Counted from the stretch's first letter, positions 1 through 64,000 are shown. The stretch: DNA of 64,000 bases from Thermanaerosceptrum fracticalcis (GCF_000746025.2 NZ_CP045798.1:3083501-3147500), one strand, 5' to 3'. The notes: a model not told the origin generated them from the letters alone. Numbers and translations are program-made.

Positions 1-353
1 CGGGACGGGCAGGATATATTAAGAATAAGGACTACGACGGTCTTTTTATCGCTTTTGCTCCGGCCGATGATCCCCAGATTGCTTTTGCCGGGGTGGTGGA
101 ACACGGCTTTAGCGGCGGGGGATCAGCAGGTCTCATCGCTAAGGCGGTCTTTGAGGAATATTTCGGTATCCTTCCCCAGGAACTTAAACCTAATCAGGTC
201 CCTGCTGAAACTCCCCAGGGTGATAACCGACAGGGAGCAAGGGAGACACCAAGCAGTGACCAAACACCAAATATTTCCAACAATATCGGTGAACCTTCGA
301 CAACTGAGCCCCAGGGAGGGCAAAATACGGTATCTCCACGGCTCTCCGGGTAA
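1..353 (+). CDS. mrdA: Penicillin-binding protein 2 (C-terminal end, partial)
   Basis: The open frame runs in from the left edge (first full codon at base 3) and stops at 353. It encodes about 116 residues with the transpeptidase-tail signature of class B PBPs: an AFAPADDPQIAFA stretch, then VVEHG and a Gly-rich loop, then a Gln/Pro/Thr-rich low-complexity C-terminal tail. PBP2 is the membrane-anchored D,D-transpeptidase of the elongation machinery. Being followed by minCDE and rodA fits the usual Clostridia mre-mrd-min order. The catalytic Ser/Lys motifs lie outside the window, so mrdA rather than another class B PBP rests mainly on context. Confidence 0.85.
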   Translation, partial: GRAGYIKNKDYDGLFIAFAPADDPQIAFAGVVEHGFSGGGSAGLIAKAVFEEYFGILPQELKPNQVPAETPQGDNRQGARETPSSDQTPNISNNIGEPSTTEPQGGQNTVSPRLSG

Positions 354-371
354 AAAACTGTCCAAAATCCC

Positions 372-402
372 AAAAAAAACGGGGAAAAAAACCCCGTTTT
401 TT
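372..402 (+). terminator. Rho-independent terminator after mrdA
   Basis: An A-rich arm plus CGGGG pairs with CCCCG and a T-run, giving a stem of about 12 bp around an A-rich loop. It sits 19 bases past the mrdA stop. The symmetric A/T flanks allow function in either direction. Confidence 0.8.
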
Positions 403-505
403 CCTATCTTTTGGCAGGGATTTTCTCTTTACATATAGAACATAGTGGAAGGCCTTTTATCCAAGAAACATACTCGGGACAAACTAGGGGGAATTCGTTA
501 GGCGG

Positions 506-1180
506 ATGAAACAAGAAATCGTTACTTTTAAAGGCAACAGGGAAGGTTTACTGGTGATTCTCAGCGATAAGGCCTTATGGGATGAGATTATCGAACGGTT
601 AAAAAGTCGTTTACAAGGTAAAGAGGGTAGTTTTTTTGAGGGGGCAAGTGTGGTGATTGATACCGGTGCTCGTACCCTGACTTCCGAAGAGGTGGCGGAA
701 ATTTGGAATACCTTCGAAGAGAATGGCTTAAAAGTGAAAAGCATTAAATCAGAGACTAATAAAGTGGTAAGTGAGTGCAAAGAAGGAACTGAGGGGAGAA
801 AGTCCAGGGAAAGGACCGGCCCGGAACAGGAACTCGTAAGTAAACTCCCCTCACTTATTGTTAAAAGAAATGTACGCTCAGGTCAAAAGATTACCTTTCC
901 AGGCAATGTCATTATCCTGGGCGACGTTAATCCCGGCGCTGAGGTTATGGCCAAAGGCTCCATTGTGGTCATGGGAACTTTGCGGGGCATAGCCCATGCG
1001 GGAGTTGAAGGGGATGAGGATGTGCTGGTTACTTCTCTGCGGCTTAAACCCACGCAGTTAAGGATAGCCGGCTTTATAACCCGCGCTCCTGAGGAAGAAC
1101 CCAGTGAACCTGAGGTAGCCCAGGTAGTGAATGGTATGATTATTTGTGAAGGAATTGAAAAGATTCGCAAATCACTTTAG
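506..1180 (+). CDS. minC: Septum site-determining protein MinC
   Basis: MinC inhibits FtsZ polymerisation away from midcell and is recruited to the membrane by MinD. The 224-aa protein has the expected layout: an N-terminal FtsZ-binding domain (about 1-100), a charged linker (about 100-118) and a C-terminal right-handed beta-helix (about 120-215) with the VRSGQ, GNVIILGDVNPGAEV and GSIVVMGTLRGIAHAG repeats that form the dimer and MinD-binding surface. Length is normal for the family. It is separated from mrdA by a terminator and followed 19 bases later by minD, so minC probably begins the min operon. Confidence 0.93.
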   Translation: MKQEIVTFKGNREGLLVILSDKALWDEIIERLKSRLQGKEGSFFEGASVVIDTGARTLTSEEVAEIWNTFEENGLKVKSIKSETNKVVSECKEGTEGRKSRERTGPEQELVSKLPSLIVKRNVRSGQKITFPGNVIILGDVNPGAEVMAKGSIVVMGTLRGIAHAGVEGDEDVLVTSLRLKPTQLRIAGFITRAPEEEPSEPEVAQVVNGMIICEGIEKIRKSL

Positions 1181-1199
1181 ATATGGGAGGAATAGGCTG

Positions 1200-1997
1200 A
1201 TGGGTGAAGTTATTGTGATTACTTCCGGTAAAGGCGGTGTGGGCAAAACGACGACCACGGCCAATATCGGAACAGGTTTGGCGGCAATGGGCAAAAAGGT
1301 AGTCTTAGTCGATACCGATATCGGATTAAGAAACCTTGACGTCGTCCTCGGCCTGGAAAACAGGATTGTTTATGACCTGGTAGATGTGGCCAACGGTCAC
1401 TGCCGCCTCAAACAAGCCTTAATCAAAGATAAACGCTTCGATAATCTGGCTCTTTTGCCGGCGGCCCAGACCAAGGATAAAACAGCCGTAAAGCCTGAAC
1501 AAATGGAAGTTTTGTGTCAGCAATTAAAAGAAGACTTTGATTATGTCATTATTGACTGTCCTGCTGGGATTGAGCAAGGGTTTAAAAACGCCATAGCGGG
1601 AGCGGAAAAGGCCATTGTGGTAACAACACCGGAGGTTGCCGCAGTCCGTGATGCCGACAGGATCATCGGTTTATTGGAAGCGGCGGAATTACGCAATCCC
1701 AAACTCATCATTAACCGGATTCGCCCCAAGATGGTGAAAAAGGGTGACATGATGGATATCAATGACATGATCGATATCCTGGCCATTGACCTTATTGGCG
1801 TGGTTCCAGAGGATGAGGCCATCGTGATTTCCACCAATAAAGGGGAACCTGCCGTATTGGATATGAATTCCTGGGCCGGACAAGCTTACCGCAATATTGC
1901 CAAAAGGATTACGGGCGAAGAAGTTCCCCTCATTTCCCTGGAAGTTGAAGAGGGTGTGTTAGGAAAATTGAAAAAGATCTTTGGTTTTAAAAGCTAA
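1200..1997 (+). CDS. minD: Septum site-determining ATPase MinD
   Basis: A 265-aa ParA/MinD-family deviant-Walker ATPase. The P-loop GKGGVGKTT is at residues 10-18, followed by DTDIGLRNLD (Walker A' region) and the DYVIIDCPAGIE Walker B segment. The C-terminal end carries the amphipathic membrane-targeting helix (LGKLKKIFGFKS). I chose the ATG at 1200 because GGGAGG lies just upstream and MinD proteins begin immediately before the P-loop strand; an upstream ATG at 1146 lies inside minC. It lies between minC and minE in an operon. Confidence 0.96.
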   Translation: MGEVIVITSGKGGVGKTTTTANIGTGLAAMGKKVVLVDTDIGLRNLDVVLGLENRIVYDLVDVANGHCRLKQALIKDKRFDNLALLPAAQTKDKTAVKPEQMEVLCQQLKEDFDYVIIDCPAGIEQGFKNAIAGAEKAIVVTTPEVAAVRDADRIIGLLEAAELRNPKLIINRIRPKMVKKGDMMDINDMIDILAIDLIGVVPEDEAIVISTNKGEPAVLDMNSWAGQAYRNIAKRITGEEVPLISLEVEEGVLGKLKKIFGFKS

Positions 1998-2011
1998 GAA
2001 AAGGGGGCCGG

Positions 2012-2296
2012 ATGATGGATTTTTTTAGTAAAGTAATAGGTAAAGAGGCTTCTCTTAGCAGCAAGAATGTGGCAAAAGAAAGACTGCGTCTCGTGCTGGT
2101 ACACGACCGGGCAACAATCTCTCCCCAGCTCCTGGATAGTTTAAAAGAAGATCTTATCCAGGTGATTAACGGCTATATGGAGATTGACCGGAAAGGTACA
2201 GAAATCACGCTGAATTCCGATGAGAAGTCTGTTGCCCTGGTAGCCAACATCCCAGTGCTTAAAATCAAACGGGGCTATGAACAATCCCGTGCTTAA
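2012..2296 (+). CDS. minE: Cell division topological specificity factor MinE
   Basis: A 94-aa protein (or 93 from the adjacent second ATG). The N-terminal MDFFSKVIGK segment is the membrane/MinD-binding helix, followed by AKERLRLVLVHDRA, the conserved MinE core that stimulates MinD ATPase, and a C-terminal topological-specificity dimer domain. It lies 14 bases after minD with a GGGGG ribosome site. Presence of MinE rather than DivIVA-only topology implies an oscillating Min system. Confidence 0.94.
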   Translation: MMDFFSKVIGKEASLSSKNVAKERLRLVLVHDRATISPQLLDSLKEDLIQVINGYMEIDRKGTEITLNSDEKSVALVANIPVLKIKRGYEQSRA

Positions 2297-2402
2297 GGGG
2301 ATGGTAAAATTTGCGGTGCAAAATTACCCCGAATTTTTATAAAGGTTCTTTAAGAAGACCTCACTTTCCGGTTATAATGGTAAGAGAACGGGGTGGTTAG
2401 CA

Positions 2403-3533
2403 ATGCAGCTGAGGAAAGTACTAAAAAGCCTTGATTATACCTTATTAGGCGCAGTAGGGCTCATCCTTGTGATGAGCTTATTTGTTTTGAAAAGCGCTAC
2501 GGTGAATGCCAGTGAAATTCATAGGATCAACTTCGTATACCGTCAGATTGCCTGGATTCTTATCGGCACTGTGGCCTTTTTCGTGGTCTTGTTTATTGAC
2601 TACAGCAAACTGGCCAAATACGGTGTTTGGATCTACGCCCTGAACATCCTGATGTTGGTGGCCGTTTTAGTGCTGGGTAAGGAGGCGAAAGGAGCCCAGG
2701 CCTGGATTCCCATCGGTCCCTTTAAATTCCAGCCTGCAGAGGTAGTGAAGGCCTTATTGATTTTAGGCTTAGCCCAGTTTTTAGTGCCTAGGATTGGTAA
2801 GCTCAATACCTTGAAAGATCTTTTTCCTGTCTTTATTTATGTGGGCATTCCTCTCTTATTGATTCTCAAGCAGCCGGATTTAGGGACAGGTTTAGTTTAT
2901 GTGGCCATTATGTTTGGCATGCTTTTAGCCGCCGGTGCTCCGCCTTTCCTGCTTTTTCTGCTGGTGGCAACGGGACTGGGTGCTGTCGTTTTTGCCATTT
3001 ATGGTCACTATACCTGGGGCTGGTGGCTTCCTCTCAAGGATTACCAGTTAATGCGCTTAATTGTTTTTATTAATCCCATGATTGATCCCCGCGGCTGGGG
3101 TTGGAATGTGATTCAATCCCAGATTGCCGTAGGCTCAGGCGGGCTTTTCGGCAAAGGCTGGGGTCAAGGTTCGCAAAATATAGGTGACTTTTTGCCTGAG
3201 CAGTGGACTGATTTTATCTTCCCCGTACTGGCGGAAGAGTTTGGCTTTGTGGGTTCCGTCCTGCTGTTATGCCTTTTCTTCGTGGTGATTTACCGTGGCA
3301 TCAAGATTGCCGGTAAAGCCAAAGATGCCTACGGTTCTCTGGTTGCTATCGGTGTTTGCTCCATGTTTGCCTTCCATATTTTGCAGAACGTGGGCATGTC
3401 CATTGGCATTATGCCCATTACAGGCATACCTTTACCTTTTGTCAGTTATGGGGGCAGTTCCCTTTTAGCCAATATGATTGCTTTAGGGCTGTTAATGAAT
3501 GTTACCGTTCATCATGATCGGATTCTTTTTTAA
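2403..3533 (+). CDS. rodA: Rod shape-determining peptidoglycan glycosyltransferase RodA
   Basis: A 376-aa SEDS-family polytopic membrane protein with about ten hydrophobic segments. SEDS marks include a KQPDLGTGLVY segment near residue 160, GKGWGQGSQ with FLPEQWTDFIFPVLAEE near 250-275, and the C-terminal GIPLPFVSYGGSS signature. RodA polymerises lipid II glycan strands with PBP2, whose gene is the first in this window. It begins 106 bases after minE, with a TATAAT-like -10 in the gap, so it may have its own promoter. SpoVE/FtsW paralogs are the alternative, but locus and length favour RodA. Confidence 0.92.
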   Translation: MQLRKVLKSLDYTLLGAVGLILVMSLFVLKSATVNASEIHRINFVYRQIAWILIGTVAFFVVLFIDYSKLAKYGVWIYALNILMLVAVLVLGKEAKGAQAWIPIGPFKFQPAEVVKALLILGLAQFLVPRIGKLNTLKDLFPVFIYVGIPLLLILKQPDLGTGLVYVAIMFGMLLAAGAPPFLLFLLVATGLGAVVFAIYGHYTWGWWLPLKDYQLMRLIVFINPMIDPRGWGWNVIQSQIAVGSGGLFGKGWGQGSQNIGDFLPEQWTDFIFPVLAEEFGFVGSVLLLCLFFVVIYRGIKIAGKAKDAYGSLVAIGVCSMFAFHILQNVGMSIGIMPITGIPLPFVSYGGSSLLANMIALGLLMNVTVHHDRILF

Positions 3534-3564
3534 AAATAAAATGAAGTACAGAAGGGCATTTTGC

Positions 3565-3601
3565 GATTCGCTAAAAGTACATCTTTTAGCGAATTTTTCT
3601 T
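3565..3601 (+). terminator. Terminator after rodA
   Basis: A perfect 12-bp stem (ATTCGCTAAAAG against CTTTTAGCGAAT) around a TACAT loop, followed by TTTTCTT, 31 bases past rodA. Confidence 0.85.
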
Positions 3602-3670
3602 CATAAAAGCAAAGATGCTGGAGACAATATAAAAGTAACGCGCAACATTAAAGAAAAAGGGGGAAACTGT

Positions 3671-3808
3671 ATGGTCTGCAGCCAATGCCAACAATGCAAA
3701 AAGTTTCTCACGAACGACTGCTCTGGCTCTGCCGAATTTAATGAAGCTGCCTGCAAGGATGTCATGAAAAAAAGGAGCAAAGAAGTAGACGTCAGTGGTT
3801 GCTGCTAA
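3671..3808 (+). CDS. Cysteine-rich mini-protein (45 aa)
   Basis: A short frame with a good ribosome site (AGGGGG, 6 bases before the ATG) encodes 45 residues with seven cysteines: an N-terminal CxxCxxC cluster at positions 3, 6 and 9, isolated cysteines at 17 and 28, and a terminal CC. It stands alone between two strong terminators. The spacing suggests metal or Fe-S binding. I do not recognise a family. It lacks the pattern of the SCIFF peptide and no radical-SAM maturase is adjacent. Function unknown. Confidence 0.6.
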   Translation: MVCSQCQQCKKFLTNDCSGSAEFNEAACKDVMKKRSKEVDVSGCC

Positions 3809-3809
3809 G

Positions 3810-3838
3810 GAGAGGCTTTGGCCTCTCTTTTGCTTTTT
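3810..3838 (+). terminator. Terminator after the Cys-rich mini-protein
   Basis: GAGAGGC, a TTTG loop, GCCTCTC and then a T-rich tail, starting directly after the stop codon. This supports the 45-codon frame being a real transcription unit. Confidence 0.8.
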
Positions 3839-3860
3839 ATTGTTCGTTGCCCCCATCGTG

Positions 3861-6044
3861 CTATCCCTCATCTTTCGCTATGCTTTCCACTGCCAGGTAA
3901 AGGAGTGTGGGGGCCACGAAAATCATAGAAGTGGCTGCCGCCACAATTCCCGAATCATTCATAATTAAAGCTACAAGGCTGCCTGTGATCCCTGCCCCAA
4001 AACCCGCTTTCAGTCCCGGGTATCTTTCCATTAGCCTTTTGACCAAACCGGGCGGGCGGTAAAACAAAAGGGCAAAAGTGCCAAGGAAGGTCATAAATAC
4101 CCGGCTCCAGATGGTATAGCGTATCAGTTTTATGTTCATGGCAATTTTGCGGCTGGCGATGGGAAAGAAGGAGGCAAGTCCCTGTTCCTGGATTATTCTC
4201 GCCGCCAGGCCGATATGGGACTGGGCTTCCAGGGGCCTTTTCAGGTCGAAATAAAACAAAGCGGTAAGAGCCAGCATGGTACATAAGCCTAGAGTAATAA
4301 GGGACTTTGTATTAATTTTTCTTTGGAAGAAAGTAAGGAGAAATATGGCAAAACTTAGTAAAAAGGTAATACCGCCTCCTACATTTGTGCCCCACTGGGG
4401 AGCAGACACTAAACAGGTCAAAAAACCGGCAAGCAAAGGAAGCATCAGGTAAGCGGCTACTTTAGGAAGATAGAATTTAAATGCTTCTGTCAAGAGTGAT
4501 AAACCCATGAGGCTGGATCCAAGCAAGACGCCCATGTATTCGTTGCCAATCCCGTAATAACGGGCGCCGCTGATAGGATCATAGCCAAGGAGGGAATTTT
4601 TCATGAGCGGGGCTCCCTGGAGAAGGTCAACAACAATAAGAAAGGCTGTCAATAGATAAGGATAAGCCAGCCGTTTGAGAAGGTCACACTTCTTCTCCAG
4701 CACAGCTGTACTTAAGATGAGGCCGGAGAGGATAAACAGGATGCGGGGAATTAAACCAATTCCGGGAAAAAGGGGGAGTAAGAGCAAAAGGAGGGGAACA
4801 AGGGTCAGTAACAAAAGAAAAGAGCGACAGTATTTAATCCAGGGGTGACGGAGCCATAAGAGGCAGATGGTAGAAAGGACGACGACAATTTGCAAAAAAA
4901 CATAGGGTTTTAAGATTTGAGGCCTTTGTTGGTGATTGGCCAGCAGTTTTTCCTGCAGGTCAAAAAGAAAATCCAGGCTATTTTCCCGGGGAATAACCTG
5001 CAGAGGGCTGCCGATAAAAACACCGGCATAATCAATGTTAAAGAAGTTGAGGACTGTGGGGGCAACATCCAGATTCGTTATTATTCCAGTTCTTTTCGTA
5101 CTGGCGGAGCTTAAAAGGCCTGATGTACTCCGGTTTGGATAATAAATGACGGGAGCCAGGGTATTACCTTTAAGTGCCTGAGTTTTCGATGGATAGGGTG
5201 TAATAAAGAGCAGGCCAGCACCATGTTCCTGGGATAGCTTTCTTAACTGTCCCATAAAAACATCGATTTCTGCTAACATGCTCTCCCTGGTTTTTTGGTA
5301 AACATCCGGAGCCATTTCTTCCCTCAGGTTTTCTAACCTGGCCAGGTCGCCAAGATCAAGAATGATTAATCCCTTTTTACCTTGTAGAATTTCTTTAGTT
5401 TTTTTAAGCAGGTATGCATAATTGGTTGTGTAATATGTAGGTGAAAAAGTACTTATTTTATTGCAGCGCTGGTCTATGGCCCCTTCTGCCACCTTTCCCG
5501 TTTTGTCCATGGCAAAGAGGACACCAGGGCGGGAAAGTATGCCTGGCAGGTCATGGTTGCCTAAAAGGGCAACAGGAACGGCATTTTTCTCAAGGATGGT
5601 GCCTAAGGCACCGGGTTGTAAATCCGGGAGATTAGCGGCAGCCACAGCATAATAGTAGGGGTGAACAATACTGGCATCACCCGGCAGGTTACCGGTATAT
5701 CTTGTATAGAGATCCACAGCTTTTAAGTCATGGAATTCCTCGGTTTTTTCCAGACCTAAGATCCCCTCTTTGGGTGCTATTGCTCGAAAACCTGAGCCTA
5801 AAGTCAGGTAAGCACTAGGCAGATGCTTGCTGCTCCCGCTTAATGTATTCATCAAACCTAAGGAACCTTTAGCCGCCATTCCCTGGAGATGATTCAGTTG
5901 TGGGGCTTTTAGATCTTCCAGGTTCAGGCCCGGTATTAATACGATGAAGAGGGAGGCAGTACTACCCTGCCCGTAGGCCTGCGAGGGGCTGAACAATAAA
6001 AGAAAAGAGAGTATGACGGGAATTAGAGAACGAAGAAGATGCAA
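3861..6044 (-). CDS. AlkP-like/sulfatase-fold exported membrane protein
   Basis: About 727 aa. A signal-peptide-like N-terminus (hydrophobic stretch ending near SQAYG) leads into an exported alkaline-phosphatase-superfamily-like domain of about 350 residues: a strand LIVLIPG-type start, DL..APQLNHLQ, and later DLGDLARL and THYA-like segments. At least nine hydrophobic helices fill the C-terminal half. Proteins of this layout are common in Clostridia with no established substrate. An in-frame ATG at 6065 lies upstream, but the only good ribosome site, AGGAGGAG, lies within codons 3-6 of that version. I therefore prefer the TTG at 6044, six bases after AGGAGG. Function unknown. Confidence 0.7.
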   Translation of the reverse strand: MHLLRSLIPVILSFLLLFSPSQAYGQGSTASLFIVLIPGLNLEDLKAPQLNHLQGMAAKGSLGLMNTLSGSSKHLPSAYLTLGSGFRAIAPKEGILGLEKTEEFHDLKAVDLYTRYTGNLPGDASIVHPYYYAVAAANLPDLQPGALGTILEKNAVPVALLGNHDLPGILSRPGVLFAMDKTGKVAEGAIDQRCNKISTFSPTYYTTNYAYLLKKTKEILQGKKGLIILDLGDLARLENLREEMAPDVYQKTRESMLAEIDVFMGQLRKLSQEHGAGLLFITPYPSKTQALKGNTLAPVIYYPNRSTSGLLSSASTKRTGIITNLDVAPTVLNFFNIDYAGVFIGSPLQVIPRENSLDFLFDLQEKLLANHQQRPQILKPYVFLQIVVVLSTICLLWLRHPWIKYCRSFLLLLTLVPLLLLLLPLFPGIGLIPRILFILSGLILSTAVLEKKCDLLKRLAYPYLLTAFLIVVDLLQGAPLMKNSLLGYDPISGARYYGIGNEYMGVLLGSSLMGLSLLTEAFKFYLPKVAAYLMLPLLAGFLTCLVSAPQWGTNVGGGITFLLSFAIFLLTFFQRKINTKSLITLGLCTMLALTALFYFDLKRPLEAQSHIGLAARIIQEQGLASFFPIASRKIAMNIKLIRYTIWSRVFMTFLGTFALLFYRPPGLVKRLMERYPGLKAGFGAGITGSLVALIMNDSGIVAAATSMIFVAPTLLYLAVESIAKDEG

Positions 6045-6076
6045 TATACTCCTCCTCATTTGCATTTGTTAATTAA

Positions 6077-6274
6077 GGTTTGCCACCACGTATCCCGATC
6101 TTCGCATAGAACAGACTAAGACTCGTTTCGGGAAAAAGCAGACCACCCTCAACAGTCCATCCGTGGACTGGCTTCGGGTTGGGTATGACCTCGTGTCAGC
6201 CCCTCTGCTTTTTCTACCTCACTTCGCTAAGTCTGTTTAGCTATGCTCCGATAGGGAACGTTTGTGGCAAAACC
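6077..6274 (-). ncRNA. Candidate structured RNA: long rod with central bubble (6S-like)
   Basis: A ~198-base imperfect inverted repeat. The ends pair (GGTTTTGCCACAAACG against CGTGGTGGCAAACC), then GCATAG..AACAGACT arms, then an unpaired bubble of about 15 bases on each side, then an AAAAAGCAGA/TCTGCTTTTT arm, an inner arm and an apical CAGTCCA/TGGACTG hairpin. Closing stem, large central bubble and terminal stem are the general design of 6S RNA. On the minus strand a TAGAAT -10-like hexamer (6278-6283) sits just before the repeat, so the 5' end would coincide with the closing stem. No sequence-level match is claimed; a MITE-like inverted repeat is the alternative. Confidence 0.45.
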
Positions 6275-6390
6275 TTCATTCTAATTTCGGGGTAGTATTA
6301 TTTTGCTTTACAAAAAATACTGGTATACCTCATTTAAATAAGATAAAATAATATTCAGCAGGAATATTTTTAGCTATCGCGAATATTTAA

Positions 6391-6422
6391 CTATTGAAAA
6401 ACATTCTCAATAGGACTATACT
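6391..6422 (+). promoter_or_regulatory. Sigma-A promoter with embedded inverted repeat
   Basis: TTGAAA (6394-6399), a 17-base spacer and TATACT (6417-6422) precede the regulator gene at 6452. An inverted repeat, CTATTGA and TCAATAG separated by 9 bases (6391-6413), covers the -35 and spacer, a natural place for autoregulation by the adjacent regulator. Two GAATATTT direct repeats lie just upstream (6362-6369, 6381-6388). Confidence 0.65.
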
Positions 6423-6451
6423 AAAATAAGACTAGAAAAGGATGAAACCTG

Positions 6452-7183
6452 ATGCTGGCGGAAAAGGATAGGCAGGATTATCTAACGCTCTTTATCATAG
6501 GACAAAGTGAATCTCCTGTAGGCTCAGGTTATCTAAGCCGTGAATTAAAAACCTACGGCTGGGATGTTAGCGAAGCTACGGCGGGAAGGATCCTTGCCCA
6601 GCTAGACAATCTCGGTTACACAACAAAAGTCGGTTACCAGGGCAGAACCTTAACAGCATTGGGACATGCCAAGCTAAAAGAACTGGAAGATAAAAAGCTC
6701 CGGGCTGATCAGGGCTTGGAATTTTTCCGTGTGCTGGAAAGTCGGACCAAGGAAGAACTTATCGATATTCTCGTAGCCCGTCGTGCCATCGAGCGGGAAC
6801 TTGCCCGCTTAGCGGCCATTCATGCCACGGACGAAGAGATCAAGGAACTCTGGCATATCCAGCGCCTGCAGAAAGAGAGAGTAGCCCATTGGAAAGGTGG
6901 CGCTGCCGAACAGGACGTAGCCTTTCACCGCATCATTGCCCGGGCCTCCCGTAATAAAGTGCTGCAGGGAGCGATGGAGCTCATCAGGCAGGACGGACAG
7001 CTGGCACCTGTACTGGAATATATCCGCAAAGAAGTACACAGTGTGGTTTCGGCTGACCATGCCAAAATTGTTACAGCTATTGAAGCTCATAATCCAGACT
7101 TGGCGGAGCAATACATGCAGGAGCATATTGAAAACTTGATTAAAGACGTGAACAAATACTGGGATGAAGTGGAAAACCGTTAA
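6452..7183 (+). CDS. Transcriptional regulator with winged helix and FCD-like ligand domain
   Basis: A 243-aa protein. Residues about 1-75 look like a winged helix (SRELKTYGWDVSEATAGRIL followed by a GYQGRTLT wing) but unlike the usual GntR N-terminus. Residues about 90-240 resemble the FCD all-helical ligand domain: a LVARRAIERELARLAA helix, FHRIIARAS, and a late DHAKIVTAIEAHN segment carrying metal-ligand-type His/Asp residues. FCD regulators usually bind organic or amino acids. It sits directly upstream of the aminomutase-like genes in the same direction and probably senses their substrate. The wHTH subfamily is uncertain. Confidence 0.75.
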   Translation: MLAEKDRQDYLTLFIIGQSESPVGSGYLSRELKTYGWDVSEATAGRILAQLDNLGYTTKVGYQGRTLTALGHAKLKELEDKKLRADQGLEFFRVLESRTKEELIDILVARRAIERELARLAAIHATDEEIKELWHIQRLQKERVAHWKGGAAEQDVAFHRIIARASRNKVLQGAMELIRQDGQLAPVLEYIRKEVHSVVSADHAKIVTAIEAHNPDLAEQYMQEHIENLIKDVNKYWDEVENR

Positions 7184-7248
7184 AGTAATGGGGGGAAATA
7201 TTTTTTTACCCAATACTACTCATCATTGATGAGGTGGGAGGAGAAATC

Positions 7249-7488
7249 ATGGAAGATTGTTTCAAAAAGATTCTTGATGCCGTGGACATTGAAACCTATT
7301 TCGCTTGCAAGGATGAGGCGGAGGGAAGGGCCCTGGCTTTAAATCTCTTGGAGAAGTTCGGCCTTAAGGACATTGACATTGTCTTTATCGAGTTTACAGG
7401 CCCGGGGGCAAGAGTAAGAGCCCGGGGATATGTTTACCGTCCTGGTGACCATTATGGATGGCTTGAAGGAGGGATGGCTAATGAATAA
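7249..7488 (+). CDS. Small protein resembling the B12-aminomutase dimerisation (OAM_dimer) domain
   Basis: 79 aa from the ATG preceded by GGGAGGAG; an in-frame ATG 15 bases upstream is too close to that site. The middle reads as helix (EAEGRALALNLLEKFGL) then two strands (DIVFIEFTGPG, ARVRARGYVYRPGD). From memory this matches the alpha-beta-beta N-terminal dimerisation domain of the lysine 5,6-aminomutase beta subunit, normally fused to the Rossmann domain. Here it is free-standing. The end overlaps the next gene by 8 bases, so translation is coupled and a complex with the mutase is likely. Homology is inferred by eye. Confidence 0.6.
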   Translation: MEDCFKKILDAVDIETYFACKDEAEGRALALNLLEKFGLKDIDIVFIEFTGPGARVRARGYVYRPGDHYGWLEGGMANE

Positions 7489-9295
7489 AGAGAGACCCAT
7501 CTTGCTGGCGCCCCTTGATCCGGTCCATGACATCGGTTTAAAGATTATGAAGAGAGCCATGGATGAGGCAGGGTTTAAAACCATACTGCTTCCTCCTGAT
7601 TACCAGGCTGAAGAGATTATCAAAGTAGCCCTGGAAAACGATGTTGCCGCTATTCTGATCAGCCGCACTTTAGGTTATGGCGTCGCCGAACTCCTGGCCA
7701 GGTTTGCCGATTTAACAGAAGCAGCGGGCCTTAGGGAAAAGGTGAAATTGGCTATTGGGGGAATGTGTATCCGGCCTGAACTGGCCCAGGAGCTGGGCTA
7801 TGATGCCGGTTTTGGCCCCGGAACCAAGCCGGAAGAAGTGCTGGCCTTCCTGGAAGGTGTGGAATACCAGCCAGATTTAAGCGCCAATACCAAAGAAAAA
7901 GCTGCTCTTGCCCAAGGCTTTACTTATGTATACAAGAATAAACAGATAGAAGAGCTTCTGGATACTATCGTAGATTCCATCCTGGTCTGGGCTCAGCATA
8001 AAACATCACCGGCCATTAAACGGGCGCAAATCAGGGAAAAGCTTTTAAAATTGCCTGCGGGGGCTGACCGTTCCGAGTTGTTGCAGGAATATTTAAAATG
8101 GTGTGACCCTAAGGTAAAGGACTTTTACGAAAAAGGCACGATGCCTCCCAAAACCAGGCCGTTAACTTCCGAAGAATTAGCGCGCCTGGACAGTTACGTG
8201 TCTGAAACGCAAAAGCGTATGACGGTACAGAAACTCCAGCACAGTAAGGCCAAACCGGTAGTCTTCATCCAGTACGGTACGGGCTGTCCTTTTATGGATA
8301 TTGCCCATATTAAAACAGGGGAAGCCTGGGGTGCCGATGGTGTTGTCCATTTTGACCCCTCCTGGGGAGCCCGTACAGAAGGTTTCCTGGAAGGCTACCT
8401 GACCCATGAGGAAGACGGTTCCATCATTACCCCGGAAAACCTTATGCGGATTAAAGGGTCTTTATGCCAACATACCCTCTGGCAGGTGAGAGCTCACCGT
8501 GGGCTAAATTCTCCTGAAACAGTCCTCCTGGCAGGGGCTATGGGAGCAGATCTCACCAAAATTAATATTGCTTATGGTTCTTTGGGGGCCGGTACCGATC
8601 CTGCTCGCTTGACCGTTGATGCCATCCAGGCCATACGCTATGCCGTACAGTATAATTTGCCCTTTGATGTGGTCACTAATGAAGAATTGTGCGGTGTTCC
8701 CGCCCATAAAGCCTTTGCCGGAATGCTGATCACGGCCCACCTGGGACGCCGTCTCGGTGGTAAACCTATCCTGCAGCCACTTTTCTGCTACTCGCCGGAG
8801 GTCATGGTTTCTGGTGAGATGAGTGATAACTATATTGACTTCAATGCTGCCAAGATTATGGCTTTGCGTAATATCGTGGATGCACCTATCTGGCCCGGCG
8901 CACCCATCGGCTTTTTGACCCAGACGGAAGACAGGGTACAATCCTCAGTAACCACAGCCCTGCACGGAGCCCTGGCCTCCTCCTTAGGTGTGGAAGCCAT
9001 CTCTATAGCCTCCTCTGATGAGGCTTATTCCGGCGGTCCCATCTCGGCTCCTTCCCGGATTGATACTTTACGGGCCCTCAAAGAAGCCTTCCGTTTCTTT
9101 GGCCGTGCAGGTATCCAGCCAACGGAAAAAGCACAAATTTGGGCAGAACGGATGGAAAAAGGCATTGAAGAAGTATTAGAGGCAGTAGCAGCCAAAGGCG
9201 ATTTTGTAGGTGCCTTATATGACGGTCTTTTGGGCAGTGTAGCCGAAGGGGCATACCCAGGACGGGCCGGACGCGGTTCTCTCCTTGAGGAGTAA
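7481..9295 (+). CDS. Cobalamin-dependent aminomutase-like protein (Rossmann B12 domain + TIM barrel)
   Basis: 604 aa. Residues about 5-125 form a B12-binding domain of the base-off/His-on type: DPVHDIG (His16 the likely lower cobalt ligand), SRTL near 62 and IGGMC near 95. Residues about 255-570 resemble the TIM barrel of lysine 5,6-/ornithine 4,5-aminomutase, including a GARTEGFLEGYLTHEE segment like the substrate loop I recall from that family. Domain order is reversed relative to OraE, and the motif is DxxHxxG rather than DxHxxG. By alignment from memory, Met replaces the PLP-binding Lys of KamE. A carbon-skeleton or amino-group 1,2-shift is likely; the substrate is unknown. ATG at 7481 follows GGAGGG. 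Confidence 0.7.
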   Translation: MNKERPILLAPLDPVHDIGLKIMKRAMDEAGFKTILLPPDYQAEEIIKVALENDVAAILISRTLGYGVAELLARFADLTEAAGLREKVKLAIGGMCIRPELAQELGYDAGFGPGTKPEEVLAFLEGVEYQPDLSANTKEKAALAQGFTYVYKNKQIEELLDTIVDSILVWAQHKTSPAIKRAQIREKLLKLPAGADRSELLQEYLKWCDPKVKDFYEKGTMPPKTRPLTSEELARLDSYVSETQKRMTVQKLQHSKAKPVVFIQYGTGCPFMDIAHIKTGEAWGADGVVHFDPSWGARTEGFLEGYLTHEEDGSIITPENLMRIKGSLCQHTLWQVRAHRGLNSPETVLLAGAMGADLTKINIAYGSLGAGTDPARLTVDAIQAIRYAVQYNLPFDVVTNEELCGVPAHKAFAGMLITAHLGRRLGGKPILQPLFCYSPEVMVSGEMSDNYIDFNAAKIMALRNIVDAPIWPGAPIGFLTQTEDRVQSSVTTALHGALASSLGVEAISIASSDEAYSGGPISAPSRIDTLRALKEAFRFFGRAGIQPTEKAQIWAERMEKGIEEVLEAVAAKGDFVGALYDGLLGSVAEGAYPGRAGRGSLLEE

Positions 9296-9306
9296 GTAGG
9301 TGATAA

Positions 9307-9333
9307 AAATCAGAAAGTTATCCTTTCTGATTT
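9307..9333 (+). promoter_or_regulatory. Intercistronic hairpin
   Basis: A perfect 11-bp stem (AAATCAGAAAG / CTTTCTGATTT) with a 5-base loop lies 11 bases after the mutase stop, without a U-tract. It probably acts in mRNA processing, stability or partial attenuation between the mutase and PLP-enzyme genes rather than full termination. Confidence 0.6.
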
Positions 9334-9372
9334 AACATAAATAAAGATTACCAAGAAAAGGAGTTGTTTTTC

Positions 9373-10839
9373 ATGGCAAAATTTAAGTTCAAGTATCAAA
9401 TGTACAAACATCTGCAGGCCAACATTCCCAATATTTATGCGGAAGCCAAAAAGGCCGCAGAAGAAATCGGTATCCCTGCGGAACTCAAAGGGAAGTTCGG
9501 TTTGACTGGAGCCATTTCCGGCTGTCCTGCTCCTCTCAGGGATGATATTCTTCATGCCGGCGAGGTGGAAGCCAAGAAAGTTGTTCCCCTGGCCACCTAT
9601 GTAGAGGAAATGAGAGGTCTTGTGAAAGAGGTCTATGGCGACGACTATGATGTAGCACCTGTAAACACCTGTGAAGCTGGCCTCTGGGTAACCTTCGATA
9701 CCCTCTTTACACCTCCTGCTATGGGTCGTGGCGATAACTACAGAGCCCGTTACATAGCTCTCTACGAAAAGCACTTGCACCACCAGGGCGGCTATGGACG
9801 TCCCTTCCCGCCCCGTTATAAGGATATCTTTGCTGACAGAGGTTCCACAGCAGGTGAATTAGGTTTCTATGGTAAGCGTCAAAACAATCTGGATACTATT
9901 ATAGCTCCTCTGGCTGGCGCAAAGTACGATGTGCACGGCATTAAGTATCATCCTGTACCCCTTCTCACAGAAGTTGATCCTGTGGCTTCCAAAGCTAAAT
10001 TAGAAGAACTGGCTGAGCGCCATGCCACTATGCTCACCGGTTTCACCAGCCTAGGCTATGAAACACCTGGCTATGGTTACGGGGTAAAAGACGAAAACGG
10101 TACTCCCGTGCTGCAGAAAATGGTAGCAGAGGTTGCTCATAAGTACAATGTTCCTTATGTTATCGACAACGCCTGGGGCTTACCTTTCGTAGGAACTAAC
10201 CCCGTGAAAAACGGTGCTGATGTGATCATCTACAGTATGGACAAAGCCACTGGTTCACCTCTCTGCGGTTTGATTATCGGTAAAGAAGAGTTTATGGTAC
10301 CCATCCGCCGCGCTATGGGTATGCATGGTGATCGTTACGGTACGACTGCTTCCTACGGTAAAGCCGCTTACGTTACCAATGACCCCGGTAAGGAAGCTCT
10401 GGTTGGTGCCCTGGCTGCTCTCCGCGTACTCAAGGATAAGCCCGAAGTTCTTACCAAGCCTGTTGATGATCTTTACAAGGTTGTTGTGGAAGAATTTGCC
10501 CAGATCGATCCCCAACTCAAAGAAGGCATCATCATTAGCAAATCCTACAACTCCACCGCTGTGGAAGTTAACTATGAAGGAACCTGGAAGAATGAACGCT
10601 TGGGTATTCCCATCTTCTCCATCGAAGATATGTATGCCGGCAGCAACATCTTCCAGACCGGTATGGCTCAAATGGGTGTTATTCCTACTATTGCTTATGA
10701 CGCCAACATCTACATTTCACCCGGCCTCGGTACTTGCGATGACAACGGCCAGCTCATTGAGGAAAGAGCCCGCTACGCCGTTAAGGCTCTGGTTAAACTC
10801 ATCGAAATCACCTGCAAATACGCCGGTATTCTTGAATAG
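9373..10839 (+). CDS. PLP-dependent enzyme, fold type I, SelA-like
   Basis: 488 aa from the ATG nine bases after AAGGAG. A fold-type-I aminotransferase-like core is visible: HATMLTGFTS, then VPYVIDNAWG (Asp for the PLP ring nitrogen), then VIIYSMDKATGSPLCGLIIGK, where Lys291 is the likely Schiff-base lysine in a context resembling the FSGDKLLGGPQ of selenocysteine synthase SelA. The N-terminal ~150 residues are family-specific. It lies 77 bases after the B12 mutase and ends at a strong terminator, so it probably completes that pathway, either supplying or consuming the rearranged amino compound. Reaction unknown. Confidence 0.7.
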   Translation: MAKFKFKYQMYKHLQANIPNIYAEAKKAAEEIGIPAELKGKFGLTGAISGCPAPLRDDILHAGEVEAKKVVPLATYVEEMRGLVKEVYGDDYDVAPVNTCEAGLWVTFDTLFTPPAMGRGDNYRARYIALYEKHLHHQGGYGRPFPPRYKDIFADRGSTAGELGFYGKRQNNLDTIIAPLAGAKYDVHGIKYHPVPLLTEVDPVASKAKLEELAERHATMLTGFTSLGYETPGYGYGVKDENGTPVLQKMVAEVAHKYNVPYVIDNAWGLPFVGTNPVKNGADVIIYSMDKATGSPLCGLIIGKEEFMVPIRRAMGMHGDRYGTTASYGKAAYVTNDPGKEALVGALAALRVLKDKPEVLTKPVDDLYKVVVEEFAQIDPQLKEGIIISKSYNSTAVEVNYEGTWKNERLGIPIFSIEDMYAGSNIFQTGMAQMGVIPTIAYDANIYISPGLGTCDDNGQLIEERARYAVKALVKLIEITCKYAGILE

Positions 10840-10840
10840 T

Positions 10841-10869
10841 AAAAAAGCCGCCCATGAGGCGGCTTTTTT
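10841..10869 (+). terminator. Terminator of the aminomutase-like operon
   Basis: AAAAAAGCCGCC, a CATGA loop, GGCGGCTTTTTT directly after the PLP-enzyme stop. Symmetric and probably bidirectional. Degenerate ACTAGTT direct repeats follow (10871-10895). Confidence 0.9.
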
Positions 10870-10998
10870 AGTTACTAGTTACTAGTTATTAGTTTCTAGT
10901 CATACCTATTCTAGTTGCGTTATCTGATGGAGCCACCTATAGTGGCATCGATGTCTTGCTAGGTCGGAAATCGGACGTCGGTAAACGGAAAGTCGTAA

Positions 10999-12003
10999 TT
11001 AGTGTGTTCCGCCCCCTGTGTAGATTACTGCAGCAATAAACACAAGGTACAGGGAACCTACGGTGACCAGAGTGGTTGGTTTGATCTTACCCTGGCTGCG
11101 CAGGAGATAATAGACGATGCCGGCAGCTGTCAGAGCCAGAACACCGCTGGTTAAAGCCAGGAAAGAAAGTTTCCAGGGAGTCAAGGCAATTCCCAGGGCG
11201 GGGACAATGGAGCTCTGAAAGACCATGGCTCCGGTGATGTTGCCCAAAGCCAGAGTATCTTTACCCTGCCGGATCCAGATAATACTGTTAAATTTCTCAG
11301 GGAGTTCGGTAGCAATGGGAGCGATAATGAGGGAGAGAACAAAAGCAGGAATACCCAGAACAACAGCCAGGTGAGTGATCCCATCAACAAAAAGATGAGC
11401 GCCGTATACAATACCTCCCAGGGCGAGGCCGATCTGGAGGAGAACTAAGGACAGGGACGGATTGGGGTTTTTCTTAGCGATGATCAAAGGGTGTAAATCA
11501 GCGTCAGCCTGGCATTCCCCGGCTTTCAGCGTTTCCATGGCATAGTAAACGTATGCGCCTACCAGTCCTAAAGCTACAATTATTCTGATGAAGCCGCCGG
11601 GCAGGAAAGCCGCTGCCAGGGCCACAGCGTAAACGATTAGGAAGAAGGATAAATCCCGTCTCATAATGCCTTCATTAATCATCATATGAGTTCTTTTCTT
11701 ACCCTGACATTTAAAGCATATTGCAGCAAACCCAGCTAATCCCATGGCAATAGTTGATAGCATGAAAGGCGCTCCCAGGATAGCACCAATACCGATATGG
11801 GAGGCTTCTGCTCCGGTGCCGAAGAGGATAGCGATAACGGGAATCATTGTCTCTGGGAGAGCCGTACCTACCGCCGCCAAAAGGCTGCCCACGCATCCTT
11901 CGGAAAGGTTTAGTTTTTTTCCCAGCCATTCGATGCCATTGGTGAATACTTCGGCGCTGAAAAGAATAATTGCTAAACTTACTAATAGAAGAATGTAGAC
12001 CAT
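10999..12003 (-). CDS. Cation exchanger of the CaCA (Na+/Ca2+ antiporter, YrbG-like) family; probable Mn2+ exporter
   Basis: 334 aa with about ten membrane helices in two inverted-repeat halves. The alpha repeats are visible: GSLLAAVGTALPETMIPV (about 38-55) and SLIIAPIATELPEKFNS (about 218-235), each with the conserved Glu after Pro/Leu that binds the cation. The family normally exchanges Ca2+ for Na+ or H+. A yybP-ykoY-type Mn2+ riboswitch in its leader argues that Mn2+ is the physiological substrate, as for other exporters under this riboswitch. The ATG follows AAAGGAGG. Confidence 0.85.
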   Translation of the reverse strand: MVYILLLVSLAIILFSAEVFTNGIEWLGKKLNLSEGCVGSLLAAVGTALPETMIPVIAILFGTGAEASHIGIGAILGAPFMLSTIAMGLAGFAAICFKCQGKKRTHMMINEGIMRRDLSFFLIVYAVALAAAFLPGGFIRIIVALGLVGAYVYYAMETLKAGECQADADLHPLIIAKKNPNPSLSLVLLQIGLALGGIVYGAHLFVDGITHLAVVLGIPAFVLSLIIAPIATELPEKFNSIIWIRQGKDTLALGNITGAMVFQSSIVPALGIALTPWKLSFLALTSGVLALTAAGIVYYLLRSQGKIKPTTLVTVGSLYLVFIAAVIYTGGGTH

Positions 12004-12053
12004 TTTGTAACCTCCTTTAGTTTTTAGTATGGAGATAAATTGAGGATTGTGTT

Positions 12054-12098
12054 AAAAAAGACCTCTATCTCTAAAGCATTGTCAGAGATAAAGGTCTT
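12054..12098 (-). terminator. Riboswitch expression-platform terminator
   Basis: Reading the minus strand, AAGACCTTTATCTCT pairs with AGAGATAGAGGTCTT around an 11-base loop, followed by T6. This 15-bp stem lies between the riboswitch aptamer and the antiporter start, so it can terminate transcription unless the aptamer remodels it. Confidence 0.85.
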
Positions 12099-12190
12099 GC
12101 TTCTGCTTCTGCATAGGTAAAGCCGGGTCACGCGGACCGTAATGACGACTTTACCAGCGGGTTAAACCGCCAGCTACTCCCCTTTTAAAA
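12099..12190 (-). ncRNA. yybP-ykoY (manganese) riboswitch aptamer
   Basis: Reading the minus strand from 12190, the leader contains AAAAGGGGAGTAGC, then CGGTTTAACCCG, GTCGTCATTACG and CCGGCTTTACCTATG, and runs into GCAAGACCTTT. GGGGAGTAGC and the CTTTACC loop are the two metal-sensing internal-loop signatures of the yybP-ykoY Mn2+ riboswitch as I recall them. Gene context (cation exporter) and the adjacent terminator fit an ON-switch at high Mn2+. Aptamer bounds are approximate. Confidence 0.85.
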
Positions 12191-12354
12191 GCAATCTAAT
12201 TTTTTCACACACAATGTATGTTATATAAAATGCTTTAAAGAGTCAATAACAATTTTATCTCTGGGAATACTTAAATTATACCAACCGTGCAGGTGATAGT
12301 TTATCGCAACAGATTGTAGTGGTAAAAACAAGGTAGATACGGGAAAGGGGATAA

Positions 12355-12852
12355 ATGGTAATGGCCGCTGAGAGTTTAATAAGACCAATCTTTTTTATCC
12401 TGCTTACCTTGAGCATGTTAATATTGGTGCCAAGGGAGAGAATTTACGCATTAACTTTTTTTGGTTTAACAGCAGGAGTTTTACTTGCCGTTGTTATCCA
12501 GATTATAGCAGTTCATATCTTAAAGCTATGGTATTTTAATTACTTAGTACCTCTTTGGGACTTTTTTAACCTGCCTACCTTCATTATCCTTTCTTGGGGA
12601 GTGGCTGAAATCCTTTTTGCCCATTTACTTCCCCGCAATAGTATTATAATGGCTTTTCTTTTTATTTTAGCTTTTTCTCTAGGCAGTACTCTGGTGGAAT
12701 GGTTTTTTAATAAAAAGAATTTAATTATATTTTTACGCTGGCAGGCGCTCCTTACTTTTTTTCTGGCCCTTTTTATTCATATCCCTTTAGGGTATTATTT
12801 AATACAGAAAGATAAATTAATAAAAAACATACATATTCGAAGAAAAACATGA
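12355..12852 (+). CDS. Hypothetical integral membrane protein (CBO0543-like)
   Basis: 165 aa, highly hydrophobic, with five or six membrane segments and a basic C-terminus (IHIRRKT). The LWDFFNLPTFIILSWG and STLVEWFF segments recall small Clostridia/Bacillus membrane proteins of unknown role (CBO0543 type). The start follows AAAGGGG by six bases; a second in-frame ATG lies six bases downstream. Stand-alone gene. Function not known. Confidence 0.6.
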   Translation: MVMAAESLIRPIFFILLTLSMLILVPRERIYALTFFGLTAGVLLAVVIQIIAVHILKLWYFNYLVPLWDFFNLPTFIILSWGVAEILFAHLLPRNSIIMAFLFILAFSLGSTLVEWFFNKKNLIIFLRWQALLTFFLALFIHIPLGYYLIQKDKLIKNIHIRRKT

Positions 12853-12909
12853 AATTATTGCTTGATATTATAAAGCTATTTTCAGGAACTGAATAATTTA
12901 ATAGAGCAC

Positions 12910-12955
12910 AAATAAAAGCCAAAGCCCCTAAATTAAGGAGATCTGGCTTTTATTA
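12910..12955 (-). terminator. Terminator between the membrane protein and rubrerythrin
   Basis: AATAAAAGCCA pairs with TGGCTTTTATT around a 24-base loop; it can act on both converging genes and lies 20 bases past the rubrerythrin stop. Confidence 0.6.
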
Positions 12956-12975
12956 ATTTGAAATTCAGTAATGGA

Positions 12976-13464
12976 TTAATATTTAATGAACTTGCTGGCG
13001 GGAACGCCGCAGATGCTGCACTTTTCAGGTGCCTCATCTTCTTCAATATTGCCACAGACAGGGCATAAGTAATAATCATGCTCAATGCCTTTGTCTAATT
13101 CTTGGAGAGCCTTATCATAGAGTTTGGCATGGACTTTTTCTGCTTCATTGGCCAAATGGAAGGTTCTGATGGCAGCCTGGTGGCCTTCTTTTTTAGCTTC
13201 CTCTAAAAACTCCGGGTACATGACTTCAAATTCATAAGTTTCACCGGCCTTGGCTGCTTCCAGGTTTTCCTTGGTGCTTTTTATTTCTCCCAACACCTTC
13301 AGATGACTTAAAGCATGGAGGGTTTCAGCTTCTGCCGTAGCCCTAAATAATTTAGCGATACTCTTATGGCCTTCTTCTTCTGCTTTCTGGGCAAAGGCCA
13401 GGTACTTGCGGTTAGCTTGAGATTCTCCTGCAAAGGCTGCTTTCAGGTTTTTTTCACTTGACAT
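12976..13464 (-). CDS. Rubrerythrin
   Basis: A 162-aa non-haem peroxidase that reduces H2O2 in anaerobes. The N-terminal four-helix ferritin-like domain holds the diiron ligands (NLKAAFAGESQANRKY, ATAEAETLHALSH, ETYEFEVMYPEF, ANEAEKVHAKLY). The C-terminal rubredoxin-like domain has CPVCG and CSICG. ATG with GGAGG upstream. An almost perfect AT-rich palindrome lies 27 bases upstream of the gene, suggesting peroxide-responsive control. Confidence 0.95.
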   Translation of the reverse strand: MSSEKNLKAAFAGESQANRKYLAFAQKAEEEGHKSIAKLFRATAEAETLHALSHLKVLGEIKSTKENLEAAKAGETYEFEVMYPEFLEEAKKEGHQAAIRTFHLANEAEKVHAKLYDKALQELDKGIEHDYYLCPVCGNIEEDEAPEKCSICGVPASKFIKY

Positions 13465-13490
13465 AAAGATAACCTCCTTGGTATATTTTA

Positions 13491-13515
13491 GTTATTAGTA
13501 ATAATTATTAATAAC
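13491..13515 (-). promoter_or_regulatory. PerR-like palindromic operator upstream of rubrerythrin
   Basis: A 25-bp near-perfect palindrome with GTTATTA / TAATAAC arms and a TAATAATTATTA core; only one symmetric pair plus the centre mismatch. It resembles the PerR box (TTATAAT-N-ATTATAA) and sits where a repressor would block the rubrerythrin promoter. The assignment to PerR is inferred. Confidence 0.6.
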
Positions 13516-13590
13516 ATATTAAACTATATTCAAATTACTGTCAAGGGATAAAAAGGATTTTTTTCATCATATATAGAATGAAGTAGTTTA

Positions 13591-13818
13591 AACTCCCATA
13601 CTAATTTTGCCAATAAGTATGAATTCAACTTCCCTCTTTTGGTGGATGCCGACCGCGAGGCTGCCAAAGCCTATGATGTTCTGAACGCAAACGGGTCAAG
13701 CATTCAAAGGACAGTCTATATCGTGGACAAAGAAAGCAATATTCAATATGCCATGGAGGGTAACCCTGCCACCGAGGAGATTATCGGTGTCCTGGAGCGC
13801 TTACCCTATGTAAAATAA
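13591..13818 (+). pseudogene. Peroxiredoxin (AhpC/TSA, BCP-like) C-terminal remnant
   Basis: An open stretch of 75 codons ends at TAA 13816-13818 and reads as the second half of a BCP-type peroxiredoxin: SHTNFANKYEFNFPLLVDAD, AKAYDV, QRTVYIVDK and a final EEIIGVLERLP. The N-terminal half with the peroxidatic Cys is missing and no start codon or ribosome site precedes it. It lies beside rubrerythrin, suggesting an oxidative-stress locus that lost one gene. Confidence 0.75.
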
Positions 13819-13840
13819 CCTGCCCCCGGCAGGTTATTTT
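13812..13840 (+). terminator. Terminator after the peroxiredoxin remnant
   Basis: AAAATAACCTGCC pairs with GGCAGGTTATTTT. The stem overlaps the stop codon of the remnant. Confidence 0.75.
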
Positions 13841-13878
13841 ACTGTTCTCTACCAACTATCAACTACCAACTAACTTAA

Positions 13879-14121
13879 CTACAGGTCCATATGATTAACC
13901 CTCACCCGGGGGAATTGCTTTAAATCGTCAATGAAGGATTGTATCTCTGTTTCGTCTCCTTCCACCACCAGGATGATAAGACCATTATCGGAGCAACCCT
14001 TGACATCATGAACCCCCAGACGTACTCTGATGAGGCAGCCGTTTCGGGTTAAAACCTCCTGGACATCAGGGGCGTCTTCTGTGCGTTTATCCAATACTAA
14101 AGAAATGACACTGCTTTTCAC
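13879..14121 (-). CDS. TM1266-type putative iron-only hydrogenase system regulator
   Basis: An 80-aa ferredoxin-fold (ACT/NikR-C-like) protein. GTG start after AGGAGG. The pattern VISLVLDKR ... IRVRLGVHDV ... GLIILVVEGDETEIQSFIDDL ... VRVNHMDL matches the small family found near [FeFe]-hydrogenase maturation genes and named a putative hydrogenase-system regulator. No hydrogenase genes lie in this window, so its partner is elsewhere. It probably binds a small ligand as an oligomer. Confidence 0.75.
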   Translation of the reverse strand: MKSSVISLVLDKRTEDAPDVQEVLTRNGCLIRVRLGVHDVKGCSDNGLIILVVEGDETEIQSFIDDLKQFPRVRVNHMDL

Positions 14122-14290
14122 CGGATGACCTCCTTTGCTTTGCTTTGCTTACTTAAAGAAAGTATACCATAATTTGTCAAGCAATATACGCCTCTCTTCA
14201 TGGTTTACAACGTTTCCATCATTTTGTTGTCCCCTATTCCCCAAAATACTGCTAAGATAAAAAGGAGTATAAGATAAGGGGAATTAATGA

Positions 14291-15970
14291 ATGAGTACAC
14301 CACTACGGAGAGTTCCTAAGACTCAAGATAAGGGGCCCCTTGTGGCCATACTGGTTTTGGCCTTATTAGTCCTCCTGTACTTCTCGCCGGGATTTTTCCG
14401 GGGAAATTTAAATCCAGGCAGCCAACCACAAATTTACTATCGGGGAAATCTATTTAAAGAGAATGCCTTATACAGGGAGGGACAAGTCTATTTACCCTTT
14501 ACTTTCTTTAAAGAGCATATTGACCCTTCCCTTCAGTGGGATGAAAAGAGAAAATACGTAATCATCACAACTAACAAAAACGTCTACCATTTTCCCCTGG
14601 GTAAGCTGGAAGGGATGTTAAACCTGGAACCCTACTCCTTTACTTATCCGGTCATCAACGTTAACGGCGAGATCTACTTACCCGCCGACCCCATACAAAA
14701 TTATTACGACCTGGAGATTAAAAACTGGGAAGACGAAAAGATTGTTAGCATCCATGATTTGAAAAAACCTGTCCAGCAGGGAGTTGTCTTAGAAACAGCC
14801 AAACTAAGGGCAAGACCTGACAAAAGGTCTGTGTGGACCGGGGAGATAACCCGGGATACCCAGGCCGCAATTCTTAAAGAGGATAATGGTTGGTACTGGC
14901 TGGAAACAGAAAAGGGACTCATGGGTTACCTGGAGAAAAGAAAGGTTAAACTTACGGAAATCGTGAACCGGGAAATAAAAAAAGAAATATATCAACCGTG
15001 GAATCCCTTGGGAAGGCCCATCTTTTTAGCCTGGGAATTTGTCAATACTACGACGGTAAATCCCGATAAAATCGGTAAATTACCGGGCTTACAGGTTATC
15101 TCTCCCACCTGGTTTCATTTACAGGAAGAGGGCCTGGTCAGAAATAACGGAGATAAGAAATTCGTAGACTGGGCTCACCAGAATGGCCGGCAGGTCTGGG
15201 GGCTTTTTGATAATAGTTTTAATCCGGAACTGACCCATAAAATGCTTAACGATACCGATCTGAGAATTAAAGTGATTAAACAGCTGCTAAGTTACGTAGA
15301 CCTGTACCAACTGGACGGCATCAATCTTGATTTTGAGAACGTGTATCTCAAGGATAAGGAAGCCTTGGTCCAGTTTGTGCGGGAACTTACCCCACTTTTA
15401 CATGAAAAAGAACGGACAGTTTCTATTGATGTGACATTTAAGTCCAAGAGCGAGAACTGGTCCCTGTTTTATGACCGTAAAGCCCTGGGTGAAATAGTGG
15501 ATTATGTGATGGTAATGGCCTACGATGAACATGGCCGCTCCAGTCCTGTAGCGGGTTCGGTTGCTTCCCTCCCCTGGGTGGAAAGAGGCTTGCAGGAACT
15601 CTTGCAAGAAGTACCCAATGACAAAGTTTTACTGGGTGTACCCTTTTATACCCGGCTCTGGAAAGTGGAGAAAGATGAAACGGGAAAAATAAACCTGTCC
15701 TCCCAGGCCCTTTCCATGGAGCAGGCGGAAAAATGGATTAAGGAACACAAGGGCCAAATCGTCCTTGATGAAGCTTCCGGTCAAAATTACGTGGAAGTGA
15801 AAGAAGGAGAGGCCACCTATAAAATGTGGCTGGAAGACAGTCATTCCATAAAGAAGCGAATTGAGCTCATGAAAAAGTACCGTTTGGCAGGGATTGCCGC
15901 CTGGCGCCGGGGTTTTGAAAAAGAGGAATTATGGCCGGTGATGACGGAACTCTTAAATAAGCGATGGTAG
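14291..15970 (+). CDS. Glycoside hydrolase family 18 protein with SH3-like domain
   Basis: 559 aa. One N-terminal membrane segment (about 17-36) serves as anchor or signal. Residues about 40-160 resemble the copper-amine-oxidase-N-like wall module (FKENALYREGQVYLPFTFF, then INVNGEIYLPAD). Residues about 165-220 form an SH3b domain (TAKLRARPDKRS ... YLEKRKVKL). A GH18 TIM barrel follows from about 240, with the catalytic LDGINLDFEN (DxxDxDxE) near 341-350 and MAYDEHG near 410. Such proteins act on cell-wall or cortex glycan and are common in spore formers. Stand-alone gene with terminator. Confidence 0.88.
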   Translation: MSTPLRRVPKTQDKGPLVAILVLALLVLLYFSPGFFRGNLNPGSQPQIYYRGNLFKENALYREGQVYLPFTFFKEHIDPSLQWDEKRKYVIITTNKNVYHFPLGKLEGMLNLEPYSFTYPVINVNGEIYLPADPIQNYYDLEIKNWEDEKIVSIHDLKKPVQQGVVLETAKLRARPDKRSVWTGEITRDTQAAILKEDNGWYWLETEKGLMGYLEKRKVKLTEIVNREIKKEIYQPWNPLGRPIFLAWEFVNTTTVNPDKIGKLPGLQVISPTWFHLQEEGLVRNNGDKKFVDWAHQNGRQVWGLFDNSFNPELTHKMLNDTDLRIKVIKQLLSYVDLYQLDGINLDFENVYLKDKEALVQFVRELTPLLHEKERTVSIDVTFKSKSENWSLFYDRKALGEIVDYVMVMAYDEHGRSSPVAGSVASLPWVERGLQELLQEVPNDKVLLGVPFYTRLWKVEKDETGKINLSSQALSMEQAEKWIKEHKGQIVLDEASGQNYVEVKEGEATYKMWLEDSHSIKKRIELMKKYRLAGIAAWRRGFEKEELWPVMTELLNKRW

Positions 15971-16025
15971 TACTGGCGATTTCCCCTTCCCGCCGCCCGT
16001 ACCCCGCTTACAGAACAAACAAAAC

Positions 16026-16060
16026 GCCACCAGTATTAAATTACTGTGGTGTTTTCTGTT
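16026..16060 (+). terminator. Terminator after the GH18 gene
   Basis: CGCCACCAGTA pairs, with a small bulge, with TACTGTGGTG around TTAAAT, then TTTTCTGTTTTCTT. Confidence 0.65.
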
Positions 16061-16144
16061 TTCTTAAAAGAAAAACGAAAGATTTTGCGAATAATCCATT
16101 AAAACTGTAGAATATAGTTAAGTAATATCCGAAAGGACGCAGTT

Positions 16145-17569
16145 ATGAAATTTTTTGAAGTTTTTCCCCATAATTTCTTTTCCCTCTTTGCTTCACCCAA
16201 CAGGGAAATCTATGTAGAGGCTTTATTGGTACTCCACCGTCACTACCGGCAGGAGACGCGGTTAAAGAAACAGGACCTGGTCTCCCGTTTAGTGGCCAAT
16301 ATGGAGAACAGGATGCTGGAACTACAAGAAGAAGAAGGGGATGTCTACAGCCTGGGGGAGGAGGTTAACCTTTCGGGCCGGGCCCATTTTTTGCTGCGCA
16401 AATTCCTGGAGACGGGCTGGTTGGAAGCTGAACCCGATGCCTCCTCCTTTGAAGAACTCTATGTGATACCCGGTTATGCCAGCAAACTCCTGAATCTTTT
16501 TTACGATATCCTTCATGGCAAAACCGTGGAATACAACGGCTTTGTCTATTCTACTTACTCCAGCCTGCGCACGGCCCAGCAGGAACGGGATGAGTATATG
16601 TATGACGCTTTAAAGCATGCCTGCCAGGCTACCCAGCTCTTGTGGGCCAGCCTTCGGGAGCTTTTGGATAACATCCGCCTGTATCATCAAAGGCTCCAGG
16701 AACAGGTGGAAATTAAAGAAATCCTGGCTGAACACTTTGATAAGTTCCGTCTGCTCATTTCCGATAAGATTTACCATCCCCTCAAGACCTTCGACAGCGT
16801 ACCCCGTTTTAAGCAGCGCATCCTGGGTATCCTGCGGGAGTGGTTACGGGATCCCCAGCTGCTCCAGGAGCTGGCCAAGACGGCGGTGAGACGGGGAGAA
16901 TACCCTGAGGTTGCTGAGGCCCGTTCTCAGGTGATCCGGATGATTGGGGAGGTTATGGATACATATGAAAGACTGGACGGGATCCTGGCCCAGATCGATA
17001 AGAAGAATGCTACCTACACTAGGGCTTCCGTGGAGAGGATGCAGTATTACTTAAATACTGATCAGGATGTGCGGGGCAAGCTGGTGGAGATTCTTCGGGC
17101 CGTCCCTGCTTTGAAAAAGGAAAATGTACGCTTTACGGCAGAATTAACCAGGGGGTTACCTCTCTTTTCCCGGGGATTTGTCGATGATGTCTCCCTCTAT
17201 ACAGAACCGCGCAGGCAAAGGGAGCACCAGCCCCTGGCTGATCCAGAGGTCTCGGAGGCATCGCCCCAGGAAATTGAAGCAGAATTCCGGGAATTCAGGA
17301 AACGCCTGCAGCAGGTCTATTCCCATCATAAGGTTTTGGAGTTTATCATGGCTCAGCTTGAAGACAGGCTGAAAATTACGGCCGGAGAGCTGGAATTGAC
17401 CGGTGACGAGGATTTTGTGAAATTGCTGCTGGCCGTTATCAAACACGATGAGAAAGGGCTGCCTTACAGAATTGAGTTTAAAGAGGGCTATCTTTGGGTC
17501 AACGGTTACCGGCTGCCCGACCTAGTCATCGCCAGAGAGAAGGAGTATCTGCGCAATGTGGCAAAATGA
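16145..17569 (+). CDS. jetA: Wadjet defence protein JetA (kleisin-like)
   Basis: A 474-aa soluble, mostly helical protein. It begins FFEVFPHNFFSLFASPNREIY, which I recognise as the JetA family formerly DUF5716. Wadjet is an SMC-type (MukBEF/MksBEFG-like) complex that extrudes loops on small circular DNA and cleaves it; JetA is the kleisin-type bridge. It is first of four tightly packed genes and overlaps jetB by 14 bases. The family version suggests a type II rather than type I (DUF3375) system, from memory. Confidence 0.88.
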   Translation: MKFFEVFPHNFFSLFASPNREIYVEALLVLHRHYRQETRLKKQDLVSRLVANMENRMLELQEEEGDVYSLGEEVNLSGRAHFLLRKFLETGWLEAEPDASSFEELYVIPGYASKLLNLFYDILHGKTVEYNGFVYSTYSSLRTAQQERDEYMYDALKHACQATQLLWASLRELLDNIRLYHQRLQEQVEIKEILAEHFDKFRLLISDKIYHPLKTFDSVPRFKQRILGILREWLRDPQLLQELAKTAVRRGEYPEVAEARSQVIRMIGEVMDTYERLDGILAQIDKKNATYTRASVERMQYYLNTDQDVRGKLVEILRAVPALKKENVRFTAELTRGLPLFSRGFVDDVSLYTEPRRQREHQPLADPEVSEASPQEIEAEFREFRKRLQQVYSHHKVLEFIMAQLEDRLKITAGELELTGDEDFVKLLLAVIKHDEKGLPYRIEFKEGYLWVNGYRLPDLVIAREKEYLRNVAK

Positions 17570-18212
17570 ATGGGAACAACTCAGTGAAAAGGACAGAGAG
17601 CAGTTTATGAAGGTACTGAACCGCTTGTTTCAGTGTACTTTCATTGTCAGAGAGGAAATAGACCAAAAGAGCAAAACAGTTGTCATTAATAAGGATTTCC
17701 GTTTTATTGAAAGGTATTATACCCTCTTTAAAAACTATCTCAAAGTATCGGGCTGGGAATTACAGCTGGACAACTACCTGGGGGTTATTGCCCTTTATAA
17801 CCGCTATGGTTATAGCCGGCACCGTTTAAACAAGCATGTTACTTATTTTCTTTATATTTTACGCCTTATTTACGAAGAACAGCGGGAAAAACTCTCCATG
17901 CGCAAAGAGGCCCTGACTACTATCGGGGAAATCGTGGAAAAGATGTTTCATTTAGGCCTCATTGAGAAAAAGCCTGCCGATACTGTTTTAAGAGAGAGTT
18001 TGTCTGTGTTGCGAAACTTTAACATTATCGAGAGGATCGAAGGGAGCTGGACCAGTCCCGAAACCCGGCTGGTCATTTATCCCTCTATTCTTTTACTGGT
18101 GACCAATGAAAAGATCACGGCCCTTTACCAGTGGTTAAAGCAGGATGGATCCGGGGATGAGGCCGGGGAGGAGGAAGCCGATGAAGATCTTACAGAAGAT
18201 GCTCTTGATTAA
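17556..18212 (+). CDS. jetB: Wadjet defence protein JetB (MukE/KITE-like)
   Basis: A 218-aa DUF4194-type protein made of tandem winged helices (RFIERYYTLFKNYLKVSGWEL, then ALTTIGEIVEKMFHLGLIEKK), with an acidic C-terminal tail (GDEAGEEEADEDLTEDALD). It is the KITE-like subunit that sits on the kleisin next to the SMC heads. The ATG lies inside the end of jetA with GAAGGAG upstream; the tail overlaps jetC by 32 bases. Confidence 0.88.
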   Translation: MWQNEWEQLSEKDREQFMKVLNRLFQCTFIVREEIDQKSKTVVINKDFRFIERYYTLFKNYLKVSGWELQLDNYLGVIALYNRYGYSRHRLNKHVTYFLYILRLIYEEQREKLSMRKEALTTIGEIVEKMFHLGLIEKKPADTVLRESLSVLRNFNIIERIEGSWTSPETRLVIYPSILLLVTNEKITALYQWLKQDGSGDEAGEEEADEDLTEDALD

Positions 18213-21200
18213 CTGGCATTACCTGCGCCACGAAATCATTGATTTTAAACAAATTAACTTCTTGACAGGAAAAAACGGCGCCGGCAAATCCACCATCATT
18301 GATGCTCTCCAACTGGTTTTGCTGGGGGATACCTCAGGTTATTATTTCAATAAAGCAGCCAATGACAAGTCTTCCCGTACCCTACGGGGTTACCTGCGGG
18401 GAGAGATTGCCGAGGATGAAGAGACCAATACCATCTACCTGCGCCAGGGAGATTTCTCCAGTTATCTTGTGCTGGAATTTAAGGACACTGGGGAAGGAAA
18501 GACCTTCTGCCTGGGCGTGGTTTTTGATTCCTACCAGGATGGTGACTATAAACATCAATTTTTTCACCTGAAAAGCCCCCTGCCGGAACATCACTTTTAC
18601 CAGGGGCAGCTCCCTATGAATATTAAAAGCCTGAAAGCTTATTTTTCCAACAGTTACCCCAAACAGTACCAATTCTTTGAAAGCAATAAGGATTACCAGG
18701 AGGTGATGCGGGGGATTCTCGGCCACCTGAACGAGAAATTTTACCGGCTTTTCCGCAAAGCCGTTCCCTTCTCACCCATCATGGATATCAAAGGTTTTAT
18801 TACCGAATTTGTCTGTGATGTGCAAAATACCGTGGACATTACGGATATGCAGGAGAATATCCGCCAGTACAAGCAGTTGGAAGAAGAACTGGCCGAAGTG
18901 GAGAAACGCATTAACGCCCTGGAGGGTATAGCCGTCCAGTATCAAACTTACCGGGAAGAGGAAGAGCGCCTGCGGGTTCAGAAATACCTCCTGGACCGGG
19001 CTCTGGTGGAGAAAAAATTCCAGGAGATCCGCGACCTTGAGCAAGAAATTAGAGAACTGGGCGCTAAAACAGCTTCCCTTTCGGAAGAACTGGAGAGGCA
19101 GGAAAAAGCCTTAGCCAGTCTGGTGGCGGAGCGGGACGGGCTTTATGCCGAAAAAATTCAATCCGATGTTTACCGGAAGCAGCAGGAGCTTTCTAAAGAA
19201 AAAGAGCATTGTACCCGCTTGCTGGAAGAACTCAAAGGGGCGGAAGGGCAGCTTTCGGCCATCCTGGAAGGCCATTATCGCAGCTGGCGGGAGGTCATCC
19301 GCTGGAGTGAAACCCATTTGCGCGCAAGCGATGGTGCGGAGCGGCCAACACCTCCTGACCTCAAGAGTTCCCTGGAATTACTGAACAGAGCTTCCAGTCA
19401 GTCCTATCAGCTGCTGAATCTCGCTAAGCTTAACGAGCTCAAAACTGCCCTGGTTCAATATGCAGATGGGCTCAATGAGGCCTACTGGGGCTTAGAAACA
19501 GAGCTAAAAGGATATCGGGAAGAGATGGAGAGACTTAGCCGGGAAATTGACGGCCTGAAAGAAGGCATCAAGCCCTACCCCGCTTCCCTGCTGGAACTCC
19601 GTGATACCATTGGGGAAGAGTTGGCGACCAGGCACAACAGGATCATCAAACCAAGGATTTTCGCGGATTTGCTGGAAATCCGGGACCCCAAATGGCAGAA
19701 GGCTGTAGAGGGCTACCTGCATACTCAGAAATTTTACCTGCTCATTGAACCCCTGTATTTTCAGGAAGCCCTGGAGATTTACGACAGTCTCAAATTTACC
19801 AGGCATTTTTACGACCTGGGCCTTGTTGATATAGAGAAGGTGATGGGAGAAAAGGCTAAAGCTTTACCGGGAAGCCTGGCCGAGGAAGTGGAGACAGCCG
19901 ATCCCCTGGCCCGGGCGTATGCCGATTTTCTCTTAGGTCGGGTAATGAAATGCGAAAAACTGGAGGATTTACGGAAGCACCGCACCGCCATTACGCCCAG
20001 TTGTATGCTCTATCATAATTTTGTGGCCCGTCAGCTGCATCCCCAGCGTTTCGAAACCCCTTATATCGGCAAGCAGGCTATTGCCGAACTGATCCGGCAA
20101 AAAGAACAAAAATTGCTGGAAGTGAAGGAACTGGCGAAGGGCCTGGAACCCAGGGTAAGAGAACTCAATAAGGTCAGAAATACTCCCCTGTTAACGGAAA
20201 ATGACATTACCACCCTGTTAAATCTTAAGGCAAAGGCGGCCTCACGCCCCGAGGTTGAAGAAAAACTAGAAGAAGTTATCCGAAAACTGGGGGCTCTGGA
20301 CCTCTCTTATCTGGTGAAACTTGAGGAAAAGTTCAAAGCCTGCGAAACCCAGATTCAGAAACTCCGGGAAAGCCAGAAGCTGTGCTTTAGAGAGATGAGT
20401 ACCACCCAAGCTGAGCTAAAAATGAAGGAAGCAAAACTCCCGGAATTAGCCAGTGAACTAGAAGAGCAAAACGCCTACCTGGAACAACATTATGAAAGCC
20501 AGTGGCTGGAAGAGGTGGGGGAACCCCGTTTTCACCAGGAACTGAAAAACCGGAAAAACCCTGCCAGCATCCTGGCGGCCTTCGCCCCTGTGGTGAAAGG
20601 AACGGAAACTAAGCGTAACGGTCACTGGGACAGGCTTGTGGAACTAAGGACTAATTATAACAGGGACTTCAAGGGTTCTTTCAGCGTAACCTTAAGGGAA
20701 AACTTCCCTTATGAGGAAGAACTGACGCGTCTTAAGGAGACTTTCTTACTGGATTATAAGGAAAAAATCCGAGAGGCCAAGGAAAGGGCTCAGACCCAGT
20801 TCCAGGAGGATTTTGTCAGCAAACTCCGGGCCAATATTGAAAATGCCCGGGAGCAGATAGGGGACCTGAACAAAGCCATTAAGGACACCTTTTTCGGCCG
20901 GGACAAATACAAGTTTACGGTTATGCCCCGGGCAGAATACCGCCATTTTTACGATATGATTATGGACGACATGCTGGTAGAAGGTTTTACCCTCTTTTCC
21001 AATGCTTTTCAGGAAAAGTACAAGGACACGGTGGAAGAACTGTTCCGGCAGATTGTAGATACGGGTGAAGGGGTGCTGACGGCCGACCAGCGGCAGGAAC
21101 TGGCCAAAAACCTGGAGAAGTTCACGGATTACCGGACATACCTGGATTTTGACCTGGTCAACATTGACGATGAAGGCAGGGAATCCCGTCTCTCCCGGGT

Positions 21201-21534
21201 CATTACCAAAAAGTCGGGGGGAGAAACCCAGACCCCCTTTTATATTGCTGTGCTGGCTTCCTTTATGCAGTTGTACCGTGTCAAGGATGAGGAGTCCAAT
21301 ACCCTGCGCCTCATTGTCTTTGATGAAGCCTACAGCAAGATGGATCACCAGCGCATCCAGGAAAGCATCAGGCTTATCCGGGACATGGGATTGCAGGTGA
21401 TTCTTTCCGCTCCTACGGAAAAAATCGGTGATATTGCTCCCCTGGTGGACCGCAATCTCTGCGTAACCAGGGTGAAACGCCAGACCATTGTCAAGGCCTT
21501 TGACCCCAGAGAAATCATGGAAATGGGGGCTTAA
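18181..21534 (+). CDS. jetC: Wadjet SMC-like ATPase JetC
   Basis: A 1117-aa MukB/SbcC-like ATPase. Walker A GKNGAGKS is at residues 30-37. Long heptad-rich coiled coils (about 235-430 and 640-800, plus shorter ones near 880) surround a hinge-like centre (about 480-620). The ABC signature KKSGGETQ is near 1010 and Walker B LIVFDEAYSKMD near 1045, giving a complete head. The ATG at 18181 follows GGAGGAGG; an upstream in-frame ATG at 18145 has no such site. It is the motor of DNA loop extrusion. Confidence 0.93.
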   Translation: MKILQKMLLINWHYLRHEIIDFKQINFLTGKNGAGKSTIIDALQLVLLGDTSGYYFNKAANDKSSRTLRGYLRGEIAEDEETNTIYLRQGDFSSYLVLEFKDTGEGKTFCLGVVFDSYQDGDYKHQFFHLKSPLPEHHFYQGQLPMNIKSLKAYFSNSYPKQYQFFESNKDYQEVMRGILGHLNEKFYRLFRKAVPFSPIMDIKGFITEFVCDVQNTVDITDMQENIRQYKQLEEELAEVEKRINALEGIAVQYQTYREEEERLRVQKYLLDRALVEKKFQEIRDLEQEIRELGAKTASLSEELERQEKALASLVAERDGLYAEKIQSDVYRKQQELSKEKEHCTRLLEELKGAEGQLSAILEGHYRSWREVIRWSETHLRASDGAERPTPPDLKSSLELLNRASSQSYQLLNLAKLNELKTALVQYADGLNEAYWGLETELKGYREEMERLSREIDGLKEGIKPYPASLLELRDTIGEELATRHNRIIKPRIFADLLEIRDPKWQKAVEGYLHTQKFYLLIEPLYFQEALEIYDSLKFTRHFYDLGLVDIEKVMGEKAKALPGSLAEEVETADPLARAYADFLLGRVMKCEKLEDLRKHRTAITPSCMLYHNFVARQLHPQRFETPYIGKQAIAELIRQKEQKLLEVKELAKGLEPRVRELNKVRNTPLLTENDITTLLNLKAKAASRPEVEEKLEEVIRKLGALDLSYLVKLEEKFKACETQIQKLRESQKLCFREMSTTQAELKMKEAKLPELASELEEQNAYLEQHYESQWLEEVGEPRFHQELKNRKNPASILAAFAPVVKGTETKRNGHWDRLVELRTNYNRDFKGSFSVTLRENFPYEEELTRLKETFLLDYKEKIREAKERAQTQFQEDFVSKLRANIENAREQIGDLNKAIKDTFFGRDKYKFTVMPRAEYRHFYDMIMDDMLVEGFTLFSNAFQEKYKDTVEELFRQIVDTGEGVLTADQRQELAKNLEKFTDYRTYLDFDLVNIDDEGRESRLSRVITKKSGGETQTPFYIAVLASFMQLYRVKDEESNTLRLIVFDEAYSKMDHQRIQESIRLIRDMGLQVILSAPTEKIGDIAPLVDRNLCVTRVKRQTIVKAFDPREIMEMGA

Positions 21535-21537
21535 GCA

Positions 21538-22800
21538 ATGAATTACCGGGAAATGATTTTAGGCCAGCTCCTGACGAAATATGAAAACAGTGCCCATTTT
21601 CAGAGGACAGCCAAAATCAACCGCCGTCTTACCTTTACCTTTGATAAAAACTCTCTCCCCGCCTATGCTGCCGGTGAAGAGCCCCAGGTAAAAGAGGCTG
21701 TCCACCAGGTAATAGAAGACTTACGGCAAAAAGGCATCCTGGAAGTGGAGTGGGTGCGGGGAGAAAAGAATAACCTTTTAAAGCGGGTCAGCCTTAACCT
21801 GGAGAAAGTGGAAGAAGCCTACCGGCTCATTGGGCGCACTCCCAAACGAGCCCAACTGGCAGAAATAGATGAATGCATCCAGGTCTATAAAGAACAGATG
21901 GTTGCGCCCTGGCTTCAGGATTTCTTAAATCACTGCCAGGGGGTAATACGGGAAAGATTAGTCTTTCCTCCTGCCCTTCCGGCGGAAAAGGCCGATTTGG
22001 TACTGCTCCTGAAAGCCCTTAAAGGCCTGGAGAAAAAAGGTGAAGAAGAACTGCTGGAAAGAGTCTTCAGTCTTAAGTACCTGGGGGACAGTAAGCTTTT
22101 TAGCCAGAAGGTTCGTTCCTATCTGGTCAATATAGCCCGGAGCCATTACCTGCGGGATCCTGACCTTAGTGACGAAGATGTCCTTTATGAGTTGGGAATT
22201 GTCAAAACCTCTGAAGAAATCCTCCTTGCAGGCCCACTGGTTATAAACTTACGGGGGCAAAGGATAGATCTTACTCCCCTGGCTTTTGGGGCGGTCATCG
22301 ATACCCAGATGCTTAACGATGTGGAAATTCAACAAGTCCTTGCCGGGAAAGTCCTGCTGGTGGAGAATAAAACAAATTTTCATCACCTGGTGCGTAAAGG
22401 GTTACCTCCAGACTTACTGCTTATCTACCTGGGAGGATTTCCCGGACCCAGGAAGCGTAAGTTTTTGACGATGCTTGCTGATTTTTTCCGCCAGGAAGAA
22501 AAGACCGGTAGGTTTTATCACTGGGGCGATCTGGACTGGGGGGGTTTAAGGATTTTCCAGCTGTTACAGGAAAAAGTCCTCCCAGGTTTACAGCCCCTTT
22601 ATATGGATGAGAAGACCCTGCTGGCTTACCAGGATTATGGTGAAACTTTGCACCCCGTCTACAGAAAGAGGCTGGAGAAACTTGGTCAATCTCCCAAGTA
22701 TGCTGTTTTCCACAGCCTGATTTCTCTAATGCTGGAGCTGAACATAAAATTAGAGCAGGAAGCCCTGCTCATTGACGATAATTTCCGGCTGGAATTATGA
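21538..22800 (+). CDS. jetD: Wadjet nuclease subunit JetD (Toprim-like)
   Basis: A 420-aa DUF3322/DUF2220-type protein, three bases after jetC. An N-terminal helical arm (about 1-180) leads to a topoisomerase VI A-like Toprim domain: an acidic strand VLLVENKTNF (Glu near 276) and HWGDLDWGGLRIF (DxD near 328-330). These are the metal-binding acidic residues that cut plasmid DNA when extrusion stalls. All catalytic residues visible are intact, so the system looks functional. Confidence 0.9.
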   Translation: MNYREMILGQLLTKYENSAHFQRTAKINRRLTFTFDKNSLPAYAAGEEPQVKEAVHQVIEDLRQKGILEVEWVRGEKNNLLKRVSLNLEKVEEAYRLIGRTPKRAQLAEIDECIQVYKEQMVAPWLQDFLNHCQGVIRERLVFPPALPAEKADLVLLLKALKGLEKKGEEELLERVFSLKYLGDSKLFSQKVRSYLVNIARSHYLRDPDLSDEDVLYELGIVKTSEEILLAGPLVINLRGQRIDLTPLAFGAVIDTQMLNDVEIQQVLAGKVLLVENKTNFHHLVRKGLPPDLLLIYLGGFPGPRKRKFLTMLADFFRQEEKTGRFYHWGDLDWGGLRIFQLLQEKVLPGLQPLYMDEKTLLAYQDYGETLHPVYRKRLEKLGQSPKYAVFHSLISLMLELNIKLEQEALLIDDNFRLEL

Positions 22801-22813
22801 AGGAGTTGGTAGG

Positions 22814-24220
22814 ATGGAGCTTAGAAAAACGGGAATAAATTGTTATCTAATTTCCAGAAAAGAACCTATGCAAGTAGATGCCTATATTTATTTAAGTGAA
22901 AAACTTCTTCCTTATCTGGAGGATGAAGCCATCAAACAGTTAACTGATGCGGCCTCCCTGCCCGGTGTTTACCGGCGGGTAGTGGGTATGCCTGATATCC
23001 ATACGGGATTTGGTCTGCCCATTGGCGGTATCATGGCCACAGAAAAGGATGGTGTGATTTCGGCAGGGGCTGTGGGAATGGATATCAATTGCGGCGTCAG
23101 GTTATTGATGACAGAAATTCCCCATACGGAGATAAATAAGAAGCACTTAACTACCCTGCTAAAAGAAATAGAAAAAAGGATACCTGTAGGGGTAGGAAAG
23201 AAAAGCCGGCATTCCGGGTTTAAACTGGAAGATGTTCTTAAAGGAGGGGCTTCCTTCCTGGCGAAGAAAGGGTATGGCCTCCCCGATGACCTGATGTGCT
23301 GTGAAGAAGAGGGATGTATGCCCGGGGCCAATCCCGACAAAGTAAGTTCCAGGGCTAAAGAGCGGGGAGACCAGCTTTCCACTTTGGGCGGCGGGAACCA
23401 CTTTATGGAGATTGTTTATGTGGCCCAGGTTTATGATGAACATACAGCACGCAATTTTGGATTGCGTCAAGGTAACATTGCCGTGTTGATTCATACCGGC
23501 AGCCGGGGATTGGGGCACCAGGTCTGTACCGATTATACCGAGATTATGTATAAAGCTGCCAAAAGGTATGGGATTAGCCTGCCCAGTAAAGGTTTGGCGG
23601 CTGTGCCTATTGACTCGCCGGAAGGGCAGGATTATTATGAAGCTATGGCAAGTGCTACCAATTTCGCTTTTGCCAACCGCCAGTTGATTACTTATGATGT
23701 ACGGGAAGCTTTTTGCCAGGTCTTTAACAGTAATCTGGAAGAGCTGGGGCTTAAACTGGTGTATGATGTCTGCCATAATATAGCCAAGTTTGAACAGTAT
23801 GATGGACGGCAACTCCTGGTCCACCGAAAGGGGGCGGTGAAAGCCCTGCCGCCGGGACATCCCGGCCTGTCCCCCCGTTTTCTGGGAACAGGAAACCCGG
23901 TCCTGGTACCGGGCAGTATGGGTAACCCCTCCTATGTGGTGGTGGGAACAGAGAAAGCTAGAGATACCTTTTACTCTGTAAACCATGGGGCAGGACGTAT
24001 CCTTTCCCGCACAGCGGCCAGGAGGAATATTTCACCTGATGAGTTGAAGGCCCAAATCGGAGATACCTTAGTAAATGTGGACAGGCTGGGGAAAATACTG
24101 GACGAAGCGCCTCAAGCCTATAAAGATGTGGAAGAGGTCATCGATACCTTAGTGGTGGCCGGCCTTACCCGTAAGGTTGTCCAGTTGAAACCCCTGGCTG
24201 TTATTAAAGGTGAAGAATGA
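22814..24220 (+). CDS. rtcB: RtcB-family RNA ligase
   Basis: 468 aa. RtcB joins RNA 2',3'-cyclic phosphate or 3'-phosphate ends to 5'-OH using GTP and Mn2+. Visible motifs include GMPDIHTGFGLPIGG, GAVGMDINCGVR (metal-binding Asp/Cys), LGGGNHFMEI, LIHTGSRGLGHQV (metal His) and NHGAGRILSR (the guanylated His; most homologs read SHGAGR). The start at 22814 follows AAGGAG. It lies 13 bases after jetD in the same direction, so it may be read from the Wadjet transcript, an unusual neighbour worth noting. Archease is not adjacent. Confidence 0.9.
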   Translation: MELRKTGINCYLISRKEPMQVDAYIYLSEKLLPYLEDEAIKQLTDAASLPGVYRRVVGMPDIHTGFGLPIGGIMATEKDGVISAGAVGMDINCGVRLLMTEIPHTEINKKHLTTLLKEIEKRIPVGVGKKSRHSGFKLEDVLKGGASFLAKKGYGLPDDLMCCEEEGCMPGANPDKVSSRAKERGDQLSTLGGGNHFMEIVYVAQVYDEHTARNFGLRQGNIAVLIHTGSRGLGHQVCTDYTEIMYKAAKRYGISLPSKGLAAVPIDSPEGQDYYEAMASATNFAFANRQLITYDVREAFCQVFNSNLEELGLKLVYDVCHNIAKFEQYDGRQLLVHRKGAVKALPPGHPGLSPRFLGTGNPVLVPGSMGNPSYVVVGTEKARDTFYSVNHGAGRILSRTAARRNISPDELKAQIGDTLVNVDRLGKILDEAPQAYKDVEEVIDTLVVAGLTRKVVQLKPLAVIKGEE

Positions 24221-24311
24221 AATTACTGGCAACTGGAGTATAAACTCGGTTCATATAGGCAATCTTAAAAAGGTAAGAAAAAAGGTAAAAATCGGAAAGG
24301 TGGGATACAAG

Positions 24312-24500
24312 ATGAAAGTGAAAGTTGATCCGGAACTCTGTATTGCTTGTGGTGCATGTATCAGTATTGCCCCTGAAGTTTATGACTGGGGTGATGATGG
24401 CAAGGCTAAATCCATTGTGGATACAGTACCCAGCGGTGAAGAGGATGCCGCCAAAGAGGCACTGGAAAGCTGCCCCACAGAAGCAATCAAAGAGGTCTAA
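24312..24500 (+). CDS. Small [4Fe-4S] ferredoxin
   Basis: 62 aa. Cluster ligands are CIACGAC (CxxCxxC) near residues 10-16 and CP near 54; single-cluster ferredoxins of this Thermotoga/Desulfovibrio type bind one [4Fe-4S] with four Cys. The APEVYDWGDDGKA segment between them is typical. The ATG at 24312 is preceded by GGAAAGGTGGG. It ends at a strong shared terminator. Confidence 0.9.
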   Translation: MKVKVDPELCIACGACISIAPEVYDWGDDGKAKSIVDTVPSGEEDAAKEALESCPTEAIKEV

Positions 24501-24507
24501 AAGATCG

Positions 24508-24535
24508 AAAAGGTTCTGCCCAGGCAGAACCTTTT
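24508..24535. terminator. Bidirectional terminator between ferredoxin and kdgT genes
   Basis: AAAAGGTTCTGCC pairs perfectly with GGCAGAACCTTTT; A/T-rich on both sides and placed between convergent genes. Confidence 0.88.
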
Positions 24536-24572
24536 ATTAACCTAATATTGCCTCATAACCAGCAAGTTTTCA

Positions 24573-25529
24573 TCAGGCGTCGGCTACTGCCAAAGCCTTT
24601 TTCTTTTGGTATTTATCCATAGCTACTACCAGGGCGGGGCAGAGAATGGCTGAAATGATACAGGCGGCTGCTACCTGAGCAGTGGCTGCGGCCACCAGAG
24701 GTTGATAACTTGGATCAACAGCGGCAATTGCGGCTGGAGTTCCAACTGCATTTCCGGCCGTGGAACCTTCAGCCAGACCAGCAATACCATTTTTCTCACC
24801 GGAAGCCTTCAGGGCAAAATATCCGCCAAAACCTGTTAAAAAGACAGTCAATAGACCAAGAATAATTCCGGATGCACCTGCTTTAAAAACGGTTGTAAGG
24901 TCTAGTCCGGCGCCAAGGGCAAAGGCGAAGAAGGGAATAAGCAAGCGCTCGCCTTGGGCTAAAAATTCTCTCATATCCTCATCAAGATTGCCAAGAATCA
25001 TACCAACAGCGATGGGAACCAAGACCGCTATAAAGGCCATGAAGGGGATGGAAGCCAAACCTGATGCACCCAAAGCCATCATGGTAAAGAAAGGACCATC
25101 ATTTAACGAGAGAACAGAAATGGCGCCGACATCTGTTTCATCCCCATATTCAGCTGTTAAAGCAACGAAAAGACCGCCGTTGGAATTAGTCATGGCTGCG
25201 ATGATAGCCAAAGGTGTTAGTCCCAGTATTCCGGCAGGACCAAATAGTTTTCCGACACCTAAACCGATGGCCACCCCTATGGCATATTTCGTCAAAGTTA
25301 AGATAACACCTTTTTTCAGAGCTTTAGGTGCTGCACTAAAACGCATCTGAGCACCATTACATAAAAGGAACAGCGCAATCAGGGCTAAAGCACTATTTTT
25401 GAACAAAGCAGTGGTAAAGCCACCAATCATTAAAGCTTTCGGAAAAAAGGTATTCAGCAGGGCTGCCATAAGCAGAGGAACAACCATCATGCCCCCGGGG
25501 ATTTTTTCCAAAGTCTTTTTGATTTTCAT
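24573..25529 (-). CDS. kdgT: 2-keto-3-deoxygluconate permease (KdgT family)
   Basis: 318 aa, about ten membrane helices. KdgT-like stretches: IPGGMMVVPLLMAALLNTFFP at the N-terminus, ITALFKNS-like, MTNSNGGLFVALTAEYGD, SLNDGPFFTM and GLAEGSTAGNAVGTPAAIAA. The family takes up sugar-acid intermediates with H+. I start at the ATG eight bases after GAGGAG; a GTG nine bases upstream overlaps that site. It is the third gene of a minus-strand operon behind the two UxaA-family subunits, so it probably imports their substrate. Confidence 0.85.
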   Translation of the reverse strand: MKIKKTLEKIPGGMMVVPLLMAALLNTFFPKALMIGGFTTALFKNSALALIALFLLCNGAQMRFSAAPKALKKGVILTLTKYAIGVAIGLGVGKLFGPAGILGLTPLAIIAAMTNSNGGLFVALTAEYGDETDVGAISVLSLNDGPFFTMMALGASGLASIPFMAFIAVLVPIAVGMILGNLDEDMREFLAQGERLLIPFFAFALGAGLDLTTVFKAGASGIILGLLTVFLTGFGGYFALKASGEKNGIAGLAEGSTAGNAVGTPAAIAAVDPSYQPLVAAATAQVAAACIISAILCPALVVAMDKYQKKKALAVADA

Positions 25530-25584
25530 CCATAACACTCCTCGTATGTTTTTTTATATTGTTTCTTTCCCAGAATTTCTAATT

Positions 25585-26742
25585 TTAGAATGTTGGAGCA
25601 ATTTTGTAGATGGAAAATTCAATGTGCCCTAGTTGTTCTGCTTTGGTGGTTTTTCCGTTGGCCACTTGCACGATCTCGTCAAATATTACTTGTCCTGCCT
25701 CTTTAATGGTTTGAGTTCCTGCCACGACCCCAGCCACATTGATGTCAATGTTATCCTTCATTCTTTCAAAGGTTTTGCCGTTACCGGTGATCTTAATTAC
25801 CGGCGCCAGTGGGTTACCGGTGGGGGTACCTCTGCCGGTGGTAAAGATAATAACTTGAGCACCCCCTGCAACCATACCAGAGACGGATTCAATGTCCTGA
25901 CCGGGGGTATCCATAACATGTAAACCTTTTTTTACAGGAATATCTGCGTACTCCAGTACATCTTGTACAGGTGCATTACCTGCTTTGTGAATGCAGCCCA
26001 GGGATTTTTCCTCGATGGTGGTGAGTCCGCCCGCAATGTTGCCTGGGGTAGGTTGACCGCCGCGAATGTCTTCGCCTAAGGCCTTGGCCCGTTCTTCACA
26101 ATCTCTAACCAGAGTGATTAACTTTTTGGCCACTTCTTCGCTCACTGCCCTGCGGGCCAAGACATGCTCAGCTCCAATCAGTTCCGTGGTTTCAGAAAGA
26201 ATGGATGTGCCCCCTAACTCCACCAGCATGTCCGAAGCAACACCGCACGCCGGATTGGAAGCCAATCCTGAAGTGGTGTCCGATCCTCCACATTCGATCC
26301 CAAGGATAAGCTCACTGATATCGCCTTCTTCCTTCTCCTGAAGGGATAACTGCTGGGCAAATTCGCGGGCTATTTGGCAACCTTTAGCCAAAGCATTCAA
26401 GGTACCCCCTTCTTCCTGGATAACCACACATGCCACCGGCTTGCCTAATCCTGCCAAATCCGCAGCCACTTTATGAGGTTCTACTCCTTCACAACCAAGA
26501 CCAACCACGATCACTGCTCCGGCGTTGGGGTGTTTGCCAAGGTTTACAACGGTTTTATAGGTTAATTTGGCATCACCGGCCACCTGACAGCACCCAAAGG
26601 AGTTATTTGCCACAGTACACCCTTTCACTTTGTTGGCTATTTCAGTGGCCACCTGGGTGGAACATACACTGGTGGGCAGCAGAAGTACATAGTTACGAAT
26701 GCCAAACTTTCCATCTGGACGACGATATCCTTTTATTTTCAT
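25585..26742 (-). CDS. UxaA-family hydrolyase/sulfo-lyase, large subunit
   Basis: 385 aa. The opening GYRRPDGKFGIRNYVLLLPTSVCS, the NNSFGCCQ segment, GIECGGSDTTSGLASNPA and the C-terminal MDTPGQDIESVSGMVAGGAQVI, FTTGRGTPTGN are hallmarks of the C-terminal catalytic domain of altronate/galactarate dehydratases, also used by sulfolactate sulfo-lyase SuyB. These enzymes use Fe2+ to eliminate water (or sulfite) from sugar or hydroxy acids. The domain stands alone; its SAF partner is the next gene upstream. Start at ATG 26742, after GGAGG. Substrate not determinable: altronate, galactarate, sulfolactate or another. Confidence 0.85.
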   Translation of the reverse strand: MKIKGYRRPDGKFGIRNYVLLLPTSVCSTQVATEIANKVKGCTVANNSFGCCQVAGDAKLTYKTVVNLGKHPNAGAVIVVGLGCEGVEPHKVAADLAGLGKPVACVVIQEEGGTLNALAKGCQIAREFAQQLSLQEKEEGDISELILGIECGGSDTTSGLASNPACGVASDMLVELGGTSILSETTELIGAEHVLARRAVSEEVAKKLITLVRDCEERAKALGEDIRGGQPTPGNIAGGLTTIEEKSLGCIHKAGNAPVQDVLEYADIPVKKGLHVMDTPGQDIESVSGMVAGGAQVIIFTTGRGTPTGNPLAPVIKITGNGKTFERMKDNIDINVAGVVAGTQTIKEAGQVIFDEIVQVANGKTTKAEQLGHIEFSIYKIAPTF

Positions 26743-26784
26743 CTTACCAACCTCCAAAAAATTAAATATTTGGTTACTTTGGTT

Positions 26785-27075
26785 TTATTGCCAATCTCCG
26801 CGGCCCCGTTCACTTTCAACATTGTGAACGTGCACGTGATCTCCAACCTTAATGGGTTGGATAGCCCTGCCTATGGATTCACCATATTTTATAACATGTT
26901 GGTGTAAATTGATGTCCTTGATGGCAAATTTGTGTCCGAAGGGAATATCGCTGTTAACCACAACATCAAATACATTGTCAGCAACAAACATGCTTACTTT
27001 CGTCCCTCCCTTCAGGTCTACGGTAGCAGTGGCAACATTATCCTTTTCATCGATAACGACTGCCTGTTTTGTCAT
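26785..27075 (-). CDS. UxaA-family SAF-domain small subunit
   Basis: A 96-aa SAF domain, as at the N-terminus of altronate dehydratase or as SuyA. Visible are VADNVFDVVVNSDIPFGHKFA, HQHVIKYGESIGRA and VGDHVHVHN, where the clustered His residues may bind metal. It pairs with the large subunit 42 bases downstream. ATG with AGGAGG upstream. Transcribed from the sigma-54 promoter at 27126-27142. Confidence 0.85.
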   Translation of the reverse strand: MTKQAVVIDEKDNVATATVDLKGGTKVSMFVADNVFDVVVNSDIPFGHKFAIKDINLHQHVIKYGESIGRAIQPIKVGDHVHVHNVESERGRGDWQ

Positions 27076-27125
27076 GAATACCTTCCTCCTTTTGTTTGGT
27101 TAAGATTTTACTCTTTAGCTAATAT

Positions 27126-27142
27126 TGCAAAATTTGTGCCAA
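27126..27142 (-). promoter_or_regulatory. Sigma-54 (-24/-12) promoter of the uxaA-kdgT operon
   Basis: On the minus strand TTGGCAC, five bases, TTGCA: an exact match to the TGGCAC-N5-TTGC consensus, about 50 bases before the small-subunit start. The adjacent upstream gene encodes a sigma-54 activator. Confidence 0.9.
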
Positions 27143-27173
27143 GCAGGAAAATGTATATTTCTTCGCTTCAAGC

Positions 27174-27219
27174 CAAAAAAAGACCCCCTAAGTGTGGTAT
27201 TTTGCCACATTTATGGGGT
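27174..27219 (-). terminator. Terminator of the sigma-54 activator gene, overlapping a possible activator site
   Basis: On the minus strand ACCCC-TAA-TGTGG pairs with CCACA-TTA-GGGGT around a 7-base loop, followed by CTTTTTTT, 13 bases past the regulator stop. The inner TGTGG-N7-CCACA dyad is also centred about 60 bases upstream of the -24/-12 promoter, a position used by enhancer-binding proteins, so one dyad may serve both roles. Confidence 0.75.
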
Positions 27220-27231
27220 AAAAAACATCAA

Positions 27232-29133
27232 TCATAAAAATCGTTCAATGGTGGACCGGTCTATTCCTAAACGTCTTGCAGCCCTGCTTTTATTGTAACC
27301 TTCATCTTCCAATACTTTAAGGATTATTTTTCGTTTAATTTCCTGTAACGTACCATCCAGCAAATGGCCCCATTGGTACTCCTGTGTATTTTTATCAATA
27401 TTCTGCAGTTCTTCGACAATCAACTCAATGTCTGCCAGGGTTACATATTCTTTCTCTGCGGACAGGACTATTCTCTCGATAACATTTTTCAGTTCCCGGA
27501 GGTTTCCCGGCCAGCGATAATTGCTCAAAAACTCAATTACCTCAGGCGCCAACTTTTTCACCGTACGCCCGTACTTCTGGTTCCCTTGGCGCAAGAAATA
27601 ATGGGCCAATAACTCAATATCACCGTGTCTCTCCCTAAGGGGGATAGTGCGTAAGTTAAGGACATTTAACCGGTAGTATAAATCCATTCTGAAATTTCCC
27701 TGGCTTATTTCGTTCTTAAGGCTAACATTGGTGGCTGCGATTACCCGAATATTCACTGGGATAATCTTATCAGACCCCAGGCGCATTACCTGCTTTTCCT
27801 CCAGAATCCGCAATAACCTGGCTTGTAAACCTTTATCCATTTCGCCGATTTCATCGAGAAAAATAGTACCGTTGTGGGCCAGTTCAAAAAGGCCAATTTT
27901 ACCCCCCTTCTTGGCCCCTGTAAATGCCCCTTCCTCATAGCCAAAGAGTTCACTCTCCAGCAATTGAGGTGGCAAAGCGGCGCAATTAACGGCCACAAAG
28001 GGCCCGTCGGAGCGTAAGCTCTCAGCATGAATGCTTTGGGCCAGCATTTCTTTACCGGTACCGCTTTCCCCTTCAATTAATATCGTGGCATCTGTTTTAG
28101 CATAAACCCTGGCAATTTCGATTAAGCGCTTCATGCGTAAATCCCTGGAAAGAATGTCATTGAATTTATATTTAGTGATCCAGCCTTTTGCATAAAGGTT
28201 TTGCCTAATTTTTTGCTCCGCATCTTGGATTTTTGATATTTCCTGAAAGGTAGCAACCACTCCTTTGATCTGGCCACTCACCTTAATTGGAATCCGGTTA
28301 GTTAGAATGTGGCCTACAGGCACTTCTTGCAACTGTTCAATTTCAGCAATACCCGATTCCAGCACCCTGTTGATGCCTGTGTTTTTCACAATCTCTTGAA
28401 TCGGTTGACCATAGGCATTCTCCCTTTTGATATTAAATATTTTCTCAGCCATTGGGTTGACCACTGTAATAAGCCCTTTCTCATCGGTGGCAATCACGGC
28501 GTCCCGGACAAAATCCAACACTATTTGAAATTTTTTGGCCTTTTCTTCTTCTTGCTCCCTTACCCGTATGATGTGGCATGATTCTTCGATGGCCTGGATA
28601 ATAGCCTCTTTTCCAGAGGTGATTAGGTGCACATCTACATTAAGGCCCCCCAGTTTACTTGCGGCAGTGGTATCCCCAACGATCACTTTGATTCCGTTTC
28701 GCTCCACTAATTCTGTCATCTGCTCTTTAATTTCGGACCAATTTATATTGCCGTCATCATTGGGTATGATTATTTCTTGAATCGGGATATTCAATATACT
28801 AGCTATGGTCTGGCAGCCGTATACAACATTTTGGTATCCCACTATCCCGATCGTGGTGGTGCTATCTCTGTACTGGTGCAGCGTCTTTAAGATGTCGTAG
28901 CCAGTGACATTGATTTCCACCACCGGAACATCCACTTGCTTTCTGATAATGGAGGCAGTGCCCCCCCTGCTGATTATAACCTGAGCCCCTCGCCGCTGCG
29001 CTTCGAGAGCCGGAGCAATTCCTTCTTCTAAATTGCCCTCCTTAATATCAATGGCTAAATTCAATTCTTGCTTGGCTTGCCAGGCCAATTCAGCCAGCTC
29101 TTTGTAAGGAGCAATTAAACAGATTCGTTTCAT
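27232..29133 (-). CDS. Sigma-54-dependent activator with PrpR_N sensor, PAS and AAA+ domains
   Basis: 633 aa. Residues about 1-195 match the PrpR N-terminal sensor ([26 protein letters not shown]). A PAS domain follows (about 205-305, [22 protein letters not shown]). The AAA+ domain (about 330-560) has GESGTGKE Walker A, the GAFTGA loop that contacts sigma-54, and FLDEIGEM Walker B. The C-terminal Fis-type HTH reads [23 protein letters not shown]. It probably activates the downstream uxaA-kdgT operon in response to its substrate. Both are on the minus strand, with a terminator and a sigma-54 promoter between. Confidence 0.92.
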
Positions 29134-29553
29134 CCAGTCTCCCGCCCATTTTGATCATAATTTCAAGGCATATACCCTAGTATAAACATCTACATTTTAT
29201 CACATCTGTTAAAGTTACATATTTTCAAAATACGTTCACTGTCGACAATAACGAGATTGGCTAGACTCGAGAGAAGCTATGGTAGATATCTACATCTGAA
29301 TAGGCAGTCATGAACTCCTAAGTATAAACTGTCAGCAATCCCTACTATCCGAGAAAAAATAATAACCCAAGGTTACATACTAAGCAATCACTTACTTTTT
29401 CACCTTAGGTTTAATATACAAGTATAAATTTTTAGGGACATGAAAGCCTTATTTTATAAACATAGTACAGCAATGATTTTTGTTTTAGCATATGCTGGTA
29501 TAAAGAAAGTGCTCTAATAGGCCATTAAGCTGAAGCTCTTCCTAAAAGGGCTC
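29134..29553. other. Gene-free AT-rich interval
   Basis: About 420 bases between divergently read genes. I see no coding frame with a ribosome site, no strong hairpin and no recognisable RNA. It presumably holds the minus-strand promoter of the sigma-54 activator gene. Confidence 0.5.
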
Positions 29554-29583
29554 TTGTCTACTCTTGGATATAACGGGTATAAT
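29554..29583 (+). promoter_or_regulatory. Sigma-A promoter for nadR
   Basis: TTGTCT, 18 bases, TATAAT, about 120 bases before the nadR start. The leader has a small CGCC/GGCG hairpin near 29600-29617 of unclear meaning. Confidence 0.6.
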
Positions 29584-29705
29584 TAAAGAAAACTTGGCAA
29601 GCGCCGGGCCTTGGCGAAAGCGGATGCCTTAGTTGCACTTATGCCGGTTGAAAAGTTATACTTTCTTGATTGGTACAAAGAAAAACGGGATGGGATTCTT
29701 TATTT

Positions 29706-30224
29706 ATGGATGGGGAAAAAAGACGGGAAATTCTTCTAAAAATACTGTTAAATGCTTCTGCGCCAGTATCGGGAAGCCGGCTCTCCGAGGAGTTGGGGGT
29801 AAGCCGTCAGGTGATCGTGCAGGATATTGCCCTCTTAAGAGCCAGTGGTGAGGATATACTGGCCACGCCCCAGGGTTACATCCTGATGAAAAGCTTAACG
29901 GGAAGGCCCCGCAGGGTTTTTGCCTGCCAGCATGGAGTTGAGGGTATCGAGGAGGAACTCAGTACCATCGTCAACCTTGGTGGAAAAGTAGTTGATGTGA
30001 TCGTTGAACATCCTCTTTACGGTGAACTCAAGGGACTTTTAATGCTTTCTTCTCGGGAAGAAGTAAAGGAATACATGCACAAATATAAGGCCAGCCAAGC
30101 TGAACCTCTTTCCGCTTTGACCAAAGGAGTTCACCTGCATACGGTAGAGGCTGAAAAATTAGAACAACTGGATAGGATATGTCAGGAACTCAAAGAAAAA
30201 GGTTTTCTCCTTGATGAGGTCTGA
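29706..30224 (+). CDS. nadR: Niacin-responsive NAD biosynthesis repressor NadR (YrxA type)
   Basis: 172 aa. An N-terminal HTH_11 domain (KRREILLKIL ... SRLSEELGVSRQVIVQDIALLR) precedes a 3H domain, named for its three His: CQHGVEG, VEHPLYGEL and GVHLHTVEA. In Bacillus and Clostridia this protein represses nad genes when nicotinate is present. I start at the ATG of MDGEKRRE; an in-frame GTG/ATG 36 bases upstream would add a non-conserved leader. No nad biosynthetic genes are adjacent here. Confidence 0.88.
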   Translation: MDGEKRREILLKILLNASAPVSGSRLSEELGVSRQVIVQDIALLRASGEDILATPQGYILMKSLTGRPRRVFACQHGVEGIEEELSTIVNLGGKVVDVIVEHPLYGELKGLLMLSSREEVKEYMHKYKASQAEPLSALTKGVHLHTVEAEKLEQLDRICQELKEKGFLLDEV

Positions 30225-30284
30225 AATGGCTAAGGTCAACGTATAATGGGAATAATTAACGTACAAAAATCGCAGGAACGTTAC

Positions 30285-30352
30285 TTGACATTGAACCTTG
30301 ATACACTATAATTAAGAATACATTACCTCCAGCATAAGGATATAGAGGAGGT
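30285..30352 (+). promoter_or_regulatory. Promoter and SD-masking hairpin of mecA
   Basis: TTGACA (30285-30290), 16 bases, TATAAT (30307-30312). In the leader, ACCTCC (30325-30330) can pair fully with GGAGGT (30347-30352), which is the ribosome site of mecA, suggesting translational control. Confidence 0.65.
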
Positions 30353-30358
30353 GTTTCC

Positions 30359-30967
30359 ATGAAGATCAAAAAGATCAATGAGGACAAGGTGCAGATTATC
30401 ATCACAAACCAGGACCTAGAGGAGAGGGATGTGAAAAAGTGGGATTTGATGCCTACAAATCCCAAGGTTCAGGAATTGTTCCAGGACCTTTTAGATATGG
30501 CTTACCATGAATGTGGTTTTGAAGTGGAAGATGATACACAGCTGATGGTAGAAGCTTATCCCCTGTCAGTTGACAGTTTTGTGGTTGTTATGACAAAAGT
30601 CCGCACACACCATGCGGTGGAACATTTTAGCCTGTTTACCCCTCAACAGCAGGAGACAGATGAGCAGGATACCGATGGTCAGGTGGAAAGGGGACTAAAC
30701 CAGGTTTGGCGATTTTCTGATTTGGAGACCTGTTGTTTAGCCTGCTCCCGGATTGTACCTGACTATGTGGAGTTTAGTGCTCTCTATAAGTATAACGCCG
30801 TATACTACCTGGCGGTTGGTCTTATTCCGGAAAGTGATGTAGAGGTAGAAGTTTTATTGGGCGAATACGGCGAATGGGTACCCACTGACGAGGTTTTCCT
30901 CCGGGAGCACGGTACCGTGATTATTGCTCATGCAGCTGTTCCCAATTTAGCCAGTCTGGTTAAGTAA
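30359..30967 (+). CDS. mecA: Adapter protein MecA
   Basis: 202 aa. The N-terminal domain begins MKIKKINEDKVQIIITNQDL, typical of MecA, and contains the DLMPTNPKVQELFQDLLDMA segment that recognises substrates. The C-terminal domain (about 115-202, WRFSDLETCCLACSRI ... KYNAVYYLAVG) binds ClpC. MecA targets unfolded or regulatory proteins to ClpCP. Followed by a strong terminator, so monocistronic. Confidence 0.88.
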   Translation: MKIKKINEDKVQIIITNQDLEERDVKKWDLMPTNPKVQELFQDLLDMAYHECGFEVEDDTQLMVEAYPLSVDSFVVVMTKVRTHHAVEHFSLFTPQQQETDEQDTDGQVERGLNQVWRFSDLETCCLACSRIVPDYVEFSALYKYNAVYYLAVGLIPESDVEVEVLLGEYGEWVPTDEVFLREHGTVIIAHAAVPNLASLVK

Positions 30968-30979
30968 CAATACCAAATC

Positions 30980-31014
30980 AGAGTGTTGACAACGTACTGT
31001 CGACACTCTTTTTG
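30980..31014 (+). terminator. Terminator after mecA
   Basis: AGAGTGTTGAC pairs with GTCGACACTCT (one G-T pair) around an 8-base loop, then TTTTTG. Confidence 0.85.
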
Positions 31015-31090
31015 TTATGCCCCCAGCATTTTATCTTGCGTCCAACTTAGGTTATAATAAAAGGGATTATGTGTTTTAGGAGAAACATCG

Positions 31091-31672
31091 ATGAAGGTGG
31101 AACTTCTCCAGGTTTTAGTGGATTTCATACATAAAACGGAGCCGGTTTCAGGTCCCTGGCTGTTGGGCGGCAGTACGTCCTTGAAGCTCTTATCGGGCAC
31201 CGGAGAACCCGGGGATATTGATGTTTTTACAGACGTTGCTACCGGTGCTGCTTTAAGTGAGGTACTGCAGGACGCACTTACTTCGCCCTGGCGGTGGGAT
31301 CCTTGTTGGCCTTATGAAAACTGGCGCGCGGAATTGAAACTCCGGGGCATAAAAATAGAAATCTATGGCGATTTAACCATCAGGAAAGGAAACTACACCT
31401 ATGTGCTTTCCCCCCGGGAGGTAGTATGGGCCAAGCGGAGAGTTTGGCAGGGTTGCGGTGTAAAGATTAATATAATACCCGTGGCTGAACAGATTTTGTT
31501 CAATTATTTGGTTGGGAAAAAATCGTACAAGGACTGGTTGGGTGTGGCCCGCCGGGAAGGCTTACCCTGGACGGAATTGGAGGGGTACTGGCTGGCCAGG
31601 GGAGTGCCCGTTGACTTAATAAAGAATTTGCGAGAAGAGGTACTTGCTTATGCCGGAAACAGACAAGCATAG
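31091..31672 (+). CDS. Nucleotidyltransferase-fold protein
   Basis: A 193-aa protein with the minimal nucleotidyltransferase core: WLLGGSTSLKLL (the GGS motif, about 24-35) and GDIDVFTD (DxD metal ligands, about 45-52), then IKIEIYGDL with a third acidic residue (about 95-100). Helical C-terminal part. It resembles MNT/AbiEii-like transferases, but no antitoxin partner gene is adjacent. It overlaps the nth gene by 23 bases. Substrate unknown. Confidence 0.65.
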   Translation: MKVELLQVLVDFIHKTEPVSGPWLLGGSTSLKLLSGTGEPGDIDVFTDVATGAALSEVLQDALTSPWRWDPCWPYENWRAELKLRGIKIEIYGDLTIRKGNYTYVLSPREVVWAKRRVWQGCGVKINIIPVAEQILFNYLVGKKSYKDWLGVARREGLPWTELEGYWLARGVPVDLIKNLREEVLAYAGNRQA

Positions 31673-32312
31673 AATTTTGGAGATTTTGGAAAGTTGTTAT
31701 CAGGGTTCTACCACAGCCCTGGAATTTGCTAATTCTTTTCAACTTCTTATTGCTACAATCCTTTCCGCTCAAACTACGGACAACCAGGTTAATAAACTGA
31801 CAAGAAAATTATTTGCCCAATACCCTGATGCTAAGGCGCTGGTACAACTCAGTGAAGAAGAGCTGGCTGATGAAATAAAAGGGGTTGGATTGTATAAAAA
31901 TAAGGCCCGCAATATTCTGGCCACGGCGAAAATATTACTGGAGAAATATGATGGACAGGTTCCCCGGGACAGGGAAGCTCTGATGGAACTGCCGGGAGTA
32001 GGCCGGAAAACAGCTAATGTGGTCCTGGCTAATGCATTCGGCATCCCGGCTATCGGTGTTGATACCCATGTTTTCCGGGTAGCCAACCGTTTAAACCTGG
32101 CCCAGGGGCGGACCCCCGAACAGGTGGAACAACAGTTGATGCGAGCCATCCCCCGGGAAAAATGGGGAGATGCCCACCACTGGCTTATCTGGCATGGACG
32201 GAAAATTTGTAAAGCGCAAAATCCTCAGTGTTCACGTTGTCCGGTAAATCAACTCTGTCCAAGCAAAACAGAAGAGAAAAAAGAGAAAAGAAGTGGGAGA
32301 CAGGGGGGATAA
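31650..32312 (+). CDS. nth: Endonuclease III (DNA glycosylase/AP lyase)
   Basis: 220 aa. The helix-hairpin-helix LPGVGRKTANVVL carries the catalytic Lys, followed by GVDTHVFRVANRL with the catalytic Asp. The C-terminal [4Fe-4S] loop is C-x6-C-x2-C-x5-C (CKAQNPQCSRCPVNQLC). It removes oxidised pyrimidines. Start at the third codon of the longer open frame (ATG 31650). Overlap with the gene upstream implies cotranscription. Confidence 0.95.
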   Translation: MPETDKHRILEILESCYQGSTTALEFANSFQLLIATILSAQTTDNQVNKLTRKLFAQYPDAKALVQLSEEELADEIKGVGLYKNKARNILATAKILLEKYDGQVPRDREALMELPGVGRKTANVVLANAFGIPAIGVDTHVFRVANRLNLAQGRTPEQVEQQLMRAIPREKWGDAHHWLIWHGRKICKAQNPQCSRCPVNQLCPSKTEEKKEKRSGRQGG

Positions 32313-32314
32313 GC

Positions 32315-33433
32315 ATGGTTGCCAATAAACCTATTAAAGCACTGATATTTTCGGTTTCCATTGGTGCGGGACACGATTCCGTAGCCAAGGCCCTTGCTCA
32401 AGCCCTGCAGGAAGAACGGCCAGGGTCTGAGGTAAGAATTGTTAATACTTTTCAGTATATCAACCGGGTTTTGAATAAAGTTGTGGTAGAAAGTTATATG
32501 GAAACACTAAGGTTTACCCCTAAGGTATGGGGTTACCTTTATGACCAGGCGGAAGACGGAGACCGGCTGGTGGACTTGGGCCAGATTCTTTCCAAAGTTC
32601 TTTCGCCTAAACTGGAACTCCTTTTAAAGGAATTTAATCCCGATGTGATCCTGACTACCCATGCCTTTCCCACCGGAATGCTGGCCGTGTTAAAACGAAG
32701 AGGGCAAATGAACATACCCCTGGCGGCAACGGTAACTGATTTTCATGTCCATAGTTTTTGGATTCACCAGGGACCTGATCTGTACTTCATCCCGGCTCCG
32801 GACTTAGCCTATCCCCTTTTGCAAAACGGGATATCCCAGGATCGGATTAAACCTGTGGGCATACCCATTCGCAGCCAGTTCCGGGAGAAGATTGACCCTG
32901 GCAGGGCCAAGTATGAACTGGGTTTGGCCCTGCTTCCTACTGTTCTGGTAATGGGCGGCGGCCTGGGGTTAGGACGAATAGAAGTGATTACCCGGGAGCT
33001 CCTGGATGACAGCAACTTCCAGGTGGTGGTGGTAGCCGGCAAAAATAAGCTTCTCCACGATAATTTAAATCAATTACATAATCCCCGTTTAAAAGTGTTT
33101 GGTTTTGTGGAAAATATGGCCCAGGTCATGGGAGCCTGTGATATGATCATTTCTAAACCTGGAGGGGTAACTACGGCGGAAATCCTGGCCTTAGGCAAAC
33201 CTCTGGTAATCTACTCTTCTTTGCCCGGACAAGAGGACCGTAATACCGACTATTTGCTAAACAAAGGCGTGGCTATCAAAGTGAGAAAACTTGATATGTT
33301 GATTCCGGAAATCGTCAGTCTCTGGCATAACCCCTTAAGGCTAAAACATATGAAAGAAATGGCTGAACAACTGGGCTCCCCTTTCTCCAGTAAACTGGTG
33401 TGGGACAATCTTTTACCTCTTTTGGGAGAATAA
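32315..33433 (+). CDS. MGDG-synthase/UgtP-like glycolipid glycosyltransferase
   Basis: 372 aa, GT-B fold, GT28-like. The N-terminal half has SVSIGAGHDSVAKALAQAL, the GxGH motif of the MGDG-synthase family; the C-terminal half has VMGGGLGLGRIE and MISKPGGVTTAEILALGKPLVIY, the UDP-sugar site. Family members glycosylate diacylglycerol or polyprenol-like lipids. Start at the ATG two bases after the nth stop, preceded by AGGGGGG. Exact acceptor unknown. Confidence 0.85.
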   Translation: MVANKPIKALIFSVSIGAGHDSVAKALAQALQEERPGSEVRIVNTFQYINRVLNKVVVESYMETLRFTPKVWGYLYDQAEDGDRLVDLGQILSKVLSPKLELLLKEFNPDVILTTHAFPTGMLAVLKRRGQMNIPLAATVTDFHVHSFWIHQGPDLYFIPAPDLAYPLLQNGISQDRIKPVGIPIRSQFREKIDPGRAKYELGLALLPTVLVMGGGLGLGRIEVITRELLDDSNFQVVVVAGKNKLLHDNLNQLHNPRLKVFGFVENMAQVMGACDMIISKPGGVTTAEILALGKPLVIYSSLPGQEDRNTDYLLNKGVAIKVRKLDMLIPEIVSLWHNPLRLKHMKEMAEQLGSPFSSKLVWDNLLPLLGE

Positions 33434-33452
33434 GCAAGGCAGGTGTTGGACT

Positions 33453-34547
33453 ATGGGTATTCTCGGGAAAATTGCTCTTTTAACAGGCGGTGGTGATGCG
33501 CCGGGGCTCAATGGTGTGATCAGAGCCATTGTAAAAACGGTCAAATATCGCTATGGTATTGAGGAAGTAATCGGTTTTCGCGACGGTTTTGCAGGCTTGG
33601 TAAGAAACAACTATGTTTCCCTTAACCTGGAGCGAGTTTCGGGTATCTTGCACCGGGGCGGGACGATTTTAGGTACCAGCAACCGCGACAATCCTTTTCG
33701 TTTCCCTGTTGTGGTAAACGAAAAGGTGACCTACCAGGATGTATCCCGGCAGGCCCTGGAAAATTTACGGGCCTTAGGTGTGGAAGTATTGATTGCCATC
33801 GGCGGTGACGGTAGTCTTAGTATTGGGCAGGAGTTTCATAAGCTGGGTCTCAAAGTGATTGGTGTCCCCAAGACCATTGACAACGATTTGTGGGCTACGG
33901 ATGTAACCTTTGGTTTCGATACGGCCGTAACGACGGCTACAGAGGCCCTGGATAAACTCCATACCACAGCAGAGTCCCACCATCGCATCATGATTTTAGA
34001 GGTAATGGGACGTTATGCGGGCTGGATCGCTCTCCATGCGGGGATGGCGGGAGGCGCTGATGTTATTTTAATCCCCGAGATACCCTATGACCTGAGGAAA
34101 GTTAGGGAGAAGATTGAGGAGAGGCGTAAGCACGGAAAACTGTTCAGTATTATTGTGGTAGCGGAAGGAGCTGTAGAGCAGGGCGGTGACATGGTAGTGG
34201 CCAAACTGGTGGAGGGAAGTACCGACCCTGTTCGCCTGGGGGGAGTAGGTCAGGTGGTAGCTGACCGCTTAGGGGAATTAACAGGTCTGGAAACCAGGGT
34301 TACCGTGCTGGGGCATCTCCAGCGGGGAGGAAGCCCAAGCGCTTATGACCGGATCCTGGCTACCCGTTTCGGCGTCAAGGCGGCAGAGCTGGCTGCCCAG
34401 GGTCCCTGGGGCCAGATGGTAGCCCTCCGGGGAAGTGAGATTACCGCCGTGCCCCTGGATGAAGCGGTGAAACAGTTGAAAAAGGTAGATCCCCGGGGCG
34501 AAATGGTGGCAGCTGCCCGGGCTGTGGGCATCAGCTTCGGTGTTTAG
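33453..34547 (+). CDS. pfkA: 6-phosphofructokinase
   Basis: 364 aa, phosphofructokinase superfamily. Motifs: LTGGGDAPGLNGVIRAIV, GTSNRDNP, IAIGGDGSLSIG, VPKTIDNDLWATD (catalytic Asp) and EVMGRYAGWIALHAG. The diagnostic pair is Gly in GGDGS together with Lys in PKTIDND. PPi enzymes have Asp plus Lys and classical ATP enzymes Gly plus Gly; the Gly/Lys mix is known from ATP-using or mixed group III enzymes. ATP is therefore more likely, but not certain. Confidence 0.92.
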   Translation: MGILGKIALLTGGGDAPGLNGVIRAIVKTVKYRYGIEEVIGFRDGFAGLVRNNYVSLNLERVSGILHRGGTILGTSNRDNPFRFPVVVNEKVTYQDVSRQALENLRALGVEVLIAIGGDGSLSIGQEFHKLGLKVIGVPKTIDNDLWATDVTFGFDTAVTTATEALDKLHTTAESHHRIMILEVMGRYAGWIALHAGMAGGADVILIPEIPYDLRKVREKIEERRKHGKLFSIIVVAEGAVEQGGDMVVAKLVEGSTDPVRLGGVGQVVADRLGELTGLETRVTVLGHLQRGGSPSAYDRILATRFGVKAAELAAQGPWGQMVALRGSEITAVPLDEAVKQLKKVDPRGEMVAAARAVGISFGV

Positions 34548-34554
34548 GTGAACT

Positions 34555-34842
34555 ATGCTGGTTTGTGTAATCAAAATAGACTTGCGGCTCTTTGCCGTTA
34601 GTTCTCTCAAGGAAAAACGGAGTATCGTCAAGAGTTTAATTGAGAAAACTAAACATAAATTTACTGTCTCCATTGCCGAAATAGGGGAACATGATGTCTG
34701 GCAGGCAGCCCAGTTAGGGTTAGCTCTGGTAGGGAACAGCAGAAGTCTTTTGGAAAGAGAGATGAATAAGATTCTGGATTTCCTGGAAGCCGGGGGAGAA
34801 GTGGAAATCGTCTCTGTTGTTCACGAAATCTGGGGTTATTGA
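34555..34842 (+). CDS. DUF503 family protein (YlxP-like)
   Basis: A 95-aa ferredoxin-like-fold protein: IKIDLRLFAVSSLKEKRSIVKSLIEKTKHKF, VSIAEIGEHDVWQ, ALVGNS, then EIVSVVHEIW. These are the conserved segments of DUF503, usually found near rbfA or truB. Function not established. Seven bases after pfkA. Confidence 0.85.
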   Translation: MLVCVIKIDLRLFAVSSLKEKRSIVKSLIEKTKHKFTVSIAEIGEHDVWQAAQLGLALVGNSRSLLEREMNKILDFLEAGGEVEIVSVVHEIWGY

Positions 34843-34891
34843 GGAGGGGCAAAAAAGGATTAAGGGTGGCGAAGTACTGGAATTTTAATAG

Positions 34892-34922
34892 TTAATGGCA
34901 GCCTAATAAGGCTGCCATTAAT
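34892..34922. terminator. Bidirectional terminator
   Basis: TTAATGGCAGCC pairs perfectly with GGCTGCCATTAA around TAATAA, between convergent reading directions. Confidence 0.85.
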
Positions 34923-35375
34923 TTATATTCCTAAGTTTTCTCCAACAAGGATGATGTGAAAATCAGTATTTATTCTAGGTCGGGCTTCAAGAATCACTAA
35001 TGCACGGCATTGTTTCACGGGTGGATGGCAATTAATGCAGTAGCCAGTCTTAGCACAAGGAGCAGGTGCATTTTTATGTCGGTAAAGCTCGGGAGCAACC
35101 ACATTTTTCACTCTGGCAATACCGCTTTCTACATTATCAACTATTTTATTGACCCCTGCTATGACAATTATCTTTTTCGGCCCAAAGATCAGCGAACTTA
35201 CGCGATTACCACTACCATCCAGGTTTATCAACTGGCCGTCTAAAGTTAGCGCATTGGTGCTGCATAAAAACACATCACTGTTTTTGTGCTTATGATAAAT
35301 CTGTAGTCTTTCTGATTCACTAAGTTCTTGATTCCAGTGGTCATAGACAGTATGACCATTTTGGCAGGGAATTCC
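34923..35375 (-). pseudogene. LUD-domain (LutC/DUF162) protein, 5'-truncated
   Basis: An open stretch of 150 codons begins directly after the stop of the nitrilase gene and reads as the last two thirds of a LUD protein: DHWNQELSESERLQIY, SDVFLCSTNALTLDGQLINLDGSGNRV, FGPKKIIVIAGVNKIV, then cysteines in CAKTGYCINC and the final IILVGENLG. The first ~60 residues of the domain are absent and no ribosome site lies at a suitable start; an internal GTG/ATG could only give a fragment. Truncated by deletion at the nitrilase junction. Confidence 0.75.
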
Positions 35376-36221
35376 TCAATCCTGGGAAGTATCAGTTAAA
35401 AGACTATATATCTCTGGTCTGCGATCCCGGTGATTGAAACGAACAGTCCTGGCTGAATCAATTTCATCCAGGTCTATGGTAGTGACAAGTACACCTTCTT
35501 CACGGCCCATTTGGGCTAAAATTTCTCCTTTAGGATTAATAATCACGCTTCGTCCTGTAACTTCGTAGTGCTCCTCATCAGTTTTTCCAGTTAATCCTAC
35601 GCCAACTACAAATAGCTGATTTTCATTGGCTCTTGTACGCAGTACGTATTCCCAGGAGTCGCCTAAAGCCAAGGGGGCACCGGCAGGATTAAAAATAATC
35701 TCAGCTCCTTGGAGGGCCAAAAGACGTGCTGATTCCGGGAAAAATCTATCGTAACAAATCATAATCCCGATCTTGGCCAAGTTTGTCTTAAAGACGGGAA
35801 AATAGTATCCAGGTCTAAAATAATATTTTTCCCAGCCGGTGCCTGACCAGGGCATGTGGGCTTTACGAAATCTTCCTATTATTTCCCCCTCAGGACCAAT
35901 GAGTGCTGAAGAATTATAATAGTAACCGGCTTTTGCCTTTTCAAAAATAGGAGTAATGATATAGATCCCATACTCTTTTGATTTATGGGCGAATTTTTCA
36001 GTGGTGGGCCCCGGGATGGTTTCAGCGAGTTCGAAGTATCTCTGATCTAAATGGCTATAATGACAAAAATAACCTGTATTAAAAAGCTCGGGGAAACAAA
36101 CTATATGGGCACCTTTAGCTACTGCTTCGTCAACGTAGGCAAGTCCTCTAGAGATATTTGTCTCTACCGCCCCAATTGTCGGAGACATTTGGACGGCAGC
36201 AACAGTTACTCTTCTCGCCAA
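35376..36221 (-). CDS. Carbon-nitrogen hydrolase (nitrilase superfamily)
   Basis: 281 aa, TTG start after GAGGAGG. The Glu-Lys-Cys triad is visible: FPELFNTGY (Glu, about 44), FRKAHMP (Lys, about 120) and MICYDRFFPESAR (Cys, about 155). A second Glu (GDSWEYVLRTRANEN region) supports catalysis. N-carbamoylputrescine amidase/beta-ureidopropionase-like members are the closest in appearance. It probably hydrolyses a linear amide or carbamoyl compound. It is bounded by two broken genes, but itself looks intact. Confidence 0.85.
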   Translation of the reverse strand: MARRVTVAAVQMSPTIGAVETNISRGLAYVDEAVAKGAHIVCFPELFNTGYFCHYSHLDQRYFELAETIPGPTTEKFAHKSKEYGIYIITPIFEKAKAGYYYNSSALIGPEGEIIGRFRKAHMPWSGTGWEKYYFRPGYYFPVFKTNLAKIGIMICYDRFFPESARLLALQGAEIIFNPAGAPLALGDSWEYVLRTRANENQLFVVGVGLTGKTDEEHYEVTGRSVIINPKGEILAQMGREEGVLVTTIDLDEIDSARTVRFNHRDRRPEIYSLLTDTSQD

Positions 36222-36241
36222 GATAAATTACCTCCTCTTTG

Positions 36242-37416
36242 TTATTTCATTTCGGCAAATTGATTGATAATAGCGGCGATATGTTTAATTCCTTCATTAT
36301 AGTCTTTAATCCGGATATTTTCATTGGATGCATGGTTTTGCGAACCGGCATATCCAATTCCAATGGATACTGTCGGTATACCCAGATTGTTGCGGAAAAG
36401 ATAAGAAGGACCCCAACCGGGACTGGTCGGATATATCACCGGTTTCATTTGATAGACCTCACGAGCTGTATTAATGGCTAATTGGGAGATAGAAGCGGAT
36501 ACAGGGGTACGAGAGGGCTCTAGTTCGGCGACTAATTTTGTTTGGATGTCAGTGAAACCATGGATATCCAAATGCTTTCGCAGTTTTTGATATATTTCTT
36601 GAGGGGTTTGCTTAGGAACAAGGAGAAAGTCAATAACTTATCTACCCGCTCTAGTTCTGAAGGGTGCCATTCTTCCACTTGACTAAAAAAACCATTAATA
36701 AGTATTTGATCATTAGTGGTTTTTAAAGTGCTTAAGGCTAAAATTAAACGCCAGGCAGCATTTTCAATAAGGGGGGCGTACATATCGTGTAGGTCTACCT
36801 TGGCGGTATCTGTCCATAACTCCACATAGCAAAGTCCTTTATTCCCCAAGCGAATAATGGGGCGATCCTGGTCATCTTTAAAACCGCTTTCCCAGATACA
36901 GGCATCAGCCTTTAATAAGTCTTTATTTTCTTCAATAAATTTTGGCAAACTCGGGCTGCCGATTTCTTCTTCTCCTTCAATAACGTATTTAATGGTAATA
37001 GGAAGTTCCCCGCTTGTTTTTAAGATGGCCTCGATTGCCGCCAGTCGTGCTGTAATATTACCTTTATTATCTGATGTCCCCCGGGCATAAATTTTGTCTC
37101 CGACAATAGTAGTTTTAAAAGGTTCGGTTTTCCATTCATGGAGAGGTTCGGCAGGTTGGACGTCGTAATGATTGTATAACATAAGGGTTAAAGGAGATTT
37201 ACCCTTTATTTCTCCATAAATAATGGGATAACCACCTTGAGGATAAAAAACCTTAGTGTCCAACCCAACTTCCTTTAGCTGCTTTTCTACTAAAAAAGCG
37301 CACTCATCCATCCCTTTATTCTGAGCTGCTACACTAGGTTGATCACACAATTCTTTTAACCGGTCAATATACTTTTCCATGTTAGCATCAATATATGAAT
37401 TGAGGTTCTTAGACAT
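36242..37416 (-). pseudogene. M20 family metallopeptidase with internal deletion and frameshift
   Basis: The N-terminal part (37416 to about 36625) reads as an M20 peptidase/deacylase: LMLYNHYDVQPAEPL (metal His), ARGTSDNKGN (bridging Asp), VIEGEEEIGS (catalytic Glu). The frame then shifts near 36620, and the C-terminal part continues in another frame as LLVPKQTPQEIYQKLRKHLD to NHASNENIRI (metal His) and a stop at 36242. About 100 residues of the dimerisation (lid) domain are missing at the junction (ELERVDKLL joined to FLLVPKQTP). Not expected to be functional. Confidence 0.85.
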
Positions 37417-37510
37417 AACCGACCTCCTTATCTAATTAGTGTCTTTGATGTTCTGAGTTTGGAATGTTTTTAACAAAGGGGGAGAATAATTTCTCCCCCT
37501 AATATACTTT

Positions 37511-38371
37511 TTAAGTTGTAGCGAAATAAGGCCAGACGGATGTTAAGAACATTCCGAAGATTATTATCGTTATCAGACCAACTACAGACAATATTGTTCC
37601 CCATTTCAACATCACCTTGGGGTCAGCCCCCATACCAATAGCCACAGTAATACCACCTGAGGCGGCCGGTAAAGCATAGCCAAGGGCGGCGCTGGCAGAT
37701 GTTAAATAGATAAGAGGGATGGGGTTCAAACCGAATTGTTTGAGAGTTTTGGCTGCAATGGGTAGTAGAATAGCATCTGTAGTAGTATTGTTCATAAATT
37801 GGGTCATAATATTGGCGGCTAAACCAAAGCCAAAGGTAGTGGCTAAACCACCCATTTGGATTAAAGGTGTAAGCAGATTAACTAGCAGTACATAGGCCTT
37901 TGTCTGTTCTATTATACTGGCCAGGGCAATGCCGGCGCCGGTGACGAAGACTACATCCCAGGTCATATTTTTAACGGTGGTATTCCAGTTATTAATGGTC
38001 TCCCAGTGTCCATTTTCCGTTTTTACCGGAATGATCCAACTGAAAAAGGCCATAGTGACAAAAATGGCTGTAGTATCAAACCAAGGGAGCAGCTTAGCAA
38101 AAGCCGGTCTAAACATGGCAATAGTGAAAGTTAAGATAAAAAGTGAGAGATTTAGTTTTTCACCCATGGACATGGGGCCTAATTTTTCTAATTCCTGGTC
38201 AAAAAATTCTTTAGCCTTCGGTAGAGAGTTAATTTCGACTTTATAGAACAAGTACCATACCAAGCCACTGGTGATCATAATGGCTAAAGTAATTGGTAAC
38301 ATATGGAGGGTATAGGTGCTGAAGAAAACTTCTTTACCAAATTCTTTACTCAAAAATCCCAGGGTAAACAT
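37511..38371 (-). pseudogene. DASS (SLC13) anion:Na+ symporter, N-terminally truncated
   Basis: 286 codons reading as the C-terminal ~60% of a divalent-anion symporter: KAKEFFDQELEKLGPMSMGEK linker, MTWDVVFVTGAGIALA, MTQFMNNTTTDAILLPIA and SAALGYALPAASGG, the second signature. The family is normally 450-500 aa with a first SNT motif, which is absent. No ribosome site precedes the first ATG. It may be a remnant of a transporter like that at 43661. Confidence 0.75.
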
Positions 38372-38461
38372 GCTGTGGGTACCGTTTATTCTCTTTTTTC
38401 CATTTTGTCATGGTATAAAATGCAGTAATATTAAGGTAGCTGTTTTAAGGAGGTAAGAGAG

Positions 38462-39571
38462 TTGTCTAAGAATTACCTTGAGTTGGAAACCCCTGCGCTT
38501 ATAGTTAATAAACCTGTCATGGAGCAGAACATCCGAATGATGATGGAAAAGGCCAGAGAGGCCGGGGTTAAATTACGTCCCCACACCAAGACCCACCGTA
38601 CGCCTAAAGCTGCTAAATTACAGGTAGAGGCGGGAGCCCAGGGTATTACTGTAGCCAAAGTGGGTGAGGCGGAGGTTATGGCTGGCGAGGGACTTCAAGA
38701 TATATTTATTGCCAATGAGATTTACGGTGAGAGCAAATTTTTACGGTTGCGTGACCTTAACCGGCAAGTGAGAATAGCTGTAGGTGTTGATAACCGGGAA
38801 CAAGTAGAAGCCCTTTCCCGTGTTTTTGCAGGGGAAAACAAACCCCTGGATGTATTGATTGAAATCGAAACAGGTGAAGAAAGAACAGGTGTGCTTACAG
38901 GGGAAGATGCTCTCTCTTTGGCCAGGTTAGTCACTGAGTCTCCGGGCTTACGCTTGAGAGGAATTTTTTCTCATGAAGGACACACTTATGGGGCCTCCTC
39001 GCCCGAGATGTGTGCTGAACTGTTTAGGAAAAGCCAGGAAGATACCCTGACCATAGCCGAATTTTTAAGGAAAAACGGTATTCCCGTAGAAGAAGTGAGC
39101 ATAGGAGCCACCCCCTCTTTAATGCATGGCCAGATTTTACCGGGTATTACTGAAATAAGACCTGGGACCTATATTTATATGGATGCGGCCCAGGGCAATG
39201 CCATTGGTGATTACAGCCGTTGCGCCCTGACCATTCTGGCTACTGTTATCTCCAAACCCACAGCGGAAAGGGTGGTAGTGGATGCAGGTGTCAAAGCCTT
39301 AACTGCCTTCACCCGGGCCCAGGGCATCTGTCATACCCCTGGCTACGGTTTGGTGAAAGGGTTTAATGACTTAAGATTGAAAAAACTGTACGATGAACAC
39401 GGGATTATGATTAGTGCTGAGGCCAGCAGTAAATTAAAAATTGGCGATAAAATAGAAATCATTCCTAACCATGCCTGCCCTACCTGTAATCTTTATGACA
39501 AAATTTACGTCATTGAAAATGAAAGGGTAGTTGATGAATGGCCTATCCTTTGCCGCGGTAAATCTCAGTAA
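38462..39571 (+). CDS. DSD1/D-threonine aldolase family PLP enzyme (beta-hydroxyaspartate aldolase-like)
   Basis: 369 aa, TTG start after GGAGG. Alanine-racemase N-terminal-type barrel: LETPALIVNKPVMEQNI, then LRPHTKTHRTPKAAKLQ with the PLP Lys (about 41-45). A DSD1-type C-terminal domain has metal ligands in IIPNHACPTCNLYD (His/Cys near 346-348). The family contains D-threonine aldolase, D-serine dehydratase and beta-hydroxyaspartate aldolase BhcC. The partner gene 13 bases downstream is OCD-like, as in the bhcC-bhcD pair, so BhcC-like activity is plausible. Confidence 0.8.
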   Translation: MSKNYLELETPALIVNKPVMEQNIRMMMEKAREAGVKLRPHTKTHRTPKAAKLQVEAGAQGITVAKVGEAEVMAGEGLQDIFIANEIYGESKFLRLRDLNRQVRIAVGVDNREQVEALSRVFAGENKPLDVLIEIETGEERTGVLTGEDALSLARLVTESPGLRLRGIFSHEGHTYGASSPEMCAELFRKSQEDTLTIAEFLRKNGIPVEEVSIGATPSLMHGQILPGITEIRPGTYIYMDAAQGNAIGDYSRCALTILATVISKPTAERVVVDAGVKALTAFTRAQGICHTPGYGLVKGFNDLRLKKLYDEHGIMISAEASSKLKIGDKIEIIPNHACPTCNLYDKIYVIENERVVDEWPILCRGKSQ

Positions 39572-39584
39572 GGAGGAGATACAA

Positions 39585-40577
39585 ATGACGGAAGTCATTG
39601 TGCTAACTGACCAGGACGTGGAGAACCTCGTTACTTTTGAAGAAACCATGGAAGTAGTAGAGAAGGCTTTTGCCGATTGGACCCTTAGTAAAAGCCACAT
39701 TTTCCCCGTAGTCCGGGAAGAAATAAAAAAACATCAGGGGATTTTCGGCATAAAGAGCGGTTACCTGGAAGAACAGGAGGCCCTGGGTTTTAAAGCAGGG
39801 GGCTTTTGGGTTAATAACAAAGATAAGGGTCTTACCAATCATCAATCGACCATGGTATTGTTCGACCCCGCAACCGGACAGCCCCAGGCTTTAGTGGCTG
39901 CCAACTTTGTCACCAAGATCCGAACAGCAGCCCTGGGTGCTCTCGGCTTAAAATACCTGGCCCGGCCTGACAGTAGAGTTTTAGCTGTCATCGGTGCAGG
40001 TCTCCAGGGGAGGAACCAGCTGGAAGCGGCTCTAAAAATTCTGCCGGGTGTCCGGGAAATTTATCTTTATGATATTTACCATGCCGGTGCCTTGAAACTC
40101 GCCCAGGACTTAAGCCATTACCCCCAGGAAATAAAAGTTGTCACCCATCCGGAGGAGGCTTGCCGGGCTGCCAATGTAATTATTACAGCAGCTTCCAGCT
40201 ACCAGGCCATCGTGATGGCTCCCTGGATTAAACCTGGCACCCATATCAATGCCATCGGTACAGACACCCGCGGAAAACAGGAGTTAGACCCTCAGATTTT
40301 TGCGATGGCCAAAGTCGTAGTTGATAGTATGGACCAGTGTCTTTATCTTGGTGAATGCCAGCACGCCTATGACCAGGGGATTATCAGCCGTGATTCCATT
40401 CATGGAGAAATTGGAGAGCTGATTACCGGCAGGAAACCTGGCCGGGAGAATCCTTTAGAAATTACGATTTTTGATACAACCGGTGTGGCTCTGCAGGATT
40501 TGGCCACGGCGGGTTTGGCCGTAAACAGGGCTAAAGAAAAGGGAGTAGGAGTGCGGGTAAACTTTTTGGGAAAATAA
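39585..40577 (+). CDS. Ornithine cyclodeaminase/mu-crystallin family protein (iminosuccinate reductase-like)
   Basis: 330 aa from the ATG after GGAGGAG. NAD(P)-binding Rossmann domain with VLAVIGAGLQGRNQLEA (about 127-143), substrate-domain FKAGGFWVNN and KIRTAALGALGLKYLA, and a late INAIGTDTRGKQELD. Family reactions include ornithine cyclodeaminase, alanine dehydrogenase and iminosuccinate reductase BhcD. The pairing with a DSD1-type aldolase suggests imine reduction in amino-acid catabolism. A decayed second copy of the pair lies at 61670. Confidence 0.8.
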   Translation: MTEVIVLTDQDVENLVTFEETMEVVEKAFADWTLSKSHIFPVVREEIKKHQGIFGIKSGYLEEQEALGFKAGGFWVNNKDKGLTNHQSTMVLFDPATGQPQALVAANFVTKIRTAALGALGLKYLARPDSRVLAVIGAGLQGRNQLEAALKILPGVREIYLYDIYHAGALKLAQDLSHYPQEIKVVTHPEEACRAANVIITAASSYQAIVMAPWIKPGTHINAIGTDTRGKQELDPQIFAMAKVVVDSMDQCLYLGECQHAYDQGIISRDSIHGEIGELITGRKPGRENPLEITIFDTTGVALQDLATAGLAVNRAKEKGVGVRVNFLGK

Positions 40578-40733
40578 CCACTTACTGAAATATACAAATA
40601 AAATTTTTTGTAAATCTTGATTAGAAACAAGAGGGATATACCAAAACTTGAAGAATATAACACGTAATAAAATCATGATGTAAGTACAACATAGCAAACA
40701 GATGGGATCTTTAGTAAAAGGAGGTCGGTAAAA

Positions 40734-42070
40734 ATGGGGTAACTTATGATTTGGCCAAATGGATTGTGGAAACGGGTTATGAGGATATCCCCGAAGTTGT
40801 CAAAAAAGAAGGGAAGCGATCTCTATTAAACTGGCTAGGAGTTGCAGTGGGAGCCGCCTATCATCCTGCGGTGGATATTGTCCTCTCTATGGTAGAAGAG
40901 GTTGGGGGTAAAGAGCAGGCATCCTTACTCGGTAGGAAGGAAAAACTAAATATCTTATTTGCCGCGCTTGTAAATGGTATGACTTCGCACATGTTTGATT
41001 TCGATGATACACATCTGGAAACCGTACTACATCCAAGTTCTCCTGTTGCTCCGGTAGTATTTGCACTGGGAGAACGTTATAATCTCAGCTGTAAAGATGT
41101 TTTAACGGCATTTATTTTAGGAGCAGAGGCCGAATGCAGAATCAGCCAGGCTGTTTATCCGGACCATTATGAAGTAGGCTGGCATATCACCAGTACAGCT
41201 GGAAATTTTGGGGCAGCGGCTGCGGCAGGTAAAATTTTAGGTCTCGATATTAAGCAGATGACCTATGCTTTTGGAATTGCTGCCAGCCAAGCATCGGGAT
41301 TAAAAGAGATGTTTGGTACCATGACCAAGCCTTATCACCCCGGTAAAGCCGCCATGAATGGTATAATGGCAGCGATGCTGGCAGCGAAAGGCTTTACCAG
41401 TTCTGAGCAGGGTATCGAAGCTAAAACTGGCTTTGCTAATGTGCTATCAACGAAACAGGATTATACCCAAATTACGGGGAAGCTCGGAGAACACTGGGAG
41501 CTGCTGAAAAATAGCTATAAACCTTTTGCCTGTGGTATTGTGGCTCATCCAACTATAGATGCTGTAATAAAATTAAGGAAGCAGCATCAGATTAGGGTAG
41601 AGGAAGTCGTGGAAATTGAAGCATATGTGAACAGACTGGTTCCCATTTTAATGGGTAAGGAAAATCCCAGGACTGGCTTAGAAACAAAATTTAGTACATA
41701 TCATTGCGCTGCTGTGGCTCTTTTGGATGGTAAGGCTGGAGAGGAGCAGTTTTCTGATGAGCGGGCTCAAGCTGAAGATGCTGTGGCTTTGAGAAAAAAA
41801 GTCCGCTTGATCGTCAAACCGGAAATAAATAAGGATGAAGCCATTATAAACATAAAGTTAAACAACGGCACGATTCTTACGGAACATGTGGAGCATGCGG
41901 TAGGAAGTATGATAAATCCCATGACTGACGGGGATTTGCAGGAAAAATTCTATGATTTAACCAAGGGCATACTTCCCGAGGAGAATATTCACAAGTTAAT
42001 ACAGCTAATGTTTAAGTTTGAGGAAGTAGCAAAGGTAAATGAGATTACTGCCTTGTGTAGTAGTACATAA
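40734..42070 (+). CDS. MmgE/PrpD family protein, start disrupted by an apparent one-base shift
   Basis: 439-445 codons. Conserved features: SHMFDFDDTHLETVLHPSSPV (active-site Asp/His), AGNFGAAAAAGKILGL, and SYKPFACGIVAHPTIDAV. Relatives are 2-methylcitrate dehydratase, cis-aconitate decarboxylase and iminodisuccinate epimerase. The AGGAGG ribosome site points to the ATG at 40734, but that reads ATG-GGG-TAA. Adding one G to the run would give M-G-V-T-Y-D-L-A-K, in frame with the protein. As written, translation must begin at a TTG (40751) or the gene is defective. Confidence 0.75.
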
Positions 42071-42098
42071 CTGCAGAATCAAGGATGGTGATGAATTT

Positions 42099-43454
42099 AT
42101 GACTACAGTTACTGGAAAATTAGCAGAATATTTGGATAAACTACAGTTTGAAGACTTGCCGGAGAAGGTAACAGCTCAGACAAAGTATTGTTTATTAGAT
42201 GCTCTGGGGTGTGGCCTGGGAGCAGTGGAGCACCCGGATATTAAGAAAATGGCTGAAGCCTTACTTAATTATGATAATGCCTCTAACAGTTCAGTTTGGG
42301 GAATGAACAAAAAGACTTCCTTGGGAACAGCTGTGTTTATCAATAGCAGTATGGTTCATACTTTTGATTTTGATGATGCCCATAAAATGGGGAAAGTCCA
42401 TGCGGGTGCGGTCATAATACCTGTTGCTCTGGCTTTAGCGGAAATAATACCAATTACAGGAAAACAGCTTATTACTGCTGTTGTAGGTGCCTATGAGGTT
42501 ATGCTCCGGATAGCTATAGGAATTGGATCCTCTTCCCATCGCTTAAAGGGCTGGCATAATACTGGTACGTGTGGTACTTTTGGTGCTGCTGCTGTCGCCG
42601 GCAAACTTTTAGGATTAACCCCGCAGCAGTTCATTTATGCATTTGGTAATGCGGGAACCCAGTCTTCAGGTTTATGGGCCTTTTCTGCCGATGGGTCATC
42701 CAGTAAAAAATTACATGCCGGTAAAGCAGCTCAGAGCGGATTAACGTCAGCTCTTCTGGCCAAAAAGGATTTTACGGGACCCTCGCAAATTATTGAAGCT
42801 GAAGATGGTGGTCTCTTCAGGGCAGTTTCTGATGAGTATAATTATGAGCGGGTGACTAAGGATTTAGGGAGTACCTTCCAGATCACGGATGTTAGTTATA
42901 AACCTTACCCTTGCTGTAGGACGATTCATCCTTCTATTGATGCAGCCCTGCAGGTCAGAGAACAGGGTCTTAATCCCGATGATATAGAGGAGATTAAGGT
43001 ATATACCTACAAAGTGGCAAAAGTACAAAATGACTTGCCTCTTCCTCCCCAGAATGGAATGATAGCGCAGTTTAACCTTCCTTTTATAGTAGCCGCTGCC
43101 TTGTTTGAAGGGCCCATTGGGATGCAGCATTTTGAAGAGCGGTATTACAGGGATGAAAAGATTTTAGCCCTTGCAGAAAAAGTTAAGGTTCTTTTAGATG
43201 AGGAAATTGAAAAGGATTACCCGGCCAAATGGAAATGCAGAATGGAAGTAACGGCAAAAGATGGCAGACAATATTTCGGTTATACTGATGCCGCCAAGGG
43301 TGATCCCATGAACCCACTTTCTAAAGAACAGCATTACGCAAAATTCCACAATCTGTTGAAGAACACAAGAATTGATGTTCCCAAATTATTAAAAGTGGTA
43401 GAGAATCTTGAAGAAATGGAGAATGTTAGGGAGCTAATCCAAATAATTATATAA
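42099..43454 (+). CDS. MmgE/PrpD family protein
   Basis: 451 aa, second of a tandem pair, 28 bases after the first. Visible: HTFDFDDAHKMGKVHAGAV, GTCGTFGAAAVAGKLLGL and VSYKPYPCCRTIHPSIDAAL. The two paralogs differ at the loop after DDAH/DDTH, so they probably act on different isomers or steps. The family catalyses dehydration, decarboxylation or epimerisation of tricarboxylate-like acids. ATG 42099 follows GGATGGTGA; a longer in-frame start lies inside the previous gene. Confidence 0.85.
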   Translation: MTTVTGKLAEYLDKLQFEDLPEKVTAQTKYCLLDALGCGLGAVEHPDIKKMAEALLNYDNASNSSVWGMNKKTSLGTAVFINSSMVHTFDFDDAHKMGKVHAGAVIIPVALALAEIIPITGKQLITAVVGAYEVMLRIAIGIGSSSHRLKGWHNTGTCGTFGAAAVAGKLLGLTPQQFIYAFGNAGTQSSGLWAFSADGSSSKKLHAGKAAQSGLTSALLAKKDFTGPSQIIEAEDGGLFRAVSDEYNYERVTKDLGSTFQITDVSYKPYPCCRTIHPSIDAALQVREQGLNPDDIEEIKVYTYKVAKVQNDLPLPPQNGMIAQFNLPFIVAAALFEGPIGMQHFEERYYRDEKILALAEKVKVLLDEEIEKDYPAKWKCRMEVTAKDGRQYFGYTDAAKGDPMNPLSKEQHYAKFHNLLKNTRIDVPKLLKVVENLEEMENVRELIQIII

Positions 43455-43570
43455 TTGGCAGCTCTTTGAATGATATTCCATTCAGCTATTCTACTAGATT
43501 TCGATCCATTTTTGCTCTGTTTATGCAAATTTTTATTACTACAATTTCATGTTCATGATGCTAGCAATTC

Positions 43571-43602
43571 AAAGGGCATACCTGCTAAAGGTATGCCCTT
43601 TA
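43571..43602 (+). terminator. Terminator after the MmgE/PrpD pair
   Basis: AAAGGGCATACC pairs perfectly with GGTATGCCCTTT around TGCTAAA; the T-tract is short. Confidence 0.75.
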
Positions 43603-43660
43603 TGTGCGACAGGCAGTCTTGGACTGGAATGGCTGTGAGAACAAATAGGGTTGGTGAAAA

Positions 43661-45067
43661 ATGGTAAGTAGTGGCACAAGTCTGAAAAAAGGGATTATTC
43701 CTGTTTTGTTCCTATTCATAGGTTTAGTAATAGAAGTGCCAGGTTTAAGCCACAAGGGCGTAATGACCTTGGGAATACTTGTTTTCGCTATTATTATCTG
43801 GAATATATTTCCACAACATCAGATGTTTACTTCCATTATCACTTTAACTTTGCTTCCGCTGATGAAAATTATCCCCTTTGACCGAGCTTTTCAGAGTTTT
43901 GCCAGTTCTACAACTTGGCTTTTGACTTCTACTTTCGTTATCTCTGAAGCTTTAGCCTCAACAGGCCTGGATAAAAGACTGGCTTTGTTTTTAATCAGGT
44001 TAGGAGGGAAGAGGGCGAAATACCTTTTGCTCACCACAATATTAACTGCTCTTGTTTTTGTCTTGATTATACCTTCTGCCGCAGGAAGGTCGGCCCTCAT
44101 TGTACCTATCTGTAACGGGCTGGTGCGGGCGCTCAAAGTAAATGATAAAGGGGGTTTTAACAAAGCGGTCTATATTGGGGTGGCGTACGAAACTTTAATT
44201 GCCAGTAGTATCACTATGACAGGTTCCCTCTCAGTCGTTTTCGCAGTTGGTTTGTTCGCATCGGTACTGGATTACCACTGGGATTATCTTCACTGGTTGA
44301 TCACTTTTGCGCCAATTGCCATCCTGAATACTCTCTTTTTGTGGATAATCCTTAAAAAGCTGTTTCTTTCAAACAGTCCTGAGTCGGAAAAAGTTGAGAT
44401 AAGGGAAACGGAACCATGTAATACTGGCCCTCTTGACAGGGAGCAGAAGAGATTGGCCTGTTACTTATTGCTAATGCTTGGTTTATGGGTCTCCTCCACA
44501 TGGCACGGCTATTCAACATCACTGGTTGCTCTGGTCACAGCTATACTAATTGTCTCACCGGGAATTGGCGTGATTAGCATGCAAAAGGCAGTGAAGAGCT
44601 TTAATTTTAATATACTTCTCATGTTTGCAGCCAGCTTAAGTTTGGCGGACTCCCTGCATGTTAATGGAGTAATGGAGTGGATAAAACAGTACGGTACTCT
44701 TGTTAATTTTAAAGTAATAAGTCCCCTAGCCTTATCAGCAATCGTTATGCTGGTAATCGCCTTTCTTCGTATCGCCTTTGTAACGGTGTTGTCAGCCTCT
44801 GCGGCTTTACTGCCTTTAGTCCTGGCGGTCATGAGTTCCTGGGGCTATAACCCCTTATGGGGTGGGTCTGTTGCTGTCATTTCTTTCAGTTTGTCTTTCC
44901 TCTTTCCTACCCAGTCCGCCACCGGTTTAATAACCTATTCTACAAACCAGTTGGAAATATGGGAGATGCTTAAACCGGGAATTATTTATACAATAACTGT
45001 AATTCTTGTGACCACATTGTTTGCCGTATATTACTGGCCTCTGGTGGGAATGCCCATTTATAAATAA
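43661..45067 (+). CDS. DASS/SLC13-family dicarboxylate transporter
   Basis: 468 aa, about twelve membrane segments. Family features: FQSFASSTTWLLTSTFVISEALASTGLDKRLA near the N-terminal third, and the C-terminal LFPTQSATGLITYSTNQLEIWEM signature. The loop around 240-262 is hydrophilic and acidic. Probably imports di- or tricarboxylates with Na+. Complete, unlike the truncated relatives at 37511 and 45343. Confidence 0.82.
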   Translation: MVSSGTSLKKGIIPVLFLFIGLVIEVPGLSHKGVMTLGILVFAIIIWNIFPQHQMFTSIITLTLLPLMKIIPFDRAFQSFASSTTWLLTSTFVISEALASTGLDKRLALFLIRLGGKRAKYLLLTTILTALVFVLIIPSAAGRSALIVPICNGLVRALKVNDKGGFNKAVYIGVAYETLIASSITMTGSLSVVFAVGLFASVLDYHWDYLHWLITFAPIAILNTLFLWIILKKLFLSNSPESEKVEIRETEPCNTGPLDREQKRLACYLLLMLGLWVSSTWHGYSTSLVALVTAILIVSPGIGVISMQKAVKSFNFNILLMFAASLSLADSLHVNGVMEWIKQYGTLVNFKVISPLALSAIVMLVIAFLRIAFVTVLSASAALLPLVLAVMSSWGYNPLWGGSVAVISFSLSFLFPTQSATGLITYSTNQLEIWEMLKPGIIYTITVILVTTLFAVYYWPLVGMPIYK

Positions 45068-45109
45068 TTCTATTCACTGCTGTCTTACTACACAGTTTCC
45101 AGGGAGGTA

Positions 45110-45220
45110 TGTTGCCTGCCGCCTAACAGGAGCTGTAATATCACGACCATTATTGAAGGTGTGCCGAGAGCCTCCCTTGACTATTATGTACTGGTAGTTG
45201 GTGAAGAACTCGGTTATTAA
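45110..45220 (+). pseudogene. LUD-domain C-terminal remnant
   Basis: A short frame ends at TAA 45218 and reads CCLPPNRSCNITTIIEGVPR, then LDYYVLVVGEELGY. This parallels the C-terminal Cys-motif and VGExLG ending of the LUD protein at 34923-35375, but differs in sequence, so it is the tail of another LUD gene. Confidence 0.65.
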
Positions 45221-45342
45221 GAGCGCATTTTTTAATTCCTAATACACAAAAGAGCAGAACACTGTCGAAAATAATCAAAATATATAGAAATATGTTTACA
45301 TATATTTTCTTTAAAATAAACGAGGAGGCTTTAGAAGTATAG

Positions 45343-45504
45343 CTTCCAAGTCAATCTCCCCAGGCCATGTTTGCCTTTCGCAAGGCTAATGTGGATTTGG
45401 TGAAAGTAATAAAGGTGTTTTTTTCTTCTTTATTTTTTTTAGTATGTGGAATACTCTGCATATACTTTTATTACTGGCCTCTTTTGGGATATAACGAAAA
45501 ATAA
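45343..45504 (+). pseudogene. DASS transporter C-terminal remnant
   Basis: 54 codons ending at TAA 45502 read LPSQSPQAMFAFRKANVDL, a hydrophobic helix and YYWPLLGYNEK. The same pattern closes the intact DASS gene at 43661 (LFPTQSATGLITYSTN ... YYWPLVGMPIYK). No start or ribosome site. The rest of 45505-45970 holds no gene, only the operator and promoter noted next. Confidence 0.65.
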
Positions 45505-45717
45505 TAATGTTCAAAGCTGCACAAAACGACAAAAGTAGTCGTAAAATACCAAGGATATTTTATCGGTCGCATAGAATATGTTTATAAAATCCAAAGCAAC
45601 AAAATATTAGGATAGTTGCGAAGCAACCATCAATAATAGAAATTTCTTCAAAAAATATATAAAAATTTTTTATCAAGCAGGAATTTCACAAAGAATCAAG
45701 AATTAAAATTATTGGAA

Positions 45718-45739
45718 AAATTGGTACGTACATTATAAT
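45718..45739 (+). promoter_or_regulatory. Candidate operator (TTGGTACGTACA) and -10 upstream of the TTT operon
   Basis: AAATTGGTACGTACA includes the 8-bp palindrome GTACGTAC and is repeated exactly at 53262-53276 upstream of the lyase gene. TATAAT follows at 45734-45739. GntR-type repressors bind short dyads overlapping promoters like this; the UTRA regulator at 59536 is the obvious candidate. Confidence 0.55.
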
Positions 45740-45976
45740 ATCATTTTGTAATTATAACAGAATAAATAATTGATTTGGTTTTAATCAATATAGATCTTTC
45801 CCAATTGAAGAACAGGAGGAGGTGTTGAAGAAATTTAAGTTAAATGGCGAAGGAGGAGGGATTACAACAAGAAAAAATATGAACATTTTTTAAATGTGTC
45901 TGGTATGTTACATAGAATTGGGCGGAAGTAAATGTAGGCACATGACTTTTGTTATTGAATTAAAGGGGGTAATTTG

Positions 45977-46963
45977 ATGAATAGGAAATGGACCAAAATA
46001 TTGGCTTTTGTCCTGATTTTTTCTTTCCTTCTCGTGGGTGTTATGGGTTGTGGCACAAAATCTGCTAAGAAGGAAACTCCCAAATTCCCCACCAAACCAA
46101 TTACACTCGTTTGCTGGTCGGCAGCTGGTTCCCCGGTTGACGTCATGAGCCGGGAACTGGCCAAGGTTTTGGAGAAGTACCTGGGTCAACCCGTTAACGT
46201 TTTAACTAAAACAGGTGGTGGAGGTGCCACTGGATTAGCTTATACCCTCCAGCAGCCGGCGGACGGTTATACCATTTTAGCTGCCACCATCAGTCTTGCC
46301 AGTTTATTTGCCAAGGAAGGCGCACCTTACAGCCCCAAAGATATTCAACCACTTGCCGGCGTCCAGGCTGACCCCTACACTGTCATAGCGCCTCCGGACA
46401 GTAAATTCAATGATATGAAAGACCTGGTCAAATGGGCCAAGGAAAACCCTGGTAAATTAACAGTGACCGGAGCTTTCGCCGGTGGAGCCCACCATGTTAA
46501 CTTTAGCAAATTTGCCAAGCTGGCCGGATTCGACTTCCAGTGGATTCCCTTTGAAGGAGGCAGCGAAGCCGTTGCCGATGTGATGGGTGGACACTCCATG
46601 GCTGGTCAAACCAACCCCGGCAACGTGAAAGGCCAGTATGAAGGAAAAAAATTGAAAATTCTGGGTGTTACCACAGACAAGCGCCTGGAATCCCTGCCTA
46701 ATGTACCAACCTTTAAAGAACTGGGCTGGGACTATGAAGCCTATCACTGGAGAGGCATAATAGCTAAAAAAGGGATACCTGATGATGTAGTCAAAATACT
46801 GGAAGATGCTTTGCTAAAAGCCGTGAAAGACCCGCAGTTCCAGGATTATCTGAAAAGGACAGAGCAGCTCAGTTGGCCTAAAACGGCAGCTGAATTAGGC
46901 AAAGTTATTCAGGAAGATACGGACGGAACCTGGGAAATTGTTAAAGCTCTCATGAAGAAGTAA
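45977..46963 (+). CDS. TTT transporter substrate-binding lipoprotein (TctC/Bug family)
   Basis: 328 aa. Lipoprotein signal with lipobox LLVGVMGC (Cys about 25). Bug-type body: PTKPITLVCWSAAGSPVDVMSRELAK (dicarboxylate-binding loop), NVLTKTGGGGATGL, GANHHVNFSKFAK-like, and LGVTTDKRLESLPNVPTFKELG. It binds a carboxylate outside the membrane for the TctAB permease. The ATG (not the TTG three bases before) follows AGGGGG. First of three cotranscribed genes. Confidence 0.9.
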   Translation: MNRKWTKILAFVLIFSFLLVGVMGCGTKSAKKETPKFPTKPITLVCWSAAGSPVDVMSRELAKVLEKYLGQPVNVLTKTGGGGATGLAYTLQQPADGYTILAATISLASLFAKEGAPYSPKDIQPLAGVQADPYTVIAPPDSKFNDMKDLVKWAKENPGKLTVTGAFAGGAHHVNFSKFAKLAGFDFQWIPFEGGSEAVADVMGGHSMAGQTNPGNVKGQYEGKKLKILGVTTDKRLESLPNVPTFKELGWDYEAYHWRGIIAKKGIPDDVVKILEDALLKAVKDPQFQDYLKRTEQLSWPKTAAELGKVIQEDTDGTWEIVKALMKK

Positions 46964-46995
46964 GAAAAATTTAACGGGTAGAGGGGGGACTTGTT

Positions 46996-47478
46996 ATGGG
47001 TTCCCCCAATACCAAAAAGGGGGGTCAGATTTTGCGAAAAGGTACTACGATAATCGGGGTTCTTCTGATTATTATTTCAACTTTATTTCTTATCCAAACA
47101 AATAGTTTTCCTCCCCCAACGACAAAGACACTGGGTCCTACCTTTTGGCCCAGAATTGTTCTGACGGTAACCATAGTTTTAAGTGTACTTATGATTGCTT
47201 ACCAGTGGATGATACCGGAAATAAAATTACAAAACGGCAATATTACCAGGGCCGTTTTAGGGATGGTTTGTTTAATCCTCTTTTTAGTACTGTGTAATTT
47301 CCTGGGATATTTCATCACTGCGCTGATATTCCTGGTATCTATCCTCTTAATTATGGGTGAAAAGAACTGGAAAATTTTAATCATGTATCCCATCTGTTTT
47401 CTTCTCTTCATCTATTTAGTTTTTTACCTGACATTGGATGTAGAATTGCCCTTGGGCAAACTTATAGGTCTCATGTAA
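46996..47478 (+). CDS. TTT transporter small membrane subunit (TctB)
   Basis: 160 aa with four membrane helices, spacer PPPTTKTLGPTFWPRIVLT after the first helix (the conserved TctB GPxxxP region), and a final helix followed by LPLGKLIGLM. It stabilises the large permease subunit. Between the binding protein and TctA genes, with GAGGGGGG before the ATG. Confidence 0.85.
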   Translation: MGSPNTKKGGQILRKGTTIIGVLLIIISTLFLIQTNSFPPPTTKTLGPTFWPRIVLTVTIVLSVLMIAYQWMIPEIKLQNGNITRAVLGMVCLILFLVLCNFLGYFITALIFLVSILLIMGEKNWKILIMYPICFLLFIYLVFYLTLDVELPLGKLIGLM

Positions 47479-47490
47479 GGGGGAACGAAA

Positions 47491-48987
47491 ATGTTAGAAA
47501 ACTTACTAATGGGCTTTTCTATTGTTTTGCACTGGCAGCCAATCCTGTTAATAATTGGCGGCGTTGTCATTGGTATTTTAGTAGGTGCTACACCGGGATT
47601 GAATGCCTCAGCCGGAGTGGCCCTGCTGCTCCCCTTTACATTTACTATGGATCCTGCCATGGGTCTTGTCCTCTTGTGTGCCTTGTATTCCGCAGCTGAA
47701 TATGGGGGTTCCATTACTGCCATTACTATTAATACGCCTGGTACGCCGGCTGCTGTGGCAACCACTTTTGACGGTTACCAGTTTACGAAAAAAGGACAAC
47801 CTGGCAAAGCCCTGGGAGCTTCTATTGTGGCTTCCACATGTGGTGGGATGTTCAGCACCATTGCGCTAATTGTCCTGGGTGTCCCCCTTGCTGAACTTGC
47901 CTTAAAATTTGGTCCGGCGGAATATTTTGCTCTGGGTATTTTCGGCCTGACCATAATTGCCAGCCTTTCCAGCCGCAACTATATTAAGGGCTTTGTCGCC
48001 GCATGTATAGGGTTGATTATAGAAACCGTGGGTATGGACCCGTTTACTGCTTATCCTCGCTTTACGTTTGGGAGGATGGAACTATTAGAGGGTTTTAGCC
48101 TGATACCGGCCCTCCTTGGTCTATTTGCTATCTCCGAAGTGTTCAAGTTGATGGAAGAAGTTATCAAGGAAAAAATTACTTTTGATTATAAATCTTCCCT
48201 AAAATTGCCCACTTTGAAAGAATACAAGGGACTGGCGCCAACCATTTTACGTGGCTCGATCATCGGTACGTTTATTGGCGCTATGCCGGGAGCAGGGGCG
48301 ACAATCGCCTCACTAATCTCCTATGACCAGGCTAAGAGAGCCGCCAAGAATCCGGATGATTTCGGTAAAGGAGATTTGAGGGGGGTAGCCGCTCCCGAAT
48401 CGGCCAATAACGCTTCCGTTGGCGGTGCCTTAATCCCGCTTTTGACACTGGGGATTCCCGGTTCAGCGACTACGGCGATATTAATTGGCGGCTTGATGAT
48501 GCATAACATCCAGCCTGGTCCCATGCTGTTTGAGAAAAACCCGGAGATTGTTTTTTCCCTTTTTGCCTCCTTGTTTTTGGCCAATTTCTTTATGCTTGTT
48601 CTAGGCTTAGGAGGAACAAAAATCTGGGCCAGGGTCAACTCCATTCCTCGTAATATTTTAATTCCCTCCATTATGGGTATTTCCATAGTTGGTTCGTATT
48701 CAATCGGTAACAGCCTTTTTGATGTAGGAGTGATGATCGCCTTCGGCATACTTGGTTATATCCTGCATAAATTTAATTTCCCACCTGCTCCTATAGTCTT
48801 GTCCATGGTATTAGGTTTTATTATCGAGTCCAGTGCAAGAAGGGCTATCCTGCAATCAGGAGGAGATTATCTTGTCTTCTTCAAGCATCCTATCAGCGCT
48901 TTTCTCTTGATGCTGGCACTGGTATCTGCTCTTTACCCCATAATTAAAGATATAAAAGCAAGAAGGAAAGCTACTATAAATGCTTAA
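47491..48987 (+). CDS. TTT transporter large membrane subunit (TctA)
   Basis: 498 aa, about twelve helices. TctA signatures: VGATPGLNASAGVALLLPFT, SAAEYGGSITAITINTPGTP, GTFIGAMPGAGATIASLISYDQAKR and VAAPESANNASVGGALIPLLTLGIPGS. It is the H+/Na+-coupled permease of the tripartite tricarboxylate transporter. Twelve bases after tctB. Confidence 0.92.
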   Translation: MLENLLMGFSIVLHWQPILLIIGGVVIGILVGATPGLNASAGVALLLPFTFTMDPAMGLVLLCALYSAAEYGGSITAITINTPGTPAAVATTFDGYQFTKKGQPGKALGASIVASTCGGMFSTIALIVLGVPLAELALKFGPAEYFALGIFGLTIIASLSSRNYIKGFVAACIGLIIETVGMDPFTAYPRFTFGRMELLEGFSLIPALLGLFAISEVFKLMEEVIKEKITFDYKSSLKLPTLKEYKGLAPTILRGSIIGTFIGAMPGAGATIASLISYDQAKRAAKNPDDFGKGDLRGVAAPESANNASVGGALIPLLTLGIPGSATTAILIGGLMMHNIQPGPMLFEKNPEIVFSLFASLFLANFFMLVLGLGGTKIWARVNSIPRNILIPSIMGISIVGSYSIGNSLFDVGVMIAFGILGYILHKFNFPPAPIVLSMVLGFIIESSARRAILQSGGDYLVFFKHPISAFLLMLALVSALYPIIKDIKARRKATINA

Positions 48988-49149
48988 AGATCTCTTTTAA
49001 AGCCGGTGAATGAATGTATACATAAGAAGGGTTGAGATATTTCCTGTGGATATCAAGCTGGGCGTGGAACTGCATTCGGCCGATGCCAAGTATTCGGTGG
49101 GGAATTAGTGCGGCGGCAGGCAGAGTAGATACGTTAAAATATAAATCTG

Positions 49150-49343
49150 CTTGTCGATACTGCCGCTGCCCACTTTTTCGCCTCGACCAACGTTATTTTC
49201 AATGAAATAAAAGCACCAAATTGGGTTATTGCAGATCCTGTGCAAAAGGGAACATATATTAAAGATGGTTTTGTCCTGTTCCTGATGGGCCTGGACTTGG
49301 GATAGAAGTTGATGACAAGTACTTAGAAAAGCATAAGATCTGA
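49150..49343 (+). pseudogene. Enolase-superfamily (mandelate racemase-like) C-terminal remnant with frameshift
   Basis: Reading from 49150: LVDTAAAHFFASTNVIFNE, then APNWVIADPVQKGTYIKDGFV. A one-base shift near 49278 is then needed to continue as PDGPGLGIEVDDKYLEKHKI and the stop at 49341. This is the closing block of mandelate racemase/muconate-lactonising-type enzymes. Upstream, 48988-49149 has only a short frame (DIKLGVELHSADAKYSVG) that I cannot assign. Confidence 0.65.
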
Positions 49344-49360
49344 GGATAGGGGGGATCAAC

Positions 49361-50632
49361 TTGGGTCAGACAATTATTCAAAAGATACTGGCTAAGTCAG
49401 CAGGATTAGAAAGTGTAGTTCCTGGCCAAATAATTGATGCACAGGTTAATACTGCCATGATCCACGACAATACAGGCCCTGTCGTCATCGAACATTTTCA
49501 TAAACTACCGAAACGAAAAGTGTGGGACCCTGAAAAGATTGTGATAACCTTTGACCATCATCCAACAAATACCAACATGTCTGTGGCAGAAAACCACTTG
49601 ATGATTAAAAAATTTGCAGAGGAATTTAATATTAAGTACACGTATTCCGGCGGAGACGGCATAAGTCACACCCTGCTGGCAGAAAACAAACATATTTTGC
49701 CAGGCCAGGTGTTGGTAGGCACTGATTCTCATACAAATGCCCTTGGGGCCCTAGGATGTTTTGCTACCGGCATCGGTGCTACCGAAATGGTTGGTGTCTT
49801 TGTTAGAGGTAAACTGTGGTTTAATGTTCCTGTAACCGTTAAAATCGAGATCAATGGAGTTCCCCCCTTTGGTGTAGAAGTCAAAGACCTTGCCCTTAAG
49901 ATTATCAGCCTTTTCGGGCCTCAGGGAGTTAATTATAAAGCTGTGGAATTTACCGGGGAGTCTATAGAAAGGCTAAGCATCCCCGAAAGATTAACTTTAT
50001 GTGCCATGAGTACCGAGATGGGGGCTAAATGTGCCGTTGTACCGGCCGATGAAATAACCGCCCATTATCTTGGCATGGAACTTACAGATTTTGCCCCTTA
50101 TAGAAGCGATGAAGACGCCAGGTATGAAGGCATTGTACATATTGATTTATCAGGGTTATGTCCACAGGTAGCGGTTCCTGACCTTCCGACGAATGCAACT
50201 GATATTAGTAACCTGTCAGGTGAAAACATTAGAATTGACCAGGCGACAATTTCCTCCTGTGCGGGCGGTAACCTTTATGATTTGGAGATAGCCGCCAAAG
50301 TTGTAAAGGGCAGAAAAGTGGCCAAAGGGGTTAGGTTTTATGTTGTTCCGGCTTCCAAGCGTATTTTAGAAGAGGCAGTGGACAAAGGTATCATTACTAC
50401 TCTCCTTGAGGCAGGGGCGGTAATAGGTGTCCCCGGTTGTGGTACATGTGGCGCCCATTATATAGGTTCGTTGGCGAAAGATGAAGTCTGCATAAGTTCT
50501 ACAACAAGAAATATGAAAGGCAGAATGGGAGCAGGCGGCAAAATCTACTTGGCAGGTTCTGCTACAGTAGCCGCATCTGCAGTCACAGGAAAGCTAACCG
50601 ATCCAAGAGAGCTATTGGAGGGAAGAATATGA
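49361..50632 (+). CDS. LeuC/homoaconitase-type hydro-lyase, large subunit (variant active site)
   Basis: 423 aa, TTG start after GGGGGG. Aconitase-superfamily features: FDHHPTNTNMSV, GTDSHTNALGALGCFATGIG, and the Fe-S ligands: Cys near 299 in SSCAGGNLYDL and GCGTC near 359-362. Typical LeuC has CTNGR at the first ligand; here CAGGN removes the Arg that normally contacts substrate carboxylate, implying a different hydroxy-acid. The small subunit gene overlaps by four bases. Confidence 0.85.
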   Translation: MGQTIIQKILAKSAGLESVVPGQIIDAQVNTAMIHDNTGPVVIEHFHKLPKRKVWDPEKIVITFDHHPTNTNMSVAENHLMIKKFAEEFNIKYTYSGGDGISHTLLAENKHILPGQVLVGTDSHTNALGALGCFATGIGATEMVGVFVRGKLWFNVPVTVKIEINGVPPFGVEVKDLALKIISLFGPQGVNYKAVEFTGESIERLSIPERLTLCAMSTEMGAKCAVVPADEITAHYLGMELTDFAPYRSDEDARYEGIVHIDLSGLCPQVAVPDLPTNATDISNLSGENIRIDQATISSCAGGNLYDLEIAAKVVKGRKVAKGVRFYVVPASKRILEEAVDKGIITTLLEAGAVIGVPGCGTCGAHYIGSLAKDEVCISSTTRNMKGRMGAGGKIYLAGSATVAASAVTGKLTDPRELLEGRI

Positions 50633-51141
50633 CACCACCATACCTTTTTGCAGGAAAAGCATGGAAATTTGGGGATAATGTTTCTACTGATGAGATTCTT
50701 CCTGTACGGTATATGCAGCAGATTGAGCCTGCTCAATTAGCGAGTCATGCTATGGAAGGTGCCGACCCCTTTTTTGCGAAAGAGGTTAAGGAAGGAGACA
50801 TAGTAGTGGCAGGTGAAAATTTCGGCTACGGCTCAAGCCGGGAACAGGCTCCTTTAGCCTTAAAATACTCTGGGGTTAGAATTATAATTGCGAAATCTTT
50901 TGCTCGGATTTTTTACCGTAACGCCATAAATATTGGACTTATCCCTTTAATTGCACCTGACGCAGTTAATAAAATTAAGCCAGGTGATTTACTGCAAATC
51001 AATCTATCGGAAGGGACTATTACAATTAAAAACCGGACGGAACAAAGTTCTAATTTTCAGCCAATTCCTGAATTCTTGCTCCGTTTTATAAACCAGGGTG
51101 GATTGATGCCTTCCTTAATTGAATTTTTGGCTTCAGAATGA
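50629..51141 (+). CDS. LeuD-type hydro-lyase, small (swivel) subunit
   Basis: 170 aa. Swivelling domain with FGDNVSTDEILPVRYM and the substrate loop ENFGYGSSREQAPLALKYSG, then FARIFYRNAINIGL. ATGA overlap with the large subunit gene shows translational coupling. Together they form an isopropylmalate isomerase-like complex; catabolic context (TTT transporter, fumarase, malic enzyme) argues against leucine biosynthesis. Confidence 0.87.
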   Translation: MTPPYLFAGKAWKFGDNVSTDEILPVRYMQQIEPAQLASHAMEGADPFFAKEVKEGDIVVAGENFGYGSSREQAPLALKYSGVRIIIAKSFARIFYRNAINIGLIPLIAPDAVNKIKPGDLLQINLSEGTITIKNRTEQSSNFQPIPEFLLRFINQGGLMPSLIEFLASE

Positions 51142-51154
51142 CGGGGAATTAAAA

Positions 51155-52390
51155 ATGGCTGATACAATAAAATTATTTATTACCATCAGTGTGCTCGTTC
51201 TATTAACGCGAAAAAAGTTTAATATTGGTTTTTCCATGATGCTGGCTGGAATTCTACTGACATTACTCTACGTATTGGCTCCTTACCATATTCTTCAGAT
51301 TTTTTACCAAAGCCTAACTTCTCCTGACACCCTGGAGCTTCTTTTTTCATTAATTTTTATATTGATCTTAGAACATATCCTAACTGAGAATGATCTGATA
51401 CAGAAGATCACAGGAAGTATGGCTGTTATCATTAGGGACCCCAGAAAAAACATGGCAGCACTGGCAGCACTAGTGGGTACGCTACCAGCTCCGGGCGGGG
51501 CTCGCTTTTCCTGTCCTATGGTAAGAGAAGTTAATAAAGCACTTAATATGTCTCCTGAGGATCAGAGCTTCATTAATTACTGGTTTCGGCATGTGGTTGA
51601 ATATTTCTGGCCCATCTATCCGGCAGTATTGTTAACGGCTAGCATGCAGAAAATTTCAGTGAACATCCTTGTTTTGTGTTTAATACCTGTAGGAATTTTA
51701 TCCCTAGTGGTGGGGTTTAAATCAGGATTTAAAAATATCAGTAAACCAGTTATAGAACGAAAGAATATTACATTTCAGGATCTGAAACTTTTGCTTATTC
51801 ATCTGCTTCCCTTTATGATTGTTGGTTTACTCGTATTTACCGGTGTCAAAGTACCGTTCGCTCTTTTCATTACCGTGGCCATCTTAATGGTGCTTTATAA
51901 ATATAATTTGACGAGAGCACTTGGTGCCCTGAAGGCGGGGATGGAGCTTAACACTATTTTGCTGGTTATAGGAGTAATGTTTTTTAAACAAGTCATCATC
52001 ACTACCGGATCAGTGGAAAGAATACCCGAACTCAGCTACGTGTTGGGGATTCCGGTTTGGCTCATTTTGCTAATAATCCCCTGGTTTATAGGGATGGTTA
52101 ATGGTATGGCAAGTCCTACTGTTGTTATTGCTTTCTCTATCCTGGGGGAAATGGTTGGTCAGGGTATTCCCAATCTTGGCTATATCTTATTAGTTTTTTT
52201 AAGTTCTTTTGCCGGAACCAGACTATCTCCCGCTCATCTTTGCATTTTGTTGACAACAGAATACTTTGGTTCGGATTACAGCAAACTTTTTAAACGTTCC
52301 TTGATTCCGGAACTTGTGGTTCTTTTATTTTCCGTTATGTGGAGTTCAATGATTCAGTACTCCATACCATGGCTTAAAGACATTATATAG
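51155..52390 (+). CDS. DUF401 family transporter-like membrane protein
   Basis: 411 aa, about ten membrane helices. Features: TLPAPGGARFSCPMVREVN (conserved first half motif), NYWFRHVVEYFWPIYPA and the second-half GMVNGMASPTVVIAFS with SSFAGTRLSPAHLC. These are DUF401 signatures, related to the ion-transporter superfamily (NhaC/DASS-like). It starts 13 bases after the swivel subunit; it may carry the acid substrate or product. Substrate unknown. Confidence 0.78.
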   Translation: MADTIKLFITISVLVLLTRKKFNIGFSMMLAGILLTLLYVLAPYHILQIFYQSLTSPDTLELLFSLIFILILEHILTENDLIQKITGSMAVIIRDPRKNMAALAALVGTLPAPGGARFSCPMVREVNKALNMSPEDQSFINYWFRHVVEYFWPIYPAVLLTASMQKISVNILVLCLIPVGILSLVVGFKSGFKNISKPVIERKNITFQDLKLLLIHLLPFMIVGLLVFTGVKVPFALFITVAILMVLYKYNLTRALGALKAGMELNTILLVIGVMFFKQVIITTGSVERIPELSYVLGIPVWLILLIIPWFIGMVNGMASPTVVIAFSILGEMVGQGIPNLGYILLVFLSSFAGTRLSPAHLCILLTTEYFGSDYSKLFKRSLIPELVVLLFSVMWSSMIQYSIPWLKDII

Positions 52391-52399
52391 CTATAAAAA

Positions 52400-52426
52400 A
52401 ATCCCCCCGGCGGGAGGATTAAATAT
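52400..52426. terminator. Terminator between DUF401 and UPF0173 genes
   Basis: AATCC-CCC and GGG-AGGATT pair across a short GC loop, followed by AAATATTTTTTAG. Modest stem; convergent genes on both sides. Confidence 0.6.
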
Positions 52427-52433
52427 TTTTTAG

Positions 52434-53120
52434 TTATAAACTGAGTTCATCACCTGGTTGAAGTATTATACAGTCCACACCTAAGGTTTCTACTTTAGCT
52501 TTGAAAGATTCAGGATTCTGTTTAATAAGTGGAAAAGTATTGTAATGCATGGGAATAACAGTTTTAGGTTTAAGCCATTCTACTGCAGTTAGTGCATCCT
52601 CTGGACCCATTACCACATTATCTCCGATAGGTAGTAAGGCTATATCAATTGGATAACGATCCCCTAGTACATATTTCATATCACTAAATAAACCTGTATC
52701 ACCGGCATGATAAATTATTTTGTTTTCCATTTTAATCAGAAAACCACAGGGCATCCCGGTGTAATAATTATTTTGGTTTAGAATGGAAGAACCGTGCCAG
52801 GCCGGAGTCAGTTTTATCCAGTAGTTGCCAAAATCGTGACTTCCACCTATGTGCATACGATGAGTAGTGGCTCCCAATTGCGCACAGTAATTGGCTAACT
52901 CAGCAGGGGCAATAATTACTGCGTTAGTTCGTTTGGAAATCTCTATAGCGTCTCCCAGGTGGTCAAAATGACCATGAGTAACAAGTAGCGCATTTACTTC
53001 TATGTCTTCAGGTTTAATTGAACACTGTGGATTATCTCTAAGCCAAGGGTCAAGGATAAGGCTGGTGGTTGGACTATTTAACAGAAAGCATGAATGCCCC
53101 AGAAAGGTTAATTTTAGCAT
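52434..53120 (-). CDS. UPF0173 metal-dependent hydrolase
   Basis: A 228-aa metallo-beta-lactamase fold protein: LTFLGHSCFLL start, LVTHGHFDHLGDAIE (HxHxDH metal site), IYHAGDTGLFSDM and MHYNTFP. This is the UPF0173 (YtkL-like) family, whose substrate is not established. It is divergent from the lyase gene. Confidence 0.85.
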   Translation of the reverse strand: MLKLTFLGHSCFLLNSPTTSLILDPWLRDNPQCSIKPEDIEVNALLVTHGHFDHLGDAIEISKRTNAVIIAPAELANYCAQLGATTHRMHIGGSHDFGNYWIKLTPAWHGSSILNQNNYYTGMPCGFLIKMENKIIYHAGDTGLFSDMKYVLGDRYPIDIALLPIGDNVVMGPEDALTAVEWLKPKTVIPMHYNTFPLIKQNPESFKAKVETLGVDCIILQPGDELSL

Positions 53121-53433
53121 TTTCCAAACCTCCTTTTTAAAATAGTTGTCATTGAGTAGTTTTCGCTAGAAACTTGTACACTCCTTTTTCTAAAGAAAAA
53201 TATAAAAAATTTTTCCAAGATCGAAAGGAAAACTGAAAACAATGTAGAACATGTAAAATATAAATTGGTACGTACAACATTACAACATAACCTCATAGGT
53301 ACTGATAATATTATATTATAAAATAATGTCCAATGTACAAATCCCCATAGATTAGCTTGTAGGAGGTGAAATATTTAAGTACGTTCATGGGGATGAGAAA
53401 AATATATAAATACATATAAAGGAGGAAATTGAA
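53121..53433. promoter_or_regulatory. Divergent intergenic region with candidate operator
   Basis: No gene. AAATTGGTACGTACA at 53262-53276 repeats exactly the site at 45718-45732. A related half, AAGTACGTTCAT, lies at 53379-53390 nearer the lyase start. AT-rich -10-like runs (TAATAT, TATAAAAT) follow around 53305-53325. Probably the regulated promoter of the lyase-fumarase-malic enzyme genes. Confidence 0.55.
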
Positions 53434-54843
53434 GTGAAACACACATTTGTACTTCTGAAAAATGCGTATGGAACCGAGGAAATGCGTAAGGTCTGGACAG
53501 AAGAAAACATGGTGCAAAAATGGCTGGACATGGAAGTGGCTATTACTAAAGCCAAAGCAGAAGTAGGTATCATTACCTGGGAACAAGCTAACGGAATTAT
53601 TGAGAAAAGCAGCGTTAAATATCTCACACCACAAATGATTGCCGAGGTTAAGGCCGGTGCAGCCCACCTGATAGTATCCTTTATCAAAGCGTTTGCTAAG
53701 ATGTGTAAACCTTGGGGTGAATGGTATCATGTCGGTCCTACTACCCAGGACATTCTTGATACAGGTTTGGTGCTTCAATTAAGAGAAGCTTACACAATCC
53801 TGATGAGGCAGTTAAGAGAATTGGAAGATGCTCTGTGCGACATGGCTATTACGCATAAAGATACTGTTATGATGGGACGTACCCACGGTCAGCATGCTGT
53901 TCCTTTAACCTGGGGATTTAAGTGTGCTATCTGGGCAGGTGCCGTAAGAGATACCATTACCAGGTTCAAGGAATTGGCTCCCCGTTTATTCCAGGCTAAT
54001 ATCTCCGCAGCCGTAGGGGCCAGAAATACTTTTGCCTACTTAGTTGGTCCGGAAAAAGCTGAAAAAATCCAGGATATCGTTTCCAGGGAATTAGGACTCT
54101 ATCGTCCGGTTATGGATATTCACCAGAGACCCGACCGTTATGCCGAATTCGTCAATACTATCGCCGAGTGCATGATGAACCTCTCCCAGATGAGCCTGGA
54201 AATCAGGGAACTCCAGAAAACGGAACTTCAGGAAGTAGAAGAACCTTTCGATTCCAAGGAGCAATACTCCAGCAGTACGATGCCTAATAAGCGGAATCCT
54301 GAACCCAGTGAGTGGGTCCGTGGTTTAAGTGCATGTATCCGCGGTGCAGCTCAGGCTGTTAATGAAATATGCATGCAGCATGAGAGGGACGCCACAAGGA
54401 TGGCAGCAGAGTTTGGTATGATTCCGGAAGCCTGCCTCAACTTCTCTGCCGCTCTCAAGACTTGCATCTTTAATATGAGAGGATTAAGAGTGAAGCCTGA
54501 AAACATGCGGAGAAACCTCTATGCAACCAAGGATATTGCTATGGCTGAATTAGTATTAATGGGACTCTATAAGAAACTTGGCGGACAAAAGGTTACTGCC
54601 CATACTTGGGTACATGATATTTCCATGGCCGCCTTTGATAATGGCACCACCTTAAGAGAAGAAATCAAGAAGCATCCTGAAGCAAGCAAGCTCTTAACTG
54701 ATGAAGAAATTATCGAACTTACCAACCCTGAAACCTATGTAGGTACTGCTCCTTTACAAGCTGTAAGAATGGTTGAATACATAAAACAACAACGGAAGCT
54801 GGACCAAGAGGCCCTTGCGGAAGTAGCCGTTACACTTGAGTAA
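53434..54843 (+). CDS. Adenylosuccinate/argininosuccinate lyase superfamily (C-N lyase)
   Basis: 469 aa, GTG-preceded leader and GGAGG before the start. Superfamily blocks: GPTTQDILDTGLVLQLR, MMGRTHGQHAVPLTWGFK and the signature SSSTMPNKRNPEPSEW (near 280-290) with the flexible catalytic Ser loop. The length and order resemble adenylosuccinate lyase, but context is catabolic: fumarase and malic enzyme follow, as expected if the enzyme releases fumarate from an N-succinyl compound. Biosynthetic PurB is the alternative; no pur gene is near. Confidence 0.8.
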   Translation: MKHTFVLLKNAYGTEEMRKVWTEENMVQKWLDMEVAITKAKAEVGIITWEQANGIIEKSSVKYLTPQMIAEVKAGAAHLIVSFIKAFAKMCKPWGEWYHVGPTTQDILDTGLVLQLREAYTILMRQLRELEDALCDMAITHKDTVMMGRTHGQHAVPLTWGFKCAIWAGAVRDTITRFKELAPRLFQANISAAVGARNTFAYLVGPEKAEKIQDIVSRELGLYRPVMDIHQRPDRYAEFVNTIAECMMNLSQMSLEIRELQKTELQEVEEPFDSKEQYSSSTMPNKRNPEPSEWVRGLSACIRGAAQAVNEICMQHERDATRMAAEFGMIPEACLNFSAALKTCIFNMRGLRVKPENMRRNLYATKDIAMAELVLMGLYKKLGGQKVTAHTWVHDISMAAFDNGTTLREEIKKHPEASKLLTDEEIIELTNPETYVGTAPLQAVRMVEYIKQQRKLDQEALAEVAVTLE

Positions 54844-54861
54844 TTCCTTGCAGGAGATGAA

Positions 54862-54894
54862 AAATAATGCCCAGGTCGGCTGGGCATTATTTTT
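54862..54894 (+). terminator. Terminator after the lyase gene
   Basis: AAATAATGCCCA pairs with TGGGCATTATTT around GGTCGGC, then TTTCT. Confidence 0.85.
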
Positions 54895-54928
54895 CTATTC
54901 ATGATTGAGTTATTGGGAGGTGACTTAT

Positions 54929-55774
54929 TTGAGAATCATAAAGTATGACGATGTTGTGGAAACCGTCGCCAAGCTCTGTAAGGAAGCTAACTATTATCTA
55001 GGAAATGATGTACTGGAAGTATTACAATCAGCGCTGGAAAAAGAAGAATCAGAGGCTGGGAAAGAAGTATTGAACCAGCTCCTGGATAATGCGAGACTGG
55101 GTTTAAACAACGATGTCCCTGTCTGCCAGGATACAGGAACGGCCGTGGTATTCCTGGAATATGGGCAGGATGTCAGTATTGATAAAGGTTCTATCAATGA
55201 TGCCATTAACGAGGGCGTCAGGAAAGGCTATATAGAGGGCTACTTAAGAAAGTCGGTGGTAGATGATCCCCTGATTAAGCGGATAAATACTAAAGACAAT
55301 ACTCCCGCTGTGATTCATACAACGGTGGTTCCGGGAGATAAACTTAAAATTACCGTTGCCCCTAAAGGTGGGGGAGCAGAAAACTGCAGCGCTATAAAAA
55401 TGATGACGCCATCAGATGGATATAATGGGGTTAAAAAGTTTGTAATTGATACGGTCTTAAAAGCCGGCCCCAATCCTTGTCCTCCAATCGTTGTCGGGGT
55501 AGGTATAGGGGGGAATTTTGAAAAAGCTGCTTTCCTTGCCAAAAAAGCTCTCATCAGGCCATTGAACCAAAATCACCCGGATCCGCAGTTTGCAGCTTTG
55601 GAAAAAGAGTTGCTTGAGGAAATAAATGAGTTAGGGATTGGACCGCAAGGTTTTGGTGGAAGAATCACTGCCCTGAAAGTTAATGTTGAGACCTTTCCAT
55701 GTCATATCGCAAGCATGCCGGTGGCAGTTAATATCAACTGCCATTCCACAAGGCACAAGAGCGCGGTTCTTTAG
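54929..55774 (+). CDS. Fumarate hydratase class I, alpha subunit (TtdA-like)
   Basis: 281 aa, TTG start eight bases after GGAGG. Fe-S hydratase signatures: [33 protein letters not shown] and [14 protein letters not shown] give the three Cys ligands of the labile [4Fe-4S]. The C-terminus has [20 protein letters not shown]. Converts fumarate to malate with the beta subunit, although L-tartrate dehydratase is closely related. Context with malic enzyme favours fumarase. Confidence 0.9.
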
Positions 55775-55787
55775 GGGGGTGGGGGTA

Positions 55788-56345
55788 ATGGCAGAAAAGG
55801 TTATATCAGCTCCTTTTACGGATGAGATAATTACAAGTCTGCGCAGTGGTGATAAAGTTTTCATCAACGGTGTAATTTATACTGGTAGGGATGCAGCACA
55901 TAAACGGCTGGCAGAGTTATTGGAAGAAGGTAAAGAACTCCCTGTTGATTTGCGTGGGCAGGCTATGTATTATGTTGGCCCTGCCCCGGCCAAACCTGGG
56001 CAAGCTATAGGTTCCTGTGGTCCTACTACCAGTTACCGTATGGATGCATATACACCGGCCCTTTTGCAGTACGGTTTAAAGGTTATGCTGGGGAAGGGAG
56101 CAAGAAACGAGGCAGTGAAAGAAGCTATGAAGAAGTATAAGGCGGTCTACCTGGCTGTAGTGGGCGGGGCTGCAGCTCTTCTAGCCCAATGTGTTACTAA
56201 AGCTGAGATTGTGGCCTATGAAGATTTAGGACCAGAAGCAATTTACCGTCTCGAAGTGGAGAACCTGCCTGCAATCGTAATTAATGATTGTTATGGTGGA
56301 GACTTATATGAAGAGGGACGCCAGCAATGGGCAGTGAATAAATAA
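55788..56345 (+). CDS. Fumarate hydratase class I, beta subunit (TtdB-like)
   Basis: 185 aa. FumB/TtdB domain: GDKVFINGVIYTGRDAAHKRL, YVGPAPAKPGQAIGSCGPTTSYRMD, GKGARNEAVKEAMKKY and AIVINDCYGGDLYE. The ATG 55788 follows GGGGGTGGGGGT and is 13 bases after the alpha subunit stop. Confidence 0.9.
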   Translation: MAEKVISAPFTDEIITSLRSGDKVFINGVIYTGRDAAHKRLAELLEEGKELPVDLRGQAMYYVGPAPAKPGQAIGSCGPTTSYRMDAYTPALLQYGLKVMLGKGARNEAVKEAMKKYKAVYLAVVGGAAALLAQCVTKAEIVAYEDLGPEAIYRLEVENLPAIVINDCYGGDLYEEGRQQWAVNK

Positions 56346-56363
56346 TGTGATGAGGTGAATAAA

Positions 56364-57599
56364 ATGGATTTAAAAGAAAAGGCTTTAAAGCTGCATTTTG
56401 ACAACAAAGGCAAAATAGAAGTAATCAGTAAAGTTCCAGTTAAAACATCTGCCGATTTGAGTCTTGCTTATACTCCTGGTGTAGCTGAACCCTGTAAGGA
56501 AATTAACAAGGACATCAACAAAGTATATGACTACACAGCTAAAGGAAACCTGGTTGCTGTAGTAACTGATGGTACTGCAGTGTTAGGTTTAGGTGACATC
56601 GGACCGGAGGCGGGTATGCCTGTCATGGAAGGTAAGGCAGTTCTTTTTAAAACTTTTGGCGGAGTAGATGCTTTTCCTATCTGTGTTGCTACAAAAGAAG
56701 TGGATAAAATTGTCGAAGTAGTGAAAATGTTAGAACCTACCTTTGGTGGGGTTAACCTAGAAGATATTTCAGCTCCCCGTTGTTTTGAAATAGAAGAAAG
56801 GCTGAAAAAGGAAACTAATATACCTATTTTCCACGATGATCAGCATGGTACCGCAGTTGTTGTTCTGGCTGCTCTGATTAATGCTTTAAAAATCGTGAAT
56901 AAGGAAATTAGTAAAGTGCGGATTGTTGTTAATGGAGCAGGTGCAGCGGCCATTGCCACAGTCAAATTACTGATTAGTATGGGTGTAAGTAATGTGCTTT
57001 TGTGTGACAGGAGCGGCATCATCTATGAAGGTAGAAAAGAGGGAATGAACAAGGCTAAAGAAGAGATTGCCCTGGCTACAAACAAAGAGAAACTCCAGGG
57101 TTCCCTGTCAGATGCTTTAAAAGACGCAGACGTATTTATTGGCCTTTCCGGACCCGGGACAGCAACTAAAGAAATGATAGCTGGAATGAACAAAGACGCT
57201 ATTGTCATGGCCATGGCCAATCCGGTTCCTGAAATTATGCCTGATGAAGCTAAAGCGGGGGGAGCCAAAGTAATCTGCACAGGAAGATCTGATTTCCCCA
57301 ACCAGGTTAACAACGTGCTGGCCTTTCCGGGAATTTTCAGGGGTGCCTTAGATGTACGGGCTACTGACATTAACGAGGAGATGAAGATTGCAGCCGCCTA
57401 TGCCATAGCAGGGTTGGTAGGAGATGAATTATCTGCAGATTATGTAATACCAAAGGCTCTTGACCTCAGGGTAGGGCCTGCCGTGGCTGCAGCGGTAGCT
57501 GAAGCCGCCATGAAAAGTGGCGTAGCCCGGGTTAAAGTCTCTCCGGAAGAAGTAGCAGAAAATACGAGAAGGCTTGTAAATCTTAATAATGAAAGATAA
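56364..57599 (+). CDS. NAD(P)-dependent malic enzyme
   Basis: 411 aa. Motifs: LAYTPGVAEPCKEI, DGTAVLGLGDIGPEAGMPVMEGK, FGGVDAFPICV, EDISAPRCFEIE and IPIFHDDQHGTAVVVLAAL (metal Asp, catalytic residues), then a Rossmann VVNGAGAAAIAT. Oxidatively decarboxylates malate to pyruvate and CO2, completing fumarate to pyruvate. ATG 56364 after GATGAGG; 18 bases after the fumarase beta subunit. Confidence 0.93.
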   Translation: MDLKEKALKLHFDNKGKIEVISKVPVKTSADLSLAYTPGVAEPCKEINKDINKVYDYTAKGNLVAVVTDGTAVLGLGDIGPEAGMPVMEGKAVLFKTFGGVDAFPICVATKEVDKIVEVVKMLEPTFGGVNLEDISAPRCFEIEERLKKETNIPIFHDDQHGTAVVVLAALINALKIVNKEISKVRIVVNGAGAAAIATVKLLISMGVSNVLLCDRSGIIYEGRKEGMNKAKEEIALATNKEKLQGSLSDALKDADVFIGLSGPGTATKEMIAGMNKDAIVMAMANPVPEIMPDEAKAGGAKVICTGRSDFPNQVNNVLAFPGIFRGALDVRATDINEEMKIAAAYAIAGLVGDELSADYVIPKALDLRVGPAVAAAVAEAAMKSGVARVKVSPEEVAENTRRLVNLNNER

Positions 57600-57611
57600 T
57601 TATTAATGCCA

Positions 57612-57649
57612 TCTTCCCCTACCGTTGTCATATTACCGGTAGGGGAAGA
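57612..57649 (+). terminator. Strong hairpin after malic enzyme
   Basis: TCTTCCCCTACCG pairs perfectly with CGGTAGGGGAAGA around a 12-base loop. The following run is only AT-rich (ATTATATTGATTTTT), so it may be an attenuator rather than a full stop before the next genes. Confidence 0.6.
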
Positions 57650-57685
57650 ATTATATTGATTTTTATGAAAAATGAGGTGGTAAGG

Positions 57686-58936
57686 GTGAGGCAGACAATT
57701 GTTGAAAAAATGTTCAGCAAACATTGTGGGAAAATGGTATATGCCGGAGAGTGTGTTATTCCCACAGTCGATTATTTAATAGGAACCGATACCAAGTCAC
57801 TATTGGCTATTGAAATTTTTAAGAAAGAAAATCTCACCCTTAATTTTCCATTAGAAAAAGTATTTTTTGTTTTTGATCATTATTCACCCTGTACCCATAG
57901 TACTATGGCTAACCAGCATCTAACCATTCGGGAATTTTGTGACAAGTACGGGATAAAATATTTTGAAACTGGCGAGGGAATAGGATATCAGTTAATACCG
58001 GAAAATAGCATTATATCTCCTGGCAACCTGGTTTGTGTCTCTGATTCTCACGCACCCACTTTTGGTGGTATGAATGTACTTGGGCTTGCTATTGGGTCCA
58101 GTGAATTTGCCGCTGTCTTAGCCACAGGTAAAATGTGGTTCATGGTTCCAGAAACCATACTTGTTAGGTTGAAGGGTAACTTACCAGCTTATGTTTCTAG
58201 TAAGGATATCGCCTTATATTTAGCCTCACAGTTAGGTGCAGAAGGAGCGGACTTTTCTGCAATAGAATTTGCCGGACCTGGTCTTAGTGAACTCAGCTTA
58301 CCAGCGAGATATACATTGTGCAACATGGCCGCAGATATAGGGGCTATTGCAGCTTTAATGCCGGGGGATGAAGTTTTAAAAGAATATTTTGCCGAAGATC
58401 ATTTTGTCAATGCTGATCCCGATGCAAAATATAAGGAAGTCGTAGAAATTGATGTGGGTAAAATTGAACCGCTGGTAGCGGTACCTCATAATATAGATTT
58501 AGTTAAAAAGGCCAGGGAATTAAAAGATGTCAAAGTTCATCAAGTCTTTTTGGGGGCTTGCACTAATGGAAGATTAGAGGATTTAAGAGTTGCGGCAAAA
58601 ATTTTAAAAGGCAAGAAGATAGCCAAAGGACTAAGGTTTTATATCGGACCTGCTTCCCGTAACGTTTTTCTCCAGGCTGTGAAGGAGGGGGTTATGGAAA
58701 CCTTAACAGAGGCAGGTGCTACTATCTTGGCCCCTGGTTGCTCTTTGTGTGTGGGACTATCAGGTTTGGGGATACCCGGTGATGGTGAAGTGGTTGTCTC
58801 TACTGCTAACCGTAATTTCCAAGGACGTTTGGGAAACTCAAACTCCTTCATTTATATTACATCGCCCGCCGTAGCGGCAACTTCCGCTATGTTAGGTTAC
58901 ATTGCTGACCCGAGGGAAATTATGGGGGTGGTTTAA
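57686..58936 (+). CDS. LeuC-type hydro-lyase, large subunit (second copy)
   Basis: 416 aa from a GTG start giving MRQTIVEKMF, the usual LeuC beginning; upstream ATG at 57665 has no better ribosome site. Fe-S and active-site motifs are canonical: CTNGRLEDLR near 292 and GCSLC near 350-354, plus FDHYSPCTHSTMANQH and SDSHAPTFGGMNVLGLAIGSSE. This differs from the copy at 49361, which lacks the TNGR. Probably 3-isopropylmalate/methylmalate/citrate-like dehydration; substrate unknown. Confidence 0.87.
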   Translation: MRQTIVEKMFSKHCGKMVYAGECVIPTVDYLIGTDTKSLLAIEIFKKENLTLNFPLEKVFFVFDHYSPCTHSTMANQHLTIREFCDKYGIKYFETGEGIGYQLIPENSIISPGNLVCVSDSHAPTFGGMNVLGLAIGSSEFAAVLATGKMWFMVPETILVRLKGNLPAYVSSKDIALYLASQLGAEGADFSAIEFAGPGLSELSLPARYTLCNMAADIGAIAALMPGDEVLKEYFAEDHFVNADPDAKYKEVVEIDVGKIEPLVAVPHNIDLVKKARELKDVKVHQVFLGACTNGRLEDLRVAAKILKGKKIAKGLRFYIGPASRNVFLQAVKEGVMETLTEAGATILAPGCSLCVGLSGLGIPGDGEVVVSTANRNFQGRLGNSNSFIYITSPAVAATSAMLGYIADPREIMGVV

Positions 58937-59442
58937 TGCAGTATACCGGTAGGGTTCATAGATTTGGCAACAATATTAATACAGATATTCATATTTCTGG
59001 TAAATACAAGCCGTCAGGCACCCCTTTCACAGAACTGGTCAACGACATTTTTCTTAAATTAGACCCTGAATTTAAAAAAAGAATTCAACCCGGGGATTTT
59101 ATTGTGGCAGGTGAAGGTTTTGGTACCACTTCTTCACGTGAAGATGCAATAGCAGTTTTAAAACATTATGGTATAAGAGCTGTCATTGCACCTTCCTTTG
59201 GTTATTTGTTTTTTAGAAATGCCATCAATTTAGGATTATATGTGATTAGATGTGAGATACCTCCTGAGATAATGACGGGGGATAGGATAACTGTAGATTT
59301 TTCTAATGGAAGAATTATCTTGCCCACTGAAAACGTCAAGAGTTTTGAGCCATACCCCTCAATTATCGTCAGTATTATTGAAAACGGTGGATTACTCCCA
59401 TATGTAAAAAAACAAAAGGCTTATAAGGTGGAGTATCAGTAG
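58936..59442 (+). CDS. LeuD-type hydro-lyase, small subunit (second copy)
   Basis: 168 aa, overlapping the large subunit by one base. RFGNNINTDIHISGKYK, then EGFGTTSSREDAIAVLKHYG and YLFFRNAINLGLYVIR. The substrate loop reads GTTSSRED where most members have G(S/C)GSSREHA/Q, another sign of altered specificity. Lone pair with the gene before it; the GntR gene follows. Confidence 0.87.
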   Translation: MQYTGRVHRFGNNINTDIHISGKYKPSGTPFTELVNDIFLKLDPEFKKRIQPGDFIVAGEGFGTTSSREDAIAVLKHYGIRAVIAPSFGYLFFRNAINLGLYVIRCEIPPEIMTGDRITVDFSNGRIILPTENVKSFEPYPSIIVSIIENGGLLPYVKKQKAYKVEYQ

Positions 59443-59467
59443 TTAAGATTGTTAATTCCGACTTTTA

Positions 59468-59496
59468 TTGACATTCTATTATCATGATTTTATAAT
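59468..59496 (+). promoter_or_regulatory. Consensus sigma-A promoter of the GntR gene
   Basis: TTGACA, exactly 17 bases, TATAAT, 40 bases before the start codon. Confidence 0.85.
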
Positions 59497-59535
59497 TATT
59501 TAATGTAATAACAAACAGAAATATGGGGTAATTAT

Positions 59536-60258
59536 ATGAAAATAGATAAATTTAGCGGAATACCGCTATACTACCAACTGAAAGAGATATTAAGAGAAGA
59601 AATAGAGTCTGGGGTATACAAACCAGACGAGGTATTACCTCCGGAACGTGATTTTTGTGAAAAATATGATGTTAGCAGGGCTACTGTTCGTCAAGCTATA
59701 GGTGATTTGGTTAATGCCGGTCTGTTGCGTAGAGAAAGAGGACGAGGGACCTTTGTTGCACCGCCCAAATTAGAGGAGGATTTAGTTGGTTTTTATAGTT
59801 TCACGCAAAAAATGAGGGAACAGGGCTATGATACTTATTCTGAGACTATCAGTGTTAAAAAAACTCCGGTTAGCTCACGTCTGAAACGATTATTTTCCCT
59901 GGTTGATAAAGATGAGGTTTTTGATATATTAAGACTAAGGTATGTAAATGGGGAGCCGCTTTTTATTGAAAAAACTTATATACCCGTTGAAATCTGTCCT
60001 GATTTAACTCTGGAAAAAATAACCACAGAACCGGTATACATGAAAATCCTCGAAAGCCATGGTATTAAAGTTGTAGGGGCCAAAAAATATATAGAGCCTG
60101 TACTGATTGATGAATATGAATCCAAATTGCTTCGGGTAAGCGAGGGTATACCAGCGTTATTATTGGAAAGACAGCTATATACTTCGGAAAATAGAATTGT
60201 ACTATTATGTAAGTGGATCTTTCGCGGGGACAGATGCAAACATTTTTTGACAATTTAA
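59536..60258 (+). CDS. GntR-family regulator, HutC/UTRA type
   Basis: 240 aa. wHTH: IPLYYQLKEILREEIESGVYKPDEVLPPERDF (about 8-40), YDVSRATVRQAIGDLVNAGLLRRERGRGTFV (about 43-74). UTRA ligand domain follows (about 90-235: LVGFYSFTQKMREQGYD, VNGEPLFIEKTYIP, GIPALLLERQLY). A likely local repressor of the organic-acid genes; TTGGTACGTACA copies upstream of the TTT and lyase genes are candidate targets. Confidence 0.88.
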   Translation: MKIDKFSGIPLYYQLKEILREEIESGVYKPDEVLPPERDFCEKYDVSRATVRQAIGDLVNAGLLRRERGRGTFVAPPKLEEDLVGFYSFTQKMREQGYDTYSETISVKKTPVSSRLKRLFSLVDKDEVFDILRLRYVNGEPLFIEKTYIPVEICPDLTLEKITTEPVYMKILESHGIKVVGAKKYIEPVLIDEYESKLLRVSEGIPALLLERQLYTSENRIVLLCKWIFRGDRCKHFLTI

Positions 60259-60347
60259 ACCGAAAAGTCTGTTTTTAGATGTTTTAAAAATAAATATAAA
60301 TTGCTAATAATTAACCTGTTGGTTACATCATACGAGGAGTGAAGAAA

Positions 60348-61538
60348 ATGGTCAAACAGTTATTTACATCGGAATCTGTTACTGAAGGCCACCCTGATAA
60401 AATTGCAGACCAGATATCAGACGCTGTTCTTGATGCCATTATTGCGGAAGATCCTCTGGCTCGGGTAGCTTGCGAGACATCTGTAACCACTGGTCTTGTA
60501 CTGGTATTTGGTCAAATCACTACAAAATGTTATGTTGATATACCAAAATTAGTACGCCAAACTATACGGGATATTGGGTATACCAGGGCAAAATATGGCT
60601 TTGATGGAGATACTTGTGCTGTTTTAACCTCAATTGATGAACAATCTCCGGACATTGCGATGGGGGTGGATAAAGCCCTGGAGGCTAAAACAGGGGAAAT
60701 GAGCGATGCCCAGATCGAAGCCATCGGCGCCGGCGACCAGGGTATGATGTTTGGTTATGCTACTAACGAAACACCGGAATACATGCCGTTAACAATTTCA
60801 CTAGCTCATCAACTTACCCGTCGTTTGGCTGAAGTAAGAAAAGGAGGCATCTTACCTTATTTGAGGCCTGATGGAAAATCTCAAGTAACTGTAGAATATA
60901 TAGATGGTACACCGGCAAGAATTGATACTATTGTTATTTCTGCTCAACATAGCCCAAGTGTTGAGATGGATGAAATTAGAGATGACATCATGGAAGAAGT
61001 TATTATGAAAGTAGTTCCTAAAGATCTAATAGACCGAAAAACTCGTTATTTTATTAATCCTACAGGCAGGTTTGTTGTAGGGGGCCCACAGGGAGATTCA
61101 GGACTGACGGGTAGGAAGATTATAGTTGATACATATGGTGGTATGGCCCGCCATGGCGGTGGGGCCTTCTCCGGGAAAGATCCCACTAAAGTGGACCGTT
61201 CTGCAGGTTATGCTGCACGATATGTGGCTAAAAATATTGTAGCTGCTGGGTTAGCCGAAAAATGCGAAATTCAATTAGCCTACGCCATCGGTGTTGCCCG
61301 TCCTGTGAGTATTATGGTCGATACTTTTGGGACAGGTAGGGTTGATGAAGAAAAGATTGTGGCTGCCATTCAAAACATTTTTGATTTACGACCTGCCGGT
61401 ATCATTAAGGAATTAGACCTTCGGAGACCAATTTACAAACAAACAGCTGCCTATGGTCATTTTGGTCGTCTTGACTTAAACCTGCCTTGGGAGCGCCTTG
61501 ATAAGGTTGATGAACTAAAAGAGCATTTTAGCCTTTAA
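60348..61538 (+). CDS. metK: S-adenosylmethionine synthetase
   Basis: 396 aa. Signatures [36 protein letters not shown] (hexapeptide GAGDQG) and [19 protein letters not shown]-like [21 protein letters not shown]. Makes SAM from ATP and methionine. ATG 60348 follows GAGGAG; an in-frame GTG nine bases earlier overlaps that site. No SAM riboswitch is evident in the 89-base gap before it. Housekeeping gene bordering the accessory island. Confidence 0.95.
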
Positions 61539-61613
61539 AAAATTAACTTTGGCATGTGTATTATTTAATTACTCTTTTAACTTAGGTTACCTCGCAAGAA
61601 ATGGAATTACAGT

Positions 61614-61655
61614 AATAAGGGCGCTCAAGCGTTTTGAGAGCCCTATTATATTTTA
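61614..61655 (+). terminator. Terminator after metK
   Basis: AATAGGGC-CTC type stem: AATAAGGGCGCTC pairs with GAGAGCCCTATT around AAGCGTTTT, then ATATTTT. Confidence 0.75.
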
Positions 61656-61669
61656 ATGCGTGGCTAAAT

Positions 61670-61891
61670 CTTGGGCATTACAGAGATTAGGCCAGGGACC
61701 TATATCTATATGGATGCGGTCCAGGGCCATGTCATTGGCGATGTAGGAAACCCGGCCGGGAGAATTCGCTGGAAATAACAATCTTCAATACAACCGGTGT
61801 GGACATACAGGATCTGGCCACAGCGGGTTTGGCCGTAAGAAGGGCCAAAGAAAAGGGAGTAGGAGTACGGGTAAACATACAAAAAATATAA
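61670..61891 (+). pseudogene. Collapsed copy of the DSD1-OCD gene pair
   Basis: 61670-61744 closely matches 39139-39213 of the DSD1-type gene (coding EIRPGTYIYMDA...). It is joined directly to 61745-61891, which matches the last ~145 bases of the OCD-type gene (40432-40577: PGRENPLEITIFDTTGV, ATAGLAVNRAKEKGVGVRVN). About 1.2 kb between is deleted and the frames are broken. This shows a second, divergent copy of the pair once lay here. Confidence 0.85.
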
Positions 61892-61897
61892 AACAGT

Positions 61898-63517
61898 AGT
61901 TATGCAGTTTCAGGATAATTTTCCCAATCCCATAACCTAAGTTCCAAAGAATGTGGCCAGAATTTATCAATAAGCCTTGAAAAACGCTGGGTTGCCGTGT
62001 CAAAATAGACTTGGATCAACTGCTCGCAACAGCGGATCCGACAACCGGCGTTGAAGAAGTACCTTATCACTTCGCAGAGGGAGGGGGCTTGTTCGGCGCC
62101 TTCTTTATTGCACTCCCAAGAGGCATAACAAAGAAGGGTCTTCGCTGTAAACAAGAGCTCCACATGTGCGAAATGAGCTGTTTCAGACTGAGCATAGCAA
62201 GATGTTAAACCAAGATTCTGTTTAGCGGTGCGGTAAAAAACTTCTATTCTCCATCGTTTAACATAGGCAGTTGCAGCTTCTTCCGGCGTATCTACGCGAT
62301 TGCTTATCAGGAGATACGCATCCTTGAAGGTTGCTGGGCATTCTTCCTCCGGAAGAACTATGCTGCCCTCGACAGCCTGCTTCTCATAAGTGGCTGCAAT
62401 GGCAGCTATGGGTAAAAAACGTTGTCTAGTAATGGGTTTTCCCTTGCGTGTTAAGGTCTCATAGGGCATTTTGATGTAAATGTCCGGAATACTGAGAACC
62501 GATTCTTTGCCAAGGACCCGAAGCTGGGAATAAACTTCTCGCAGCAGTTGCTTCGGATTAAGTTTAATGTAGCGTTCCTTTCCTAGTACCGGGTCGTAGA
62601 TTTTCCTGAATAGCGCTGTGTTACGTTTGGCTTTGGTAACCCAGTCAAAATTTTGACCCATCAGCCAGTTCAGGAACTTTTTACACAAAAACCAGCGATC
62701 CATGGCTACCCATAGTCTGGCCTTGTTCAGCTGACGAGCCTCTGCGAGCATCTGTTTAGCAAGATCAAGCTTGCTTTGTTTTTCATTCTCCTGACCGGTT
62801 TTAACCCAAAAGCGCCATAACATGGGATATTCAAGACCATTCTTTAAGATAGCCAGGGTCGACACAAGATTAATACACCATACATGGCGCTTATCCGAAC
62901 TGTCAAAGAGCCAACAGAGAAAGGGGATTTTTTTACCGTGAGGATGCTCAATTTTGGTATCGTCTAAGGCAATGATATCGCCGTCGGTCAGCCTGCTATC
63001 CGTATTTTCTTGTAACCTGGCAAATCTGCCCAAAGAGAACCGGAGCCACTGAAAGGGCTTGGAGAGAAACCGGCTGAAGGCACTTTGAGAGATGATTTGC
63101 CCGGAAAGCAGTTGTTGTAAAAATGGAGCTTCCGTTGAAAACTTAGCATTTTGATTTGCAGAACTTGAATGATTAACAAGGCCGCAGATGTAGGCAAAAG
63201 CCAGGAGCCACGCTGGAATTCCGGAGTGTTTGCGTATTCCGGACTGGGAAAACAGCAGAGACAGGTCAAATAAATCCCAAATTGTCTTGAGTACCGGGAT
63301 TCCGGCACCTTGACCGTGATCCTTTTTTTCGAAAGTTGGTTTACACAGTTTCTTCATCAGCATCACCCATATCGCTAGAGTGATGGTAGAAAATACCATC
63401 CAAAGCGATTATGGGGGCTTTCCGAAAAAGTCAAGCCTTTTTTGTCGAAAATTAGGATCTTTTTTAAAATATTTTTTGAGTTATCATTTTCTATTTATTT
63501 CCACCAACTGCATAACT
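61898..63517 (-). mobile_element. IS4-family insertion sequence
   Basis: About 1620 bp bounded by perfect 12-bp terminal inverted repeats AGTTATGCAGTT (61898-61909) and AACTGCATAACT (63506-63517), holding one transposase gene. I see no clear target-site duplication. It sits six bases past the collapsed DSD1-OCD copy. Confidence 0.85.
61900..63399 (-). CDS. IS4-family transposase
   Basis: 499 aa DDE transposase. DDTKIEHPHGKK gives the first Asp and VAMDRWF the second. RWRIEVFYRTAKQNLGL gives the Glu within the IS4 YREK signature (Y-x2-R-x3-E-x6-K, satisfied exactly from YVKR to TAK). The stop codon lies inside the left terminal repeat. Frame intact, so possibly active. The start may instead be an internal ATG 36 or 42 bases downstream. 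Confidence 0.92.
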   Translation of the reverse strand: MVFSTITLAIWVMLMKKLCKPTFEKKDHGQGAGIPVLKTIWDLFDLSLLFSQSGIRKHSGIPAWLLAFAYICGLVNHSSSANQNAKFSTEAPFLQQLLSGQIISQSAFSRFLSKPFQWLRFSLGRFARLQENTDSRLTDGDIIALDDTKIEHPHGKKIPFLCWLFDSSDKRHVWCINLVSTLAILKNGLEYPMLWRFWVKTGQENEKQSKLDLAKQMLAEARQLNKARLWVAMDRWFLCKKFLNWLMGQNFDWVTKAKRNTALFRKIYDPVLGKERYIKLNPKQLLREVYSQLRVLGKESVLSIPDIYIKMPYETLTRKGKPITRQRFLPIAAIAATYEKQAVEGSIVLPEEECPATFKDAYLLISNRVDTPEEAATAYVKRWRIEVFYRTAKQNLGLTSCYAQSETAHFAHVELLFTAKTLLCYASWECNKEGAEQAPSLCEVIRYFFNAGCRIRCCEQLIQVYFDTATQRFSRLIDKFWPHSLELRLWDWENYPETA

Positions 63518-63570
63518 CCTGTATAAAAAATGATATAATTTATATATCAATAATTGAGTGAGGCTGTTTT

Positions 63571-64000
63571 ATGGCACAAAAAATACTCGGTTTTCCGGGA
63601 GATCTATCTTCTCACGCCCTCTCCTCCCTGAAACACCGCAATTTCCGGCTGTTTTGGTTCAGCCAGATGATATCCCTGATGGGGACCTGGATGCAGAATA
63701 TGGCCCAGGGCTGGCTCGTTCTTTCCCTTACCGATTCAGCCTTTAAACTGGGCCTGGCTACTGCTGTCCAGTTTACCCCCATGCTCCTGTTTTCCTTGGT
63801 GGCGGGGGCAGTGGCTGACAGGCTGCCTAAGAGACGGATGCTCATCGCCACTCAGGTGAGCTTAATGGTACCGGCTTTAATTCTGGGGATCTTAACAGTG
63901 ACCAACAGGGTACAGTACTGGCATGTTATGGTCCTGGCCGGCCTCCTGGGAACTGCCAATGCTTTTGATATGCCTGCCCGGCAATCTTTTATCGTGGAGA
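63571..64000 (+). CDS. MFS transporter (EntS-like), N-terminal part
   Basis: The first 143 residues run off the window end. SSLKHRNFRLFWFSQMISLMGTWMQNMAQGWLVLSLT, then the MFS loop 2-3 motif GAVADRLPKRRM (about 86-97) and ANAFDMPARQSFIVE. These are typical of the drug/siderophore-exporter-like DHA3 subfamily. ATG after TGAGGCTG; -10-like TATAAT at 63533. Substrate unknown. Confidence 0.85.
   Translation, partial: MAQKILGFPGDLSSHALSSLKHRNFRLFWFSQMISLMGTWMQNMAQGWLVLSLTDSAFKLGLATAVQFTPMLLFSLVAGAVADRLPKRRMLIATQVSLMVPALILGILTVTNRVQYWHVMVLAGLLGTANAFDMPARQSFIVE

Follow-up and report, generated by a model that had tools for sequence, protein, structure and literature searches.

We consider it reasonably probable, at roughly 0.6, that P0001 and P0002 of Thermanaerosceptrum fracticalcis constitute a third architecture of the KamDE/OraSE superfamily, namely a PLP-free AdoCbl radical isomerase accompanied by the separate enzyme P0003 in an uncharacterised, probably catabolic pathway. 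Our computational analysis established the identities of the domains and their arrangement, the loss of the canonical PLP ligands and the co-occurrence of the genes. All domains of KamDE and OraSE are present in P0001 and P0002, in a partition that neither of these enzymes has.

Gene layout and the dimerisation domain P0001

The window, a stretch of 64,000 nucleotides, carries the three genes of the initial annotation on the + strand as real genes, with the positions and lengths given there: P0001 (79 aa; 7249..7488), P0002 (604 aa; 7481..9295) and P0003 (488 aa; 9373..10839). They form a single operon after the gene of an FCD-domain (GntR/FadR-like) regulator with an N-terminal HTH_12, P0004 (6452..7183, +; Pfam FCD 1.3e-21, HTH_12 2.7e-8). 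The P0001 reading frame extends 8 nt into that of P0002, and a Shine-Dalgarno-like AAGGAGGG lies immediately 5' of the P0002 ATG. A candidate sigma-70-like promoter, TTGAAA-17-TATACT (6394..6422, +), was placed before the regulator gene by a consensus scan alone, in which the count of candidates was not significantly above that in shuffled sequences. After P0003, a probable intrinsic terminator, GCCGCC-CATGA-GGCGGC-TTTTTT (10847..10869, +), was read from the sequence and is absent from the signal-scan output. Neither the window nor the other loci scanned showed a B12 riboswitch close to the cluster.

The AF2 model of P0001 (pLDDT 86, 27-row alignment) has a beta-alpha-beta-beta fold, and its best eight matches among 350,542 PDB chains were all OraE (3kow, 3kp0, 3kp1) or KamE (8t0v, 9q1a), with prob 1.00 and an rmsd of mostly 1.0-2.0 Å over ~55 columns. 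The P0001 profile aligned in agreement with the N-terminus of KamE (prob 79%). Searching the PDB sequences with this profile by hmmsearch gave no match, so that the relation to these chains was found through the fold alone. Based on the predicted fold and the profile alignment, P0001 appears to be a free-standing aminomutase-type dimerisation domain as in OraE and the N-terminal part of KamE, which agrees with the initial annotation. At 41 of the 43 loci, a P0001-type gene immediately precedes the P0002-type gene. The N-terminal extensions of the mutases at L071 and L099 were considered as fusions and rejected; there the small gene is read through in another frame.

Domain order and partition of P0002

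The initial annotation described P0002 as a B12 Rossmann domain placed before an aminomutase-like barrel, and proposed HMM searches as a check. These bore it out in part: residues 14-121 match Pfam B12-binding (1.5e-12), whereas Pfam OAM_dimer reached 12.6 bits on P0001, below its 25-bit cut-off, and Lys-AminoMut_A (PF09043) had no match on P0002. The B12-binding Rossmann domain, with the motif DPVHDIG, occupies residues 1-130 (7481..7870, +) and is nearest to KamE (2e-13; 5e-20 with a profile). The KamE equivalog NF052385 and the OraE equivalog NF040743 both covered the B12 part only, at 56 bits against a cut-off of 280 and 40.2 bits against 800, respectively. The family keeps HxxG of the DxHxxG motif, and the Asp is replaced by Pro (D-P-V-H-D-x-G) in 43/43 members; H16, the axial His, is invariant and P14 stands where the Asp of DxH would be. 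With the motif Asp replaced, His-on cobalamin binding by P0002 is not certain.

The B12 domain is followed by an OraS/KamD-N-like helical segment at about residues 150-250 (7928..8230, +), which carries the motif K-T-S-P-x-x-x-R-A and was recognised by alignment and by hhalign against OraS (prob 91%, 34 columns). About residues 255-604 (8243..9292, +) make up the putative TIM barrel, whose hhalign score against KamD was 55.0 over 388 columns (prob 88%), while 29 unrelated profiles scored at most 27.7 and reversed KamD 20.5. The joint alignment and the AF2 model of P0002 (pLDDT 86.3, pTM 0.84, 42 rows) point the same way. In the Foldseek comparison of this model with the PDB, KamD (1xrs_A) ranked first with an E of 4.3e-16, 8t0v_A, 9q1a_C and OraE came next, and glutamate mutase and isobutyryl-CoA mutase were lower-ranked fold matches after OraE. 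P0002 is thus predicted to contain a KamD-type TIM barrel, mainly from the modelled structure, the relation in sequence being weak. It had no Pfam or NCBIfam match to the GlmE/MutE barrel family beyond the B12 domain. A scan of genome contigs with a single query sequence returned one close relative and one B12-only match, and tblastn against plasmids nothing beyond KamE-type B12 domains.

In KamDE, one subunit consists of the OraS-like part and the barrel and the other of the dimerisation and B12 domains; in OraSE, OraS stands alone and the barrel, dimerisation and B12 domains are joined. Here, the dimerisation domain stands alone and the B12 domain, the OraS-like part and the barrel are joined, as in the rearranged third partition with kinship to KamDE and OraSE that had been suggested and that the fold and profile matches now support. 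The order in the DNA would correspond to a kamE-kamD pair that was joined across the E/D boundary and cut behind the dimerisation domain. KamDE (1xrs, 8t0v, 9q1a) and KamB have in common with this system the KamD-like barrel and OraS-like N-terminal helices of P0002, the KamE-like B12 and dimerisation domains and a KamB-like reactivase. In contrast to KamDE, however, the dimerisation domain has its own gene, the B12 domain is fused before the barrel, the PLP lysine and phosphate loop are gone, PF09043 does not match, and a separate PLP enzyme is always present. OraSE (3kow-3kp1) has an identical domain set but differs in that the OraS-like part here lies inside P0002, in the order B12 domain, helices, barrel, and in that the PLP site has disappeared. 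Glutamate mutase and isobutyryl-CoA mutase, which use AdoCbl and are PLP-free, share a B12 domain and a TIM barrel with P0002, and in IcmF, too, the B12 domain precedes the barrel; nevertheless, they have neither an aminomutase-type dimerisation domain nor KamB, and the P0002 sequence matches only their B12 domains. P0001, P0003 and the barrel of P0002 fall outside all curated families of Pfam and NCBIfam. The cluster was not described in the literature searched on DUF6917, KamB reactivation and new and heliobacterial aminomutases, with subscription papers mostly outside that search.

The partner enzyme P0003, conserved neighbours and distribution

P0003 is weakly but consistently similar to Cys/Met-family and SelA/DgaE PLP enzymes. 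Its K291 aligns with the PLP lysine of O-acetylhomoserine sulfhydrylase, in line with the earlier view of P0003 as a fold-type-I PLP enzyme, and both K291 and D265 are invariant (34 rows). K291 is the probable Schiff-base lysine and D265 the probable pyridine-N aspartate, so that P0003 appears to have the Schiff-base Lys and the Asp of a fold-type-I large domain. While P0003 shares the PLP lysine and Asp regions with the Cys/Met (O-acetylhomoserine sulfhydrylase) and SelA/DgaE families, just ~60-90 residues can be aligned, and the scores remained below the cut-offs of both Pfam (22.6 vs 27 bits) and NCBIfam (34.7 vs 385), leaving P0003 in no curated family.

Among 398 Bacillota genomes, full-length relatives of P0002 occur in 39 and P0003 in 40. 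A survey of the co-occurrence of the three genes had been proposed with the initial annotation, and it supported the grouping: P0003 is present in 39/39 of the P0002 genomes (Fisher p ~2e-53), and this co-occurrence, like the adjacency of the P0001- and P0002-type genes, is far beyond chance. One genome, G094, has P0003 and lacks P0002. DUF6917 was found in all 39 P0002 genomes and in one more. The recurrent neighbours of the cluster are the FCD regulator (a P0004 homologue belongs to the conserved neighbourhood in 30/43 loci), DUF6917, RidA, P0003, a GidA-like flavoprotein, a permease with no Pfam match and a KamB-like reactivase. The wider cluster, with reactivase, DUF6917, RidA, flavoprotein and permease, had been overlooked in the initial annotation, as had a second genomic copy.

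The KamB-like reactivase of the window's genome scored 225.9 against the NCBIfam cut-off of 210. Such a reactivase was present in 26/26 carriers tested in one batch, and 15 of these have neither KamD nor OraE; the window's genome itself has one reactivase and no KamD or OraE. Because it is present in carriers without KamD or OraE, the reactivase belongs to the P0001/P0002 system. Many of the system's reactivases receive the name lysine 5,6-aminomutase reactivase from NF052386, the current model for KamB. The second mutase copy, at 411,024-412,829 of the genome, is 61% identical and lies in a fuller cluster. At a third site, DUF6917, flavoprotein and RidA genes adjoin an electron-transfer-flavoprotein operon. 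The two mutase copies fall in different clades of the tree, and three genomes carry both types.

The PLP site and the proposed reaction

The PLP ligands of KamDE are K144 (beta), R184, G187, Q188, S189, Y236, S238, Y263, R268 and N299 (PMC3958899). We mapped them in a joint sequence alignment of 10 KamD, 9 KamE, 6 OraE and 43 members of the P0002 family. Eight of them, K144, R184, Q188, S189, Y236, S238, Y263 and R268, are conserved throughout the known enzymes aligned (10/10 KamD or 9/9 KamE; 6/6 OraE). The K144/K629 segment of KamE/OraE is missing from the P0002 B12 domain, the K144 position being deleted in 43/43 family members with L, M or I at H+11. In the barrel of P0002, the R-T-x-G-Q-S PLP-phosphate loop has become D-P-S-W-G-A, and across 43/43 members R184 is replaced by D, the loop by W-G-A, Y236 by A/T, S238 by R, R268 by A/G and N299 by E/Q. 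The sole ligand kept is the Y263 equivalent, Y365 (43/43), on which some PLP-like ligand could still be stacked. Invariant D292, R337, H339 and R340 are at or near the former PLP site. The site was mapped by sequence alignment, and residues 295-297 of the model have a pLDDT <50 and low confidence. The canonical PLP site thus seems to be absent from the family in 43/43, and PLP-assisted amino migration is therefore unlikely. The earlier reading of P0002 as an aminomutase did not hold in its PLP-assisted sense, since both PLP-anchoring segments and most other ligands are gone, and the label 'aminomutase' cannot be assumed; its domains, partition, kinship, partner and co-occurrence stood.

Enzymes of the EAL type can shift or remove an amino group with no need of PLP. 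The missing PLP site and the nearby RidA and flavoprotein would also suit an AdoCbl-dependent eliminase, an ammonia-lyase or dehydratase resembling ethanolamine ammonia-lyase, whose aldehyde or carbonyl product would pass to the flavoprotein and P0003. We regard this as unlikely, considering that the nearest folds are KamD, OraE and then the glutamate and acyl-CoA mutases, with EAL and diol dehydratase not among the best 50 matches listed, and that the reactivase is KamB-like rather than EutA/DdrA-like. It is quite unlikely that the enzyme is still a PLP-dependent 1,2-aminomutase holding PLP on other residues, e.g. invariant K21 and Y365. KamD as the nearest fold and the invariance of K21 and of the Tyr263 equivalent speak for it, whereas the equivalents of K144, R184, Q188, S189, Y236, S238 and R268 are all lost. 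Moreover, K21 is a weak candidate, as B12 domains that bind no PLP, such as those of methylmalonyl-CoA mutase and glutamate mutase, commonly have a lysine at H+5.

The loss of the mutase PLP site, the strict co-occurrence of a PLP enzyme and the adjacency of its gene in the window might also indicate that P0003 is in a physical complex with P0001/P0002 and presents PLP-bound substrate in trans, the PLP site having moved to the fold-type-I subunit. This seems very improbable: the gene for P0003 mostly lies at a distance of several genes in the sampled clade B loci and on a separate contig in G063, G094 has P0003 without P0002, and we know of no precedent. A corrinoid-dependent methyltransferase system, with a B12 domain and a TIM-barrel methyltransferase, can be largely set aside, for although corrinoid methyltransferase proteins are also among the matches of the P0002 B12 domain, the barrel fold is KamD-like, the reactivase is KamB-like, P0001 resembles an aminomutase dimerisation domain and no RamA-type activator was seen among the recurrent neighbours.

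The reactivase, the dimerisation domain, the axial-His B12 domain and the KamD barrel, by analogy, point to AdoCbl radical chemistry with a KamDE/OraSE-like domain motion in the proposed PLP-free isomerase. We infer that two P0002 chains would probably be held together by P0001 and that AdoCbl would be carried by the P0002 B12 domain, in the His-on mode via H16. Substrate binding would make the B12 domain swing over the barrel, and Co-C homolysis would then yield a 5'-deoxyadenosyl radical, with the substrate rearranged through a 1,2-shift. Since invariant Arg, His and Asp residues stand in place of the lost PLP site, the substrate may be anionic and held directly, with no PLP aldimine within the mutase. 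The KamB-like P-loop protein would reactivate the enzyme. P0003 would act as a separate PLP enzyme on the substrate or product of the mutase, RidA would clear reactive enamine or imine, and the GidA-like flavoprotein would perhaps be tied to electron-transfer flavoprotein, in a pathway under the control of the FCD regulator that is probably catabolic. The presence of P0003, RidA and the flavoprotein suggests amino-acid-like substrates handled via imines. The initial annotation had left the substrate unnamed, and no candidate gained support; leucine, GABA/3-aminoisobutyrate and diamino acids were dropped as having no supporting evidence.

To our knowledge, there are just two established B12+B6 aminomutases, and the PLP in the barrel is considered a key element of their radical chemistry. 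With its parts recut and its PLP anchors gone, a widespread relative would demonstrate that a different radical reaction can run on this scaffold. The architecture is new relative to KamDE/OraSE, and the reaction is possibly new as well. There is about an even chance that the system is a branch of the B12 aminomutase superfamily that has dispensed with PLP and performs an undescribed radical rearrangement in an unrecognised anaerobic pathway across many Bacillota families, marked by P0003, DUF6917, RidA, the GidA-like flavoprotein and the KamB-like reactivase. Taken together, P0001/P0002 is probably an unrecognised radical enzyme of an uncharacterised bacterial pathway, and its conserved neighbours open that whole pathway to testing.

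Further cluster sites in the genome

The genome to which the window belongs (G000) carries a second, 61% identical copy of the mutase gene at 9986-11815 of locus L061 (G000:C1:411,009-412,838), where it is part of a fuller cluster with the gene order DUF6917, RidA, P0003-type PLP enzyme, flavoprotein, P0001-type dimerisation-domain protein, mutase and KamB-like reactivase. At a third site (L138, 6056-13567), RidA, the GidA-like flavoprotein and DUF6917 were found, and the adjoining genes encode EtfA/EtfB/ETF-QO-like (FixABCX-like) proteins and a DHDPS-family aldolase. Within the window, a TwoAYGGAY RNA (RF01731) was detected on the minus strand at 6097-6253 with 45.7 bits versus a gathering threshold of 43, and it sits upstream of a 734-aa minus-strand ORF (3861-6065).

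Loci with an altered gene set

The divergent mutase (47%) of G063 (L089, 9916-14279) has an isochorismatase-family hydrolase gene directly upstream in place of the small dimerisation gene. G094 is the only sampled genome having a P0003-type gene (L144, 7051-8565) without a P0002-type mutase. In G031, which has neither mutase nor P0003, RidA, DUF6917, the regulator and the permease are grouped at a contig end (L143, 272-3574), and this group is possibly a fragment.

Flavoprotein and reactivase

The GidA-like flavoprotein family (e.g. L061, 8083-9429) conserves a cysteine cluster, C-x6-C-x2-C-x3-C-P, which could be an Fe-S or metal site. The KamB-like reactivase of the mutase cluster (L061, 11998-13014) and its homologues score at or around the cut-off of NF052386, the NCBIfam model for the lysine 5,6-aminomutase reactivase KamB, even in genomes without KamDE. 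As such, the NF052386 label on the mutase-cluster reactivases is likely a misannotation.
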